Assembly (NCBI GenBank): GCA_020854915.1
Contig: JAHKLT010000027.1
Coordinates: 1 to 64,000, forward strand
Direction: 5' to 3'
Source of the DNA: Methanobacteriaceae archaeon
GTDB taxonomy: Archaea; Methanobacteriota; Methanobacteria; Methanobacteriales; Methanobacteriaceae
DNA length: 64,000 nt
Position 1 is the stretch's first letter, and each line of letters opens with the position of its first letter. The position numbers and the translations under genes were made by a program. This document shows positions 1 through 64,000 of this stretch, one piece after another. Under the pieces are notes generated by a model. That model did no database searches. It saw nothing but the letters and a program-made list of their open reading frames with translations, and was not told the origin of the DNA.

Positions 1-135
1 AAATTCTTCAAAAAATAATAAAGAGGAATCAAATTCTTCAAAAAATAATAAAGAGGAATCAAATTCTTCAAAAAATAATAAAGAGGAATCAAATTCTTCA
101 AAAAATAATAAAGAGGAATCAAATTCTTCAAAAAA
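1..135 (+). repeat. 30-bp tandem repeat inside the Hsp20 reading frame
   Basis: Four identical 30-bp units (1-30, 31-60, 61-90, 91-120) plus a 15-base partial copy to 135. In the frame of the downstream small heat-shock gene each unit encodes NSSKNNKEES, with no stop. The array runs off the left edge, so the full copy number is unknown. The perfect identity of the units suggests recent expansion by slippage. It lacks spacers and is not a CRISPR. Confidence 0.95.
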
Positions 136-652
136 TGAAAATTATGATAAAATTAATGAAAATAAAGAAAAAATTAATGAAAAAATGGAAAGAGGAAGAG
201 TTTTTGCAAATCAAGCAGCTAATGATTTAGGAAAAGGTTTTGATGATTTGATAATGAATTTAAAAACTTATCAAAAAAATATTGATGATAAATTCAATGA
301 ATATAAAAAGAATGCTAAAAATACATTAGATGTTGATTTAATCGAAGATAGTGAAAAATATTATTTAAAAGTAGCTATCCCCGGTGTCAAAAAAGAAACT
401 ATAGATGTTGAAATGAGTGAAAAAAGTGTTTTTATAAGTTGTGAATTCAAGCCATTGGAAGAGGAAATTGAAGATTTAAATGAAGATTATAATGTATTAA
501 TAAAATCTATACCTTCAGGTAAGTGTCAAAAAGAAGTTCCTCTTGAATCAGAAATAGAAATAGAAAATGTTAAAGCAAAATATGAAAATGGATCTGTTTT
601 TGTTCAAATACCTAAAGTTGAAACTAAGAAATCTAAAATAGATTTAGAATAA
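2..652 (+). CDS. Hsp20/alpha-crystallin small heat-shock protein, 5' end outside window
   Basis: The last ~100 residues form an alpha-crystallin domain: a YYLKVAIPGVKKETIDVEM-type beta sheet, a PLESEIEIENVKAKYENG loop and a GSVFVQIPK strand, as expected of an ATP-independent holdase chaperone. The first ATG is at 185, but the frame stays open with no stop back to position 2, through the tandem decapeptide repeat and an Asn/Lys/Glu-rich linker, so the true start lies upstream and 185 is probably internal. The low-complexity, charged N-terminus is unusual for this family. A hairpin-plus-T-run follows the stop. Domain identity is secure; the N-terminal extent is inferred from the open frame. Confidence 0.85.
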   Translation, partial: NSSKNNKEESNSSKNNKEESNSSKNNKEESNSSKNNKEESNSSKNENYDKINENKEKINEKMERGRVFANQAANDLGKGFDDLIMNLKTYQKNIDDKFNEYKKNAKNTLDVDLIEDSEKYYLKVAIPGVKKETIDVEMSEKSVFISCEFKPLEEEIEDLNEDYNVLIKSIPSGKCQKEVPLESEIEIENVKAKYENGSVFVQIPKVETKKSKIDLE

Positions 653-661
653 AAGTATTTT

Positions 662-689
662 AAATAGTTTAACAACTATTTCTTTTTTT
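662..689 (+). terminator. Hairpin and T-run after hsp20
   Basis: A perfect 8-bp inverted repeat (AAATAGTT / AACTATTT, 662-669 and 674-681, loop TAAC) is followed by a T-rich run. It lies between the convergent hsp20 and SIS genes and could stop transcription in both directions. Archaeal terminators depend mostly on the T-run, so the hairpin role is inference. Confidence 0.55.
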
Positions 690-700
690 ATTTTTTAAGT

Positions 701-1711
701 TCATTCATATCTAACTTTTCCAATATGTCTAGTACTTCCTGGATCTTCATTATTAAAATGAGCTAAATAATAAATAAACCATTCTAAAGGAATAACTAGT
801 ACAAATGGAGATAATAATTTATTTATCTCAGCATAATCTTTTAGGTTATATACAATTATTTTTGCTTTTAATTTTTTTGAAAAATCTATAGCTTTCTTAG
901 TAATTTCATCAGATTCATAGTTAGAATCTAAAAATATAAGAGGAATGTTTTCTTCAGCTCTTTCAATTAGTCCATGTCTAAATTCTGCAGAATATAATGG
1001 GCATGCATGTTTTATAGCTCCTTCCATAAGCATAGTCATAGATAATTTAAAAGCAAGACCAAAGTTTGGTCCAGATCCTAAACAATAAAAAATTTCATCA
1101 GCTTTAAAATCTTGTGCAAGTTTTTTATTATCTTCTTCAGTATTTTTTAATAAGTCTTCTATTAATGAAGGTAAATTTTGTAATTCCTCTAATAATTCAT
1201 CTTTTTTATCATAATCAGATGCTTTAAAAAGAATTTGATATAAACAAGCAAGTTGAGTAATATATGTTTTAGTTCCTAAAATAGCTGTTTCCTTATCTCC
1301 TTGTGTTAGGATAGGACTTTTTGCTTCATTGATCATTGAACTATCATTTTCATTGGAAATAGCTACTGTATGAATTCCATATTCATTAGCTCTTCTAAGT
1401 GATGCTAATGTATCTGCTGTTTCACCAGATTGAGACGCCAAAATAGCTATTGAATTTTCGTTTTTATTTAATTTTTTATTGTAAAAAAATTCATAACCTG
1501 TGAACACCTCTATTTCTAAAGAAGAAGTCATCATTAGTGCATCTTTAACACTGTAACAAGTAGAAATAGAACTTCCACAACCAATTAAATAAATTTTATC
1601 AGCTTTTTTTACTTTAATAGAAATATCTTCCATTTTTGATAATTCTTTTTCAAAAGTCTTTCTTATTGCATCTGGTTGTTCCATCATTTCATCATACATT
1701 TTATAATTCAT
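701..1711 (-). CDS. SIS-domain sugar-phosphate isomerase/deaminase (GlmS isomerase-domain-like)
   Basis: 336 residues with two SIS (sugar isomerase) domains. The first has GCGSS (about residues 44-48) and SQSGETADT (about 93-101), the phosphosugar-binding serines; the second has GSGPNFGLA and EFRHGLIE. This matches the C-terminal half of glucosamine-6-phosphate synthase and the related deaminase/deglycase proteins (AgaS/FrlB type). The N-terminal glutaminase domain is absent, so it cannot by itself use glutamine as in bacterial GlmS. It stands alone, convergent with hsp20 and divergent from the DUF447 gene. The exact substrate cannot be read from sequence. Confidence 0.75.
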
Positions 1712-1805
1712 GACAATCCTCTTGATATTATTAAAATTATCTTTATTTTTAATTATATAAAAACTTTTTTTAATTATAAAAGTAATAAGATAGATAAGGT
1801 GAAAA

Positions 1806-2435
1806 ATGTCTATTGATTTAACTTCTATTGGAATAAAAAAGGGACTTAAATACGAAGTGATTATTACAACAAAAAATCAAGATAATTCATTTAATGCTGC
1901 TCCATTTGGAATAATATCCAAAAAAAATAATGAGATAATCTGTAAAATATTTAAAACGAGTAAAACCCTACAAAATATAATTAATAATAAAAATTTTATT
2001 GTAAATATAACTTATGACCCAATTTTATTTACTTTATCTACAATAGAGAATATTCCCTCTAAATATTATGATGAAAATAATATTTTAAAAAATATTGATG
2101 CATATTTTATTTGTGATGTAATTGATTTTAAAGAATCTATAAGTCATGATGACCCCGTTCAAGAAAGTAAAGCTAGTATTATAATAGCTAAAGTAAAAAA
2201 AATACATATCAAAAAGAAATATGTAAAGCCAATAAATAGAGGAATATCTTATTTAATAGAATCTCTTGTTAATTATACTAGATTAGATATTGTTAATGAA
2301 AAAAAACAAAAGCATTATTTAGAAGAATTTAAAGAATCAGAAAGAATTATACATAAAGTTGGTTCATTAGAAGAAAAAAAAGCTATTAATATCTTAAAAG
2401 AGAAAATTATTGAAAAAGGATATAAATTTGATTAA
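1806..2435 (+). CDS. DUF447 family FMN-binding-like protein
   Basis: 209 residues beginning [10 protein letters not shown] with the typical DUF447 opening (NAAPFGI followed by a strand-rich split-barrel fold) and a helical C-terminal half containing [17 protein letters not shown]. The family is widespread in methanogens and structurally resembles flavin-reductase-type FMN proteins; its reaction is unknown. A GGTGAAAA ribosome site sits just before the ATG. Its stop codon overlaps by three bases that of the convergent adenine deaminase gene. Confidence 0.75.
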
Positions 2436-4165
2436 TTATTAACTACATCAACAAAAGAAAATTCATTTACATCAAATAATCCTTTATTTGACAATTTTAA
2501 AGATGGAATAACTAGTAAGCTTATAAAAGATAATGTCATGAAAGGGGAATCTAAAGTAGAACCTAATTTTTTAGATAGATTATGTAGTTTTTCTAGATTT
2601 TCTGATACATTAAAACAATTTTCATTAGTCATCAATCCAGCTATTGGAAGTTTTAAAATTTCTTTTTTTTTAGATCCATCATCATCTAAATATACAATAG
2701 CTAAACCACCTTGATTTTTAGCTATTAAATTTGTTGTATCAGCCATAAGCTCTGAAGAAGTTCCAACTACAATAATATTATGAGAATCGTGAGAAACTGA
2801 TGATCCAATAGCTGCATTTTTAAGATTAAAGCCCTTTATAAATGCATTAGACATTGTATTACTACCATATCTCTCAACAACACTTATCTTTAAAATATCA
2901 TTTATTAAATCTGCTTTTATAATGTTATTCTCTACTTTTAAATTAGATTTAATTTTATCTGTAACAATTTCTCCATTGTTAATTTTTATTACATTAACTT
3001 CAGCAGATTTTCCTTTATCATAGTAAATTTCAAAATCATGAGCTTTTTTATCATCTAATTTAAATGTGTTTTTAACTGGAAATTTTTTTGCTTCAAATAA
3101 AACATTTCCTTCATCATAAACTATATTCCCATTTATAAATGTTTTTTTTACATTTAAATTTTCAAGAGAATCTACTAAAACAAAGTTAGCCTTTTTACCA
3201 TTTGTAATTGCACCTGAATTTAATCCATAATATAATGCAGGGTTTAAAGTGACCATTTTAATAGCTTCAATCATATCAATACCTAAATCCTGAGCTTTTT
3301 TAAGTGTTGTATTTAAATGGCCTTTTAAGAGATCCTGAGGATTTTTATCATCACTTACTAAAAAATCAAATATTGGTTTTTCAAAAACATCTTCAAATTC
3401 TTCTAATGATATATCTTCAAATAAATCATTGCTATTTAAAAAATTAATTCTTTTATTATAATCAAAAAGAGCTTCCATATTTTTAGCAGAAGATCCTTCC
3501 CTCACCATTATTTTCATACCTAATTTCTTTTTTTCAATAGCTTCATCGAAAGTTGAGCACTCATGGTCTGTGTATATTCCCTGACTGATATATTTTTCTA
3601 AATCTTCACCAGATAGTAATGGTGAATGACCATCTATAGGTTTTTGATAAGACTTTGCTAAGTCTAATTTATTTAATACATCAATATCTTCATTAATAAC
3701 ACCTGGAAAATTCATCATTTCTCCTAAGGCAATAATTTCGTCTTTTTGAAATAATGTTTCAATTTCTCTAAGAGATAATTCACCCCCAGATGTTTCAAAA
3801 GAAGTAGCTGGAACACAAGAAGGTGCAGTAAAATAAAAATCAAATGGTGTTGAATTAGCATTTTCAATCATAAGCTCAACGCCCTTAACACCACAAACAT
3901 TAGCTATTTCATGAGGATCTGCAATAACAGAAGTAGTGCCATGACTTACTGCAATTCTTGCAAATTGAGATGGTGAAAGCATAGAACTTTCTATATGAAT
4001 ATGAGAATCAATAAAACCTGGAAGAAGAATCCCCTCAAAATCAGTTTCTTGATCTTTATCTGTAACAATTGGAGTTACATCTTTAATTAAGCCATTTTTA
4101 ATATTAATATGAGCAGGATATATGAAATTTGTATAAACATCTAACATATAAACTTTAAATTCCAT
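2432..4165 (-). CDS. ade: Adenine deaminase
   Basis: About 577 residues of the amidohydrolase superfamily. The metal-binding signature GFIDSHIHIESS lies near residues 53-64, followed by HGTTSVIADPHEIANV, GEMMNFPGV and DGHSPLLSG, and near the C-terminus the Ade-specific SVSHDSHNIIVVG motif. It deaminates adenine to hypoxanthine in purine salvage, using a binuclear metal centre. The frame could start at a TTG at 4168, but the ATG at 4165 is preferred. It lies 16 bases downstream of the TIGR00300 gene and is probably co-transcribed with it. Confidence 0.93.
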   Translation of the reverse strand: MEFKVYMLDVYTNFIYPAHINIKNGLIKDVTPIVTDKDQETDFEGILLPGFIDSHIHIESSMLSPSQFARIAVSHGTTSVIADPHEIANVCGVKGVELMIENANSTPFDFYFTAPSCVPATSFETSGGELSLREIETLFQKDEIIALGEMMNFPGVINEDIDVLNKLDLAKSYQKPIDGHSPLLSGEDLEKYISQGIYTDHECSTFDEAIEKKKLGMKIMVREGSSAKNMEALFDYNKRINFLNSNDLFEDISLEEFEDVFEKPIFDFLVSDDKNPQDLLKGHLNTTLKKAQDLGIDMIEAIKMVTLNPALYYGLNSGAITNGKKANFVLVDSLENLNVKKTFINGNIVYDEGNVLFEAKKFPVKNTFKLDDKKAHDFEIYYDKGKSAEVNVIKINNGEIVTDKIKSNLKVENNIIKADLINDILKISVVERYGSNTMSNAFIKGFNLKNAAIGSSVSHDSHNIIVVGTSSELMADTTNLIAKNQGGLAIVYLDDDGSKKKEILKLPIAGLMTNENCFNVSENLEKLHNLSKKLGSTLDSPFMTLSFISLLVIPSLKLSNKGLFDVNEFSFVDVVNN

Positions 4166-4181
4166 CAAACCAACAAAATTA

Positions 4182-5399
4182 TTATTTATTTAAAGATTCA
4201 TAAAGAACAGGTAAAAAAGCACCAATATCAGTTACAATACTAAGAACTTGAGCACTTCCCCTATCAGCTAATTTAGTTACTGTAGCTGGATTAATATCTA
4301 CACAAATACTTTTAACTTTAGAAGGTAATAAATTACCTACGGCTATAGAATGTAACATAGTAGCAATCATAATAACCATATCAACTTCCTGAGCATATTT
4401 TCTCATTAATTTTTGGGATTTAACAACATCAGTTATAACATCAGGAAGAGGACCATCATCACGAATTGAACCTGCTAAAACATAAGGAATATCATTTTTA
4501 ATACATTCATACATTATACCTTTTGTTAAAGTTCCATCTTTAACTGAATCTTTAATAGAACCAGAATTATTAATTTTATTTATTGATCTCATATGATGAG
4601 TATGACCATGTGAAACAATTTCACCACTTTCAATATCAACACCTAAAGAAGTTCCGAAAATTGCAGCTTCAATATCATGAGTAGCTAAAGCATTACCAGC
4701 AAAAAGAACGTCAATAAAACCTTCTTTTATTAAAGATGCTAAAATATCAGCTGAACCTGTGTGAACAATTGCAGGACCTCCAACAATAGCTATTTTACCA
4801 CCTTTTTCTTTAATCTCTTTAATTTCAGTAGCTATTTTATCAACAATAGACATTAAAGGTTTTTCAGAAGAAACTTCACTGTTCATAAATTCAAAGGTGC
4901 TTTTTTTACCTCTAGACCTTTGAGGAGGTGTAACTTTAATCCCATCATGCCCTACAACAATTAAATCCCCTTTTTTAATATCAGCAATAGGTTTACAATA
5001 AGCCTTTCTTTGTTTTTCATCAACAACAACCATACAATCCATTTCAATATTTTCAACAACAAGCCAATCCCCTTTATTTAAAATATGAGTAATATGATTA
5101 GAAGTTGAATAAAAACCTTCAGGAGCAACCATATCTTTAGGAGAATTTTTAAGTTCTGCTTCTTTAATTTCAGCTATTGAAGCACCTAAATCAGTTAACT
5201 CCTCTAAAATATTATTTAAAAGATCAGAAGTGTCTGCAGAAACAAGAATCTTAGCTCTACTAATATCTGACTTTCTTTTTCCTACATCAAATTCCAATAT
5301 ATCAAAATCCCCTCCCTTATCCATAATAAGATCCATAGTTTTTGGAAGAACTAATGAATCAATAATATGGCCAGAAAGTTCTATAGTTCTTTTATTCAT
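4182..5399 (-). CDS. TIGR00300 (LOR/SDH-type) protein, probable ornithine cyclodeaminase
   Basis: 405 residues matching the archaeal family once called LOR/SDH conserved region (TIGR00300). It has an N-terminal small domain ([15 protein letters not shown]), a central [23 protein letters not shown] region and a C-terminal Rossmann-like part with [24 protein letters not shown] and [14 protein letters not shown] recall this family as the ornithine cyclodeaminase half of arginine-degrading enzymes (ornithine to proline); that assignment is from memory. Its position between adenine deaminase and the agmatinase/arginine decarboxylase genes fits an arginine or ornithine role. Confidence 0.65.
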
Positions 5400-5505
5400 A
5401 ATATTAATCCTTTTGTTTAGATAATAATAAAATATTGTTTAAATTACTATTTAAATAATTCGTCTGAATATAAAAAAGTTTAAAAATACAAACTAAACAA
5501 TAAAT

Positions 5506-6369
5506 TTAAAATAATGTTAAAAAATCATAAATAATTTTAGAAGAAGTAATAGCTGTAATATCTCCTAATTTATTAGAAGAATTTTCAACTAAATCAAAAC
5601 CTACTAAATTTTTTCCAACAAGTTCTTTAAAAATCAATTCAGTATCATTAGGAGATATTCCACAAGGAGTGGGATTTGAAACATTTGGAGCAAAAGAAGG
5701 ATCTAATACATCTAAATCAATAGTTAAATAAATAGGTGTTTTAATTTTATTTATTTTATCTAATGAATTTTTAATATTTTCTACAGAAAAAGAGCTAATA
5801 TTATTATTTGAAATAGAATAATTTTCTTCTTCTTTTGAAAATGACCGAATTCCTATTTGAATAAGTTCATCGATATCTAATTCATGTACTCTTCGTAAAA
5901 CAGTAGCATGAGAAAATTTTTCATCTATAAAATCATCTTTTAAATCCATATGTGCATCTAAATGGATTACAGTTAAATTATCATAGCTATTTAAAACTCC
6001 TTTAATAGAACCATAAGTAATACTATGTTCCCCACCAATGATTAATGGTTTAATATTATAAAAATTTAATTCATTTACAGTTTCTTCTAATATTTCACAA
6101 GTTTTAAGACAATTTCCAGGAATAGTATTCAAATCCCCAAAATCATAAAAAGGAGAATTTATATTTTTTTTAAAAACAGAATTAAAATTTTCAAACCCAA
6201 AAGAAGCTTCACGAATAGTTATTGGGCCTAATCTTGAACCTGTATGGTAAGAAGAAGTACTATCAAAAGGAACACCAATAATTCCCCAAGAATCTTTTTG
6301 AATTTCATCTAAATTTACAATTTCTTTTGAAAATGCAAATTTCCATGGTTCATATGTGTTTAAAAGCAT
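5506..6369 (-). CDS. speB: Agmatinase
   Basis: 287 residues of the ureohydrolase (arginase) family, normal length for agmatinase. Manganese ligands are visible in GGEHSITYG (His), DAHMDL (Asp-His-Asp) and TIDLDVLDP (two Asp). It hydrolyses agmatine to putrescine and urea in the polyamine pathway. It lies 20 bases downstream of the aIF5A gene in the same direction, with the arginine decarboxylase that makes agmatine divergent just beyond, so substrate supply and use are clustered. Confidence 0.93.
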   Translation of the reverse strand: MLLNTYEPWKFAFSKEIVNLDEIQKDSWGIIGVPFDSTSSYHTGSRLGPITIREASFGFENFNSVFKKNINSPFYDFGDLNTIPGNCLKTCEILEETVNELNFYNIKPLIIGGEHSITYGSIKGVLNSYDNLTVIHLDAHMDLKDDFIDEKFSHATVLRRVHELDIDELIQIGIRSFSKEEENYSISNNNISSFSVENIKNSLDKINKIKTPIYLTIDLDVLDPSFAPNVSNPTPCGISPNDTELIFKELVGKNLVGFDLVENSSNKLGDITAITSSKIIYDFLTLF

Positions 6370-6389
6370 AAAAAAGTTAAAGAATAAAA

Positions 6390-6779
6390 TTACTTTATTC
6401 TCATTATTTTCATATTACCTAAAGCTTGAATGTAATCTACTTCAACACCTTCAGTAATTTCATTTTTTAAATCATCAGGCATAGGAAGGTCTAATGTTTC
6501 GTAACTTTCCATATCCATTAATTGAACATTACTTCCTGCTATAGATAAAACTTGTCCAACTCTTTTATCAATAATAGGAATATCTACTTTAGTATCTACA
6601 GGTTTAACAATACTTCTCTTTTGATTGTCAAAAATTCCAACAGCTTCAAGTCTTGCTTTTGCTGCTCCGTGTTTTCCAGGAGAAGATGTTGTTAAACTAG
6701 TGATTTTTGATGCTTCTCCACCTAATACAATATATTTACCTACTTTTAAAGTTTTTATTTCTACAACTTTTGTTGACAT
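6390..6779 (-). CDS. Translation factor aIF5A
   Basis: 129 residues. The loop [12 protein letters not shown] carries the lysine that becomes hypusine or deoxyhypusine in archaea, followed by the C-terminal OB-fold ending in MKIMRIK. It relieves ribosome stalling at proline-rich and other difficult stretches. The ribosome site is GGAGG seven bases before the ATG, within an ATTGGAGGAA context that also precedes the TSUP transporter gene. Linkage to agmatinase and arginine decarboxylase is sensible because its modification needs polyamine-derived aminobutyl groups. Confidence 0.95.
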
Positions 6780-6929
6780 TAAATTTCCTCCAATATAAAT
6801 AAGATTAAAAAAAGTTTTTATAAAATCTATAATAATAAATATATATATTAACTTTTTATTTAAATGATTCGCTTTTTAAAGTAGAGGATAATATATTATA
6901 TTTTGTTAATAAAAATTAATAGTGATAAG

Positions 6930-7373
6930 ATGAAAATAGCTATTGTTTCCGGAAAGGATGAAGGACCAAGTAAACTTAATGCTTTTGATAATGCGCTTTT
7001 AAAAGCAGGTATTGGAGATGTAAACCTGATAAAAGTTTCTAGTATGCTAGAAAAAGAAACTGAACTTGTTAATTTACCAAAGTTGAAAGCTGGATCCATG
7101 ATCAATTGTGTTTTATCAACAATAACATCAGAAAAGCAAGGAGACAAAATTACAGCTGCAATAGCTATTGCACTTGGTGAAAATTTAGGTTGTGTAGTTG
7201 AAAATTCAGATATAAACAAAGACTCCGAAGATGTAATTAATGATTCAATAGCTATGGTCAAATACATGATGGAGAAAAGAAAAGAAGAAATACAAGAAAT
7301 AATTGTTAAAGAAGAAATACATGTTGTTGAAAATATAGGTTCAGTTGTAGCTGCTGTTGTTTATTTAGAATGA
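6930..7373 (+). CDS. pdaD: Pyruvoyl-dependent arginine decarboxylase
   Basis: 147 residues from the ATG at 6930, preceded by GTGATAAG. A TTG start at 6903 would add nine residues but has no ribosome site. The proenzyme cleaves itself at a Ser-Ser pair, seen here in LIKVSSMLEK, leaving an N-terminal pyruvoyl group on the beta chain. ITAAIAIALGEN and the C-terminal VVAAVVYLE also match the family. It makes agmatine from arginine, feeding agmatinase next door and the tRNA-modifying TiaS at 54450-55718. Divergent from aIF5A across a short AT-rich promoter region. Confidence 0.92.
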   Translation: MKIAIVSGKDEGPSKLNAFDNALLKAGIGDVNLIKVSSMLEKETELVNLPKLKAGSMINCVLSTITSEKQGDKITAAIAIALGENLGCVVENSDINKDSEDVINDSIAMVKYMMEKRKEEIQEIIVKEEIHVVENIGSVVAAVVYLE

Positions 7374-7387
7374 TTAAAGTGATTTAA

Positions 7388-9211
7388 ATGGAAGAATCTT
7401 ATATAAAACTTGCAAAAAAAATTTCTAAAGAAATTATTGATAAAGTCGAAAAAGAAATATCACCCCACATTGGTAAATCAAAATCTGGAGAGATTATTAA
7501 AAATGGAGCTGATGGTACTCCAACTTCATATATTGATATTTTAGCTGAAAATATTGTGATTGATATTTTAAAAAAACAAAATGAAAGTTTTTTTTTGATT
7601 AGTGAAGAGATTGGTGAGATGAAAGTTGGAAAAGGAAAAGTAGAAACCACAAATATCTATGAAATACTATCAGATAAAAATTTAGATTATTGTGAAATTC
7701 CAAAATTAATATTTCTAGTAGATCCATTAGATGGTACAAGTAATGCTATAAAAGAAATTCCATCATATGGTATTTCAATTGCTGTTGCCAAAACTCCAAA
7801 AGATAGAGTTGCAACATTAGATGATGTTGAATTAGGTTTTATTAAAAATTATGCCAATGGCAATCAATTTGAAGCTGAAAAAGGTAAAGGAGCATGGTTA
7901 AATGGTCAAACAACAAAACCCTCTGATGAAACAAAAATAAGTAATCTTTCATTTGGTGGTTTTACCAAAAGTAATACAGTAGAAGCTTCAAAATTAATAG
8001 ACACAGCAAGAAGAATGAGAGTTTTAGGTTCTGTTGTTTTAGAATTATCATATGTAGCTAGTGGAAAATATGATGCATTTCTTGATTTAAGAGGTAGTAG
8101 AATCATTGATATAGCTGCTTCTAAATTAATAGTAGAAGAATGTGGTGGAATCATCACAAATAAGTATGGTGAGACAATAAAGAGTAAGCTCAGCATACAT
8201 GAAAGAACAATGGTAGTTGCATCAGGTAATATTGACCTCCATAGCCAGATCATTGATATAATTAATAATAATGAAACAGAAATCATTGGAAAAATAGGTA
8301 TTATAAGTAGAGTAGATGATTATAAATCTATATTATTTTCTACTAAAATAATTGAGTTCCTTTTAAATAATGGAATGGATATTGTTATAGAAACTAGTTT
8401 AGCCCTTAAATTACAGGAGTTAAAAAATAATCCTAAAATCAATTATATAATCAGTAAAACAAAATTGGAAGCTCCTGAAATTGCAGAATTCTTAGATGAA
8501 TTAAAATTCAATGTTAATTATAAAGAATATTCCTGTAAAATAGATAAAATTGATTGTGATATGGCAATTATTTTAGGTGGAGATGGAACCTTACTTAGAA
8601 CTCAAAGTAAAATGATAAAAGAAATTCCTATTTTTGGTATTAACATGGGAACTGTAGGATTTTTAACTGAAATTGAAGTTAAAAATACCTTTACAGCATT
8701 AAAATCCATTATAAAAGGAAAATATTACACTGAAAAAAGAACACAACTTAGAGTTTCACATGAAAGCCAAAGATATTATGCATTAAATGAAGTAGTAATA
8801 ATGACTGAACAAACTGCTAAAATGCTTCATTTTGAAGTTGAAGTTGATGGTGAAGTTGTTGAAAAGTTTAGAGCTGATGGATTAATTATTTCAACACCGA
8901 GTGGTTCAACAGCTTATTCTATGTCTGCTGGTGGACCAATATTAGATCCAAAGGTTGGAGGATTCATAATAATCCCTATTTGTCCATTTAAATTAGGATT
9001 AAGGCCATTTATTGTTTCTGATAATAGTGAAATAAAAATTAAATTATTAAAAAAAGGTAAAAAAGCTATTTTTGTAATGGATGGTCAAATAAACGAAGAA
9101 ATGAGATATTTAGATGAAATAAAATTCGAAAAGGCTAAAAAGAAAGTTAATTTCATTAGAACAAGTAAAAAATATTTCTATAAAAAAATCAAAGATAAAT
9201 TAGCAGGATAA
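7388..9211 (+). CDS. Bifunctional NADP phosphatase / NAD kinase
   Basis: 607 residues in two domains. Residues ~1-290 are an inositol-monophosphatase-type phosphatase, with the metal-binding DPLDGTSNA motif and a late IIDIAASKLIVEECGG stretch. Residues ~295-607 are an NAD kinase with GGDGTLLR, NMGTVGFLTE and STPSGSTAYSMSAGGP. The same fusion is known from other methanogens (the MJ0917 type), where one protein can make and remove NADP. It starts 14 bases after pdaD and is probably in one transcript with it and with the following ligase gene. Confidence 0.92.
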   Translation: MEESYIKLAKKISKEIIDKVEKEISPHIGKSKSGEIIKNGADGTPTSYIDILAENIVIDILKKQNESFFLISEEIGEMKVGKGKVETTNIYEILSDKNLDYCEIPKLIFLVDPLDGTSNAIKEIPSYGISIAVAKTPKDRVATLDDVELGFIKNYANGNQFEAEKGKGAWLNGQTTKPSDETKISNLSFGGFTKSNTVEASKLIDTARRMRVLGSVVLELSYVASGKYDAFLDLRGSRIIDIAASKLIVEECGGIITNKYGETIKSKLSIHERTMVVASGNIDLHSQIIDIINNNETEIIGKIGIISRVDDYKSILFSTKIIEFLLNNGMDIVIETSLALKLQELKNNPKINYIISKTKLEAPEIAEFLDELKFNVNYKEYSCKIDKIDCDMAIILGGDGTLLRTQSKMIKEIPIFGINMGTVGFLTEIEVKNTFTALKSIIKGKYYTEKRTQLRVSHESQRYYALNEVVIMTEQTAKMLHFEVEVDGEVVEKFRADGLIISTPSGSTAYSMSAGGPILDPKVGGFIIIPICPFKLGLRPFIVSDNSEIKIKLLKKGKKAIFVMDGQINEEMRYLDEIKFEKAKKKVNFIRTSKKYFYKKIKDKLAG

Positions 9212-9220
9212 AATGATACA

Positions 9221-10687
9221 ATGAATATAGAGGTTTATGATAAATGTTTAGTTATAGATTTAACCCATGGTGGAATTAATATAGCTTCACAAATAAGTAA
9301 AAAAAAGCTATTTAAAAAAGTTTATGCTTATGATATTTATAAAACATTAAATCAGCAAGATATTAATTTATTAAATTATAATAATGTTGAAATTATTGAT
9401 GATTTATCAATATTAGAAGGAGATATATTAATCATCTCTCCAGTTCATTTATCTTTAAGTGAAGATGAAATAAAAGAAAAAATCAACAATAAATATAATC
9501 ATTACAAATTTATAAATCATCATGAAGCTGTAAAATTAATTTTAGAAGATTACCTTAAAACAAATGAAGATATATTAAATATCGAAGTAACAGGAGTAAA
9601 AGGTAAAACTAGTTCTGTTTTTATGTTAAATGAAATATTTAAAGATAATAATACTTTAATTTTGACTAGTATTGGGGCATTTTTATTTAAAGATAAAAAA
9701 AGATATTTACTTAAACAAGATATAAGTATAACTCCAGCAAACATATTAAATACTATAAACCTTGCAGAAAAAGTTACAAATCCGCCATGCCAAGTTTCAA
9801 AATCATGCACTATAAAAGGTCCGGAATATAAAACAAGTATCATTGAAAATTCATTAGGAGCAAGTGGTATTGGAGATATTGGTCTTTTAACCAATATCAT
9901 TGAAAATTATAAAATAGCTAATAATAAAAAAGATGCAAAAGAAGCTAAAAAACAAATTTTTAATTGTAAAAAAGTAGTAATTGAATATGAAACCTTAAAA
10001 AAATTTTATACTGATGAATCTTTGAAATATCAATCAAAGATCAATACTTTTTCTTTAGATAAAAATAATATTGAAGCTAATTTAGTTTTAAAAGGTGTTA
10101 AATACAATTTAGAGAAATCTGAAATTAAAATTGAATATAAAGATATTTTAACAATAACTAATGAAAAAGTTTCAGGTTCTATGAAATTTCAAGGATTTGC
10201 TCTTGGAAAACATCATGTGCAAAATATATTAGGTGTAGTATGTACAGCATTATGTTCCAATATAAGTGAAGATGTAATAAAAAAAGGATTAAATAATTTT
10301 AAAGGTATTCCTGGAAGAAGTTCTATTAAAAAAGTTAATGGTAAAAATATAATAGAAGAAATAAATCCAGGGATTAATGTTGAATCAATTAAAGCATCTG
10401 TAGATATGATAAAAAATCTAAAAAATTATACTATTATGATTGGTGGAAAATATGGTATAAGTTGTGAAGAGATTAATGAAGAAAAATTAGCTAATTATTT
10501 AGATAAAATTGCTGAAAAATATGATATTATTTTATTTGGAGATCTTGGAAAAGGTGTTTTAAAAAAAATGACAAAGAAATTAGAATTTATAAATAGTTAT
10601 ATGGATATTCAAAAAATTGCAAAAGACAGTAAAAAGAATGTTTTATACATTTACAGGTCTAATTATAAAGAATTATCAAAAAGATAA
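9221..10687 (+). CDS. cfbE: Mur-ligase-family coenzyme F430 synthetase (CfbE-like)
   Basis: 488 residues of the Mur ligase superfamily. A P-loop in EVTGVKGKTSSVFML lies about residues 123-137, LGKHHVQNILGV is the central-domain signature, and a C-terminal domain starts near GIPGRSSIKK. In methanogens a MurD-like protein of this type (CfbE) closes the last ring of the nickel cofactor F430 of methyl-coenzyme M reductase. The gene is 9 bases after the NAD kinase gene. HemC, an early enzyme of the same tetrapyrrole route, is 530 bases downstream, which supports the assignment. Cell-wall Mur ligases of pseudomurein are the main alternative. Confidence 0.7.
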   Translation: MNIEVYDKCLVIDLTHGGINIASQISKKKLFKKVYAYDIYKTLNQQDINLLNYNNVEIIDDLSILEGDILIISPVHLSLSEDEIKEKINNKYNHYKFINHHEAVKLILEDYLKTNEDILNIEVTGVKGKTSSVFMLNEIFKDNNTLILTSIGAFLFKDKKRYLLKQDISITPANILNTINLAEKVTNPPCQVSKSCTIKGPEYKTSIIENSLGASGIGDIGLLTNIIENYKIANNKKDAKEAKKQIFNCKKVVIEYETLKKFYTDESLKYQSKINTFSLDKNNIEANLVLKGVKYNLEKSEIKIEYKDILTITNEKVSGSMKFQGFALGKHHVQNILGVVCTALCSNISEDVIKKGLNNFKGIPGRSSIKKVNGKNIIEEINPGINVESIKASVDMIKNLKNYTIMIGGKYGISCEEINEEKLANYLDKIAEKYDIILFGDLGKGVLKKMTKKLEFINSYMDIQKIAKDSKKNVLYIYRSNYKELSKR

Positions 10688-10740
10688 GTCGAAAAATTTT
10701 TATAATTTTAAATTAAAAAATAATAAACACGTGGTTAAAT

Positions 10741-11004
10741 ATGAAAACTATAATTTTTTGTCAAAGTTGTGGAATGCCTCTTGAAAATGATAATAAAGGA
10801 ACAGAAAAAGATATGAGTAAAAGTAATGAATATTGCAAATACTGTTATGAAAAAGGTGAATTTAAAAAGGAATTAACAATGGGACAAATGATTAAAACTA
10901 ATCTTAAATATATGAAAGATAATACTTCAGATTTTAATGAAACCGATGCATTTAATCAAATGAACAGATTTTTTCCTACATTAAAAAGATGGAAAAAAGA
11001 TTAA
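10741..11004 (+). CDS. Small zinc-ribbon protein
   Basis: 87 residues with two CxxC pairs (CQSCGMPL and CKYC) about 26 residues apart, the putative zinc-ribbon fold seen in many archaeal and bacterial proteins of this size (Zn_ribbon_2 type), then a basic helical tail. Function unknown. It lies between CfbE and HemC; about 210 bases of AT-rich sequence without a gene (11005-11218) separate it from HemC. Confidence 0.75.
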   Translation: MKTIIFCQSCGMPLENDNKGTEKDMSKSNEYCKYCYEKGEFKKELTMGQMIKTNLKYMKDNTSDFNETDAFNQMNRFFPTLKRWKKD

Positions 11005-11218
11005 TTAAAAATCATTTATATAAGCCCAATTTAGATGAAAACATATTTAACAATCTAAAATATTTTTATAATTTATATACTATTTTTTAAAATTAACATA
11101 TTTTATCTCTAAAAACATTTAAATTTAGAATATCTTTATTTATTATTAAATACAAATTTTATATATTAAATAAAATTATAATTATTATTAAAGATTTCTA
11201 AAAATTGGAGTTGATTTA

Positions 11219-12088
11219 TTGATTATTGGAACTAGAGGAAGTCAATTAGCCCTTGTTCAAACCAATTTCATAGCGAAAGAATTATCTAAATTAACAAATA
11301 TAAAAATTGATAAAAATATAATTAAAACAAAAGGAGATAAAATTACAAACTCCCAATTATATAATATGGATTCTAAAGGACTTTTTACCAAAGAATTAGA
11401 TAAATCTGTTCTTGAAGAAGAAGTTGATTTAGCAGTACATAGTTTAAAAGATGTTCCAACTGATTTAGATGAAGATCTTAAAATTACTGCTGTCCCTCAA
11501 CGAGAATCCCCAAATGAAGTGTTAATCTCTACAAAGACTTGGGAAGAATTAAAATCTGGTTCCACACTTGGAACTAGTAGTTTAAGACGAGAAGCTTTTT
11601 GTAATCATTATGAAAAAGGATTTGAATTAAAACCCATTCGTGGAAATATCGAAACACGGATTAATAAAGTTATGGATGGAGAAGTAGATGCTACCATTAT
11701 GGCTCAAGCTGGACTTAAAAGATTAAATTTAACAGAAAATATAAAAACAATATTTCCAACAAATTATATAACTCCTGCAGCAGGCCAAGGAGCATTAGCT
11801 ATTATAACAAGAAAAGATTCTGATAAAATAGATATTATTTCGAAGTTAAATGATGATAAAACTTATTATTCTGTTTTAGCTGAAAAAACCGTTTTAAAAG
11901 AAATTGGTGTTGGTTGCCAATGGCCAATTGGTTCAATAGCTACAATAAAAAATAATCAATTAGAACTTTATTCTATATTATTAACTCAAGATGGAGAAAT
12001 TTTAGGAAAAAATAATATTAAAGGATCTATAAAAGATGGAGAAAAAATAGGTCAAAAAATTGGAAAAAAATTTAAAGATTATATTTAA
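11219..12088 (+). CDS. hemC: Hydroxymethylbilane synthase (porphobilinogen deaminase)
   Basis: 289 residues. It opens MIIGTRGSQLALVQTN, has DLAVHSLKDVPT and RRGNIETRI-type substrate-binding motifs (here KPIRGNIETRI), and GVGCQWPIGS carries the cysteine that holds the dipyrromethane cofactor. It polymerises four porphobilinogens; in a methanogen the product goes to F430 and corrinoids. The start is a TTG at 11219, eight bases after a clear GGAG at 11207-11210; no ATG start is available there. The length is slightly short but normal for archaea. Confidence 0.93.
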   Translation: MIIGTRGSQLALVQTNFIAKELSKLTNIKIDKNIIKTKGDKITNSQLYNMDSKGLFTKELDKSVLEEEVDLAVHSLKDVPTDLDEDLKITAVPQRESPNEVLISTKTWEELKSGSTLGTSSLRREAFCNHYEKGFELKPIRGNIETRINKVMDGEVDATIMAQAGLKRLNLTENIKTIFPTNYITPAAGQGALAIITRKDSDKIDIISKLNDDKTYYSVLAEKTVLKEIGVGCQWPIGSIATIKNNQLELYSILLTQDGEILGKNNIKGSIKDGEKIGQKIGKKFKDYI

Positions 12089-12103
12089 TTAGGAGAAATT
12101 ATT

Positions 12104-13057
12104 ATGAAATTTATAAATGTTGGTGTTATAGGTGTTGGAGCAATGGGTTATAACCATGCACGTGTTTATTATAGATTAGAAAATGCTAATTTAGTAGCTG
12201 TTTCTGATGTTAGTGAACGTACCTTAAATAAAGTATGTAAAAAATATGATGCTAAAGGATATGATGATTATTCAGATTTACTTAAAGATCCAGAAATAGA
12301 AGTTGTAAGTGTTTGTGTACCTACAACTAACCATCATAAAGTAGTTATGGAAGCTATAGAACATGGAAAACATGTACTTGTTGAAAAACCAATAGCTTTT
12401 ACTTTAGAAGAAGCTGAAGAAATGATAGCTGCTGCAAAAGAAAAAGGAGTTATTCTTGGAACTGGACATGTTGAAAGATTTAATCCTGCTGTTCAAAAAG
12501 CAAAAGAATTAATAGAAAATGATGTAATTGGAGATGTTGTATCTGCATCTGCAAAAAGAGTAGGTCCATTTCCTCCAAGGATTAAAGATGTAGGAGTAAC
12601 TATTGATTTAGCTATTCATGATTTAGATGTTATGTATTATCTTTTTGATGAAGATGTAAACCAAATATATGCAACAATGGGAAGTATTCTAGAAAAATGT
12701 GGTTATGAAGACCATGCAGAAATAATGGTGAATTTCCAATATGGTATAACTGGAATACTTGAAGTAAATTGGTTAACTCCGTATAAAAGAAGAGAAATAG
12801 AGATTACAGGAACAGATGGTATAATTTCTGTAGATTATATTGAACAAAATATTGATGTTTATGGTAAATTTGCACAGGATATAGAAATGAAACATGAAGA
12901 ACCATTAAAAGAAGAATTAAAATCATTCCTAAATTCTGTTGCAAATGGAGAAGAACCAATTATAACTGGAGAAGATGGACTTAATGCCCTTAAAATGGTT
13001 ATTTCAGCACAAAAATCTTCAAAAGAAAAAAGACCAATAAATTTTGATGAACTATAA
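12104..13057 (+). CDS. Gfo/Idh/MocA-family NAD(P)-dependent oxidoreductase
   Basis: 317 residues. The N-terminal Rossmann domain has [24 protein letters not shown] holds the conserved EKP lysine, and [11 protein letters not shown] the family's His-Asp pair in the C-terminal domain. Relatives oxidise or reduce sugars, including a methanogen UDP-GlcNAc 3-dehydrogenase used for surface glycans; the substrate here is not determined. The gene begins 15 bases after hemC with an AGGAG ribosome site and is followed closely by the GfcR-like gene. Confidence 0.85.
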
Positions 13058-13070
13058 TTATGGTGAAACA

Positions 13071-13679
13071 ATGAAAGATAAATTAATCAAAAAAGCTCAA
13101 GATCTCAGATCACATGGTTTTACAACTGGAGAAATAGCTGATGAGTTAAATGTTTCAATAGACACTGCAAGATGGTTAACTTTACAAAAATCAACTGAAA
13201 AAAAATCTGATGCACCAATTGACTTTGCGATTAATTGGAAAAATTTAGGTGGAAATTCAACTCGTTTAAAACATGTTTCTAGTGCCTTAAGTGATGTTGC
13301 ACTATCTCATGGAGAAGCAGATGTCATAGTAGGCATAGCTATCAGTGGAATACCATTTGCAACTATGATGGCAGAAAGTTTATGTGAAATATCTGAAAAA
13401 GGAACATCACTTGCAGTTTTTCATCCAAACAAGCATAGAAAAGAAATGGACACTGGTGATGGAGCTATTAGTGGAAATTTTGGTTCTGTAAATGGAAAAA
13501 AAGTAGTTATAGTTGATGATGTTATAACAAGTGGAAATACTGTAAAAGAAGTAATTAGATCTGTAAAAGAAAGTGGAGGAGAACCGTTAGTTGTAACTGT
13601 TTTAATAGATAAAGCTGGTTTATCTGAAATTGATGGTGTTCCTATAGAATCATTAATAAAAGTAACTAGATTAGATTAG
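13071..13679 (+). CDS. gfcR: GfcR-type regulator / orotate phosphoribosyltransferase-like protein
   Basis: About 202 residues from the ATG at 13071, preceded by GGTGA. An earlier ATG at 13044 would overlap the upstream gene and is less likely. The N-terminus is a helix-turn-helix ([20 protein letters not shown]) and the rest a type-I phosphoribosyltransferase domain with the PRPP loop [14 protein letters not shown]. In haloarchaea this architecture (GfcR) is a sugar-metabolism transcription activator; here it may regulate neighbouring sugar or nucleotide genes. Its 3' end overlaps the convergent membrane-protein gene by 14 bases. Confidence 0.8.
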
Positions 13680-14109
13680 TGTAAGAAATACCAGATGAAT
13701 TCGCATATTTTTCAAATCCACCAATATTTTTTTCACCATATTCTCTAGCACTTTCTATTTTATCATCATTTTGATAAATAAAATTGTATATTATTTCTTT
13801 TATATATTTTACTTTTTCTTCAATTATTACTATAATTTCTGGAGAATTTTTTCCCTGATTTTCTTCTGAAATATCATTTGACTCAGTAATACCACTAGAT
13901 ATATCATTTAACATAAATAAACCCATAATGATAAAAATTAAAAATATAATAGCTATAATAATTCCTATTTTAGCAGCAGTAGACATTCCTTTATTTTCTT
14001 TTCTATAATAATCTCTTTCTCTTTCATCTAAATTTCTTTCTCTTCTCGACAATTCTTGTTCTTTTTTATATAATTCTTCATCGAAAGGTGGATAATCCCT
14101 TCTTCTCAT
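13666..14109 (-). CDS. Single-span membrane protein with charged N-terminal coiled coil
   Basis: 147 residues, not recognised. Residues ~1-42 are rich in Arg/Glu/Tyr and predicted coiled coil ([19 protein letters not shown]); a hydrophobic span follows ([20 protein letters not shown], about 47-66), and the remainder is polar and probably outside the cell. The next gene on the same strand is the glutamate synthase-like gene more than 150 bases away, so it is probably a single-gene unit. AT-rich non-coding sequence (14110-14266) precedes it. Confidence 0.65.
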
Positions 14110-14266
14110 AATAAATCACCTCAAAAAAATTAGATTGAAAATATTTATTATATCTAAATATGTTTATTATTTAATATAAAATTTTCGTTATAAATTAAAA
14201 ATATGAATAAAAAATAGAAATTATTATAAAAATTATAAAAAGTGTTAGATAAATTAAAAATTTAAT

Positions 14267-15523
14267 TTATCTTCCAACTAACTTTAAATCAGTTTGTGCA
14301 ACAGTTTCAGTATCTAAAGCTCTTAGATCTGATCTGTTGAAATTTTTGATATCACTATGGCCTGCAAGTTGTGCAAGCATTTTTGCCTCTTCAGTCATAG
14401 CATTAATATAATTAGCTACTTGTTTAGCTGCAATATCAATATTACATTTTTCTTCAAGTTCAGGAATCTGAGTTGCAATACCTACTGGACATTTTCCAAT
14501 ATGACATAATCTACAACCAATACAACCCATAGCTATCATAGCACCTGTACCCACATATACTGCATCTGCACCCATAGCCATAGCTTTAGCTACATCTCCA
14601 CCATTACGGATTCCACCAGTAATGATTAAATCAACATCATCTTTAGCCCCAATTTCTTCTAAAGTACTAACAGCTTGATTAAGAGCAGGTAATGTAGGTA
14701 CACCAGTTTGTTCAATAACAACTTCAGGAGCTGCACCAGTTCCACCTTCCATACCATCAAGAGAAATAATATCTGCACCAGCTTCATAAGCTATTTTAAC
14801 ATCTTCATCAATACGACCAGGACCTAATTTTAAAATAATAGGAATTTTCCAATCAGTAACTTCCCTTATAAGTTCAATATGTTTAGCTAAATCTCCATCA
14901 TTCGGAGCATCTAAAAATCTACAAGGACTTAATGCATCAGTTCCTTCAGGAATTTCTCTAATCTCAGCAATATCTGGTGAAACTTTCTCTGCAAGCAAAT
15001 GCCCCCCCATACCTGGTTTTGCACCTTGACCAACTTTAACTTCAATAGCATCACCACTGTTTAAGTATTTTGAGGAAACACCAAATCTACCAGATGAATA
15101 CTGTACAACAAGATTATCAGCCATTGTTCTCTCATCAGGAAGCATACCCCCCTCACCAGTATTAGCTGCAGAACCTGACATAGCACTTCCTTTAGCCATA
15201 GCTAATTTACAACTTTTACTTAATGCACCAAAAGACATTCCAGCTATTAAAACAGGAGTTTTTAATTCTAATGGATTATCACAGAAACGTGTACCTAATG
15301 TTACACTTGTATCACATTTTTCTCTGTATTTATCTACAGGTGCAACAGATGCTTGACCAGGCAAAATAATTACATCATCAAAAGTTTTAATTTGTCTTTC
15401 TGCACCAAATCCTCTTAAAGAATACTCTCCAGTTCTTGCATTATGGCGAACTTGTTTAATTGTTTCTGTATTCCAAATATAACCAGCATTCATTATTCTT
15501 TTCTCATTTGTCATATAAATCAT
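14267..15523 (-). CDS. Glutamate synthase FMN-domain protein (GltB2-like)
   Basis: 418 residues corresponding to the FMN-binding synthase barrel of glutamate synthase. It has SGSAANTGEGGM, KYLNSGDAIEVKVGQGAKPG, SLDGMEGGTGAAPE and ITGGIRNGGDVAKAMAMGADAVYVGTG. Near the C-terminus, CIGCRLCHIGKCP supplies an iron-sulfur cysteine set. In many archaea glutamate synthase is split into separate amidotransferase, synthase and GXGXG genes; this is the synthase part, last of a three-gene unit with a ferredoxin and a GXGXG protein. No glutamine amidotransferase part is present in the window. Confidence 0.85.
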   Translation of the reverse strand: MIYMTNEKRIMNAGYIWNTETIKQVRHNARTGEYSLRGFGAERQIKTFDDVIILPGQASVAPVDKYREKCDTSVTLGTRFCDNPLELKTPVLIAGMSFGALSKSCKLAMAKGSAMSGSAANTGEGGMLPDERTMADNLVVQYSSGRFGVSSKYLNSGDAIEVKVGQGAKPGMGGHLLAEKVSPDIAEIREIPEGTDALSPCRFLDAPNDGDLAKHIELIREVTDWKIPIILKLGPGRIDEDVKIAYEAGADIISLDGMEGGTGAAPEVVIEQTGVPTLPALNQAVSTLEEIGAKDDVDLIITGGIRNGGDVAKAMAMGADAVYVGTGAMIAMGCIGCRLCHIGKCPVGIATQIPELEEKCNIDIAAKQVANYINAMTEEAKMLAQLAGHSDIKNFNRSDLRALDTETVAQTDLKLVGR

Positions 15524-15534
15524 CAGCCATTAAT

Positions 15535-15933
15535 TTATAAAGCATTCACCAATTCTAAACAATTTCTTTTACAAGAACTAACACATGCAGGTGTATCTCC
15601 TGTCTTTTCAATACATTGTCTATTACATTTAAGTGCATTTTTCTCTTCAGTATAATCTATAGCACCTATAGGGCATACAGATATACAAAGCTTACAACCA
15701 ACACAATCATTTTCATCTAAACATACAATATCTGAAAGTTTTGTAATAGCATCACTAGAACAAGCTTTACCACATCTAGGATCTTCACAATTACGACAAG
15801 TTATTGAAAGATAACCTTCTTCAGTATCAAGAATCTTTATAACGCTTGAACCATCGTTATATTCCTTACAAGCTTCTACACAATCCATACATCCAATACA
15901 ATCATTTGATTTTGTTAATAAAATTTGACTCAT
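15535..15933 (-). CDS. 4Fe-4S ferredoxin-like subunit (short copy)
   Basis: 132 residues with several CxxCxxC-type clusters (CIGCMDCVEACK, CRNCEDPRCGKAC, CVGCKLCISVCP) plus C-terminal cysteines, enough for about four [4Fe-4S] clusters as in HycB-like electron carriers. It probably delivers electrons to the FMN synthase domain encoded 11 bases downstream. Its whole length aligns with the first ~130 residues of the longer protein at 16984-17841, with clearly more divergence than between the adjacent GXGXG copies. Start ATG has an AGGAGG site. Confidence 0.85.
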   Translation of the reverse strand: MSQILLTKSNDCIGCMDCVEACKEYNDGSSVIKILDTEEGYLSITCRNCEDPRCGKACSSDAITKLSDIVCLDENDCVGCKLCISVCPIGAIDYTEEKNALKCNRQCIEKTGDTPACVSSCKRNCLELVNAL

Positions 15934-15964
15934 TTTTTTCCTCCTTAAAATATTAATTTATTAA

Positions 15965-16636
15965 TTATTCATCTCCATAAAATGGCCTTGTTTTATCATG
16001 AACAATTTTAGTAAACTTAGATGGGTCAGCATCAATATCATACTTTGAAAACAAATTTTGCAATTTAGTAATATCTCGGTTAGCCATATTTGCAGTTTTA
16101 GCATTAAAACCTAATTCAAAATCACCACCAACATAAATAGTACCTCCAACCATCCATTCACCAGTTTCAGAACCAGCATTACCAGTTATAATTATATCAC
16201 CATGAAGCATGAACAAACCAGAAGAATCACGAATATCACCATCAACCAATATAACTCCTCCTTTATTTAATTGGCCAACAGCATCACCAGCATTACCTTT
16301 AATAACAATATTACCCCCACGAAGACCAAATCCAGCACCATCACCAACAGATCCACTAACAACAATCTCCCCACGAGTCATATTATTACCAACATAACGT
16401 TGACAAAAACCATCTACTTCAATCTCAGCACCATCATTCAAAGCACCAATAAAATCTCCAAACTCACCTTCAAGCAAAAAATGAGAATCATTCTGAACAC
16501 CAACAACAATAGAATCTAATTGCTTAACAGAACAAACACAAAAATCTTTAAAGTTATTTTCAAGTCCTTTTCTAATCTCACTATTGACATCCCGTGAAGA
16601 ATCTTTCTTATAAACCATAACAACATCTGTAACCAA
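15965..16636 (-). CDS. GXGXG-motif glutamate synthase subunit (copy 1)
   Basis: 223 residues forming the right-handed beta-helix of the glutamate synthase C-terminal domain: repeated G-x-x-G turns such as GSVGDGAGFGLRGG, GNAGDAVGQLNKGG and GNAGSETGEWMVGG. The domain is structural and links the ammonia tunnel. The start is a TTG at 16636, four bases after GGTGA; the second copy has the same GGTGA-TTG arrangement, which supports this choice over the ATG seven codons in. About 95% identical at protein level to the copy at 17901-18569. Confidence 0.85.
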   Translation of the reverse strand: MVTDVVMVYKKDSSRDVNSEIRKGLENNFKDFCVCSVKQLDSIVVGVQNDSHFLLEGEFGDFIGALNDGAEIEVDGFCQRYVGNNMTRGEIVVSGSVGDGAGFGLRGGNIVIKGNAGDAVGQLNKGGVILVDGDIRDSSGLFMLHGDIIITGNAGSETGEWMVGGTIYVGGDFELGFNAKTANMANRDITKLQNLFSKYDIDADPSKFTKIVHDKTRPFYGDE

Positions 16637-16983
16637 ATTATCACCACACTATATGTCTCATTTATAACAAAACATAAATTTTCAATAAGTAATTAAGTAT
16701 TTGAAAAAACTAATTTAAATAATTAACATTTCTAATCATAACAATTTAAAAAAATATTAATAAAATATATTTAAAATTAAAAATAAAATACACAGAAATA
16801 GCTATCCTAATATAAATAATATAAAACAAAGTAATATATAAATACTTAGATAAATAAACAGATAAAGTAATAGAATGAAAGAAAAATAAAAAAATTACTA
16901 AAAAAATAACAAGTCATTAAAAAAAATAAAATTATATAAAAAAAATAAAAATTTTATAAAATAATTAATTGATAATTAAAGTT
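16637..16983. other. AT-rich intergenic region with duplicated leader
   Basis: No gene found. The roughly 80-100 bases next to the GXGXG copy 1 start resemble the region in front of copy 2 (18594-18690), for example a shared ACTAATTTAAAT block, so the tandem duplication carried its promoter. The rest is poly-A/T rich with no hairpin or RNA gene I can support. Confidence 0.5.
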
Positions 16984-17841
16984 TTAACTTTTAGCTTTAT
17001 TTTTTTGCATACCTTTAACAACTGGACATGTAGCAACACATGCATCACATAAAACACAAAGATTTTCATCAATCTTTGGTGTTCTATCAATAAGTTCTAA
17101 AGCATCAGTAGGACAAACATTCTCACATGCACCACAACCAACACATATACCTTCAGTAACTTTTTCAAGTTCAAATGGTGATACACTATCAACATCAATA
17201 TTTCTATCAGTTAAATCTAAATTCTTTTGAGATCCAATTAATACTGGGCATGAACCAACACATTTATCACAAAGAATACATAGATTTTTATCAATAATTG
17301 GTTTTCCTTGGTTCAATGATATTGCATTAGTAGGACAAATGTTTTGACAATTTCCACAAACTGTACAGAAACCATCTAGTAACTCAGCAAATTTAAATGA
17401 AGTAATTTCACCAATTTCTAAAGGTTTTCTAGAACCATTGACTATATCTTTTACATCTATAACTTCCAAACAATCTTTTTCACATGCACTTACACATGCA
17501 GGTGTATCTCCTTCATTTTGGATACATTGTCTATTACATTTAAGCATTCCATCATCATTATAATTGATAGCACCTATTGGACAAACTAACATACATAATT
17601 TACATCCAACGCAAGTATCATCATCAAGAACAACTAAATCTTCAGTTCTTGTTATTGCATCTTTAAAACAAACCTCACCACATCTTGGATTAACACAATT
17701 TTGACAAACAACTGCTGCATATCCATTTGCTGATTTAAAAATATCAATAACACTTGAACCGTTATTATATCCTTTACAAGCTTCTACACAATCCATACAA
17801 CCATCACAAACATCAGGTTTTGTTAAAATAATTTGACTCAT
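16984..17841 (-). CDS. Extended polyferredoxin (long copy)
   Basis: 285 residues. The first ~130 align with the 132-residue ferredoxin at 15535-15933 (shared CMDCVEACK, NPRCG, CVGCKLCMLVCPIGAI and CNRQCI). The extra ~150 residues hold two further double-cluster modules (CTVCGNCQNICP with CILCDKCVGSCP, and CVGCGACENVCP with CVLCDACVATCP). It may carry about eight [4Fe-4S] clusters. It follows GXGXG copy 2 but has no synthase gene after it, so its electron partner is unclear. The extension was either gained in this copy or lost in the other. Confidence 0.82.
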   Translation of the reverse strand: MSQIILTKPDVCDGCMDCVEACKGYNNGSSVIDIFKSANGYAAVVCQNCVNPRCGEVCFKDAITRTEDLVVLDDDTCVGCKLCMLVCPIGAINYNDDGMLKCNRQCIQNEGDTPACVSACEKDCLEVIDVKDIVNGSRKPLEIGEITSFKFAELLDGFCTVCGNCQNICPTNAISLNQGKPIIDKNLCILCDKCVGSCPVLIGSQKNLDLTDRNIDVDSVSPFELEKVTEGICVGCGACENVCPTDALELIDRTPKIDENLCVLCDACVATCPVVKGMQKNKAKS

Positions 17842-17900
17842 ATTTTTATACTCCTTAAAACATTAAACTCAATAAAAATTAAAAATTAAAAATTATATTA

Positions 17901-18569
17901 TTAATCTCCATAGAATGGCCTTGTTTTATCATGAATGATCTTAGTAAACTTAGATGGATCAGCATCAATATCATACTTTAAAAACAAATTTTGCAATTTA
18001 GTAATATCTCGGTTAGCCATATTGGCAGTCTTAGCATTAAAACCTAATTCAAAATCACCACCAACATAGATAATACCTCCAACCATCCATTCACCAGTCT
18101 CAGAACCAGCATCACCAGTTATAATTATATCACCATGAAGCATGAACAAACCAGAAAAATCACGAATATCACCATCAACCAGTACAACACCACCTTTATT
18201 TAATTGGCCAACAGCATCACCAGCGTTACCTTTAATAACAATATTACCCCCACGAAGACCAAAGCCAGCACCATCACCCACAGATCCACTAACAACAATC
18301 TCCCCACTAGTCATATTATTACCAACATAACGTTGACAAAAACCATCTACTTCAATCTCAGCACCATCATTCAAAGCACCAATAAAATCTCCAAACTCAC
18401 CTTCAAGCAAAAAATGAGAAATATTCTGAATACCAACAACAATAGAATCTAATTGCTTAACAGAACAAATACAAAAATCCTTAAAATTATTTTCAAGGCC
18501 TTTTCTAATCTCACTATTGACATCCCGTGAAGAATCCTTCTTATAAATCATAACAACATCTTTAGCCAA
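17901..18569 (-). CDS. GXGXG-motif glutamate synthase subunit (copy 2)
   Basis: About 222 residues from a TTG at 18569 placed four bases after GGTGA, exactly as in copy 1. An ATG at 18593 would add eight residues but would contain the ribosome site. I count about eleven differences from copy 1 over ~217 aligned residues, mostly V/I swaps and single polar changes. The copy is first in a two-gene unit with the long polyferredoxin. Such near identity beside diverged ferredoxins suggests recent gene conversion or strong constraint. Confidence 0.83.
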   Translation of the reverse strand: MAKDVVMIYKKDSSRDVNSEIRKGLENNFKDFCICSVKQLDSIVVGIQNISHFLLEGEFGDFIGALNDGAEIEVDGFCQRYVGNNMTSGEIVVSGSVGDGAGFGLRGGNIVIKGNAGDAVGQLNKGGVVLVDGDIRDFSGLFMLHGDIIITGDAGSETGEWMVGGIIYVGGDFELGFNAKTANMANRDITKLQNLFLKYDIDADPSKFTKIIHDKTRPFYGD

Positions 18570-18879
18570 AATATCACCATAATAATATTTCAAAATTTAA
18601 TGAAATATTTCAATAGTAAATATTTATCTGAAAATACTAATTTAAATATTTAACACTAAAAATCATTATAAATTTATTCTCTAAAAATTCAAATTGTTTA
18701 ATGTTGATAGAGAAATATAAACCTTTATATAATACTTACTATAAATTACAATACATTCAAGTATAAAAAATTTAAATTTATAAACAAATAAAAAAATAAT
18801 ATTGAATAAAAATTTGTTTAATTTCAATTTAATGAAAAAATTAATAAAAAAACATATCAAAATACAAAAAAAGTGAATT

Positions 18880-19260
18880 ATGTCTATTGATACTTATCAA
18901 GTAGAAGGTGTGAAAATGTATAAAAAAATTACATCACAAGATATAAATAAAATTGAAATTCCTAATAATCAATATAATGAAATTAAAAAAGATTATTTTA
19001 CTAAAAAGGAAAATAAATATTGTTTATACAAAAAATATCATATGAAATACAATATATCTAAAGATAATTTCTTAGAACTTCTCGAAAAATTAAAATCTGA
19101 ATTTAACCCAATAAAAAAACAATCCAAATGTAGAATAAAACGAAAAAATAACCAATATAGTTTTTATGATAAACACCCTCTGTCTTATAAAATAGAAGGT
19201 ATTTATCATAATGGATACAAAACAAGTGAATTCCAAAAAATCAAAAGAAAATTTAATTAA
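18880..19260 (+). CDS. Hypothetical basic protein
   Basis: 126 residues from 18880, or 114 from the ATG at 18916, which has a better GGTGTGAAA site. Not recognised: Lys/Tyr/Asn rich, no signal peptide, membrane span or clear motif. Codon use is as AT-rich as the neighbours. It ends eight bases inside the convergent aRF1 gene. About 286 bases of AT-rich sequence (18594-18879) lie upstream, which include the leader of GXGXG copy 2. It may be a lineage-specific gene. Confidence 0.5.
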
Positions 19261-20485
19261 CTTTATATCTTAAAATAGCTGCAACACCCCCAAAAGCTTT
19301 TAAAAGTTGAATTCCCTCTTCTGTTTCTGTTGAAATAAATTCTACATCTGTTCCAAGCTCTTCAGCTGTTTCTACAAAAAATTCAACTAGAGTTTTAGAC
19401 TCTACAAGTTTCATTTTATCATTACATTTCTCACAATTCTCATCAATTTTATCGTTTGGAGATTTTAAAGTGATTTCCTTTTGAGAATTACAATTAGAAC
19501 ATTTAATAGTATTCCGAGTGAACAATAAATCTTCGGATAATAATAGAGTATCAACTGCACCTATAAGCAAATTTTTTCTAACTTCTTCTTCACCATAAGA
19601 AGCAAGACCATCCTCGTTGATTAATTCTTTTAAAAATTTTTGAACAATCTTTTTTTCTTTCATTACATCCAATTCATCTAAAACATCTGCAGATTTATCA
19701 ATAACTTCTCTTATTCCAAATTCACCAGTATAAGACGTATCTACAGTAGTAATTATTTTATCCTTAATCTCATAATTAAGATAATCACCTTGAACAAATT
19801 CTTCTTTTGTATGACCTGGTCCTCCAATTACAACACCAGTTAGATCTTTCATGTCTAAAAAAACATCGTTCATATGTTCCCCAATTCTTTTTTTAAATTC
19901 ATGGGCTGCTAAATCAATAACACGATCAAATCTTCGTTGAGATTGACCTCCAGCTTTATGTTTACCTGGAACACCACTAGTTAAATGGTTTAAAATATCT
20001 ACTCTTTTACCTCTTAAAGTAGCTATTGTAGCTTCTTTTCTATCAATTACAGCCAAACCATATGTTTCTTTAACTTCAATCATGTATTCTAAAGGTTCTA
20101 AAAAGAACTCATTATTACATTGGTACCAATATGTTTGAATAGGTTCAGGTGGTTCAAAAACATAAGTTTCCATTTTTTCAGTACCAGGACCACCTTTAGG
20201 TATCATACCAACAAATAAAACTAATCCATTAGCTGGAGGTTTTTTAAATAAACGGATTCTTTGTAAAATAACTTCAATAGCTGATTGAACGTTTTTTTTA
20301 GTTTGTTTACTTTTAATATTAGCACTTTGTCCAAGTTCATCACGCATATGTTTTCCAACATCACTTAGTTGTTTATCTGGAGGAATATATACTGAAACAA
20401 GTTCTGTACCCCTACCTTTTTTTTGTGATAAATCTTTTAATGTCTTTTTAAATTCATATAACTCTTTTGATGATATATCTGACAT
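19253..20485 (-). CDS. prf1: Peptide chain release factor aRF1
   Basis: 410 residues, usual length for archaeal/eukaryotic-type class-1 release factors. The stop-codon-reading NIKS motif is near residue 56 ([12 protein letters not shown]). The peptidyl-transferase GGQ lies in [11 protein letters not shown], and the C-terminal domain carries a four-cysteine zinc site (CSNC and CEKC). It ends translation at all three stop codons. It appears to be transcribed alone. Confidence 0.96.
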
Positions 20486-20581
20486 GTTTTCTCCAATAAT
20501 AATTTATAATAATTAAAATAAGTTATTAAAATTAATAATAATTAAATATATAGTTCATAATAAATAAATATTATTAAAAAA

Positions 20582-20941
20582 TTACTTTTTTGTTTTTAAA
20601 AGAATAATATGTGTAGAAACTAAAATAGCTATTATAACTAATAAAATAGTTATATAAAATTTATTTGTTGCAATAATAGAAATTGTTATCATTGCCCAAA
20701 CAAAAATAATGCTCTTTATTTTAACATCTAGTGGAACACCTATTTTATTTCTATAATTATCAATATAACTTCCAAAATATTTATTATTTGCAATCCACTT
20801 ATCAGCTTTTTTAGAACTTCTAGAAAAAAAGAAAGCTGCCAATAAAATAAAAGGAGTTGTAGGTAGAACTGGTAATACTACACCAATAGCTCCAATACCT
20901 ACAAATAAACAACCAAATGAGAAATAAATTTTCTTTTTCAT
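20582..20941 (-). CDS. DUF454 (YbaN-like) membrane protein
   Basis: 119 residues with the DUF454 pattern: GIGAIGVVLPVLPTTPF in the first span, FFFSRSSKKADKWI in the loop and two further spans at the C-terminus. Function unknown. It begins directly after the catalase stop on the same strand (no gap), so the two are very likely co-transcribed. That may point to a role under oxidative or membrane stress, which is inference. Confidence 0.85.
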   Translation of the reverse strand: MKKKIYFSFGCLFVGIGAIGVVLPVLPTTPFILLAAFFFSRSSKKADKWIANNKYFGSYIDNYRNKIGVPLDVKIKSIIFVWAMITISIIATNKFYITILLVIIAILVSTHIILLKTKK

Positions 20942-22468
20942 TTAATTTAAAGTTGCTTTAACCCTATCATCTTGTGACATTTCAGAAAGAGATTTAACTT
21001 TACTAATATCAAGCCCTAATCCTTCAGCTACCCTTGTTCCATAATCTGGTTCTGCTTTATAGAAAAGAGCACATTGCCTATACTGAATATTTTCTTTAGC
21101 ATTCATCATATGCCCTACAAGATTGGAAATAAGATGATCCTTATTTGTATCATCTAAAACTCTTCTATAAAACTCTCCAGTTTGAACAAAATCAATATCT
21201 TCTGTTGGACGAGTATGGCTGTCAATAATAGCTTGTATTTCAATAGTTGGAGGTTTGAATGATGCATCTGGTTCTGGTCCATCCATTGTATTAGGATAAT
21301 AATTAGGATATGGATTTTCACCACTATCCTCAACATTCATTGGCCCATCTCTTTGATATGTATTAACTTCAGTATTTTTAGCCTTGTTTACAGGAATTTG
21401 ATGATAGTTTGCTCCTAATCTATGTCTTTGTGTGTCCCTATATGAGAATAATCTCCCTTGAAGAAGCTTATCAGGAGATGGACCAACACCTGGAACAAAT
21501 GCTGATGGTGCAAAAGCAGCTTGCTCAATCTCATTGAAATAGTTAACTGGATTTTTATTTAAAACCAATTTTCCAAGAGGTATTAATGGGTAATCTCCAT
21601 GATACCATACTTTTGTAACATCAAATGGATCAAACTTATATTCTTTAGCTTCTTCATTTGTCATAATCTGAACATAAACATCCCATTCAGGATAATTACC
21701 ATCTTCAATAGCATCATATAAATCTTCAGTAGCATGGTCAGGATTTTCACCAGCCATTTTTGTAGCCTCTTCATCAGTGAAAGTTGCATTTCCAAGAACT
21801 GATTTAAAATGATATTTAACCCAAACATATTCCTCATTTTCATTATACCACATAAATGTATGGCTTGAAAAACCATCCATATGTCTAAAATCTTGTGGTG
21901 TTCCCCTATCTGTAAATAAAAATGTTGCTTGATGAATAGATTCAGGATTTAAAGACATAAAATCCCAAAACATATCAGCATCTTTTAAATTAGTTGTAGG
22001 GTGTCTTTTTTGAGTATGTATAAAATCTGGGAATTTTATAGCATCTCTAATGAAAAATATAGGTATATCATTACCTACTAAATCATAATTTCCCTCTTCA
22101 GTGTAAAATTTAAGTGCAAAACCGCGAGGATCACGAGCAGAATCTGCAGAACCTCTTTCTCCACCAACAGTTGAAAATCTAACAAGGACATCAGTTTTTT
22201 TACCTATTTCAGATAAGAATTTTGCCCTAGTATATTTTGAAAGATCATTAGTAACCTCAAAATATCCAAAAGCACCTGCACCTTTAGCATGGACAACTCT
22301 TTCAGGTATTCTTTCCCTATCAAAGTGAGCTAACTTGTCAATAAGATGAGAATCCTGAATTAAAGTATAACCTTCTTTTTTACCTGTAGTTATAGATGCT
22401 TGATCATTTACAACAGGAGCACCTTCATTTTTAGTATATTTCTTTTCTGTCATTTTTAAAAACCCCAT
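20942..22468 (-). CDS. katA: Haem catalase
   Basis: Up to 508 residues, small-subunit monofunctional catalase. The distal histidine is in ERVVHAKGAGAFGYFEVT; the distal Asn region is YDLVGNDIPIFFIRDAIKFPD, and the proximal haem tyrosine is in RLFSYRDTQRHRLG. It breaks down hydrogen peroxide. The ATG at 22468 starts MGFLKMTEKK; the inner ATG at 22453, with GGGG upstream, matches usual catalase N-termini and may be the real start. In M. arboriphilus such an enzyme is known to depend on haem from outside, because the host makes none. Confidence 0.95.
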   Translation of the reverse strand: MGFLKMTEKKYTKNEGAPVVNDQASITTGKKEGYTLIQDSHLIDKLAHFDRERIPERVVHAKGAGAFGYFEVTNDLSKYTRAKFLSEIGKKTDVLVRFSTVGGERGSADSARDPRGFALKFYTEEGNYDLVGNDIPIFFIRDAIKFPDFIHTQKRHPTTNLKDADMFWDFMSLNPESIHQATFLFTDRGTPQDFRHMDGFSSHTFMWYNENEEYVWVKYHFKSVLGNATFTDEEATKMAGENPDHATEDLYDAIEDGNYPEWDVYVQIMTNEEAKEYKFDPFDVTKVWYHGDYPLIPLGKLVLNKNPVNYFNEIEQAAFAPSAFVPGVGPSPDKLLQGRLFSYRDTQRHRLGANYHQIPVNKAKNTEVNTYQRDGPMNVEDSGENPYPNYYPNTMDGPEPDASFKPPTIEIQAIIDSHTRPTEDIDFVQTGEFYRRVLDDTNKDHLISNLVGHMMNAKENIQYRQCALFYKAEPDYGTRVAEGLGLDISKVKSLSEMSQDDRVKATLN

Positions 22469-22622
22469 AATAATTCATTAAATATATTAATATTATATTT
22501 AATAAGTTTTAATTAATATAATTATCTAATGATTTTAGAATTATAAATTTGAATTAAGTTAAAATTTTATTTTAACAATATTTTTATGAATAAAGCAAGA
22601 AAAATATAAAAAAGGTGTTATA

Positions 22623-23297
22623 ATGAGAATAGTAATTGCAATTGGAGGATCAGTTCTCTTAAATGATTATGATTATAAAAAATTCCAAGAATATAGTGAA
22701 ATTTTAAAATCATTATATAAAGAACATGAATTATTTGTTGTTGTAGGTGGAGGTGTACCTGCAAGAGATTATATTAATATAGTAAGAGGTTTAAATGGTG
22801 GAGAAGCTATTTGTGATGATATAGGCATTGAAGTTACAAGAATTAATGCAAAAATATTATTAATAGGACTTGGAGAATTTGCATATCAAAAAGTTCCTCA
22901 TAACTTCCAAGAAGCTATTGAATATTCATCCTCAGAGAAAATTATAGTAATGGGTGGAACTGAACCTGCACATAGTACTGATGCAGTTTCTGCGATACTT
23001 GCAGAATATATAAAAGCAGATTTATTAATTAATTTAACTTCAGTAAATGGTATGTATGATAAAGATCCTAATAAGTTTGAAGATGCTGAATTAATAAGTA
23101 AAATTACTGTAGAAGAAATGTTAGATTTTATTAGTGGAAAAGATGTTAAAGCAGGAACATATGAATTTTTTGATATGACTGCTATTCAAATGATTAAACG
23201 TTCATCAATTAGAACTGTAATAGCTAATGGTTATACTCCTAAAAATTTATTAAAAATTATTAATGGAGAAAACATAGGCACTACAATTACATTTTAG
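22623..23297 (+). CDS. pyrH: UMP kinase
   Basis: 224 residues of the amino-acid-kinase fold. The N-terminal VIAIGGSVL phosphate loop, [13 protein letters not shown], the [15 protein letters not shown] nucleotide-binding segment and [12 protein letters not shown] are all typical of archaeal PyrH. It phosphorylates UMP to UDP. A GGTG site precedes the ATG. It is the first of a plus-strand run of closely spaced genes including TatD. Confidence 0.93.
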
Positions 23298-23304
23298 TGA
23301 TATC

Positions 23305-24093
23305 ATGGATAATCTTATTGATATTGGAATCAATTTAATGCATCCTTCATTTAAAAAAGATAAAGAAGATGTAATTAAAAATGGCCAAAATGCAGGTGTT
23401 AAAAAGTACATAATAACTGGAACTAATATAAACTCAAGTAAAATAGCTAAAGATTATTCAATGAAATATCTAGGATTATTATATTCAACTGTTGGTGTTC
23501 ATCCCCATAATGCAAAAGATTGCAACGAAGATACTTTAAAAAAGATAGAAGAATTATCTAAATTCGACTGTGTAGTAGCTATTGGAGAATGTGGTCTTGA
23601 TTATAATAGAAATTTTTCAAAACCAAGAACTCAGAGAAAATGGTTTGAAAAACAGATAGAAATTGCTGAAAAATTAAATATGCCCTTATTTTTACATGAA
23701 AGGGAAGCTCATGAAGATTTAATAGACATTTTAGAAAAATATCCTGAAATGGCAAAAAAATCTGTAATTCATTGCTTTACTGGAACTAAAGAAGAAGCTC
23801 AAAATTATTTAGATTTAGGTGCTTATATAGGAATTACAGGTTGGATTTGTGATATGAGAAGAGGTAAAAACTTACAAAATGCTGTTAAAATTATTCCATC
23901 TGATAAGATGATGATTGAAACTGATGCTCCTTTTTTAATTCCTAAAAATTTTGATGATAAAATTAAAAACAATAGAAATGAACCTAAATATTTACCCCAT
24001 ATTTTAAAAACAATAGCTAAATATAAAAACCTTGATGAAGAAATATTAGCAAAAGATCTTACAAATACAACAAAAAGATTTTTTAATATTTAA
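23305..24093 (+). CDS. TatD-family metal-dependent hydrolase
   Basis: 262 residues of the TatD amidohydrolase family: VGVHPHNAKD, AIGECGLDYNR, FLHEREAHED, VIHCFTGTKEEA and ETDAPFL supply the expected His/Glu/Asp metal ligands. The first HxH pair is replaced by the D-I-G-x-N-L-M-H start (IGINLMHPS), common in this family. Relatives act as 3'-5' exonucleases on DNA or as deoxyribonucleases. It starts seven bases after pyrH. Confidence 0.88.
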   Translation: MDNLIDIGINLMHPSFKKDKEDVIKNGQNAGVKKYIITGTNINSSKIAKDYSMKYLGLLYSTVGVHPHNAKDCNEDTLKKIEELSKFDCVVAIGECGLDYNRNFSKPRTQRKWFEKQIEIAEKLNMPLFLHEREAHEDLIDILEKYPEMAKKSVIHCFTGTKEEAQNYLDLGAYIGITGWICDMRRGKNLQNAVKIIPSDKMMIETDAPFLIPKNFDDKIKNNRNEPKYLPHILKTIAKYKNLDEEILAKDLTNTTKRFFNI

Positions 24094-24118
24094 TAATAAA
24101 TTATAAATTGGTGAAAAA

Positions 24119-24307
24119 ATGATTGAAACACATAAGCATTGTCCTATTTGTGGAGTACCTATACCTCTAAAAGAAAAAGTATGTTCTCCAGATTGTGAAA
24201 AAGTATATAACCAAAGAATTGCTCAATCAAAGAAATCTAGAATGATTTTATTTGCATTGATAATTATTTTTGTGCTTGTATGGATTTTTGTAACTTTTTT
24301 AAATTAG
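24119..24307 (+). CDS. DUF2116-type zinc-ribbon membrane protein
   Basis: 62 residues. HCPICGVPIPLKEKVCSPDC provides a C2-C2 zinc site, followed by a basic stretch and one C-terminal transmembrane span (MILFALIIIFVLVWIFVTFL). This is the pattern of archaeal DUF2116 proteins, which have no known function. A GGTGAAAA site precedes the start, and the gene runs straight into the YbjQ gene six bases on. Confidence 0.8.
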   Translation: MIETHKHCPICGVPIPLKEKVCSPDCEKVYNQRIAQSKKSRMILFALIIIFVLVWIFVTFLN

Positions 24308-24313
24308 ATTATA

Positions 24314-24637
24314 ATGATACTCTCTTCAACTAATACTTTAGATAATAAAGAAATAATTAATTATCATGGGCTTGTTACAGGAGAATCTTTAATAGGATCT
24401 AATGTATATAAAGATTTATTTTCAGGAGTTCGTGATGTTGTTGGTGGTCGTACATCAAGATATGAAGTAGAAATTCAAAAAGCAAGAGAGCTAACTTTTG
24501 ATAGTATGAAAAAAAAGGCAGAAGAATTAAATGCTAATGCAATAATTGGTCTTAAAATTTCATATAATAATTTAGGTGGAACTATGGGAAATACTATTCT
24601 TGTAACTGCCTATGGTACAGCAGTAACTTATAAATAG
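24314..24637 (+). CDS. YbjQ/heavy-metal-binding-domain family protein
   Basis: 107 residues matching the YbjQ family: [18 protein letters not shown], then a helix with REL.FDSM and [17 protein letters not shown], ending in LVTAYGTAV. These proteins form pentameric rings; a metal role is only suggested by older naming. A second YbjQ gene is at 60383-60721, and the next gene here ends in a related domain. Confidence 0.85.
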
Positions 24638-24643
24638 ATTGAA

Positions 24644-25489
24644 ATGAATTTTAATATTCCAAAAAAAAGAATTTCGAACTCGAAAAATGCTTTTTTATCT
24701 ATTTCAATTGGAACAATAGCTGGATTAATCACTTACCATCTTTTTTTACATTTTCATATTGCAATATTTGGTTGGAACTTTGGTTTAGTATTTGCACCTC
24801 TTGTTGCAGGTTACATAGAAACAATTTTAGCTAGAAAAATTATTGGAGAGAGTATTGGTGCAATAAGTGCTTTTATTCTTTTTATATTTACTGTAATCTA
24901 TAGTTTCATATTAAAAAATCCAACATTAGGATATAACGTGATAACTTTTGGAAGTCTAGCTGTTATACTACAAGCTGCACTTCCAACACTTATTAACCAC
25001 TTTTTATTTGTTGTGATAATTGGAATACTATCCTATTTTTTAGGAATTTTCAAAAAGATAACAGATTATTTTAATTATTTTTTAAAATTAATTTATCATA
25101 AAATAACAGGCAAACCTCAAACACACAGCTTAAAAGAAAGTATAGAGTATGATGAAAATTTAGAAAATATAGAAATAAACAGTTTAAATACCTTGTTCAT
25201 AAGTTCATCAGAAGTTCGTTATAAAATTAAAGAATATAAAGGTATTTTTGAAGGTAGAATCCTATTTCCTAAAGATACTTTTTTAATTTCTTCAAATTTT
25301 GAAAAGAAGGAGAAAAAATTATTAAATAAATTAAAACACGCAAAAGAACAAGCATTATTAAATTTATCTGAATCTGCAGAAAAAGAAGGATGTAATTGTA
25401 TTCTTAATTTATCCATTGAATATGATACTGTTGGACTTGGTGGAGACAGTTTTCAAATAGTAGCTAAAGGAACTGGAGTTATAATTTAA
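24644..25489 (+). CDS. Membrane protein with C-terminal YbjQ-like domain
   Basis: 281 residues. About four hydrophobic spans occupy residues ~15-145 (for example FGLVFAPLVAGYIETILA and LFVVIIGILSYFLGIF), then a charged linker. Residues ~195-281 look like a diverged YbjQ domain: AKEQALLNLSESAEKEGCNCILNLSIEYD and FQIVAKGTGVII parallel the same parts of the 107-residue YbjQ protein seven bases upstream. The pairing of soluble and membrane-tethered forms suggests they assemble together. Function unknown. The end overlaps the convergent transporter gene by four bases. Confidence 0.7.
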   Translation: MNFNIPKKRISNSKNAFLSISIGTIAGLITYHLFLHFHIAIFGWNFGLVFAPLVAGYIETILARKIIGESIGAISAFILFIFTVIYSFILKNPTLGYNVITFGSLAVILQAALPTLINHFLFVVIIGILSYFLGIFKKITDYFNYFLKLIYHKITGKPQTHSLKESIEYDENLENIEINSLNTLFISSSEVRYKIKEYKGIFEGRILFPKDTFLISSNFEKKEKKLLNKLKHAKEQALLNLSESAEKEGCNCILNLSIEYDTVGLGGDSFQIVAKGTGVII

Positions 25490-26289
25490 AAAATTCCAAT
25501 CATTTTAAGTGAAATAATAAAAATCAAAAGTGAAAAAATTAATTTTAGTTTTTTCTCATCAATTCTATTAGAAACTTTAGCACCAATATATGCTGAAGGT
25601 ACAGAAAATACTGAAATAACAATTAAATGAATCAAATTAATATAACCTATTGAATAAGGTAAAACATCCATATTTAATCCTGTTAATACATAAGATAAGA
25701 CACCACCAATAGCTGTGAATGAAATAAAAATAGATGAAATTCCAATGGACTTTATTAATGAAAAACCTAAAAATAAATTTAAAATAATAATTAAAAATAT
25801 TCCACCACCAATACCTAAAAGACCAGATAAAAAACCCACAGTTAGCCCTATTATACAGATTAAAACAAGATTTATATTAAATTTATAGTTTGATTCATCC
25901 TTTTTATTAAAAAAGTTATAAATTGCTATAAAAAGTAGTACGATTCCAAAAATAAATTCTAATAAATTTGGATTTAATAAGTTTGCAGTTATTCCACCTA
26001 AAAATCCCCCAAATATTCCAGAAATTCCAAGTTTTGAACCTATAGGCCATATATTATTTAAATCTTTATTATGTTTATATGCACCACTAATAGCTGTTGG
26101 AACAATAATAGCTAAACTTGTACCAAATGCTACTAAAATAGCTATGTTTTTATCAACTCCAGCAGATTGTAATAAAAAATATTGAAGAGGAACCATTAAA
26201 AAGCCTCCACCAATGCCTAAAAGACCAGATAACAATCCAGCGCATATTCCAATAATTATAAGAAAAATAATATATTCTATAGAAAAAAT
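25486..26289 (-). CDS. TSUP (TauE/SafE) family transporter with probable ATT start
   Basis: About 267 residues with two homologous halves, each with the GLLGIGGG signature (start of the first span and ~residue 155), typical of sulfite, sulfonate or organic-anion exporters/importers. The first standard start codon is a TTG at 26235, which would cut off half of the first membrane span. The frame continues upstream as IFSIEYIIFLIIIGICAG to an ATT at 26289, seven bases after GGAGG, the same spacing and context as the aIF5A ATG. A decayed insertion sequence lies about 50 bases upstream. The substrate is unknown. Confidence 0.8.
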   Translation of the reverse strand: MFSIEYIIFLIIIGICAGLLSGLLGIGGGFLMVPLQYFLLQSAGVDKNIAILVAFGTSLAIIVPTAISGAYKHNKDLNNIWPIGSKLGISGIFGGFLGGITANLLNPNLLEFIFGIVLLFIAIYNFFNKKDESNYKFNINLVLICIIGLTVGFLSGLLGIGGGIFLIIILNLFLGFSLIKSIGISSIFISFTAIGGVLSYVLTGLNMDVLPYSIGYINLIHLIVISVFSVPSAYIGAKVSNRIDEKKLKLIFSLLIFIISLKMIGIF

Positions 26290-26330
26290 TTAGATTCCTC
26301 CAATATAATAATTTAGATTCCTCCAATATA
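26288..26330 (-). repeat. Tandemly duplicated ribosome-site segment before the TSUP gene
   Basis: The 20-base sequence ATTTAGATTCCTCCAATATA occurs at 26288-26307 and again at 26311-26330, a period of 23 bases. On the minus strand each copy holds ATTGGAGGAATCTAAAT, so the leader carries two GGAGG sites. Only the inner one is correctly spaced from the ATT start. It lies between the transporter and the insertion sequence. Confidence 0.9.
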
Positions 26331-26341
26331 AATAATTTTTA

Positions 26342-27420
26342 GGCTTTGTAGAAACCCTTTTTTTATTGTATTTGTGTTGATTGATGTATGTTATAAATTG
26401 TGTTTTTAAGTTTGGTTTCTTTATTTGATAGTTTGGTGCTTCTACTTTTATTTATTCCGCTGGATGATCTTTTTATAACACTGAACACACTTTCAACATT
26501 GTTTCTTTTTCTGTATATTTCGTGTCGAAATATTGTTTGACTTTTTAATCTGTATTTTCCTTTTTTAGCTCTTTTTTTCAAAGGTATTTGATCAAATGCA
26601 TTTATTTCTTCGTTTATGTATTTTCTTATGGGTTCGTATCGTTATCTGCTATAATATATTTTGGTTGATATTTCTTTATTTTTTTAATAGAATTGATTGC
26701 AAATTGTGTATCATATTTAGTCCTTTTTGTGTTTGATAATTTACTATTAAACGAGATTTAACATCGATTGCAATATGGTTTTTAATGTAGCTTTTTCTTT
26801 CTTGTGTATTGTGGCATAATATTTCTCAGTATGATCATTTGTGAATCTAGTTCCATCTAATGCTATGATTTCTGGTTTTATTTTCTTTTCCATTAAATTT
26901 AGTTGGTTTATTTTGTTTAAAACTTCTGTGGACATTCTGTTGAAGAATTTTTTGTATTGTGGTGAAGTGTGGTGCTTTTTTGATATGTAATAATTTCTTT
27001 AATTGATTAGATAAGTCTATTATACAATTTATTTTGTGATATGTTAATTTTAAGTATATTTTTAATGTTAATATTGTGAATAATGATGGTTAGGAGTATA
27101 AATGATTATAAATAGTTGGAATATTTGTTTAAACTTATTTTTGCATATTTATTAGTGGGAATAATGAATTTTATAAGGTTATTTTCATTTCATTGTTTTT
27201 AGTTCTATTTTGAATCTTTTTAATGTAATTTTTCAGTTGTGTTTCAAAGTTAAAATCCAAAAGGTTTAATTGCTTTGAAGTCAAACTATTAAATGGATAA
27301 GATGTGTTTTTGGTTTTTATATTAATATATATTCTTCGTTTTAAAATTTATATCTTTTTTCTTACTAATTTTAAAATTAATAATATTAAATTCTTAAAAA
27401 ATTAGGGTTTCTACAAAGCC
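26342..27420 (-). mobile_element. Degenerate insertion sequence with 16-bp terminal inverted repeats
   Basis: The ends are a perfect inverted repeat: GGCTTTGTAGAAACCC at 26342-26357 and its complement at 27405-27420, giving a 1079-bp element. Flanking 8-mers AATTTTTA (26334-26341) and AAATTTTA (27421-27428) match at seven of eight positions, a possible target duplication. The transposase inside is broken by several frameshifts. The DDE pattern resembles the IS5/IS4-like or ISM1-like transposases known in Methanobrevibacter; I cannot assign a family firmly. The region 27000-27400 between the gene remnant and the right end is AT-rich with no intact frame. Confidence 0.88.
26363..26998 (-). pseudogene. 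Transposase pseudogene (DDE type)
   Basis: Pieces in different minus-strand frames line up as one transposase. SPQYKKFFNRMSTEVLNK and IIALDGTRFTNDHTEKYY (about 26965-26820) include a likely first Asp. KNHIAIDVKSRLIV and YQPKYIIADN (about 26780-26645) hold a second Asp. PIRKYINEEINAFDQIPLKK and YRKRNNVESVFSVIKRS (26640-26460) hold the catalytic Glu region. At least two or three frameshifts separate them, one within the IIAD motif, where two codons seem lost. It cannot make an active enzyme. Confidence 0.85.
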
Positions 27421-27477
27421 AAATTTTATTTATTTTTACTTAAAAGTTTTTTAATTATAATCAATATATTAAATAAG

Positions 27478-28584
27478 ATGAAAGTTAACAAAAACATTAT
27501 TTTTGGAATAGTATTTATAGGTTTAGCTATTTTTATATTATTTAATGATTCCTTAAATAGTATTATTAGACCAATAACATATATATTTCTAATGGGCTCA
27601 TCAAAAGGAAAAGATATTTTATTTTTTGGTATTTTTGGAGCTTTTATGATTCTTTCCCAAATATATAAACTTAATTCTAAAAATAATTTTTTAAACTTAA
27701 AAATAAGAAATATTAATAGGTATTTAAAGATTACAATAATATTATCTTTTATTTTAGCTATATCAGGCATTTTTATTGAAATAAAAATGAGAAATAAACT
27801 TGGAATTAATTTAAGCACAATTTTTGCATCATTAAATCCAAATATTACAAGTACAAGTATCCTACACTCCCATATATATAAATCTGTCTTTGGAGAAATT
27901 ATAAATAATTTAATCGGCAGTTTTATTCCCTCTGGAATCCATTTAGGCAATTCTTTATTCCCATATATCCCCCAAATAGCTATTATATTAATGATACTAT
28001 TTCCGATAATATTTATTTTAATGATATTATCTCTTCAAAAAAGAAGTTTTCCAGTAAGTATATTATTAAGCTTTTTCTCAACATGTACACTTATTGGTAT
28101 ATTAGATGGAGGTTTTTTTTCTGTTCCTGCAATTACAGGACTTTGTGGTTTAATATTAGTATATAGAAATGAATATTACATTAATCTATATTTAAGTTCA
28201 TTATTAAATAGTAATTCTTTAAAGATAGCTGCAGATAAAAATCCTTCAAATTATGATAAATATTTGGATTCTAAAAAATTTAGATATTTAATAAACAGAT
28301 TACTGCCTTATTTAGTTGTGTTATTTATAGTATTTTTAAGATTTTCAATAACTATAATCGGAGCAAACCCTGAGTATTATGAAGTAAATATTGAAAATCC
28401 AAATGAAAATATAGATTTATCAAATGATTACAATACTATGAAAATAATTAAAAGCGATAATGAAACTATTTATTTATTTTCACCAGAATACAATGAAATG
28501 GAATTGTTTAATGATATTTCCCATAAATTAGAAGGAAAATCGGAATATATGAGTATTTCATGGAATGGTTTTTCCTATTTATAA
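27478..28584 (+). CDS. Multi-span membrane protein of unknown function
   Basis: 368 residues, not recognised. Hydrophobic segments are seen at about residues 8-22, 43-60, 82-102, 165-188, 192-225 and 275-297, with a final ~70-residue polar tail (YYEVNIENPNENIDL onward) probably outside the membrane. There is no signal peptide with a cleavage site. It begins only 58 bases after the insertion sequence, so part of its promoter may have been replaced. It is followed by a glycosyltransferase gene 88 bases on; a shared role in surface polymers is possible but unproven. Confidence 0.6.
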   Translation: MKVNKNIIFGIVFIGLAIFILFNDSLNSIIRPITYIFLMGSSKGKDILFFGIFGAFMILSQIYKLNSKNNFLNLKIRNINRYLKITIILSFILAISGIFIEIKMRNKLGINLSTIFASLNPNITSTSILHSHIYKSVFGEIINNLIGSFIPSGIHLGNSLFPYIPQIAIILMILFPIIFILMILSLQKRSFPVSILLSFFSTCTLIGILDGGFFSVPAITGLCGLILVYRNEYYINLYLSSLLNSNSLKIAADKNPSNYDKYLDSKKFRYLINRLLPYLVVLFIVFLRFSITIIGANPEYYEVNIENPNENIDLSNDYNTMKIIKSDNETIYLFSPEYNEMELFNDISHKLEGKSEYMSISWNGFSYL

Positions 28585-28672
28585 GTAAAATTATAAGTTA
28601 ATTTTTAAATACTTCAAAAACAAAAAATATAAAATAAAAAATTTCTTTTTAAATTAATTATAAAGATTAATT

Positions 28673-30577
28673 ATGAAAATTAGTATTATTATTCCTACAT
28701 TCAATGAAGAAGAATACCTCCCAGTATTACTTGAAAGTATTAAAAATCAAATCTATGAAGATTATGAGATCATTGTAGCTGATGCTGATTCTGAAGATAA
28801 AACTGTTGAAATAGCTAAGTCATATGATTGTAGTATAGTTGAAGGAGGATTACCAGGAGTTGGTAGAAATAATGGTGCTAAAATAGCTAAAGGTGAATTG
28901 CTTTTATTTTTAGATTCTGATTTACAGCTTCCAAAAGATTATCTTATAAAATTAGTTGATGAATTTACTTCAGAAGATATTGGAATTGGAATAACACAAA
29001 TGGAACCTTTATCCGAGAAAAGAGAAGATAAAGTCCTTCATAATTTAGCTAATTGGTTTATGATAGCATCAGAAAAAATTAAACCTCATGGTGCAGGTTG
29101 TTATGGTATAATCTCAAAAAAATCATTACATGATTACTGTGGTGGTTTTAATGAAAAATTAAATTTTGGGGAAGATACTGATTATATAGAAAGATTAGCT
29201 AAATTAGAGGAGTTTAAAGTTTTAAGGAAACCTAAAATTAGAGTATCTACACGTAGGCTTGAAGAAGAAGGATTATATACATTAATTATGCAATATGGAA
29301 TAAGTACTGTAAATGATTTTAGAGGAAAAAGAACTAATGCAAAAGATATTAATTATGGTTTTGACCATGGACCAATGATTCCTCTTGAAAAAGAAGAATT
29401 AGAAGAAATAGCAGAAGAATCTCAAAAAATAACTAAGTTAAAAGTAGAAAAAGATTATAAAACTAAAATAAATCAAATAAATATTTCTGAAAAAAGCATT
29501 ACCCCTACTCGGAAAAAATTAGAAAAAAAAATTGTTTTTTATGGTGTTTGTGGAGAAGGAATGGGTCATGCTATTAGAAGCAGTGTTTTAATAAATAGAT
29601 TAAAAGATAAATACGATATTCATATTTTCTCAAGTAATCGAGCTTATAAATATTTAAGTGATAAATTTGAAAATGTTTATGAAATTGGTGGATTTAACAC
29701 TGTCTATGAAAATAACCAGGTGAAAACTAAAAAAACATTATTGAAAGCTATTAAAATTAATCCTAATAATATGAAAGAGGGTTACGATATATTATACAAA
29801 AAATCAAGAGAATACAATCCTCATATAATTATTTCTGACTTTGAGAATTATTCTAGTATCCTAAGTAAAATTATTAATGTTCCACTTATTAGTTTAGATA
29901 ATATTCATATGATAACTCAAACAAAAATTGATTATCCTTCAAAACATCAAAGAGACCTGTTAAAAGCTAAAGGAGTTATAAAAGCATATATCTTACATCC
30001 AAAAATCCATATTTTAACAAGTTTTTTTTATCCTAAAGTAAGACCTGGAAAAAAAGCTGTAATATATCCTCCAGTATTAAGAGAAGAAATTTTAAATTTA
30101 AAACCAAATAGAAAAGATTATATTCTAGTATATCAAACTAGTGATTCTAGTTTAAAACTAATTGAAAAATTAAAAGATATTGATGAAAAATTTATTATCT
30201 ATGGATTTAATAAAAATGAAAAAAATAAAAATCTAGAATTTAAAGAATTTAATGAAGATGTTTTCTTTAAAGATTTCCAAGATGCTAAAGCAGTTATATG
30301 TAATGGTGGATTTACCTTTATTAGTGAAGCTATCCATTTAAAAAAACCTATCTATAGTATACCTGCTATCGGGAACTTTGAACAAATATTAAATGGTTTC
30401 TATGTTAATAAATTAAAATATGGTGAATATCATAAAAAAATAGATCCTGAAAAAATAAAAAAATTCTTAAATAATCTTGAAGTATATCAAGAAAAATTAA
30501 ATTGTGTTAAAAAAACATGTAATGAAGATATATTAAATGAATTAATATATCGAATTGAAAAATACTCTAAAAAATAA
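28673..30577 (+). CDS. Two-domain glycosyltransferase (GT2 plus GT28-like)
   Basis: 634 residues. Residues 1-~225 are a GT-A family 2 glycosyltransferase (IIIPTFNEEEYLPVLLESI, nucleotide-binding LLLFLDSDLQLP, later FNEKLNFGEDTDYIERL). After a charged linker, residues ~282-634 are a GT-B domain of the MJ1255/MurG-like type: FYGVCGEGMGHAIRS at its start, IISDFENYSS in the middle and CNGGFTFISEAIHLKKP near the UDP-sugar site. One chain could add two sugars in sequence to a lipid or surface glycan. No membrane span is seen. Substrates unknown. Confidence 0.85.
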   Translation: MKISIIIPTFNEEEYLPVLLESIKNQIYEDYEIIVADADSEDKTVEIAKSYDCSIVEGGLPGVGRNNGAKIAKGELLLFLDSDLQLPKDYLIKLVDEFTSEDIGIGITQMEPLSEKREDKVLHNLANWFMIASEKIKPHGAGCYGIISKKSLHDYCGGFNEKLNFGEDTDYIERLAKLEEFKVLRKPKIRVSTRRLEEEGLYTLIMQYGISTVNDFRGKRTNAKDINYGFDHGPMIPLEKEELEEIAEESQKITKLKVEKDYKTKINQINISEKSITPTRKKLEKKIVFYGVCGEGMGHAIRSSVLINRLKDKYDIHIFSSNRAYKYLSDKFENVYEIGGFNTVYENNQVKTKKTLLKAIKINPNNMKEGYDILYKKSREYNPHIIISDFENYSSILSKIINVPLISLDNIHMITQTKIDYPSKHQRDLLKAKGVIKAYILHPKIHILTSFFYPKVRPGKKAVIYPPVLREEILNLKPNRKDYILVYQTSDSSLKLIEKLKDIDEKFIIYGFNKNEKNKNLEFKEFNEDVFFKDFQDAKAVICNGGFTFISEAIHLKKPIYSIPAIGNFEQILNGFYVNKLKYGEYHKKIDPEKIKKFLNNLEVYQEKLNCVKKTCNEDILNELIYRIEKYSKK

Positions 30578-30580
30578 AAA

Positions 30581-31588
30581 TTATAAAGTAACTCCCATTT
30601 CAAGTTGTTCTGTGAGTTCTTTATATCTATTTCTAATTGTTACTTCAGTAACACCTGCAATATCTGCAACATCTCTTTGAGTTTTTCTCTCACCAAGTAA
30701 AACAGAAGCGATATATAATGCAGCTGCAGCAACTCCAGTAGGGCCTCTACCAGAAGTTAAACCTTTTTCCATAGCTTTTTCAATAATTTCAATAGCTCTA
30801 GATTGAACTTCCCCAGATAATGCAAGTTCACTTGCAAATCTTGGAACATAATCAACAGGTGATGTTGGAGGTAATTTGATATTTAATTCTCTTGTTAAAA
30901 ACCTATAAGTTCTACCTACTTCTTTTTTACTAACTCTAGAAACTTCAGCTATTTCATCTAAAGTACGTGGAACATTACAACGCCTACATGCAGCATATAA
31001 TGAAGCAGCTACAACTCCTTCAATACTACGGCCACGTATAAGTTTATTATCCACAGCACTCCTATATACAATGGAAGCAGCTTCTCTAACACTTCTAGGA
31101 AGTCCTAATCTTGAAGAATCCCTGTCTAATTCACTTAATGCAAAAGCTAAATTACGTTCTGTAGCACCAGAAATCCTAATTTTTCTTTGCCATTTTCTAA
31201 GCCTATACCATTGAGCTCTGTTTCTTGCAGGAATATCTCTACCATAAATATCCTTATTCCTCCAATCAATCATAGTACTAAGACCTTTATCGTGAATAGT
31301 ATAAGTAATAGGAGCACCAACTCTTGTACGTTTATCTCTTTGTTCGTGATCAAATGCTCTCCATTCAGGACCCATATCCACAAGGTTTTCATCAATAACT
31401 AATCCACAGTTACCACAAACTACTTCTGCTCTTTCATAATCACCAATTAGATTTTCTGAATTACATTCTGGACAATGAGTTTGTTTTTCAGTTTCTAAAA
31501 CCTCAGCAGGAATCCTATCTTTTTTAACAGGACCTTTTTTAGCATTTTTTTTAGCTGAATCCTGTTTTGTTATCTTTTTCTTCGTGGT
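30581..31588 (-). CDS. tfb: Transcription initiation factor TFB, start codon unresolved
   Basis: The core has two cyclin-like repeats, [20 protein letters not shown] to about [11 protein letters not shown], then [13 protein letters not shown] to [14 protein letters not shown]. It bridges TBP, the BRE and RNA polymerase. The zinc ribbon (THCPEC and [14 protein letters not shown]) is encoded in frame upstream of the first standard start, a GTG at 31381. From the stop at 31589-31591 down to that GTG no ATG, GTG or TTG occurs. The given end is therefore the limit of the open frame. ACG 31585, ATA 31573 and ATT 31513 are candidates. One extra base in the six-T run at 31535-31540 would instead join an ATG at 31545. 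The end overlaps gar1. Confidence 0.88.
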
Positions 31589-31854
31589 TTATTCCCCCTT
31601 TTTTTGGATTTCTTATTAGTTTTTGATACAAAAATTTTTTCACCATAATTTCTTTTAATTTCATCATAATTAGATGACTTAAATATATTAATAGAAATAT
31701 ATGGATTTCTTGTAGGGCCGAATACATTATTAATTTTACCAATCTTCTTCTTTTTACTATTAAAAACAAAAGCTCCAGACAATGGAACAAAAGAAGATTT
31801 AACAATTAATTTGCCCGAATTTGCAATATGTAAACTATTTCCTAAAAATTTCAT
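31570..31854 (-). CDS. H/ACA RNA-protein component Gar1
   Basis: 94 residues from the ATG at 31854; an ATG at 31887 would add an unlikely hydrophobic N-terminus. The small beta-barrel pattern ([49 protein letters not shown]) and the basic GNKPRRKR tail fit Gar1, which helps release and place substrate RNA in the pseudouridylation complex. It overlaps the start of the TFB frame by up to 19 bases; Gar1-TFB gene order is common in methanogens, so the two are probably translationally coupled. Confidence 0.8.
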
Positions 31855-31990
31855 AAAATCAAACTTAATAAAAAAATTATAATACAATATTATTATATTA
31901 ATTATCTTATATAAAACTTTCGGTAACTATATATAAAAAAAATTTTTAATATTTAAATAATTTACTATATGATAAAATTTAAAATAAATA

Positions 31991-32737
31991 CTATTTTAAA
32001 TCCACAATAGTTGATAAACTTATATTATCATTTATTTTAGAAATATATTTTGATTCATTAATTTTTATAGAAAGAGTTTCACAAATAACTTTATTAAAAA
32101 GATTTTTCTCAATAACAATTACTCCATTTTCATCAGCAAATAAAAAGTCATCATTAGAAATTTTTCTATTATCAATTTCTATAAATTCATTAAATTTACC
32201 TAAACCCAAAGGAGACCCAGCATTAGGAACAGTATTTAAAGCAAAAATAGGAAAATCTAATTCATATAATACATCTACATCTCTACAAGATCCATAAATT
32301 ACACAAGATTTAATTCCTTTTTTAATAGCTGCTTTTGATGCAATTTCTCCCCAAACAGCAGATTTATCATCAACAACAGATATAAATAAAATATCATCAA
32401 GTTTTGCTTTATCAATAGCTATTGCTGATGTTCCCCAATCATAACTATTAGTTTCACATGTGAAAATTTTACCATAAACTTTTAAATTATTGATAGATTT
32501 TAAATTATAGATTGTTGGTGATCTTTTTACAATATTTAAATAAGCATCAGCTAATTGACAAGATGAAATATTATCAAGAAAAAATTTTAACTGATAATAG
32601 TTTTCAAAATTATTATTTTCCTGCAAATCATCAATTGAAACATTTTCTAAATTTAAATTTTCTAAAGATAAGTTTTTTTTAAAATTTTTTTTAAATTTTT
32701 TCTGAAAGACAGAATTAGGAGACAGTTTTTTACTCAT
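31991..32737 (-). CDS. RraA-family protein
   Basis: 248 residues. Residues ~50-230 have the RraA / demethylmenaquinone-methyltransferase-like fold: SSCQLADAYLNI, AIDKAKLDDILFISVVDDKSAVWGEIAS, KKGIKSCVIYGSCRDVD and FADENGVIVIEK. Relatives include aldolases and oxaloacetate decarboxylase-type enzymes; the bacterial RNase E inhibitor role is unlikely in an archaeon. The ~50-residue Lys/Asn-rich N-terminal extension is not part of the family. It appears to be a single-gene unit. Confidence 0.75.
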   Translation of the reverse strand: MSKKLSPNSVFQKKFKKNFKKNLSLENLNLENVSIDDLQENNNFENYYQLKFFLDNISSCQLADAYLNIVKRSPTIYNLKSINNLKVYGKIFTCETNSYDWGTSAIAIDKAKLDDILFISVVDDKSAVWGEIASKAAIKKGIKSCVIYGSCRDVDVLYELDFPIFALNTVPNAGSPLGLGKFNEFIEIDNRKISNDDFLFADENGVIVIEKNLFNKVICETLSIKINESKYISKINDNISLSTIVDLK

Positions 32738-33356
32738 TTAAACACCATAATAAAATTAATTTAATATATGTTTTTTATAAATAATAAGTTTAATTTTTAT
32801 ATAAAAAATTAATTAAAGATTTTTGAATAGAAAAATAGCTATTAATTAAATTTAATAATAAAATTAATTATAATTAAATAATTAATTAATATAAATAATA
32901 AGAATTAGTTAAATTTAGATTAAATTAATAAAAATTTTAAAAGATTATTAGAATATTTAATTTTATATATTATAAAAACCAAATAATAATACAAGGTATT
33001 TATATTAAAAATACTGTTATAAATTTAGAGTTTAAGATTATTATTTATTAATTACTTCAAATATTTTAATTAATTTAAAGAACAAATGGTGAGTAAGATA
33101 AAAGTAAAATAGCTATCATAAGAAAAGATTATTATAAAAATATATATTATTAAAAATGAATAGAAATATTAGCTATTTTAAAAATAGAATTTGTTCTTAT
33201 ATTATCTAGAAACTCTTTTTAGAATATAATGCCCTTTCAGGGCGAAAATTATCGTATAATTTATGCAAATTATTTTATAATCTAATAATTGCCTAAAAAT
33301 TATTATTTTTAGAAAAATAAATTATCCCTTAATAATTAAGCTTAGGAGGCTTAAAA
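32738..33356. other. Long AT-rich intergenic region with one GC-rich hairpin
   Basis: 619 bases with no open frame worth calling between the RraA-like gene and dnaG. Two ATAGCTAT palindromes occur (32835-32842, 33109-33116). At 33231-33243 the sequence GCCCTTTCAGGGC forms a 5-bp GC-rich stem with a 3-base loop, striking in this composition, about 115 bases before dnaG. It might be part of a dnaG leader RNA or a small RNA. No box C/D or ACA signature is visible. Confidence 0.4.
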
Positions 33357-34601
33357 ATGGGAAAAGGAGAAGAACTAACAACAACAAAATATCTTATTTA
33401 TGCTGAAATTAATGCTAACGGAATTGTTGAAAAACCTGATGTGGTTGGAGCTGTTTTTGGACAAACAGAAGGTCTTTTGAGTAATGATTTAGATTTACGA
33501 GAACTTCAAAGAACAGGTAGGATTGGCAGAATACAAGTAATTATACATTCAAATAGTGGTAAAGCTAAAGGAGAAATAGTTATTCCTTCAAGTTTAGACA
33601 GAATCGAAACAGCTATTCTTGCAGCATCTCTTGAGACAATAAATCGTGTTGGTCCTTGTGAAGCATCTATTAAAACAACTAGAGTAGAAGATGTTAGGGC
33701 AGTTAAAAGACAACAAGTTGTTGATCGTGCAAAAGAAATTTATAAAGGAATGATGGATACTGTAGCTCCTGTAAATGTTAAAATGATTGAAGAAGTTAGA
33801 GAATCCATGAGAGTTCATGAAATCTCAGAATATGGTGAAGAAAAATTACCTGCAGGACCAAATATCCACACTTCTGATGCAATTATCGTTGTAGAAGGTC
33901 GTTCTGATGTTTTAAATTTATTAAAATACGGTATTAAAAATACTGTTGCAGTTGAAGGTGTGAATGTTCCTAAAGCTATTGGTGATTTAAGTCAAAAAAG
34001 AACAACCACTGTATTTGTTGATGGAGATCGTGGTGGAGAATTAATTTTAAAAGAACTTTTACAAATTGGTGATGTTGATTATATTACTCGTGCACCAAAA
34101 GGAAAAGAAGTTGAAGATTTAGAAAAAGAAGAAATATTAATAGCTTTACGTGATAAAGTACCTACAGAACAATTTTTAGCAAATCATTCTAAAATTTCAC
34201 AAGCTATAAAAGAAAAAAGTAAAAAAGAATATTCAAGTGAAAATAAAAAGCCTGAAAAGACTTATAAAAAAGAAGTAGAAGTTGTAGAAGAAGATAACGA
34301 TTTTTCTAAAGAAAATGATGAAGCTACATTAATGAAAGATATGTTAAAAGAAATCGAAGGTAGTGGAATGGGAACTATCTTAGATCAAGCTTTAAATGTT
34401 ACAAAAGAAGTTAAAGTAGAAGAAATCTATGATGAATTAAAAAATATGGATGATACTGGTGAAACTGTAATTTTTGATGGAATCATAAGTCAAAGATTAG
34501 TTGATATATCTTCATTAAAAGGAATTAAAAATTTAGTTGCATTTAAATCTATGAATATTGTTAAAAAGCCAGGCAATTTAAAAATTATAACAATGGATTA
34601 A
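33357..34601 (+). CDS. dnaG: Archaeal DnaG primase-like protein
   Basis: 414 residues, archaeal DnaG with a central TOPRIM domain (~residues 165-250): [17 protein letters not shown] holds the conserved Glu, [12 protein letters not shown] the DxD. In archaea this protein is a core exosome component and may prime DNA. A strong AGGAGG site (33344-33349) lies seven bases before the ATG. The charged, Lys/Glu-rich segment at ~275-320 is a flexible linker before the C-terminal domain. Confidence 0.95.
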
Positions 34602-34653
34602 AATTAAACTATTTTTTTTAAATTTTTTAAAATATATAACGAAGTTTGATAAA

Positions 34654-35637
34654 ATGAAATTCAATAGACAATCAAAATCATCAAATCAATATATTCCTAA
34701 ATCTTCTCAAGAATTACCAATAATCGATATTGAAGGTAATAAAAAAAATATTTTAGAAATCTTCAATTTTGAAGAAATGTTAGATGATTATTTAGTTGAT
34801 TTAGAAATTAGAAATTATTCTAGAAACACTATTAAAACATATAATTCAATTTTAACTACATTTTTTGATTATTTAAAAGAAGAAAAAAAATTATATGACG
34901 ATAATGATTTTTTAAGGTCTTTTAAAAAATATATACAATTTTTAAAGAGAGATCAAGAAGTTGTACAAAATTATATTTATCTTGTAACTGTTGTTATAAA
35001 GAAATTTCTTGAATTTAATAAAATATATTTTTTAAATGATGTAGAATCCCCAAAAAGAACAAAATCATTACCTAAATCATTAAATAAAAAAGAAGTAGAA
35101 GACTTGATAAATTCTGTACAGTGGGATGAAAACTGTGATAGTAAATCAAGAATAAAAATAAAATTAAGAGATAAATTAATATTAACCATATTATACTCTT
35201 CAGGATTACGTATTTCAGAATTAACAAATCTTAAAATAAATGACATTGATTTTGAAGAAAGGATTATGAGAATACGTGGAAAAGGAGATAAAGATAGAGT
35301 TGTTCTTTTTGATGAACGGTCAAAAGAAATGATAAATGAATATTTAGCTATTCGTGAAAGTAATAGTGAATATCTAATATTAAACAAGTTTAATAATCCT
35401 ATAAGTGCAAGACATATCCAAACAATGATAAAAAAATATGGTAAAAAAGCAAATATTAATAAAACAATAACACCACATATTTTAAGACACTCATTTGCAA
35501 CACATCTTTTAAAAAATGGAGTAGATATTAGAGTGATTCAGCAGCTATTAGGTCATAGCAGTCTTTCAACAACACAAATATATACTAGTGTAGATATGGA
35601 CACAATTAAAACAATTTATGATAAAGCAAAAATGTAA
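34654..35637 (+). CDS. xerA: Tyrosine recombinase XerA
   Basis: 327 residues. The N-terminal core-binding domain ([21 protein letters not shown]) is followed by a catalytic domain with Arg in [13 protein letters not shown], Lys in [27 protein letters not shown] and the nucleophile Tyr in TTQIYTSVD. This is the chromosome-dimer resolvase that acts at dif in archaea, usually encoded in the core genome. No attachment sites or phage genes surround it, so there is no sign of an integrated element. It follows dnaG by 52 bases. Confidence 0.88.
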
Positions 35638-35734
35638 AATAATATATCGTCAAAATAATTATAATTTAGAAAATATTTATAATAGAAATTTCAAATAATA
35701 AGTTGTGATTTAATAATTAAAAAAGGAGAAAAAG

Positions 35735-36346
35735 ATGAATTTAAATATTGATAATTATTTTGAATTAAGAGAAAATATATTTTCAAAAATCCAAGAATCC
35801 AATACAGTTATTAAAATATTCATGGCATTTATTATGGCATGTATAACAGGTATTATGTCCCAAATTATAATACCTCTTCCATGGACCCCTGTACCAATAA
35901 CAGGACAAACATTTGCTGTATTAATAGCGGGTTTATTTTTAGGAAGAAAATATGGTGTTTTAAGTCAAATATTATATATTCTTATAGGAATTACCTTTTT
36001 ACCTTGGTTTGCAGGAATGTCAGGTGGAATTGAAACATTATTAGGTTCTACTGCAGGATACCTCATAGGTTTCATATTTGCATCTTACTTTGTAGGTTAT
36101 ATTAGTGAAAAATATACAAGCTCTCGTAATTTCTTAAAAATGACAGCAACCATTGGAATTGCTAATTTTATTTTAATTTATGTTCCAGGATTAACTGGTT
36201 TAGCTATTTGGTCATATACAACACAGGGTATTCTATTAAACCCTGTAGATTTAATGATGATGGGTCTTGTTCCATTTATCATTGGAGATATTTTTAAAAT
36301 AATTTCTGCAGGTTTTATCTCTAAAGTATTTTTACCTAAAAACTAA
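35735..36346 (+). CDS. bioY: Biotin transporter substrate-binding component BioY
   Basis: 203 residues, six hydrophobic spans. It matches BioY with the IPLPWTPVPITGQTFAVLIAG signature around residues 48-68 and GSTAGYLIGFIFASY. As the S-component of an ECF transporter it captures biotin in the membrane; no ECF ATPase or T-component genes are adjacent, so it must use shared modules encoded elsewhere. A clear AAGGAGAAAAAG ribosome site precedes the ATG. Confidence 0.93.
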   Translation: MNLNIDNYFELRENIFSKIQESNTVIKIFMAFIMACITGIMSQIIIPLPWTPVPITGQTFAVLIAGLFLGRKYGVLSQILYILIGITFLPWFAGMSGGIETLLGSTAGYLIGFIFASYFVGYISEKYTSSRNFLKMTATIGIANFILIYVPGLTGLAIWSYTTQGILLNPVDLMMMGLVPFIIGDIFKIISAGFISKVFLPKN

Positions 36347-36370
36347 TTATACTTTTCTTTTTTTATTTTA

Positions 36371-36800
36371 ATGATTTTAATGAATATTAAATTAAGAGGT
36401 CATCATTTATTATGCATCCAAGGTTTTCAAGGATATGGTTATGATGAAAATTTTGTAAAAAATATAACAAAAATAAAATCATTGATTGATAAAGATAATC
36501 CTAAAATAAAAGTTTTAAATTCACATGATGATATTTGTAGGTCATGTCCTAATTTAACTAAAGATAAAATTTGTAAAGATGAAAAAAACAATAAAGATAT
36601 TATAAAAATGGATGAAGAAGTAATAAATAAACTAAATTTAGAAAATAATCCATTAAATAGTGATAAATTATTAGATCAAATAAATAATATTTTTAATTCA
36701 AGCAAAAAATATAGAAAATATTTGTAATAATTGTCTTTGGTTTGATAAATGTTTATGGGCAAATAATATTTACAATCTCAAAAACAATAGCTTTAAATAA
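36371..36800 (+). pseudogene. DUF1284 protein with frameshift in an A-run
   Basis: The intact first part gives 118 residues, or 115 from the inner ATG at 36380 (MNIKLRGHHLLCIQGFQGYGY, then DDICRSCPNL, typical of DUF1284), ending at a stop at 36725-36727. Removing one A from the six-A run at 36704-36709 continues as NICNNCLWFDKCLW and on to a stop at 36798-36800; that Cys/Trp-rich end is the normal DUF1284 C-terminus. So the gene is split by a single-base insertion, either a real mutation or a sequencing error. The family is probably a metal-binding, iron-sulfur-like protein. Confidence 0.75.
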
Positions 36801-36824
36801 TACATTAATAAATATAATATTTAT

Positions 36825-36848
36825 ATTGTAATATACTAATATTACAAT
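36825..36848. promoter_or_regulatory. Inverted repeat in the tRNA-Gln promoter region
   Basis: ATTGTAATA (36825-36833) and TATTACAAT (36840-36848) form a perfect 9-bp inverted repeat with a 6-base spacer, ending eight bases before the tRNA. A TATA-like stretch (AATATTTATAT, about 36817-36827) overlaps its left arm. It is placed where a repressor would block initiation, or it may simply be palindromic promoter DNA. Confidence 0.35.
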
Positions 36849-36856
36849 TGAAACTT

Positions 36857-36928
36857 AGTCCCGTAGGGTAGTGGTAATCCTTCTAGGCTTTGGACCCGGA
36901 GACGGCGGTTCGACTCCGCTCGGGACTA
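36857..36928 (+). tRNA. tRNA-Gln (anticodon TTG)
   Basis: A 72-base cloverleaf: acceptor AGTCCCG / CGGGACT with discriminator A, D arm from GGGTAGTGGTAATCC, anticodon loop CTTTGGA with TTG at 36890-36892, and T arm GGCGG-TTCGACT-CCGCT. The CCA end is not encoded. The anticodon stem CTAGG/CCCGG contains one A-C mismatch. In methanogens this tRNA is charged with glutamate and amidated by GatDE. Its GC content stands far above the surroundings. Confidence 0.93.
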
Positions 36929-36956
36929 TTATTTTTATAATAGTAACTTTTTTTTT
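36926..36956 (+). terminator. tRNA-Gln terminator
   Basis: CTATTAT-TTTT-ATAATAG (36926-36943) is a perfect 7-bp hairpin that starts at the tRNA 3' end, followed by nine Ts (36948-36956). The T-run is the likely archaeal stop signal for the tRNA transcript. Confidence 0.6.
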
Positions 36957-36998
36957 AAAAAAATTAATTTTTTATTTATTTCAACATATAATGATAAA

Positions 36999-38183
36999 AT
37001 GGAAAAATTATTAATATCTGGTATAAACACTAGACCAATGATAAATTCTGGATTAAAATTAGATTATGATATTTATTCAACTAGCTATTATTCCACATAT
37101 GATTTTAATGAAATTAAAAATGAAAAATACCTTTTAAATCAGCAAAAAAATAAATCTTGTGGATATTTAGAAACTAATTATACTAAGGATAAATTATTAA
37201 AATTATCAAAAGATTATTTAGAAGAAGTTGATTATATTATTCCTGTTTCTGGATTAGATTATTCTGATTTTAGTGGAGAATTTAAGAAATTTAGAAAAAA
37301 GATTATTGGAAATAAAAAAATTGAAAATATAAATAATAAATTTAATTTTTTTAATAAAATAAAAAATAAATATTTAGTTCCTGAAACTTTTAAGGTTAAT
37401 AATGTAGATGAACTTATTGAGATTTTGAAAAATAGTGAAGATAAGCAATATATAGTCAAACCTCTTAAAGGATTTGGAGGAGTAGGCGTAAATTTTTTAA
37501 ATAAAGAAAAGACAAATCAATTAAATGATATGGAAATAGAATGGTTAATTCAAGAATATATTGATGGAAACAATATTAGTTCATCAACTTTATCTACTAA
37601 AAATAATTCTAAAACAATAATAAATTCAAGAAATCTAAATGAAAATGATTATAATAAAGAAAAAAATTTTATTTACAACGGAAACATACTACCATTAGAT
37701 AAAAATACATTAAAAAGAGAATCAAGTGATAAAATAATTAAAGAAATGAGTGAAATTTCAGAAGATATTGTTAAAGAATTTAATTTAATAGGATCTAATG
37801 GTGTAGATTACATAGTTGATAATCAAGACCAAATATATTTATTAGAAATTAATCCTAGATTTCAAGGAACATATGAATGTTGTGAAAAAGTTTTAAAAAT
37901 AAACATGCTTGATGCACATCTAAAAGCATTTAATGGTGAATTAATAAATATAAATGATCCTGAAGGTTATTGTATAAAAAAAATAATCTATAGTCAAAAT
38001 AAAGTCAAAGTAAATAATTTAAGTAAATATAAGAATATCTACGATACTCCATATCCTGAAGTTATAATAGAAAAAGATGAACCAATTGCTACTATACTTC
38101 ATAATAATAAAAATTTAAAAACATTATATAATAATCTAAAAATAAGTTCAAATAGATTAAAGATGAATACCCACCAAATATAA
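36999..38183 (+). CDS. ATP-grasp domain protein (COG2232-like)
   Basis: 394 residues. An N-terminal ~100-residue Rossmann-type domain (LLISGINTRPMINSG), then an ATP-grasp fold with YIVKPLKGFGGVGV (ATP-binding Lys and Gly loop), EWLIQEYIDG and the metal-binding end YLLEINPRFQGTYE. Such ligases join a carboxylate to an amine or thiol using ATP. Related methanogen proteins include ligases of methanofuran synthesis, but the substrate here is not determined. The 3' end overlaps the small convergent membrane gene by 27 bases. Confidence 0.8.
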   Translation: MEKLLISGINTRPMINSGLKLDYDIYSTSYYSTYDFNEIKNEKYLLNQQKNKSCGYLETNYTKDKLLKLSKDYLEEVDYIIPVSGLDYSDFSGEFKKFRKKIIGNKKIENINNKFNFFNKIKNKYLVPETFKVNNVDELIEILKNSEDKQYIVKPLKGFGGVGVNFLNKEKTNQLNDMEIEWLIQEYIDGNNISSSTLSTKNNSKTIINSRNLNENDYNKEKNFIYNGNILPLDKNTLKRESSDKIIKEMSEISEDIVKEFNLIGSNGVDYIVDNQDQIYLLEINPRFQGTYECCEKVLKINMLDAHLKAFNGELININDPEGYCIKKIIYSQNKVKVNNLSKYKNIYDTPYPEVIIEKDEPIATILHNNKNLKTLYNNLKISSNRLKMNTHQI

Positions 38184-38309
38184 AATAAATATTATAGTCC
38201 CTATTGTAAGTAGTATTGTAGAAATAATCATTACAATAGATATCAATAAATATAACTTCGCTTTATTATCTGGATCTTTAATATATTGATTTATAGGATT
38301 TCTTTGCAT
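38157..38309 (-). CDS. 50-residue membrane protein at the end of the ATP synthase operon
   Basis: A short frame beginning MQRNPINQYIKDPDNKAK and continuing with two hydrophobic runs (LYLLISIVMIISTILL and TIGTIIFILYLVGIHL), fifty residues in all. An AGTGAT site lies five bases before the ATG at 38309. It starts 37 bases after the stop of atpD on the same strand, so it is likely the last gene of the operon, perhaps an assembly or accessory factor. It overlaps the end of the convergent ATP-grasp gene. Not recognised as a named family. Confidence 0.6.
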   Translation of the reverse strand: MQRNPINQYIKDPDNKAKLYLLISIVMIISTILLTIGTIIFILYLVGIHL

Positions 38310-38346
38310 AATAAATCACTAAAAAAAAAGATATAGCTATTTAAAA

Positions 38347-39024
38347 TTAAACAGCTATCTCCATTTCATCAGAATTTTCTTCTTCTTTATCCTCAACAGT
38401 GGATTGAATCTTTTTTAATCTGACAAAGTTTTCTCTTTCTAAATCTTGAAGTCTCATGTCAATAAATTTAACAGTATTCTTAAATTTAGGGATCATAATA
38501 TGCTCTAAAGCATTAACACGACGTTTAGTAGCTTCAATTTCATCTGCAAGTAAATAAATTGTTTTTTCAATTTCTGCAAGCTCAATAACCAATTTAATAG
38601 ATTCTTCAAACTTTTTCGCAGCTTCATCTAATTGAATAGAAGTATCATTAAAACCATATCCCCTATCAATTAAAGATTTTTCATCCATATTAATATTAAC
38701 AATAGGTACAGAAACACCCATAATACTCCTAGAAGCAATGTCAACATCAATGGATTCTTTAACAGCTAATGATGCTTTTCTAACAGCCATATCCCCCATA
38801 ACAATTTGTGCAGAAGTAAGTGCTATTATTGCTTCATTTAATTTTGAATAAGCTTCTTCACGAACTCCTTTTACACGATCTAAAATATCAAAAAACTCTT
38901 TAATTAAAGCAGAACGTTTTTCTTTTAGTAAAGTATAACCCTTTTCTGCAAGTTTTGTTCTCTTTTTAAGATTAAGTAGTTCCATTCGAGTAGGATTAAT
39001 TCCATCAATAATATCTTGTGCCAT
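38347..39024 (-). CDS. atpD: V/A-type ATP synthase subunit D
   Basis: 225 residues, largely two long helices forming an antiparallel coiled coil (opening [24 protein letters not shown], closing [20 protein letters not shown]), the central rotor shaft that links the catalytic hexamer to the membrane ring. The pattern is typical of archaeal AtpD. Last of the nine standard subunit genes in this minus-strand operon, 41 bases after atpB. Confidence 0.96.
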
Positions 39025-39065
39025 TTTATCCCCTTCTTAATTAATTAGCATTAAATGCTAAGAAT

Positions 39066-40463
39066 CTACTCATCATCACTTTTTGAAAGATATTTTTCAA
39101 TAAATTCTTCTTTAACACGTTTGAGTTCAGATTTAGGTAAAATTTCTAATAGTTCCCAACCAAGATCTAAAGTTTCAAATATAGTTCTATCTTCGTCTTT
39201 ACTTTGAGTTATGAATTTTGATTCAAAAGCTTCAGCAAATTTCAAGAATTTTTGATCACGTTCAGTAAGTGCTTCTTCCCCAACAACTGCAACTAAATCT
39301 CTTAAATCACGACCTTCTGCATATGCAGAATAAAGTTGGTCAGAAACTCCACTATGATCATCACGAGTTTTATCTCCACCAATACCACCACTCATTAAAC
39401 GAGATAATGATGGAAGTACATTTACAGGAGGATAAATACCTTTTCTGAATAATTCCCTACTTAATACAATTTGCCCCTCTGTAATATAACCAGTCAAATC
39501 TGGAATAGGATGAGTAATATCATCCTGAGGCATGACTAAAATAGGCATTTGAGTAATAGATCCCTTTTTACCATCAATACGACCAGCACGTTCATATATT
39601 GAAGCTAAATCTGTATACATGTAACCAGGATAACCTCTCCTACCAGGTACTTCTCCTCTAGCAGCAGAAATTTCTCTTAAAGCTTCACAATAATTAGTCA
39701 TATCAGTAAGAATAACTAATACTTGCATATCTAATTCAAAAGCAAAATATTCTGCAGTTGTTAAAGCCATTTTAGGAGTCATGATTCTTTCAATAGCTGG
39801 ATCATCTGCTAAGTTCATAAAAACTGTAACATTTTCAATTGCTCCAGTACGTTCAAAATCATTCATGAAAAAGTTAGCTTCTTCGTGAGTAATACCCATA
39901 GCTGCAAAAATAACAACGAAATCGCTATCATCACCAAGCACTTTAGCTTGTCTTGTAATCTGAGCTGCAAAATCATTGTGAGGCAAACCAGAACCTGAGA
40001 AAATAGGTAACTTTTGACCTCTTACTAATGTATTCATCCCATCAATTGTAGAAATACCTGTTTGAATAAATTCCTCAGGGAATTCCCTAGATACAGGATT
40101 CATAGGACTACCATTAATATCTAATTCATCATCAGCTATAATTTCTGGACCACCATCAATAGGTCTACCAATACCATTAAAAATTCTTCCAATCATATCT
40201 TTTGAAACACCAATTTTAGCAGTTTCTCCAGTAAATCTAGTTTTAGTAGTTTTAGTGTTTAAATCAATAGTACCTTCAAAAACCTGAACAACAGCAACAT
40301 CTTTATTGACTTCAAGAACTTGTCCACTTCTTTGTTCACCGCTAGGTGTTTGAATTTCTACAATTTCACTGTAACTAACACCTTCTACTCCTTCAACAAC
40401 CATTAAAGGACCAGCAACTTCTGAAACTGTAGTGTATTCTCTTGTTTTAATATTTGTGTTCAT
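39066..40463 (-). CDS. atpB: V/A-type ATP synthase subunit B (non-catalytic)
   Basis: 465 residues. The regulatory subunit has the P-loop replaced ([17 protein letters not shown] in place of a Walker A) but keeps [41 protein letters not shown]-type family segments and [12 protein letters not shown]. It alternates with AtpA in the hexameric head. It begins two bases after atpA ends. Confidence 0.97.
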
Positions 40464-40465
40464 TC

Positions 40466-42220
40466 TTAAGCCTCACTACATTCTTTAGTAATATCATTTT
40501 GTATTTTACTAATTTCATCTGAAAATTCATTTTCAGGAATATATTTCATTTTACCAATTCTTTCTTTTACAGGTAATTCTACAACACTTTGTACATTTGC
40601 ACCATCTTCAACTGCAGCAATTGCTTCTTTTTGGAATAGTAAAATTGTTTTTAACATTGAGTACTGTTTTTCAGGTGTACAAAAAGTATCTATATCATCA
40701 AAAGCATTTTGTTGCAAGAAATCTTCTCTTAACATACGAGAAGTTTCTAAAGTAACCTGTTCAGTATCAGGTAAAGCATCACGTCCAACTAATTGAACAA
40801 TCTCTTGAAGTTCTGATTCTTTTTGAAGTAAAACCATTGCTTCATCACGTACATTTCTCCAATCAGGAGCTACATTTTTCTCCCACCAACCTTGAATACT
40901 ATCAATATACAAAGAATAACTTTGTAACCAATCAATAGAAGGAAAATGACGTTTATCTGCAAGAGAAGCATCTAATGCCCAAAATACTTTACAAATACGT
41001 AATGTATTTTGTGTAACAGGTTCAGATAAATCCCCACCAGGAGGAGATACAGCACCAACAACACTGATAGAAGCTATTTTAGAATCAGTACCTAAAGTAT
41101 TTACTCTTCCAGCTCTTTCATAGAACTGAGCAAGCCTAGAAGCTAAGTATGCAGGATAACCTTCTTCACCAGGCATCTCTTCCAACCTACCTGAAATTTC
41201 TCTCATAGCTTCAGCCCAACGAGAAGTTGAATCTGCCATAAGAGCAACATCGTAACCTTGATCACGGTAATATTCTGCAATAGTGATTCCAGTATATACA
41301 CAAGCTTCACGAGCTGCAACCGGCATATTAGAAGTATTAGCAATAAGAACAGTCCTATCCATCAATGGATTACCAGTTTTTGGATCTTCCAAATAAGGGA
41401 ACTCAGTAAGTACTTCCGTCATCTCATTACCACGTTCTCCACAACCAATATAAATAACAATATCAGCATCTGCCCATTTAGCTAATTGTTGTTGTGTAAC
41501 AGTTTTTCCAGATCCAAAAGGACCGGGAATAGCAGCCGTTCCACCTTTAGCAACAGAAAAAAAAGTATCTTGAGCTCTCTGACCAGTGACTAAAGGAACA
41601 TCAGGATCTAACTTATCTTCATATGGACGTCCTTTCCTAACAGGCCATTTTTGAAGCATTTGAACTTTTTTATCCCCATCTTCAGTTTCGATTTCTGCGA
41701 TATCTTCTAATACATTATATTCTCCAGAAGATACAATACTTTTAATTTTTCCCCCATGCATAGGAGGAACTAATATTTTTTGTAAAACAGCAGTAGTTTC
41801 TTGGACTTCTCCTAAAACATCCCCTGGTTTAACAATATCTCCAACTTTAGCTACTGGTTTAAAAGTCCATTTTTTATCTTTATTAACAGAAGGTGCATCA
41901 ACACCTCTTGCAATAAAATCACCAGATGCTTCTTTAATAATTTCTAATGGTCTTTGAATCCCATCAAAAATAGATCCCATAACTCCAGGACCAAGTTCTA
42001 CTGATAATGGACCACCAGTACTTTCAACTACTTCGCCAGGTTGAATCCCAGCAGTTTCTTCATAAACCTGAATGGTTGCAGTATCGCCTTCAAGCTCAAT
42101 AATTTCCCCAATAAGGTTATTATTACCTACTTTAACCATTTCAAACATTTGAGTACCCCTCATGCCATCTGCGACAATAACAGGCCCCGCAATTTTAATA
42201 ATATTTCCTTTGATAATCAT
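40466..42220 (-). CDS. atpA: V/A-type ATP synthase subunit A (catalytic)
   Basis: 584 residues. Walker A is [15 protein letters not shown] at about residue 231, followed by [32 protein letters not shown] and [17 protein letters not shown]; the ~100-residue non-homologous insert typical of V/A-type A subunits precedes the P-loop. It makes or splits ATP. The start ATG overlaps the end of atpF by four bases. There is no sign of an intein. Confidence 0.97.
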
Positions 42221-42534
42221 TTAACCATCTCTACCCCAGTAACTCTTTTAATTAGCTCAGCTAATTGATCAGATGATTCCTCAGATTTACTATCTTTATC
42301 AGGAATTTCAATAACCATAGGTAAAACTTGTGAACCAAGTTTTTTATTTATATGACTCCTAATCTCATTAGCAATCTTTTGTGTTATAATAATAACTGAA
42401 AGTTCATCATCTAAAAATTTATCAAATGCAACGATCGCCTCATCTTTATTGGCAACAGCTACTCCTTCTTTTACTCCACCAAGCCTAAAACCTGATACAA
42501 TATCCATATTCCCTATAATTCCTACAGAACTCAT
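42217..42534 (-). CDS. atpF: V/A-type ATP synthase subunit F
   Basis: 105 residues: [20 protein letters not shown] and [16 protein letters not shown] fit the small Rossmann-like rotor subunit F, which binds subunit D and regulates ATP hydrolysis. It overlaps both its upstream neighbour atpC and its downstream neighbour atpA by four bases (ATGA arrangement), so these three are translationally coupled. Confidence 0.94.
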
Positions 42535-43685
42535 ACTAACAACTCCATAATTTTAGAAACTGGATAATTTGTTTCCTTTTTAGCTCGTGCAATAATCTTT
42601 AAATTTCTGATTTCAGTTTCTTTTTTATTTAAATATCCAATAATAGGACCAATTCCTATTGGCTTTTTAATAGATAAAGATTTTGCTGATTCAGCTAAAT
42701 GTAAATCTAGTGCTTTTTCAAATAAAGTAACAGAACCTGTTTTTTCATATTCAGTAAGAGCATCTGATAAAAATTCAGAGTATTTTGTACCTTCTAAATA
42801 TGTTACAAAGCTAGATACATCATTAGCTTCCATTAAATCTTTAAGTTTCCATTCTCTTAATTGATATCCATCAGTTAAGATATATGGACTAATATTATTA
42901 TATGTTAAACCATCTTGTTTAGCTCTTACAAAAGTCTTCAAAATAGATAAATCTATTCCAATTCCAATATAAGAATATAGAATTTGTGAATTCTCCTCAG
43001 CAGGAACTTCAGTTGAATTTAACAAACTTTCTAAATAATATTTATCTAAAGCAGATTCTAATTCTAATACCATTTGACTTTCTTCATATCTTGGAAGTGC
43101 ATCTTCTAAAATAGAAGCATATTCAGTCCCATCTAAAGCAGTTAAAATATCAGAAACAGAATCAGCTTCTGTTAAAGGTTCTAATAAATCATATAATGAA
43201 CCAGAAGGAATTAAAAGATCCTTAGTTTGTTGAACATTATAACCAACATCTTTAGCACTTATTAAAGATTTAATATTTGTTATATCAACTTTTTTAGACA
43301 TCAATTTGAAAGAACTTTGTACTTTTTCAGGAACCACTCTTGAAATCATATTATAATTATCTGCTAAATTAACTTCTAATGCAGTATCAAGAGGATATTT
43401 TTCTAAGTAAGGAGCGTAGTCTGGAATACCACTAAGATAATTTTCAACTTCACCAATATCTTTTGCATCAGCAATTTCAGATAATTGTTTTTCAGTTAAT
43501 AATCTTCCTTTTCTAGCTCTTACTTTAGCATTAGGATTAAGATATGGATAAATATCTAAAATAGGACGTGTCGTAACCACTACAACAACTGCACCTACAA
43601 CTACTAGTGCAATTACTACGAAAACAATAAAAGTTTCAGGAGTAATGCCCACTGTTTCTAACAATGCAGTAATCTCATCAGCCAT
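42531..43685 (-). CDS. atpC: V/A-type ATP synthase subunit C
   Basis: 384 residues. An N-terminal hydrophobic segment (FIVFVVIALVVVGAVVVVV) precedes the helical three-lobed domain with the repeated pattern L.....YA..L........E..L, seen for example in IGEVENYLSGIPDYAPYL and VSSFVTYLEGTKYSEFL. Subunit C links the rotor shaft to the membrane ring. The membrane-anchor start is a feature of the methanogen form. It is preceded by an AGGAGG ribosome site. Confidence 0.93.
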   Translation of the reverse strand: MADEITALLETVGITPETFIVFVVIALVVVGAVVVVVTTRPILDIYPYLNPNAKVRARKGRLLTEKQLSEIADAKDIGEVENYLSGIPDYAPYLEKYPLDTALEVNLADNYNMISRVVPEKVQSSFKLMSKKVDITNIKSLISAKDVGYNVQQTKDLLIPSGSLYDLLEPLTEADSVSDILTALDGTEYASILEDALPRYEESQMVLELESALDKYYLESLLNSTEVPAEENSQILYSYIGIGIDLSILKTFVRAKQDGLTYNNISPYILTDGYQLREWKLKDLMEANDVSSFVTYLEGTKYSEFLSDALTEYEKTGSVTLFEKALDLHLAESAKSLSIKKPIGIGPIIGYLNKKETEIRNLKIIARAKKETNYPVSKIMELLV

Positions 43686-43696
43686 AATCTATCCTC

Positions 43697-44311
43697 CTAA
43701 TTCTTAAATAATATATTAGCAACATCATTACGTAATAATTTTTTGAATCTAGAAATTCTTAATTCAATTGTATTATTTACTTCAATGTCTCCATTTTTAG
43801 TTTTAACAATAGCTCCACCTATTGTATCAATAGGATCGCCAATTTCTAATGTAGTATCATTAGAAATATCAGAAGCTATTCCAGGTAAATCCCCTTTAAC
43901 TTTATCAATATCATCTTTCTTTAATTTAACAATTAAATTGCCTTCACCAACATCATTAGCAGCATCTTTAATCATTTTTTTCAAAGAATTAACATATTTT
44001 TCATCATTTGTAGAAGCTAATTCTTTTAATTTAGATTTAGCTTTCTCAAAAGCTTTTTCGATGACATCTTCTTTAGCTCCTAAGTCTGCTCTACGAGCAT
44101 TCATCTTAGCTTCAGAAATTATTTGCTGATATCTCATATCAGATTGTTTTTTGGCATTATCTAATATTTTATTCTTTTCTGCTTCAGCCTTTATTTGTCC
44201 TTCTGAAATAATATTATCAGACTCAGCCTTAGCATTTTGAATATTTTCATCAGCTTTAACCTGGGCTTCAGACATAATACTTGAAACAATTTTATCTGTG
44301 CCAGAGTTCAT
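43697..44311 (-). CDS. atpE: V/A-type ATP synthase subunit E
   Basis: 204 residues. The first ~100 form a long charged helix (for example AESDNIISEGQIKAEAEKNK) that pairs with subunit H into a peripheral stalk; the C-terminal globular part has IVKTKNGDIEVNNTIELRI, typical of AtpE. It lies 11 bases before atpC and 12 bases after the proteolipid gene. Confidence 0.93.
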   Translation of the reverse strand: MNSGTDKIVSSIMSEAQVKADENIQNAKAESDNIISEGQIKAEAEKNKILDNAKKQSDMRYQQIISEAKMNARRADLGAKEDVIEKAFEKAKSKLKELASTNDEKYVNSLKKMIKDAANDVGEGNLIVKLKKDDIDKVKGDLPGIASDISNDTTLEIGDPIDTIGGAIVKTKNGDIEVNNTIELRISRFKKLLRNDVANILFKN

Positions 44312-44323
44312 TTACTTAACCTC

Positions 44324-44809
44324 CTAAGCTAAAATTCCACCAAATACCATGAGTAAGATAGAAATCAAGAACCCATAAATAGCCTGAGTTTCTGGTAATG
44401 CAGAGAAAATAATACCCTTAGAGAACATTTCATCATCTTCAACAATAGCACCAACAGAAGATGCTGCTGCAATACCTTGTCCCATACCAGAACCTAATCC
44501 AGCGAAACCAATTGAAGCACCAACACCAATAGCTACGATACCAGCAGTAGTTGAAAGTCCTTCTCCGCCACCTAATAATCCGGAAAATACGAGTAATAAT
44601 ATAGCTATCAAAAATCCATAAATAGCTTGTGTCTCTGGTAATGCAGAGAAAATAATACCTTTCGAAAACATGTCACTGTCTTCAGCAATTGCACCTACAC
44701 TTCCTGCAGCTGCCATACCCTGACCTAAACCTGAACCTAGGCCAGCAAAACCAATAGCTACTCCAGCACCAACAGCTGCTAAAGCAGTACCTAAAGCAAT
44801 ATCTACCAT
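44324..44809 (-). CDS. atpK: V/A-type ATP synthase proteolipid subunit K (duplicated c subunit)
   Basis: 161 residues, four membrane helices made of two tandem hairpins of about 80 residues. Each hairpin has FAGLGSGxGQG in its first helix and FSALPETQAIYGFL in its second, so both keep the ion-binding glutamate with neighbouring Thr and Gln and a helix-1 Gln. In the Enterococcus-type ring the equivalent Thr/Gln ligands bind sodium, so sodium coupling is likely but inferred. The two hairpins differ slightly, showing an old gene-internal duplication. Confidence 0.94.
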   Translation of the reverse strand: MVDIALGTALAAVGAGVAIGFAGLGSGLGQGMAAAGSVGAIAEDSDMFSKGIIFSALPETQAIYGFLIAILLLVFSGLLGGGEGLSTTAGIVAIGVGASIGFAGLGSGMGQGIAAASSVGAIVEDDEMFSKGIIFSALPETQAIYGFLISILLMVFGGILA

Positions 44810-44858
44810 AATAAATTCTCCTTAATTATTTATTTATTATTTTATAAATTTAAATTAA

Positions 44859-46856
44859 TTATTTTATTTTTGTGAAGCATCTTTTTGCTTTGAATGCTTC
44901 AAATTTATTTTCTCCACTAGTATAAAACTGGGAAAAGAATTCAACATAATGTAAACGCAATGAGTTTACAAATGCACCTAAAACTTGGAAAAGGAAATTT
45001 GCAATATGTCCAAATATGAATACAAAAATAGCTAAAACAATACCTACATAAGGAATCATATCTCCAACTAATTGAGTTAAAATGTTCACAGTCATAGCGA
45101 TACCACCAGTAGCTAAACATAAAGCTAAAAGACGAGCGTATGATAAAACATCCCCTAAGAAACCGAAAACATCCATAATTCCATATACACCATTAGCATA
45201 TATTAACATTAAAAGACTTAAAACAACTAAAATTCCACCAAGAATCATTCCAATCATACCTACAGAAGGCATAAGGAATCCAAGTGCTAAGCAGATAATA
45301 CCTGCTTCTAAAACAAACCAAACTATTTGAGAACCAATAGCTTCTTTTTTATTACCATATCTTAAATTATTAATTAATCCTAATAAAAAGCCAATGTTTG
45401 TATAAATAATACCTACTGCTATAGCAATAAGAAGTATTGTATCAGGATGTACAAAAGCTTCCAGTTGAGGAATAACAGTTGGTAATCGGTATCCTATCAT
45501 TCTTTCTGGGAAATCTCCCAATAGTCCATTAGTAATTAGACCTAGGAAAACCGACCATAAACCACAAGCAATAAAAATATAGCCAAATGATTTTAAGGTT
45601 TTATTAAAATCTTTCATAAATAAAACAAGACCAACACCTAAAATAGATACAATAATTCCATATACAGCATCAGTTAAACAAAAGCCAAATAAAAATGGAA
45701 ATACAATAGCAACAAAAATAGTAGGATCAATACTATTATATCTTACAGGCGCATACATCTCCACTAAAAGTTCATAAGGTTTTGCATAGCCTATATTGTC
45801 TTGAAGAACTGGAACTTCTTCATCATCATCCCCAATGTCTTCAACGTCAAAAACACAATAACCATCAGTTGTTTTTTCAATAAGAGATTTTGTACTATCT
45901 ACATCTCTTAGCGGAACCCAAGCTTCAATTAATTTTGCATCACGGGTTTCTAAAAATGAAGATGATACTTCAGTTCGTTCTTTTCCATTTTCTAATTGTT
46001 CTTTTACAATTAAAAGATCATTGTCCCATTTTTCGGCCAACTCTTTTAATTCTTTTTTAGAACTACAAAGTTCTTTATTAATAGATTTTATTTTAGAAGT
46101 AATATCAGAAACTATTTGTTTAGGAGTTCCTTCTAAATTATCTACATCAAATTTATCAAAATTATATTTTCGAAGTATAGAATACACTTCTTCTTTATAT
46201 TTTTTCAAAGTAACGACAATAATAATATTATAATTTTCATTATTATCTGGAACTTCAAAAATAGTTGATTGATCATTAAAATTTTTTAATTTATCTTTAA
46301 CTTCTGAAGAAAATTCAACATCAACCCTTCCAACAGCAATATAAGTGTACTTAGACTCTTTTAAATTAGATAAATCCATGTCTAGATTTATTAATTTATT
46401 AGCAGTGCACCTATTAGCCTTGAGTTCATTTTTTTCGCTATCTAACGCGGAAAAACGTTCCTCAATAACTCTTGATTGAGTTTCAACATTAGAAAGAATA
46501 TCTTCAGCTTTTTCAATTAACTCATCATAACCTAACTCTTTGACTATACGAGCTGGTGGTTTGTCTAAGTTTAAAAAGCCTCTAAGCTTATCTTTAATAC
46601 CACTATCCTCAGATAAAGCATCTCCAAATAATTCAGAGATACCGGTAGTTTTCATCAAAAGAGATGAAACCTTACCTGTTAAAGGATGGGGTTTTGATGG
46701 ACCCAATAATTCTGCTACTTCAGGATCATGCTGAACGCGATCAGAAATGTCTTCGATTTGTACAATTCCTTCATTGTGAAGAGCCTTCACAGTATCAGAA
46801 ACATACGAATCATGAGTAACTATTTTTATTTTTCGCATTCTCGCCGTCTGAAACAT
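44859..46856 (-). CDS. atpI: V/A-type ATP synthase subunit I (a)
   Basis: 665 residues. The N-terminal ~350 are soluble and coiled-coil rich (stator arm contacting E/H). The C-terminal half has about eight membrane spans, including ALCLATGGIAMTVNIL and the ion-channel region FLFQVLGAFVNSLRLHYVEFFSQFY, with the essential Arg in SLRLHYVEF. It forms the ion path against the proteolipid ring. The start may be the ATG at 46856 or the inner one at 46838 (MRKIKIV). Confidence 0.95.
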   Translation of the reverse strand: MFQTARMRKIKIVTHDSYVSDTVKALHNEGIVQIEDISDRVQHDPEVAELLGPSKPHPLTGKVSSLLMKTTGISELFGDALSEDSGIKDKLRGFLNLDKPPARIVKELGYDELIEKAEDILSNVETQSRVIEERFSALDSEKNELKANRCTANKLINLDMDLSNLKESKYTYIAVGRVDVEFSSEVKDKLKNFNDQSTIFEVPDNNENYNIIIVVTLKKYKEEVYSILRKYNFDKFDVDNLEGTPKQIVSDITSKIKSINKELCSSKKELKELAEKWDNDLLIVKEQLENGKERTEVSSSFLETRDAKLIEAWVPLRDVDSTKSLIEKTTDGYCVFDVEDIGDDDEEVPVLQDNIGYAKPYELLVEMYAPVRYNSIDPTIFVAIVFPFLFGFCLTDAVYGIIVSILGVGLVLFMKDFNKTLKSFGYIFIACGLWSVFLGLITNGLLGDFPERMIGYRLPTVIPQLEAFVHPDTILLIAIAVGIIYTNIGFLLGLINNLRYGNKKEAIGSQIVWFVLEAGIICLALGFLMPSVGMIGMILGGILVVLSLLMLIYANGVYGIMDVFGFLGDVLSYARLLALCLATGGIAMTVNILTQLVGDMIPYVGIVLAIFVFIFGHIANFLFQVLGAFVNSLRLHYVEFFSQFYTSGENKFEAFKAKRCFTKIK

Positions 46857-46867
46857 ACATTCTCACG

Positions 46868-47182
46868 CTATAATATATTTTTCGCAATAAAAGAAGCAGC
46901 TTCATCAACATTCTTAAGGGATTTTTCTTTTAGAGAATTAGTATTCCCCTTAGCATCTGCCAATAATTTATCTGCATCTATTTTTGCTTTACTTTCTGCA
47001 TCTGAAATACTATTATTAGCTTCCAAATTAGCTGAATCTTTGGCTTCTTTAATTAAATTTTGAGCCTTTATTTTTGATTCATCAATCATATTTTTAGACT
47101 GACTCTCAGAATCAAGAATAAGTTGATCAGCATCATTTTCAGCTTTTTTAATAGCTTCAATTGCCTCTGATATCTTTGCCAT
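46868..47182 (-). CDS. atpH: V/A-type ATP synthase subunit H
   Basis: 104 residues, almost entirely one charged helix rich in Ala/Lys/Glu/Asp (AEAIKKAENDADQLIL-like register), the partner of AtpE in the peripheral stalk. It is the first gene of the operon, starting just after a GGTGAT site at 47188-47193 and 11 bases before atpI. A TATA-like box is found 37-48 bases upstream. Confidence 0.92.
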   Translation of the reverse strand: MAKISEAIEAIKKAENDADQLILDSESQSKNMIDESKIKAQNLIKEAKDSANLEANNSISDAESKAKIDADKLLADAKGNTNSLKEKSLKNVDEAASFIAKNIL

Positions 47183-47218
47183 AATTAATCACCATGGTAA
47201 ATTAATTTTTATTTAGTG

Positions 47219-47230
47219 GTATATATATGC
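47219..47230 (-). promoter_or_regulatory. TATA-like box of the ATP synthase operon
   Basis: On the minus strand GCATATATATAC lies about 40 bases upstream of the atpH ATG, the distance expected for an archaeal TATA box with a short leader. No other candidate is as good between here and the end of the neighbouring gene at 47350. Inference from position only. Confidence 0.5.
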
Positions 47231-47349
47231 TTTACTATTTGAATTTGTAAATAACTATTGAATTCTATTATATTTGAATAAAAATAATTTATAAATACAT
47301 ATAATTTTTACAAATTGTTTAAAAAAGAATAAATTAATAAAAGATATTC

Positions 47350-47706
47350 CTAAGTTCTATAAAAAAAACTTAAAATGAAGCTAGGAAGTCTTCTCATATA
47401 TGCAAGAATAGCTAATATAATTATACTAACACCAATTATAATAAAAGTATAATTATAAGGATATGATAAAAATAAGCTCCCAGATATTGTAATAGCAATA
47501 CCATCTATTAAAAGAACTGCTTTATTCCATTGAGGTTTATATAAACTCAATAAATATCCCAAACCAACAGCAATTACTATTATAGATGTTGAAATAATTT
47601 CTGAATTAATACTTTGATTATTAAAAAGAGGTAAAATACCTACTAAAAATACAAATAATAAAATAAATATTGAAAATAATTTCTTTAAAAAACTGGTTTT
47701 AATCAT
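47350..47706 (-). CDS. Small four-span membrane protein
   Basis: 118 residues, not recognised: four hydrophobic helices (about 8-24, 34-54, 62-80, 86-104) with short loops and little charge apart from the ends. It starts one base after the preceding gene ends, so it is the last gene of the eight-gene PrpD-citryl-CoA lyase operon or of a three-gene tail of that transcript. There are no conserved functional residues I can name. Confidence 0.65.
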   Translation of the reverse strand: MIKTSFLKKLFSIFILLFVFLVGILPLFNNQSINSEIISTSIIVIAVGLGYLLSLYKPQWNKAVLLIDGIAITISGSLFLSYPYNYTFIIIGVSIIILAILAYMRRLPSFILSFFYRT

Positions 47707-47707
47707 C

Positions 47708-48043
47708 TCATTTCTCCTTTAATAATTTATCAAAATTAACAAATTCTAAATCATTACCTTCTTCATCTTTTTTTTCACTAGTTAATAAAACAAATCGAGA
47801 ATTTTTAAATATATTATATCCAAAGTATATAACATTTAAGAAAATTATAGGTGCAAAAAATAATAAAGCTATAACAATTATTAATAAATGAATATAAATA
47901 TTCCCATAAACTCTTTTTTTAGCTAATATGTAATTATCACCACTTGAATTTTTATGAAACCCAATATCTTCTAATTTATCCATATTATTATTCATTTCTT
48001 CTAAATTTTTTGAATAAACTACATCTAATTTCATTATTTTCAC
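47708..48043 (-). CDS. Small membrane protein of unknown function
   Basis: 111 residues, not recognised. A polar ~45-residue N-terminal part (VVYSKNLEEMNNNMDKLEDIG) is followed by a strongly hydrophobic hairpin (IYIHLLIIVIALLFFAPIIFLNVIYFGY) and a charged tail. The ATG at 48043 overlaps the stop of the upstream gene by four bases, showing translational coupling. It may work with the four-span membrane protein encoded next. Confidence 0.65.
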   Translation of the reverse strand: MKIMKLDVVYSKNLEEMNNNMDKLEDIGFHKNSSGDNYILAKKRVYGNIYIHLLIIVIALLFFAPIIFLNVIYFGYNIFKNSRFVLLTSEKKDEEGNDLEFVNFDKLLKEK

Positions 48044-48396
48044 TGACTAGGTATATTTTCTGTATTTTCAACTTTAAAATCAAAATTAAAAATTTCATTT
48101 TTATTGTGGATAGCTATTGCAAATTTAGATTCAAGATTAATAAAATCTTTTTCTACTTTTATTATAATATCAATATCACTAACACGAGTTAAAGAAAATT
48201 TATTTGCAGAAAAAACAGAAGATGCATTATAAATTTCTAAAAATAAAGGAATACCCTCATTACTAAAAATTAGATTAAAGTTATCATTTAATAAAATTTC
48301 TTTTCCTTTATTATCACCTTTAGAGATCGTAACAATTAATAAATCATTTCTAAGATTATACTTTGATTTTATATTCATTTCTTCTTCAGAAGACAT
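48040..48396 (-). CDS. Small soluble protein of unknown function (DUF2283-like?)
   Basis: 118 residues predicted to be mainly beta strands. The stretch LNDNFNLIFSNEGIPLFLEIYNASSVF recalls the DUF2283 pattern (a strand, a turn with acidic or polar residues, then an IEILNAS-like strand), but the match is weak. It begins nine bases after the nitroreductase gene and overlaps the next by four, so it belongs to the same transcript. Confidence 0.55.
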   Translation of the reverse strand: MSSEEEMNIKSKYNLRNDLLIVTISKGDNKGKEILLNDNFNLIFSNEGIPLFLEIYNASSVFSANKFSLTRVSDIDIIIKVEKDFINLESKFAIAIHNKNEIFNFDFKVENTENIPSQ

Positions 48397-48405
48397 TTAG
48401 AACAC

Positions 48406-48912
48406 TCAAATATATTTTACTAATTCATCGACTGATTTACGAGGAGTATCTCTTGGTTCTGCATTTGGATAACCTAATGGACTAAATAAAAGAGGTTCAT
48501 AATCCTCGGATAAATTTAAAAGTTCTTTTGCTACTTGAGGATTAAAAGCACCAATATAACAAGTTCCAAGGCCTAAAGATGTAGCTTCAAGTATCATATG
48601 ATCCATTACAATAGTACCATCAATGTCTGCAATATTTTTATTATCTACTTTTCTAACCCATGCATCTTCTGGTTTTACAGCTATGGCTATAAGTATTGGG
48701 GCTTCAAAAGGCCATGATTGAGGATAAAGTTCTTTTAATTTTTCTTTATTCTTTTTTGTATCAATAACAAATACTTTAAATGGTTGAAAGTTAACTCCAG
48801 TAGGAGCAGATATTCCAGCTTCAAGAATTTTATCTAATTTCTCTTTTTCAACTTCCCTATCTTCAAAACCTCTAACACTATATCTTTCTTTTATTGTATC
48901 TAAAAATTCCAT
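48406..48912 (-). CDS. Nitroreductase-family flavoprotein
   Basis: 168 residues: IKERYSVRGFEDREVEKEKL with the FMN-binding RYSVR start, AGISAPTGVNFQPFKVFV, and the C-terminal GLGTCYIGAFNPQVAKELL and SPLGYPNAEPRD. It uses FMN and NAD(P)H or reduced F420 to reduce varied acceptors. It lies 11 bases after the citryl-CoA-lyase-like gene, so it may supply redox steps to that pathway; the substrate is unknown. Confidence 0.88.
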   Translation of the reverse strand: MEFLDTIKERYSVRGFEDREVEKEKLDKILEAGISAPTGVNFQPFKVFVIDTKKNKEKLKELYPQSWPFEAPILIAIAVKPEDAWVRKVDNKNIADIDGTIVMDHMILEATSLGLGTCYIGAFNPQVAKELLNLSEDYEPLLFSPLGYPNAEPRDTPRKSVDELVKYI

Positions 48913-48923
48913 ATTATCACCTA

Positions 48924-49718
48924 TTAATCTTTAAAAATAATATCATCTAAATCACAAAATTTTCTAAACTCTTCTTCATCAATAGATTCTTCATAAACAT
49001 GAGCAACAATTCCTGGAACCCTACCAATCATAAAAATTCCTAAACCTAATTTAGGATTAAAACCCAAATCAGAAAGTAGTGCCGCATTAACTCCATCAAT
49101 ATTCAATCTTATGTTTTTATTATCTTTTAATAAATTTTCTAATGTAAAAGCAAGTTTTGTGTGATTTCCAACAAATCCTTCTGTGATAGCTATATCCATT
49201 ATTTTAGAAGCTCTGGGATCTATGTCATGGTATCTATGTCCAAAGCCAGGAAATTTTTTGTTTTTTTCATTATAGCTATTAAAAATATTAATAGCTAATT
49301 GAACAATTTGTTGATTATCAATATCCACATCATCAGTCAAATTTAAGCTATTAATTGCATTTTGATATAAATTCATAGCTTTTTCAATAGCGCCAGCATG
49401 ATTTCTACCAAAGGATAATAATCCTCCAGCTACAGCACTATTCATTGGAGAACCTGAAGAAGAAATTAATCTTGCTGTTTGAGTACTTGGTGGAGTAGCT
49501 CCATGATCACAAAAAGAAACTAATATACGATTAAATAATTTCCCATCTTTTTTAGAAGGTAAAATACCTTTTAAAAGAAGATAAATCATATCACTAAAAG
49601 AGATATGTTCTATTAGCTCTTCTTGATTATAACCTCTTGTTGAAATCATATTAGGTTTAATATCAGAAATAGCTGTTTTTAAGTAATGTTCGTTAATTTT
49701 AAAATTATTTTCTTTCAT
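48924..49718 (-). CDS. Citryl-CoA lyase-like protein (citrate synthase fold)
   Basis: 264 residues, much shorter than citrate synthase but right for the archaeal/Hydrogenobacter-type citryl-CoA lyase. Active-site stretches are visible: SFCDHGATPPSTQTAR (the DHE-like segment), GGLLSFGRNHAGAIE and KFPGFGHRYHDIDPRA (catalytic His equivalent), then DGVNAALLSDLGF. It would split or join an acyl-CoA with a 2-oxoacid such as oxaloacetate. Its start overlaps the end of the fumarase-type gene by one base. The actual acid is not known; see the finding on this operon. Confidence 0.8.
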   Translation of the reverse strand: MKENNFKINEHYLKTAISDIKPNMISTRGYNQEELIEHISFSDMIYLLLKGILPSKKDGKLFNRILVSFCDHGATPPSTQTARLISSSGSPMNSAVAGGLLSFGRNHAGAIEKAMNLYQNAINSLNLTDDVDIDNQQIVQLAINIFNSYNEKNKKFPGFGHRYHDIDPRASKIMDIAITEGFVGNHTKLAFTLENLLKDNKNIRLNIDGVNAALLSDLGFNPKLGLGIFMIGRVPGIVAHVYEESIDEEEFRKFCDLDDIIFKD

Positions 49719-50608
49719 TATTCACCTAATTTAATTGTACTTATCCTTGGTTCAACAAAACAAGATGGCCTTGAAGCAATAATTCTAACACCACTAGCTC
49801 TTTGAGGACCAATATTAATAAAAGTTCCAAGAACTGTCATATTACCACTAAGCCCTAAAGGCCCTATATTTGTTTTATTTAATTCATTACTAATATAATT
49901 TTCAATTTTTGATTGTTTTTTTAAATCCCCATAAATCAAAGCTTTGAGCATTAGTTGGTTTGCTTCTAAATGAGTTCTTCCAATACCAATAGATGGAATA
50001 GAAGGAGTGCAACCTAATAATTTTAAAGAATCTTTAAGCCATGTAATTGTTTCGTTTAAAATATTATTATAATCATTTTTATGAAATATCCTATAAGTTT
50101 TAGCTCTTATTTCAGGCCCTCCTCCAAGAAGAATTATATGAATATTTAAAGTATCAGGATTTATATCTCTTTTATAACTAGATTCATAAAAGCCATCATC
50201 AATAATGAAATTAGCTGGATTTAACATTGAAGGTTCATCAAATAAACCTTTATTCTGATTTAATCTTTCTATATCTATTCCTTTAACTGCCATTGGCCTT
50301 CCTGGAAGATTTTCTAAACCTTTTGAAATACCTTCATTAATTTGATGTATCATCTCACCAGATAATACCATTTTAGAACCAATTTCAACTACGACATGTG
50401 GAATTCCAGTATCATCACAAAGTGGAAGTTTTTTATTATTAGCTATTTTTAAATTTTTAATTATTAACTCTAATGCCCAAATAGCATTTTCATTAGATCC
50501 ATTTTTTTCTAAGTCTAATGCTTTCTCGAAAATAGCTATTTTATCAATGTATCTTGAAGATGAACTAGCTTCTATTACTGCATTTTGAACTTTTTTTCTA
50601 ATATCCAT
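49718..50608 (-). CDS. Class-I fumarase/tartrate dehydratase alpha-type hydratase
   Basis: 296 residues of the iron-sulfur hydratase alpha subunit family: LPLCDDTGIPHVVVEIG, LLGCTPSIPSIGIGRTHLEA, TNIGPLGLSGNMTVLG and RPSCFVEPR. Three cysteines are in positions fitting the [4Fe-4S] ligands. The usual beta subunit, needed for the active enzyme, is not encoded next to it or elsewhere in the window, so it may pair with a distant beta gene or act on its own with a different acid. It lies nine bases after the U32-like gene. Confidence 0.82.
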   Translation of the reverse strand: MDIRKKVQNAVIEASSSSRYIDKIAIFEKALDLEKNGSNENAIWALELIIKNLKIANNKKLPLCDDTGIPHVVVEIGSKMVLSGEMIHQINEGISKGLENLPGRPMAVKGIDIERLNQNKGLFDEPSMLNPANFIIDDGFYESSYKRDINPDTLNIHIILLGGGPEIRAKTYRIFHKNDYNNILNETITWLKDSLKLLGCTPSIPSIGIGRTHLEANQLMLKALIYGDLKKQSKIENYISNELNKTNIGPLGLSGNMTVLGTFINIGPQRASGVRIIASRPSCFVEPRISTIKLGE

Positions 50609-50617
50609 AATATGTAC

Positions 50618-51517
50618 CTATTCAGGAATAGCTAAATCTTTATAAGAACTTGAAGGAACTGCATCAGAACAATACTTATCTATTATCTCATTAACTAATT
50701 TAACTTGTTTTAATCTAGCAAATATTTCTTTTGAACTACTTTCGAAATTATGGATACTTGCAATAGATCCTCCTGTTTTTAAGTAAACTGGGGATGCAAC
50801 TTTAATAAAATCTGGAACTTCATAATGCCTTATAAATCCTCCACTAGATTTAGGGTTTTCTGTATGAATATCTAAAGGCATATAAATTGTAGACCTAATA
50901 GCTGCAATCATTGGAATTTGTAGATCTCTAACCGGATTAATAGAATTTGCACCATTTTCTTCTAGTAGTTTAAAAGATGCTGGATTTCCATGACCAGTAT
51001 GCGCAGAGACTTTAAATTTAAGGTTTTTTGGCAACTCTCCATCTTTTCTCATTTTATTTAAAACCCACAAAAGACCTTCATCATATAATAAAATTCCCCT
51101 TACACCTAAATTAACTGCTTTTAATACATCTTCAATAGCATAGACTAAATTATTATAACCTCTAATTCTATAACCTATTCTTGAACCTTCCTTTGTTTGA
51201 GCTGATGCACTTGTATCATATGTTGCTCTTGGGCCAACTGCTAAAAATAATTCTGTTTCATATTTTTTTCCAATATTAACCATTTTTTTAATTTCATCAT
51301 TGGATAAAAGCATTATTCCTTTTGTTTGTGTTATTCTATGGATTTTAATATCTTCTTTTTTTGCTTCTTTTAATAAAATTTCCATATGTTCTGGATTTTG
51401 AATTCCTGGAACTTCAAAGCGATATTGACCACCATCATTAAATCTTTTTAAAGAAATAAAATCACTTTGAACTTCTTTAATTCCTAATTTTTCAAGATAT
51501 TTTTTAGTAAGTTCCAT
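50618..51517 (-). CDS. U32-peptidase-like TIM-barrel protein
   Basis: 299 residues. The pattern of alternating strands and helices, with VRGILLYDEGLLWVLNKM, LKFKVSAHTGHGNPASFKLLEENGA and a PLDIHTENP loop, resembles the U32 peptidase-type barrels found near carboxylic-acid genes; the classical U32 motif is not clear, so a real protease activity is doubtful. An enzyme of acid metabolism is an alternative. It lies 12 bases after the PrpD gene and nine before the hydratase gene, so it acts in the same pathway. Confidence 0.6.
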   Translation of the reverse strand: MELTKKYLEKLGIKEVQSDFISLKRFNDGGQYRFEVPGIQNPEHMEILLKEAKKEDIKIHRITQTKGIMLLSNDEIKKMVNIGKKYETELFLAVGPRATYDTSASAQTKEGSRIGYRIRGYNNLVYAIEDVLKAVNLGVRGILLYDEGLLWVLNKMRKDGELPKNLKFKVSAHTGHGNPASFKLLEENGANSINPVRDLQIPMIAAIRSTIYMPLDIHTENPKSSGGFIRHYEVPDFIKVASPVYLKTGGSIASIHNFESSSKEIFARLKQVKLVNEIIDKYCSDAVPSSSYKDLAIPE

Positions 51518-51529
51518 TGTTAACCTTCA

Positions 51530-52921
51530 TCATACATTTAATATTTCTAAAATCTGCTTTACATCATGAAATTCCATATTATCAATAATAGATAAGTTCG
51601 ATAAATTATAATCAGGATTTAAACTTTTAAATTTATCAATAAGGTCTTCTAAAGATAATGGGTTTTCAATATCCCCCTTTGGAATCATAGTAGTATTTTG
51701 AAATAAACCTCCTCTAAATCTTTCATTTAACCTTATAATAATGTTTGTTGGTCTTAAATTTGGAAATAGATTATTTAATTCTTCATCTGGAATTATTGTA
51801 ATTTTATCTACCAATTTTTTTATATCATTAATTTTAGAAGAAGAGCTATCCTCATCAAATAAACCATCATAGACTAATTCATCTATTAAATCTAGATTAA
51901 TTTCACCACAAATTAATGTAATAGCTACTGCATAAGGTAAGCTATTTTTTAATTCATCTTTGCTTTTAGGATTATAATTATCATGTTCAGAAGCTATATC
52001 ATAAGTTTTTATTAAAACTTTATCAATAGCTCCATATTCTTTACAAATATTTATTCTAAGTTTTAATGCTGTATCAATAGCTGAATGAATATGCCTACAA
52101 AAAGGATACTTCTTAAAGTAAATATCATTAAAGCTAAATTTATTAAAATTATTTAAAAGATTTTTTTGATTTAAAAGGTCTGTTTTAAAAACAAAACTAT
52201 TTAAAAAGCCTTTTTTTCCTTCAAAAATAGATTTGCTTCCACTGAACCCATTTTTAGACAATGTTGCCCCTAAAATACCATTATAAATAGCTTTACCTAT
52301 ATTTAATGATTTACCCATTGTTCCACTGTGACCTGATTCTAAAAGTCCACTAGCTTGAGTTCCACAAAGACCAAAAGTATTTAAAATTTTATTTTTATCT
52401 AATTTTAATAATTTTGAGGCTACAGCACCTGATACAAAGGTTCCTATAGTTCCAGATGTATGAAAACCATTATTTCTATGTTGAGGATTAACAATAGAAC
52501 CTAAAAAAATTCCAACTTGATAACCTACTATAACACTTTCTAAGAAGTCGCTACCTGATAAGTTATAAGCTTCACTAATTGCTAAAGCTGTTGGAAAAAC
52601 AATAGCTCCTAAATGCATTTGAGCTATTTTATGACCATCATCAAGTTCCAAATTATGAGCTGAAATTCCATTTACAAATGCAGCATCAATCATTGAAAGT
52701 TTTAATTCATGATTCCCAATTACACTCGATTTTAAATCATTATTAAAACCATATAATTCATTAATTGTTTTTAAAGCTATTTTTGAAGAATCTTCTTTAA
52801 AACCTCTTCGAGCAACAGAAAAAAAGTCTAAAAAAGATGCTTTAGCTATTTGTGAAGTTTTAATATCTTCTTCAGCATATTGAAAATTATAAATAAATTC
52901 TGAAATTTCTCTAAGAACCAT
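51530..52921 (-). CDS. MmgE/PrpD-family dehydratase
   Basis: 463 residues, full length for the MmgE/PrpD family (2-methylcitrate and cis-aconitate related dehydratases and isomerases). Family stretches include NGISAHNLELDDGHKIAQMH (active-site region), GYQVGIFLG, RNNGFHTSGTIGTFVSGAVA and YPFCRHIHSAIDTALKL. It would remove water from a citrate- or methylcitrate-like acid. First metabolic gene of the operon, 48 bases after the AAA ATPase gene on the same strand. Confidence 0.88.
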   Translation of the reverse strand: MVLREISEFIYNFQYAEEDIKTSQIAKASFLDFFSVARRGFKEDSSKIALKTINELYGFNNDLKSSVIGNHELKLSMIDAAFVNGISAHNLELDDGHKIAQMHLGAIVFPTALAISEAYNLSGSDFLESVIVGYQVGIFLGSIVNPQHRNNGFHTSGTIGTFVSGAVASKLLKLDKNKILNTFGLCGTQASGLLESGHSGTMGKSLNIGKAIYNGILGATLSKNGFSGSKSIFEGKKGFLNSFVFKTDLLNQKNLLNNFNKFSFNDIYFKKYPFCRHIHSAIDTALKLRINICKEYGAIDKVLIKTYDIASEHDNYNPKSKDELKNSLPYAVAITLICGEINLDLIDELVYDGLFDEDSSSSKINDIKKLVDKITIIPDEELNNLFPNLRPTNIIIRLNERFRGGLFQNTTMIPKGDIENPLSLEDLIDKFKSLNPDYNLSNLSIIDNMEFHDVKQILEILNV

Positions 52922-52969
52922 ATTATACCTTTTTTATTTTGTTAAATATATTTTTATTTAAAATTCTTT

Positions 52970-54160
52970 TCATATTATCCTATAAGGATAAGTTCCTCTA
53001 TTTCCATATTCTTCTTTTAACCAAGCTTTTAAAATAGGTTCTGAAATAGAATAAATCCCCTTATCATTTTTTATTACAGATATATTTTGTAATTTATTTA
53101 ATGATTTACTTAATGAACTTGAAGGAATATTAATGCTTTCAGATATCTCTTTTCTTTTTAAAGGTTTATTTACTAAACTTACAATTATTTTCTGTTCTGT
53201 TAAATTCAAAGTTGCCCATTGATATTTTAAATGGTCTGCAAGAATAGGAATAATTTTTTTAAATTCATTTTTTACATCCTGATTATTTAAAACTTTGTTC
53301 TTTGGAAGTAGATTTGCAAAAGTATTAACATAATGAGGTATCCCATTTGTACAATTATAAAATCTTTCAAAACCATCTTTTTTTAATTTTAAAGAAGGTA
53401 ATTTCTCATTTAAATAATTATAAACAGTTTTTTTACTAAAAGGATTAATTTCTATTGTTAACATCCTACCTCCAAATGCACCCATTTGACTAGCTATTTT
53501 TTCAAAAACAATATCCTTAGAATTTAGAGATCCAGAAAACACATATGCAACATTTTTTTGATTTTGTATAATACTTCTAAAAAACCATAAAAACCCATCT
53601 AAATCTTTATCTAAATCTTTAATAGCTTGAAATTCATCAATTATTATAATTACGCCTTTGATTTCATTTGAATATTCATTATATATTTTTTGAGGAAAAT
53701 CTAGAACAAAGTTTAACAGTTTCTCATAATCTTCTTCTGATTCAGTAATAGGTATTGGGTATCCTCCTATATCAATTATTTGGCTTATTTTATATTTTTT
53801 AGTAGAGAATTTTTTCTTAATACTATTGATTAATGTATTAAACCCCTTTTCTTTTGCAGATTTCATCCAAGATTTATAAAACTGATGCATAATTCCTATT
53901 TCAGTTAATTTACCAGATTGATAACTATAAGATTGTGTTAAATCTACATAAGAAACCATATAATCGGATTCTAATTCTTTTTTAATTTTTTTAAGTAAAA
54001 CTGTTTTTCCAACACCTCTAATTCCAGGCATTATTATTGTTGGTGGTGAACCCATGCTTGTTGTATTTAATAAACTTTTTATAGATTCAAGATCCTCTTT
54101 TCTATTATAAAATTGATTATTAGTTAGTTCTGAATCTGTACCCCATGGTAAATTATCCAT
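52970..54160 (-). CDS. Archaeal AAA-type ATPase with winged-helix end
   Basis: 396 residues. Walker A is IMPGIRGVGKTVLLKKI near residue 48 and Walker B IIIIDEFQAI near 172; an AYVFSGSLNS sensor strand follows, and the C-terminal ~80 residues are a winged helix (KPLKRKEISESINIPSSSLSKSLNKL). This is the archaeal ATPase family (ORC/STAND-like) of unknown clients, often lineage-specific and sometimes regulatory. It is preceded by the 45-bp repeat array and could regulate the operon that follows 48 bases later. Confidence 0.8.
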   Translation of the reverse strand: MDNLPWGTDSELTNNQFYNRKEDLESIKSLLNTTSMGSPPTIIMPGIRGVGKTVLLKKIKKELESDYMVSYVDLTQSYSYQSGKLTEIGIMHQFYKSWMKSAKEKGFNTLINSIKKKFSTKKYKISQIIDIGGYPIPITESEEDYEKLLNFVLDFPQKIYNEYSNEIKGVIIIIDEFQAIKDLDKDLDGFLWFFRSIIQNQKNVAYVFSGSLNSKDIVFEKIASQMGAFGGRMLTIEINPFSKKTVYNYLNEKLPSLKLKKDGFERFYNCTNGIPHYVNTFANLLPKNKVLNNQDVKNEFKKIIPILADHLKYQWATLNLTEQKIIVSLVNKPLKRKEISESINIPSSSLSKSLNKLQNISVIKNDKGIYSISEPILKAWLKEEYGNRGTYPYRII

Positions 54161-54210
54161 ATTAATTACCCTTTTATTTTATTTATATTACTTTTTAAAT
54201 TTATATGATT

Positions 54211-54405
54211 TTTAGAATACATATATCTTTTAGAATATATATAATAAGTATACTTTTTAGAATACATATACCTTTTAGAATATATATAATAAGTATACTT
54301 TTTATAATACATATACCTTTTAGAATATATATAATAAGTATACTTTTTAGAATACATATACCTTTTAGAATATATATAATAAGTATACTTTTTATAATAC
54401 ATATA
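54211..54405 (-). repeat. 45-bp minisatellite in the leader of the AAA-PrpD operon
   Basis: Four full 45-base units start at 54211, 54256, 54301 and 54346, with a partial fifth at 54391. Units alternate between TTTAGAATAC and TTTATAATAC starts, so the array grew in two-unit steps. Each unit contains AGTATACTT and ATATATAATA, close to TATA-box sequence on the minus strand. No stops occur in frame: on the minus strand it would read KRYMYSKKYTYYIYS repeats and on the plus strand an Ile-rich chain. Neither has a ribosome site, so I treat it as non-coding DNA. Confidence 0.9.
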
Positions 54406-54449
54406 ATTTAGAAAATACATTTATTAAATAATAAAAAAAGATTATAATA

Positions 54450-55718
54450 TTAAATATCCATACGGCAAATAGGTTTTGCAAGATGTCTTCTTGCAGATAT
54501 TGGAGTTTCATATAACTTGTTTTCTTCTAAATCCCTCTTAAAATCAATAGCTATTTTTTTACCTGATTTAATTTTAAAACCGCATTTTTTACATTTAAAA
54601 CCTTTATTTTTACCTGCAGAACTTAATGTTCTACCACATTCACATTTAGGATTTATATATTTAATTTTATTTAATTTAATAACTTTAAATTTTTCAATAT
54701 TAAAAGTATTATGTTTTCCAATACCCCCATAAACTTCAATAATATCACCAGGATGTAATTTTAAAATAATTTTTCTAAAATCTTTTGTTGGTTCATATGC
54801 TCCACATTCAATTTCTCCTGTTTTATCAAAAAGATGGAAAAAAACATGTCCTCCCTCAATAATTGTAGGCCTCTTCCTAACAGTCCCTTTAAATTTGTAA
54901 CAAGAAAACTGATTTAAATCAGCAATATTATTTACTTCTTGAATATGTGCATCAGTATGTTGATTTGTTTTAAAAATACAAGCTGAATAAATATCTTCAT
55001 CAACTTTGACTATTTTTTCAGCCTTTTTTAATGCATCAATAGTATTAGATCTAATACCATATAAAACAGGACAAGGTGTTTTAGGTTCTATTGCAATATA
55101 ATCTTCACTCATATCATAATTTTCAAAAGTATCTGGATAAGTTTCTTGATCCATCTTTAAAACAGATCCTTTATTTATTTTCCTTTTTTTACCATAATTA
55201 TTCTTAACTCTATATGTTAACAATTCATAAGTAAAATCTTTTAAAGGAAAAGCAATAGCTGCAAGAGCACCAATAATGCCTCTGCCGTTTTTAAATTTAT
55301 GAATTTCAGCACATATTCTATTTGCAAATTTTTCTGCTTCTTCAATTGTAATAATAGAATTAATAGCTCTAATAGAATAATCAACTAATTCATTAGTAAT
55401 TTGACCATTATAAAAAACTACTCCTGGATTTGTATTTTCTGAATCTAACATTGCAAAGTTTTTAGTTTCTTCTAAAATTATTTTTTTAGCTAAACTAGTT
55501 TTATTATCATTTAATATTTTAAAAGAAATTGCTCCATTACCACGAGTTTTAAATTGAGCAAAAGGATTCAATCTAATAAGACGAGGATAATTTACAATTT
55601 TTATATCATTTTCTTTTAGTTTATTTATAATATAAGAAGCTAAATAACTTGTACACATTCCTTCATTAGAATCAGTATCATCAATACCAACATATAAATA
55701 ATTTATTATAATCACCAT
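54450..55718 (-). CDS. tiaS: tRNA(Ile2) 2-agmatinylcytidine synthetase
   Basis: 422 residues. It opens NYLYVGIDDTDSNEGMCTSYLA, the TiaS kinase-domain signature; RLNPFAQFKTRGNGAISFK and GRGIIGALAAIAFPL follow; an OB-fold region (VFFHLFDKTGEIECGAYEPT) and a C-terminal zinc ribbon (CECGRTL and CKKCGF) complete it. It joins agmatine to C34 of tRNA-Ile2 so that it reads AUA, a very common codon in this AT-rich genome. Its agmatine comes from PdaD at 6930-7373. Confidence 0.95.
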   Translation of the reverse strand: MVIIINYLYVGIDDTDSNEGMCTSYLASYIINKLKENDIKIVNYPRLIRLNPFAQFKTRGNGAISFKILNDNKTSLAKKIILEETKNFAMLDSENTNPGVVFYNGQITNELVDYSIRAINSIITIEEAEKFANRICAEIHKFKNGRGIIGALAAIAFPLKDFTYELLTYRVKNNYGKKRKINKGSVLKMDQETYPDTFENYDMSEDYIAIEPKTPCPVLYGIRSNTIDALKKAEKIVKVDEDIYSACIFKTNQHTDAHIQEVNNIADLNQFSCYKFKGTVRKRPTIIEGGHVFFHLFDKTGEIECGAYEPTKDFRKIILKLHPGDIIEVYGGIGKHNTFNIEKFKVIKLNKIKYINPKCECGRTLSSAGKNKGFKCKKCGFKIKSGKKIAIDFKRDLEENKLYETPISARRHLAKPICRMDI

Positions 55719-55770
55719 TGAATTTTAGATAAGTTAATTATAATATTGTTCTTAAAAATATTAAATATTA

Positions 55771-57801
55771 CTATTCTTTTAAAGTATTTTTTCTGTAATA
55801 AACTAATAGAATAAAAATAGCTATTAATACAAATGTAAATAATCCAACTAGTTTAAATATTGTATTATCCATAATATTTTTAGTTGGTTTATCTTTTTCT
55901 AATTCATAATACTTTACATTTTGACTTGGACTAGACATTACTTCATTTGAAGATATCATTTCACTAATTGCATCTCCAATATTTAAAAAATTTGAAATTT
56001 CACTGATAAAATTAGTATTTGAATTGTTAGTAAGTTCATAATTGTAAGAATCAATATGTTTTAATTCAGAGGAGTTAATATATTCAAAATTATTACTTTT
56101 AAACTCATCAAGAGTACTATGATTGAATTGAGAAGAATTAGTAGATGATTCAGTATTATCTGTTTTTACATCTTTTGTTTGATTATTTTCGTTTTTATTT
56201 GAATCAGAGGAATTTTGAATGTTATTTCTTATAAAATTATTTGAAATTAAGTTATTACCTACTTTATCTATAATACTTTCATCACCTCCTAAACTATTTG
56301 CTTTTAGATTATTGTTTTCAATAATATTATCATTAGAAGAAGCAGTTAAAATTATAGTGTGATTGCCATCAGTAACAATATTATTAAAAGAAATAATATT
56401 ATTAGACGCACCTTGATTTCGTCCTTTTATTTTAATACCACCATTTTCAAGATCAACATCATCAACATAATCTCCCCTAAGAGGTTTGCTATTATCTCCC
56501 TTAGTATTAATATTATTGTATGATATCTCATTATTATAGGAACTACCTCCTAAACTAATACCTAATGAAATACTTCCCTCAGCAAGTATATTATTACCTT
56601 TTATACTATTATTGTTTGAAGAATACAATTGAATGCCTTGATTAAAATAGCTGAAACAATTTATAGAGTTATTAATAATCTCATTATTAGAAGGAGATGA
56701 ACTTCCACCTATCGTTAATACATTTATACCATAAGTCATGTTAGTTGAATTACAAATAAGTGTATTATTAAAAATATAAGAATACTTATTTCCAACACCT
56801 AATTGTATTGCATTTGCAAAATAATCTGATCTTGTATAAAAAATATTATTTGTAATATTATTATACATAGAAGAATCATCATCATTACTCTCTAAATGTA
56901 ATCCATAAACGTAATTATATCCCTCAGTATAGATATAATTAAAATCAAAGAGAGTATTTCTAGATTTAAAAAATAAAACATTAAATGAAGTACTATATCC
57001 TGAACTAATAGGTGAATTTCCAGGATTAATTAAAATATAATGTAAAATCTTATTATTCAATATTTTTACATTAATTGAATTTTGAACAGCAAGGGATAGG
57101 GAAGCATATTTAACCAAACCCCCACTTGTTCCCCAAAAAATTCCTTTCTCAATGCCTGAAACACTTATATTATTGTTTTTTACTGTAACATTGTATGCAA
57201 AATCTAAATTAATCCCATAGCTTTTAAATTTACTATAAACATTTATATTGTTATTATAAATACTGGAATTATATAAATCAATTGAATTAATTCCAAAAAT
57301 ATCATAATCAAGACTTTCTTTAGTTAAAGAGCTATTTATTAAAATAGTATTATTAAAAATATTACAATTATCTACAAAATCAATAAAAAAAGGACTTGAA
57401 TCTGTATTTTTAATTTTTAAACCATAAATATTTAGATTTTTTGTATTTTTTATTTCAAAATGACTATTTATTATAATATCACTTTCAGATGAAGATGTAA
57501 TATTTAATGGAATATCAATTTTAAAAGATTTATTAGAAACATTAGCTATTTTAATTAAATCTCCTTCCTTAATTTTATTTTCTAAAATATATCCACTTCC
57601 ATCAAAATAATCATGATACGAATCATCATCAATAATCACTGGTTTATGAAAAGATAAGTTATTAGTTTGAGTATCTCCTATAGTTTGAGTATCTTCTAAA
57701 TTAAAATTTGTACCATTTAAATCATTGTTTTCTGCATTCAAAGTTCCAAGTACGCTGAATAAAAAAAATAAAAGTAGTATAATAAACTTTTTACTTAACA
57801 T
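55771..57801 (-). CDS. Beta-helix surface protein (adhesin-like)
   Basis: 676 residues. An N-terminal signal peptide (KKFIILLLFFLFSVLGTLNA) is followed by ~430 residues of short Asn/Ile/Ser-rich repeats of the parallel beta-helix type (ENNxIxxN and NNxI turns, such as SSNNNSIKGNNILAEGS). A Ser/Asn-rich stalk (about 510-580) and one C-terminal span (LVGLFTFVLIAIFILLVYYRK) anchor it to the membrane. Such adhesin-like proteins are abundant in gut methanogens and probably contact partner cells or surfaces. No sortase-type signal is seen. Confidence 0.85.
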   Translation of the reverse strand: MLSKKFIILLLFFLFSVLGTLNAENNDLNGTNFNLEDTQTIGDTQTNNLSFHKPVIIDDDSYHDYFDGSGYILENKIKEGDLIKIANVSNKSFKIDIPLNITSSSESDIIINSHFEIKNTKNLNIYGLKIKNTDSSPFFIDFVDNCNIFNNTILINSSLTKESLDYDIFGINSIDLYNSSIYNNNINVYSKFKSYGINLDFAYNVTVKNNNISVSGIEKGIFWGTSGGLVKYASLSLAVQNSINVKILNNKILHYILINPGNSPISSGYSTSFNVLFFKSRNTLFDFNYIYTEGYNYVYGLHLESNDDDSSMYNNITNNIFYTRSDYFANAIQLGVGNKYSYIFNNTLICNSTNMTYGINVLTIGGSSSPSNNEIINNSINCFSYFNQGIQLYSSNNNSIKGNNILAEGSISLGISLGGSSYNNEISYNNINTKGDNSKPLRGDYVDDVDLENGGIKIKGRNQGASNNIISFNNIVTDGNHTIILTASSNDNIIENNNLKANSLGGDESIIDKVGNNLISNNFIRNNIQNSSDSNKNENNQTKDVKTDNTESSTNSSQFNHSTLDEFKSNNFEYINSSELKHIDSYNYELTNNSNTNFISEISNFLNIGDAISEMISSNEVMSSPSQNVKYYELEKDKPTKNIMDNTIFKLVGLFTFVLIAIFILLVYYRKNTLKE

Positions 57802-58064
57802 AATTTACCACAAGCATGTTTTAAGAGAAATTTCTTTAATTTTAATTTAAATTAGATAGTTAAAAAATATTACTGATTATTTTATCTAAAAAGCGTTATC
57901 AGATAAATTTTATATATTTTAAAAATAATTTAATTAGTAATTTCTAAATTAAGTTATTTAAAAAGAAATTTAGATTATAATAAAACTAACTTGAAATCTT
58001 TAGAGATAATATTATTGTAAAATTTAAATAATATATCTGTTATAAATAAGTACTAGGTGTTTCT

Positions 58065-58991
58065 GTGTTAATTAGAAATGAACTAATTCAAGAAATAAAT
58101 AATTTATTAAATTTAGAGGGATTTAAAACATCAAATATATATGAACAAAGGTGTTTTGATTTAATAGCCCGTAAAAAATTATTGATTCTTTTATTAAAAA
58201 CTTTTACAAATGTAGACAGTATTAATGAAGTTCATGCAGAAGAAATGAGAAAATTATCTCAAATATTCCTAGCCTCACCAATAATAGTAGGTGAAAAATC
58301 TAAAAATGGTTTTTTAGAAGAGGATGTAGTTTATGAACGTCATGGAGTCCCTGCGATTTCATTAAATACATTGAAAAATATGATTATTTATAATGAATAT
58401 CCTGAAGTTCTAGCAGATAGAGGAGGATATTATGTTAAAATTAATGGTAATGTTCTAAAAGAATACAGAGAAGAATATTCATTATCTTTAAAAGATTTAG
58501 CTGATTTAGTTCATGTATCAAGAACAACTATGTATAAATACGAAAATGGAATTGTTAAAACAAATACAGAAACTGCAATGATGTTAGAAGAAATATTAAA
58601 TACTAAGATTACTGTTGATATAGATTTATTTGAACCATATACTGAAATTGAAAAGAGTAATGACAAAAATGATGAATTAAATAGATTAGGTTTTGGATTT
58701 GTATCAACTAATAAAAGTCCTTTTGATAGTGTTGCAAAAAGTGAAGAAAAAATAAAAGGTTCATTGATAGTTAATATGGAAAAAAATAGGAAGTTAAAAA
58801 CATTAAAAAAAATGGCATTACCATTAAAAGATTTATCTGAAGTAACATCATCAGAACCAACTTTTATTATTAAAAATAAAAATTTTGAAGAATCCATTGA
58901 AGGCATACCTGTTATAAAATCATGGGAATTAAAAGAATTTGAAAGTTCAAATGATTTATTAAGAATAATAAAAGAAAGACAAGATAGTTGA
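58065..58991 (+). CDS. Archaeal HTH-type transcriptional regulator (COG1395 type)
   Basis: 308 residues from a GTG at 58065, six bases after AGGTG. The N-terminal ~125 residues form a conserved domain with VYERHGVPAISLNTLKNM, then a Cro/C1-type helix-turn-helix (LKEYREEYSLSLKDLADLVHVSRTTMYKYENG, about 131-162), then a divergent C-terminal third. The family is a predicted archaeal regulator with unknown target. The next gene starts four bases after its stop and is probably co-transcribed. Confidence 0.88.
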   Translation: MLIRNELIQEINNLLNLEGFKTSNIYEQRCFDLIARKKLLILLLKTFTNVDSINEVHAEEMRKLSQIFLASPIIVGEKSKNGFLEEDVVYERHGVPAISLNTLKNMIIYNEYPEVLADRGGYYVKINGNVLKEYREEYSLSLKDLADLVHVSRTTMYKYENGIVKTNTETAMMLEEILNTKITVDIDLFEPYTEIEKSNDKNDELNRLGFGFVSTNKSPFDSVAKSEEKIKGSLIVNMEKNRKLKTLKKMALPLKDLSEVTSSEPTFIIKNKNFEESIEGIPVIKSWELKEFESSNDLLRIIKERQDS

Positions 58992-58995
58992 TATT

Positions 58996-59385
58996 ATGGA
59001 TGATTTAAATTTAAAATGGGCAAAAAATTACCCTATAAAATGGATTTGTAATTTTAAAGGACAAACTGCTGTTGGAATTTGTTCATATTCTCAAAAAATA
59101 GCTATGTTTGCACATGATAACCGTGTTCCCAAGTTAATTCAAGATTTAATTATTGGTTTTGATGAATCTTCAGAAGCTTATGGTTGTGAAGAAGAAGATC
59201 GTTGTTGTAATTTTGAGTGTGAATATTGTAATATAGATATTAAACAATATTTACAAATTACAGGTATAAAACCAACACCAAAAGCTATTTTAGAACTAAA
59301 AAATGGTTTAAAAGATTTGAATAATGATTTAAAAAGTGAAAATCTTGTTCCATTTGAAAAATATGAAATAATAGACTTTAGTTAA
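58996..59385 (+). CDS. Conserved Cys-rich protein of unknown function
   Basis: 129 residues, not assigned to a named family. The segment YGCEEEDRCCNFECEYC holds five cysteines (C, CC, C, C) within about 16 residues, suggesting a zinc or iron-sulfur site; an earlier pair is WICNF and GICSY. There is no membrane span. Its tight linkage to the HTH regulator suggests that the pair form one unit, perhaps a sensor with its regulator; this is inference. Confidence 0.65.
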   Translation: MDDLNLKWAKNYPIKWICNFKGQTAVGICSYSQKIAMFAHDNRVPKLIQDLIIGFDESSEAYGCEEEDRCCNFECEYCNIDIKQYLQITGIKPTPKAILELKNGLKDLNNDLKSENLVPFEKYEIIDFS

Positions 59386-59572
59386 TTTACTTTTTTTAAA
59401 TTATAATAATAAGATAAAAATACTAATAAAGCAATGATTATAACTTCTATTATCTTAACCTAAATGCCTAAAGCCATTATTATAATAAATAAAATCATTA
59501 TCATCATGTTTAAAATCATTTTTATTCCATTTACATTTGATTTATTTTCTTTATCCTAATTAAACACCATTT
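59386..59572 (-). other. Non-coding gap with remnant of a small membrane-protein frame
   Basis: On the minus strand a frame reads MILNMMIMILFIIIMALGI, a TAG stop, then VKIIEVIIIALLVFLSYYYN to a TAA: two membrane spans separated by one in-frame stop. There is no good ribosome site. It may be a decayed small membrane protein or chance hydrophobic AT-rich sequence. Confidence 0.3.
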
Positions 59573-60367
59573 TTATTTATTAAATAGTAATGAAAAATCT
59601 TCTTTAACTTCTTTTTCGTTTGCAACACCAATAGATATTGAATCGATATAATCTATCTTTTTTAAAAAATTAAAGCTTTCTTCAGGCATTTGAATACCTG
59701 CAGCTAAGACTTTACTAGCTATTACTTTTTTGTTTAATGATTCAAGTAATTCTTTTAATTCATCCCTTTCTTTTTGAAGGAATGAAGGAGAATCCATCAT
59801 ATAAGCAAGTTGATTTATAGGAATCATATAAAAATCAAATAAATCCTTATTAAAATTAGAATCTAAAATCTTTTTAGTTGTTTTAAAAGGAAATGCTGTT
59901 ATAAGTCCAGATAATGAATCATTATTAATTTTATTTAAAATATCTTCAATTAAATTCCAATCATAGCTATCCACTATAAACTCATCTATTAACATGATTT
60001 TTGGTGAAAACTCTTTTAAAACTTCAATATCTTCTACATAATCAATATCTTTTATTTCACTATAATCTGGATTTAAGTAATCTACTTCTCTTTTACCAAT
60101 AGTAGCTATTACATCCATTTTACATCCTTTATCAAGAGCTATTTTCCATCCTTCAATTAATGATTCATCATTAACTAAATTTATTCCTTTAACTCCTTCC
60201 TCATATCCAGATAATATAATTTTAGAAATATTTTCTGGATTTCTATGTAAATCTAATTGATATAATCGTGCACGATGACCAAAATAGCTATCCCCTATTA
60301 AAGGAGCAGATCCTAAAATAGTTTCAGGTATTTTAATATTTTTAAAAGTTAAATAATCATTAAAAAT
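59573..60367 (-). CDS. TIM-barrel (aldo/keto reductase-like) protein with probable ATT start
   Basis: 264 residues if it begins at the ATT at 60367, which lies four bases after GGTGA (60372-60376), the same spacing as the serA, GXGXG and other starts here. The first ATG, at 60118, would delete 83 residues of good coding sequence (for example PETILGSAPLIGDSYFGHRA). The end SKVLAAGIQMPEESFNFLKKI..DSISIGVAN resembles the last strands and helices of aldo/keto reductase-like barrels. No ATG, GTG or TTG is in frame between the stop at 60383-60385 and 60118. Function unknown. Confidence 0.7.
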   Translation of the reverse strand: MFNDYLTFKNIKIPETILGSAPLIGDSYFGHRARLYQLDLHRNPENISKIILSGYEEGVKGINLVNDESLIEGWKIALDKGCKMDVIATIGKREVDYLNPDYSEIKDIDYVEDIEVLKEFSPKIMLIDEFIVDSYDWNLIEDILNKINNDSLSGLITAFPFKTTKKILDSNFNKDLFDFYMIPINQLAYMMDSPSFLQKERDELKELLESLNKKVIASKVLAAGIQMPEESFNFLKKIDYIDSISIGVANEKEVKEDFSLLFNK

Positions 60368-60382
60368 AAAATCACCAAGAAA

Positions 60383-60721
60383 TTATTTCTTTTCTACTAC
60401 TACAGCAGTACCATATGCTAAAATTTCTTGCATAATATCAGATATATTATCAGAATCATATCTAACCCCAATAAGAGCATTAGCACCTAATTCTTTTGCA
60501 TGAGAAACTAATCTATCAAGTGCATCGTTTCTTGACTCTTCCATGACTTGAACATATTCTTTTATTTCTCCTCCAAAAAAAGAACGTACACCAGCAGTAA
60601 TTTGTCCACCTGCCCCTCTACTTCTAACTGTAAGTCCATATGCAAATCCTTTTGTTTCTATTATCTCATATCCTGGAATATCATTAGTTGTTGCAATTGG
60701 AAATTCTTCTATTGAAACCAT
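60383..60721 (-). CDS. YbjQ-family protein
   Basis: 112 residues: MVSIEEFPIATTNDIPGYEI, AYGLTVRSRGAGGQITAGVRSFFGGEIKEY, then DALDRLVSHAKELGANALIGVRYDSD and ILAYGTAVVVEK, a full YbjQ domain. It keeps closer to the bacterial consensus than the copy at 24314-24637. Upstream of the TIM-barrel gene on the same strand and likely co-transcribed with it. Confidence 0.88.
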   Translation of the reverse strand: MVSIEEFPIATTNDIPGYEIIETKGFAYGLTVRSRGAGGQITAGVRSFFGGEIKEYVQVMEESRNDALDRLVSHAKELGANALIGVRYDSDNISDIMQEILAYGTAVVVEKK

Positions 60722-60850
60722 ATTTTCACCAATTTATAAATTTTAAATATTATAATAACAAAAATAAATATATTTATTAAAATTTAAATATTTTTCTAAA
60801 AATTTAAGCTAATTAATTATATTATAAATAGGGTATTAAAAGGTGAAAAG

Positions 60851-62419
60851 ATGAAAGTGCTAGTTGCAGATGCAATTAATGAGAAAGGTATTGATATACT
60901 CAAAAAAGAATGTGATGTTATTGTAGATACAGATATAAGTCCTGATAATTTATTAAAAAATATTAAAGATTATGATGGTATTATTGTAAGAAGTAGGACT
61001 AAAGTTACAAAAAAAGTGATTAAAGAAGGAAAAAATCTTAAAATAATAGCTAGAGCTGGTGTAGGTGTAGATAATGTTGATTTAGATGCAGCTACTGAGA
61101 AAGGGATAATGGTTGTTAATTCTCCAGAATCAACATCAATAACTGTTGCAGAACATACCATGGGTTTAATGTTAACTCTTGCTCGTAAATTAGCTATTGC
61201 TGATAAGTCTGTAAAAGAAGGTAAATGGGAAAAGAAAAAATTTATGGGAGTGGAACTTAGAAATAAAACTCTTGGTGTAATTGGAATGGGTAGAATCGGT
61301 TCCCAAGTTGTAAGTAGATGTAAAGCTTTTGAAATGGATGCTGTTGTATATGACCCATATTTACCTGAAGAAATAGCTAGTCAAATTGGTGTAGAATTAA
61401 CAGATTTAAATACTGTTCTTAAAAAATCAGACTTTATTACAGTACATGTCCCACTTACTCCTGAAACTAATCATCTAATCTCAAAAGAAGAATTTAAAAT
61501 TATGAAAGATAATTCTTACATTATAAACTGTGCTCGTGGTGGAATAATAGATGAAGATGCATTATATGATGCATTAAAAAGCAATGAAATTGGTGGCTGT
61601 GCATTAGATGTATATGAAGAAGAACCTCCAAAAGAAAATTCAAAATTATTCGAATTAGATAATATTGTCTTAACACCACATATTGCAGCTTCAACTAAAG
61701 AAGCACAAAGAGATGCGGCTATTATAGTTGCTGAGGAGATTATAAGATTATCTCAAAATGAAACACCTCAAAACGTTTTAAATCTTCCAAGAATGGACAA
61801 CAACAAAGAATACACTCCTTATATAGAATTATGTAATAAATTAGGTAGTTTTATATCACAAGCAGTTCATGGAAAAATAAATGAAATAGAAATAGTCTAT
61901 GGTGGAGAAGTTGGAGAACTTCCAAATCATGAATTGTTAACAAGAAGTATTATACAAGGAGCAGTAAATCCTTATCTTAAAGATACAGTAACTCCTATTA
62001 ATGCACCAATAGTTGCAAAACAAAGAGGAATGACAATAACTGAAGGCATTAGAAATGATGGAAAAGGTTATGATTCTATTATAAAAGTTACTGCAGTTAG
62101 TGGTAATGAAAGATTTTCAGTAGAAGGAACAAATTTGCATGGCCCAAGAATATTAAAAGTAAACAGTTACTGGGTTGATGTTAAACCTGAAGGCCATATG
62201 TTTATAGCTAAATATGAAGATATACCTGGAAGTATTGGTAAAATAGGAACTTTACTTGGAGAAGACAATATTAATGTAGGAATAATGCAAGTTGGAAGAG
62301 AATTAGATAGTGGAAAAGCTATAATGATTCTAACTTTAGATGAAGAAGTTCCAAATGAACTAATAGATAAACTTAAAGATTTAGATAATATATATGATGC
62401 TGTAAAATTAAAATTATAA
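60851..62419 (+). CDS. serA: D-3-phosphoglycerate dehydrogenase
   Basis: 522 residues, long form. The catalytic domain has [15 protein letters not shown] and [15 protein letters not shown]; the NAD domain [15 protein letters not shown], and [14 protein letters not shown] with the catalytic His. An allosteric-substrate-binding intervening domain follows, and the C-terminal ACT domain begins about [15 protein letters not shown]. It is the first step of serine synthesis, often inhibited by serine through ACT. A GGTGAAAAG-ATG start is clear. Confidence 0.96.
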
Positions 62420-62421
62420 AC

Positions 62422-63126
62422 TTATTTTTTATTTTTATCATCAATATCTTTATTATTTATTTTTTTTACATTACCAAATTCATCAATTTCAATATTGATA
62501 ACACCTGAATCTTCAAGATCTTTTGCATCAATAATAATCTCCTTTGAAGATATTTGCTCAGGTGATATAAAATTAGGATTTTGAGGAATTAGCTCATCAT
62601 TTTCTTCATCATCAAAATCAATATCTTCATCATCAAATAAGTCTTCATCTAGATCATCATCAAATAATTCATCATTTAATTCATCTTCTGAAAATAACTG
62701 TTTATAATAACCAATATTAAAATCAACAGGTTCACCATATTTATCATAAGCTTTAATTGTTTCAAAGCTATATGGCAAACATACAATCATATGAAAAACA
62801 CCATTTTTTGAAAATGTTAATAAATCTGCACCAGAAGGCTGTGCACTTGGACCTGGATGACTATGAATTGAACCCCATGAATCAATATTAGATGGTAACA
62901 TGCCTGTTTGTAATACAGCTCCAGTATCAGATGTTTCTCCTGGAACAAAAATTAAACCAATAATATATAATGTTTTATCTTTTATTTTACCTTCTAAAAG
63001 AGCTAAAAATTCATTTGGAAAAGATTTATTTGCATAATACAAGAAAGATTCTATTACTTCCTTATCTACTTTAACTTCATTAAATTTTTTATTATCACTA
63101 CTAAAAATTTTTGAAAAAAATCCCAT
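62422..63126 (-). CDS. JAMM/MPN-domain metalloprotease-like protein
   Basis: About 234 residues from the ATG at 63126, four bases after GTGA; an upstream TTG at 63141 would add five. Residues ~25-135 are a JAMM/MPN+ domain: Glu in EFLALLEGK, GSIHSHPGPSAQPSGAD with the His-x-His and Asp metal ligands. In archaea these may remove ubiquitin-like SAMP proteins. The C-terminal ~80 residues are highly acidic (long Asp/Glu runs). It follows the Thg1-like gene by four bases. Confidence 0.85.
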   Translation of the reverse strand: MGFFSKIFSSDNKKFNEVKVDKEVIESFLYYANKSFPNEFLALLEGKIKDKTLYIIGLIFVPGETSDTGAVLQTGMLPSNIDSWGSIHSHPGPSAQPSGADLLTFSKNGVFHMIVCLPYSFETIKAYDKYGEPVDFNIGYYKQLFSEDELNDELFDDDLDEDLFDDEDIDFDDEENDELIPQNPNFISPEQISSKEIIIDAKDLEDSGVINIEIDEFGNVKKINNKDIDDKNKK

Positions 63127-63130
63127 ATTT

Positions 63131-63817
63131 TCACACATCAATTATATTAATATTTTTAAAAAACTCATTATTAAATTTTGGAATTTTAAAATCAATAATT
63201 GTTTTTTCTAAATTATTTTTATAAATAGCAATTCCTCTTTTTTGCCAAATTGGAAGATCATTTAAATTAATTCCATTATCAAATAGTAATTCATGTATAT
63301 CTTGTATTTTAAGGCCTTTAATTATAACATTAGATTTTTTACTAGAATATTTATCTTTCAAAGTATGAATACCATAGCTATTCACACAATTTCTCCAAGA
63401 TTCATCTTGTCTCCACTTAAAGTACTTTGAAATTTCATTGTCTGTTACAGTTATTACTCTTGAATCAAATGCTATTGGTTTTATATTATCCAAATTATAA
63501 TCATGATTTAAGTTAATTGTTAAAGAGCTTGAAGCAAAACTAGGAAAGATAGAATCTAATTTTTCAATCCGAGAAGAATAAGGTAATTTATCGAATAAAA
63601 TACTTATCTCATCTGAAAAGGCATAAATAAAAATTGGTGAAAACTCATTAAATATTTCTTCACATACACTAACTATTTTTTTAAAAAAAAGCTCATCATA
63701 TGGTTTTAAAAGCTTTAAATTCTTAGATAATGTGTGAAAATTTCTACCATCTAATCTTAAAATGGTTTTAGAACATAGTGGAACTTTAAGATTAGAATAT
63801 ATTTCATATTCTTTCAT
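63131..63817 (-). CDS. Thg1-like tRNA(His) guanylyltransferase family protein
   Basis: About 228 residues from the ATG at 63817 (a TTG at 63826 is also possible). ILRLDGRNFHTLSK and YAFSDEISILF supply the two-metal Asp/Glu ligands of the Thg1 polymerase fold, and YFKWRQDESWRNCVNSYG is the family signature. The archaeal enzymes add nucleotides at tRNA 5' ends, by templated 3'-5' synthesis. It lies 12 bases downstream of the aspartate dehydrogenase gene. Confidence 0.88.
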   Translation of the reverse strand: MKEYEIYSNLKVPLCSKTILRLDGRNFHTLSKNLKLLKPYDELFFKKIVSVCEEIFNEFSPIFIYAFSDEISILFDKLPYSSRIEKLDSIFPSFASSSLTINLNHDYNLDNIKPIAFDSRVITVTDNEISKYFKWRQDESWRNCVNSYGIHTLKDKYSSKKSNVIIKGLKIQDIHELLFDNGINLNDLPIWQKRGIAIYKNNLEKTIIDFKIPKFNNEFFKNINIIDV

Positions 63818-63828
63818 AAAAACCAAAA

Positions 63829-64000
63829 CTAATTACCAATAACAAAAGTTGAATTAAAATTTTTTAAAAGATTTATTGCAGAAAATGCAGCTAGTACACT
63901 AGTTTTAGGATTAGCATTACATGGTAAATTCATAACTTTTGTATGAAATTCTCCAAATTCTCCTTTAATTATAATTTCATGAATATTACGTGAAACATTT
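63829..64000 (-). CDS. nadX: L-aspartate dehydrogenase, C-terminal part only
   Basis: The last ~56 residues of a gene that continues past the window edge: RNIHEIIIKGEFGEFHTKV, MNLPCNANPKTSVLAAFSAI and a final FVIGN. This matches the end of the NadX family (HEIEVEGxFGxF and NPKTSYLAALSAI-type segments), which oxidises aspartate to iminoaspartate for NAD synthesis. Only the C-terminus is visible, so the catalytic residues cannot be checked. Confidence 0.75.
   Translation of the reverse strand, partial: NVSRNIHEIIIKGEFGEFHTKVMNLPCNANPKTSVLAAFSAINLLKNFNSTFVIGN

Follow-up and report, generated by a model that had tools for sequence, protein, structure and literature searches.

The window, a 64,000-nucleotide contig stretch from a Methanobacteriaceae archaeon, carries nine minus-strand open reading frames (Table 1) with intergenic gaps of 48, 12, 9, -1, 11, 9, -4 and 1 bases, in the order of the table. 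An earlier note, made from the letters of this DNA, had described nine closely spaced genes here, and all nine were present where it had placed them. The families that it had named for the AAA ATPase, PrpD, class-I hydratase alpha, citryl-CoA lyase and nitroreductase agreed with the Pfam/NCBIfam assignments, and its three small proteins were present, each outside any Pfam/NCBIfam family. Judged by spacing, a single transcript for the nine genes is plausible. Promoter and terminator scans gave results below chance expectation and were uninformative for an archaeon.

Table 1. Genes of the locus, listed from the AAA ATPase gene to mem1; positions are those of the window.
Gene	Position	Strand	Family match or remark
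AAA ATPase (ATPase_2)	52970..54160	-	PF01637; between tiaS-like gene and PrpD
PrpD, MmgE/PrpD-family protein, 463 aa (core gene 1)	51530..52921	-	PF03972/PF19305
U32, U32-like TIM-barrel protein, 299 aa (core gene 2)	50618..51517	-	weak PF01136 match
FumA', class-I Fe-S hydro-lyase alpha paralog, 296 aa (core gene 3)	49718..50608	-	PF05681
CCL, citryl-CoA-lyase / citrate-synthase-fold protein, 264 aa (core gene 4)	48924..49718	-	NF004866
Nitroreductase-family flavoprotein	48406..48912	-	PF00881; lineage-specific accessory
Small ORF	48040..48396	-	no Pfam/NCBIfam match
mem2, small membrane protein	47708..48043	-	32-45% identity in relatives
mem1, small membrane protein	47350..47706	-	35-47% identity in relatives

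When the loci of relatives were compared, only PrpD-U32-FumA'-CCL emerged as a conserved unit, so the nine genes could not be kept together as the earlier note had grouped them. The order of these four genes was retained throughout the class Methanobacteria, and the core was near-universal there, in thermophiles and gut species alike. The U32 gene was found in 129 of 152 Methanobacteria genomes and was absent from all sampled Methanosphaera. Scattering of the genes in relatives had been named beforehand as a sign against a common route; the core was instead clustered in nearly all relatives, mostly with a tiaS-like gene on one side and an A-type ATPase on the other.

The remaining genes at the locus were distributed differently. 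None of 80 named related loci carried the AAA ATPase gene, and in the nearest relative PrpD directly follows tiaS with no AAA ATPase between them. The ATPase is probably a recent insertion in this genome, outside the conserved unit, and the suggestion that it is an attached regulator was rejected on this distribution. The nitroreductase and small membrane genes, which had been counted as operon members, do lie at the locus but are accessory: they occur only in Methanobrevibacter-type loci, among which mem1 and mem2 are conserved, and no nitroreductase adjoins the core in Methanobacterium-, Methanothermobacter- and Methanothermus-type loci. A tblastn search of the relatives' loci found nothing recognisably homologous to the small ORF.

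Both superfamily domains of the PrpD protein scored above their Pfam cut-offs. Its closest solved relatives, by PDB profile and phmmer searches, were iminodisuccinate (IDS) epimerase and cis-aconitate decarboxylase, and it failed the methylcitrate dehydratase equivalog TIGR02330 (33.4 bits, cut-off 458); it is thus closer to these two enzymes than to 2-methylcitrate dehydratase. The putative active-site Asp/His/Lys residues D93, H102, H153, K203 and H278 were invariant and in register with ACOD1.

CCL, the sole citrate-synthase-fold gene found in the genome, passed the citryl-CoA lyase model NF004866 (392.7 bits, cut-off 245) and matched the solved citryl-CoA lyase 6hxp (E 2.8e-71). H72, H161 and D208 were invariant in the alignment and, by analogy with citrate synthase, are presumably the catalytic His/His/Asp. 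By model score and these putative catalytic residues, CCL is a predicted member of the citryl-CoA lyase family; no citryl-CoA synthetase was seen at the locus. Like the 2-methylcitrate cycle (PrpC/PrpD/PrpB) and citryl-CoA lyase systems, the core pairs a citrate-synthase fold with an MmgE/PrpD enzyme, in keeping with a Claisen-type product that is then dehydrated. Unlike the 2-methylcitrate cycle, it has a short CCL rather than a full-length PrpC, a PrpD of the IDS-epimerase/ACOD1 side, and a class-I Fe-S hydratase plus a U32 barrel instead of PrpB.

FumA' contains three invariant cysteines (C64, C200 and C283) and had the fumarate hydratase 7xky as its best PDB match. In having a conserved-cysteine Fe-S alpha subunit with a beta partner, it resembles class-I fumarase/mesaconase and tartrate dehydratase (FumAB, TtdAB), but it scored under both the fumarase and the tartrate dehydratase cut-offs, failing the fumarate hydratase equivalog NF004885 (93.2 bits, cut-off 276). 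A role as housekeeping fumarase was ruled out, since a bona fide fumarase alpha is encoded separately in the same genome (336 bits versus 151 for FumA'), as part of a housekeeping pair. The hydratase had also been described as an alpha subunit without beta. This holds for the locus itself, where no beta gene lies, but not for the genome: a second beta subunit, FumB', is encoded elsewhere, and an alpha acting alone was dropped as a candidate because FumB' is present in trans. Nearly every genome with the operon gave a FumB' match at E<1e-50, and FumB' was 46-51% identical to the beta subunit of clostridial U32/PrpD/FumA' clusters, versus 31-37% to the housekeeping beta. It was not found in Methanosphaera, where all matches were to the housekeeping beta, with E values of about 1e-12 to 1e-16. 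FumA' and FumB' are predicted to pair as a class-I Fe-S hydro-lyase.

The U32-like protein of the window scored 18.9 bits against Pfam U32 (PF01136), below the cut-off of 22.4, which its relatives exceed. Its AlphaFold model (pLDDT 86.8) best matched 5d88 (the U32 protein MK0906), followed by class II aldolases and methylisocitrate lyases, so the designation as a U32-like barrel was correct. The sequence profile gave no match among PDB sequences. Ten charged residues were invariant family-wide (E35, R61, D101, D146, K169, D198, R208, D216, R230 and K247). U32 hydroxylases of the UbiU/UbiV/TrhP type carry four Fe-S cysteines; the window protein differs in lacking these, its one cysteine not being conserved.

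The connection to methanofuran came from FumB'. With mfnA, the gene that comes first in methanofuran biosynthesis, identified by TIGR03812 (about 550 bits, cut-off 299.4), FumB' lay within 5 kb of mfnA in genomes of 11 of the 16 operon-bearing genera of family f1 (29 genomes), in most cases immediately downstream and in the same orientation. Each of the seven f2-f4 genomes that were checked had the gene order ppsA-mfnA-FumB', with mfnA and FumB' overlapping or nearly so in several. Genera of the Methanothermus and Methanothermobacter types, and most of those of the Methanobacteriaceae type, show this adjacency. Counting against the link, 50-120 kb separate FumB' and mfnA in Methanobrevibacter smithii-type genomes, and the genome of the window has the two on different contigs; no mfn genes were found beside the four-gene core itself.

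Methanosphaera retains ppsA, mfnA and mfnB and lacks both FumB' and the operon (by U32), a loss that counts as a single evolutionary event. A published account (PMC10658910) holds that Methanosphaera cannot use CO2 by way of formylmethanofuran dehydrogenase. CODH/ACS (CdhC) is absent in gut Methanobrevibacter-type genomes too.

When CO2 is reduced to methane, methanofuran is the coenzyme that carries the first carbon. The chemistry of its tail acid has been known for decades; the structure and labelling of 1,3,4,6-hexanetetracarboxylic acid (HTCA) are said to have been described by Leigh in 1984, White in 1987 and 1988 and Gorkovenko in 1994, and our literature search for HTCA returned nothing relevant. 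PrpD homologs were not found in M. jannaschii or M. acetivorans, whose methanofurans are not known to carry the tail acid. Among the Methanobacteria and these two other methanogens, the operon distribution appears to fit methanofuran tail type, for which presence would be expected with MFR-a/c and absence with MFR-b/d/e. MfnA-MfnF serve the same coenzyme, in organisms that also have the core, and mfnA is the gene to which FumB' is coupled, but these enzymes build the core and first glutamate of methanofuran, and none makes the tail acid. MFR-a/c bear a terminal residue (PMC8141765), and according to the same paper of 2021 the enzymes for the MFR side chain had yet to be identified (PMC8141765).

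We propose, with a probability of roughly 0.7, that PrpD, U32, FumA' and CCL together with the unlinked FumB' make HTCA, the terminal acid of methanofuran-a/c. Among the observations counted for this assignment, the enzyme types are of a kind expected for reactions on disubstituted malate/fumarate, the FumB'-mfnA coupling points to the tetracarboxylic acid of the methanofuran tail rather than to citrate or methylcitrate metabolism, and FumB' and the operon were lost jointly in Methanosphaera. The undescribed tricarboxylic-acid route of the earlier note survives as a polycarboxylic-acid route with a clustered core, with its membership corrected and its product probably a tetracarboxylic tail acid. 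A named five-gene set makes the tail-acid question directly testable. If correct, the assignment adds one more loss to those known in methyl-reducing Methanosphaera and gives a first function to a large protein group annotated as U32 peptidases.

HTCA can be read as two glutarate units linked at their C2 atoms and is hydroxylated in the Methanobrevibacter form. CCL might work in the synthetic direction and condense a C5 acyl-CoA (e.g. glutaryl-CoA) with 2-oxoglutarate, yielding 3-hydroxy-HTCA. FumA'B' as Fe-S hydro-lyase, with PrpD, would then dehydrate or isomerise the disubstituted malate to a disubstituted fumarate or maleate, which a reductase would convert to the disubstituted succinate. 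The core includes no obvious reductase and no ligase; thiol:fumarate reductase, or the nitroreductase in some lineages, might serve as the former, and a separate ligase would join the acid to the gamma-glutamyl chain. U32 would most likely act on a 2-oxo acid, in a reaction of aldolase or lyase type. This particular order of reactions is tentative and rather doubtful.

The same enzymes could instead serve central or amino-acid metabolism through a C6/C7 tricarboxylic route resembling that of citrate or 2-methylcitrate, with citryl-CoA-type condensation or cleavage, PrpD dehydration and a hydratase step. The citryl-CoA lyase matches of CCL agree with this, as do the tri- and dicarboxylate substrates of the PrpD and class-I hydratase families. 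We consider it unlikely, because PrpD falls far under the methylcitrate dehydratase model and the mfnA-FumB' coupling and the Methanosphaera loss would be left unexplained. A product other than HTCA, such as a different acyl group or the hydroxylated variant alone, made for methanofuran or in an adjacent cofactor pathway, has in its favour that the linkage to mfnA says more about the pathway than about the product, and that the tails of Methanobrevibacter and Methanobacterium methanofurans differ. It is nevertheless very improbable, as a core common to Methanothermobacter- and Methanobrevibacter-type genomes should make what their tails share.

A polycarboxylic substituent of an envelope polymer such as a cell-surface glycan is suggested by the closest bacterial homologs, whose neighbours include NeuB-, DegT- and RfbA/RfbB-like genes and an ATP-grasp ligase, and by the small membrane genes adjoining the core in Methanobrevibacter-type genomes. 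For Methanobacteria this seems improbable: no glycan genes lay beside the core in the loci examined, the flanks are mostly those described above, the core is near-universal in thermophiles as well as gut species, and FumB' is coupled to mfnA.

HTCA synthesis in Methanobacteria may nonetheless have a counterpart in Clostridia. In three loci of Tissierella simiarum, U32, PrpD, FumA' and FumB' homologs likewise occur together, within surface-glycan clusters, and the U32 proteins of these clusters are 56-61% identical to that of the window. Clostridia with close U32 homologs (58-61%) are not known to have methanofuran, which counts against the HTCA assignment, as the product could be another acid. 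These clusters differ from the methanobacterial core in having a CitE-like C-C_Bond_Lyase (PF15617) where Methanobacteria have CCL, and in containing an ATP-grasp ligase, joined in some clusters by a 2-hydroxyacid dehydrogenase. The clostridial sets look like part of a broader route to substituted-succinate acids. It is possible, at somewhat short of even odds, that U32, a PrpD-type enzyme and FumA'B' constitute a new way of making substituted-succinate or branched tetracarboxylic acids, yielding the methanofuran tail in Methanobacteria and an amide-linked surface-sugar decoration in Clostridia, with U32 as a new C-C bond enzyme. More distant U32 relatives, plasmid-borne and unaccompanied by other core genes, occur in Thermomicrobium, Streptomyces, Nonomuraea and Enterobacter (33-39% identity).

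The nine minus-strand ORFs on which the earlier note had built an undescribed tricarboxylic-acid route were all found in place, their family assignments were correct, and the spacings between them were 48, 12, 9, −1, 11, 9, −4, and 1 bases. The U32-like barrel was confirmed in two ways: the Pfam U32 family gave a weak match, and a good AlphaFold model was closest to the U32 protein MK0906 among solved structures, with class II aldolases and methylisocitrate lyases next. Many charged barrel residues were kept in this protein, and the Fe–S cysteines were absent.

The U32 gene was found in 77 of the 100 Methanobacteriaceae genomes searched and in 129 of 152 genomes sampled over the whole phylum. 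In the gene-neighborhood comparison that the earlier note had suggested as a check, the core genes were clustered in the constant order PrpD-U32-FumA'-CCL (MmgE/PrpD-like, U32-like barrel, hydratase alpha paralog, and citryl-CoA-lyase-like) in nearly all loci read. In Methanothermobacter- and Methanothermus-type genomes, the four genes were tightly packed, in most cases with a tiaS-like gene on one side and the A-type ATPase operon on the other (tiaS-like, korDABC, NeuB, and similar names were assigned by reading the sequence, not by model). The AAA ATPase, previously counted as an operon member, was missing from all 80 named related loci, and PrpD adjoins tiaS at the locus of the nearest relative (L056); nitroreductase and small membrane genes occurred only in Methanobrevibacter-type genomes. 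Four genes therefore make up the conserved unit, and only this core of the proposed nine-gene operon was retained. A tandem array lies immediately upstream of the AAA ATPase, probably at the insertion point of that gene, the junction between the tiaS-like gene and PrpD. Another repeat lies at the window edge, and one related locus (L037) carries two U32 copies with an ATPase-like gene between them.

Coordinates of the features discussed
Feature	Genome or locus	Position
Tandem array, 45-base unit, 4.4 copies, 97% matches	window	54209-54405
30-base repeat, 4.5 perfect copies	window	1-136
FumB', second beta subunit of the genome	G000 (genome of the window), contig C30	14186-14674
Second, shortened U32 copy and the intact one	G007, L037	5443-5891 and 7688-8563
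Two FumB' copies, sole such case among the matches listed	G066	C1:32264-32746 and C4:249901-250377
U32 relative, Enterobacter plasmid	L145	8914-9852

The hydratase had been described as an alpha subunit without beta, which holds for the locus but not for the genome. Besides FumA', the genome encodes a strong housekeeping fumarase alpha, together with two beta subunits. One of these, FumB', showed 47–48% identity to the beta subunit of clostridial clusters versus 37% to the housekeeping beta. Across the 100 family genomes, FumB' (E<1e-50) was present in nearly all that bear U32, and the few exceptions were mostly incomplete assemblies. In Methanosphaera, all matches among these 100 genomes were to the housekeeping beta only; the genus was named from a G053 contig identical to the Methanosphaera sp. 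ISO3-F5 plasmid over the 20 kb searched. This genus kept ppsA, mfnA, and mfnB, and both FumB' and the operon were missing. According to PMC10658910, Methanosphaera lacks molybdopterin and therefore cannot activate CO2 through formylmethanofuran dehydrogenase.

A gene near FumB' scored far over the cut-off of the MfnA model TIGR03812, and mfnA was then located phylum-wide. The two shared one contig in 41 of the 74 FumB'-bearing Methanobacteriaceae genomes. In 29 of these 41, from 11 genera, they lay <5 kb apart, and in most cases FumB' immediately followed mfnA in the same orientation; the remaining 12 all belonged to the Methanobrevibacter smithii-type genus, with distances of 50–120 kb. Because the order ppsA-mfnA-FumB' recurred in all seven genomes checked from three other families (f2, f3, and f4), with ORFs overlapping or nearly so in several, the two genes were probably already paired in the ancestor of the class Methanobacteria. 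In G401, which is probably M. thermautotrophicus delta-H, with MTH1116 as its MfnA, the ORFs of FumB' and ppsA (L216) are broken across two or three reading frames and are intact in relatives, reflecting sequencing error or a real frameshift.

The chain of methanofuran (MFR) ends in 1,3,4,6-hexanetetracarboxylic acid (HTCA) in MFR-a of Methanobacterium, in its hydroxy form in MFR-c of Methanobrevibacter smithii, and in glutamates in Methanosarcina and Methanococcales. PrpD had no match in M. jannaschii or M. acetivorans, two control genomes outside Methanobacteria, and the citrate-synthase fold had none in M. jannaschii, in line with these tail types. Five methanofuran types are distinguished by side chain, with terminal residues on MFR-a and MFR-c and a linker in MFR-e, and by 2021 no enzymes of the polyglutamate side chain had been identified (PMC8141765).

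Our preferred reading, that the four genes and FumB' make the HTCA tail, has a probability of roughly two in three. HTCA may be viewed as two glutarates linked at C2, and joining a C5 acyl-CoA to 2-oxoglutarate by a citrate-synthase-type condensation would yield the hydroxy acid in one step. CCL matches a solved citryl-CoA lyase and retains the conserved His, His, and Asp. FumA'B' and PrpD, which retains residues aligned with the ACOD1 catalytic positions, would be suited to dehydrate or isomerize a disubstituted malate. The mechanism we infer goes beyond the conservation of CCL, PrpD, and U32 residues.

Tissierella simiarum and other Clostridia encode homologs of U32 (58–61%), PrpD, FumA', and FumB', accompanied by C-C_Bond_Lyase, an ATP-grasp ligase, and a 2-hydroxyacid dehydrogenase amid surface-sugar genes. 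In a second clostridial group (L158–L162), a U32 relative adjoins genes for class-I fumarase alpha and beta and for malic-enzyme-like and other dehydrogenase-like proteins, a set with a possible catabolic use. The theme shared by these is a U32 barrel next to fumarate-type acid enzymes. On the Enterobacter plasmid, a U32 relative occurs with two iron-containing redox enzymes, an aminotransferase, a nucleotidyltransferase, and an MFS transporter, an arrangement reminiscent of a small natural-product cluster.
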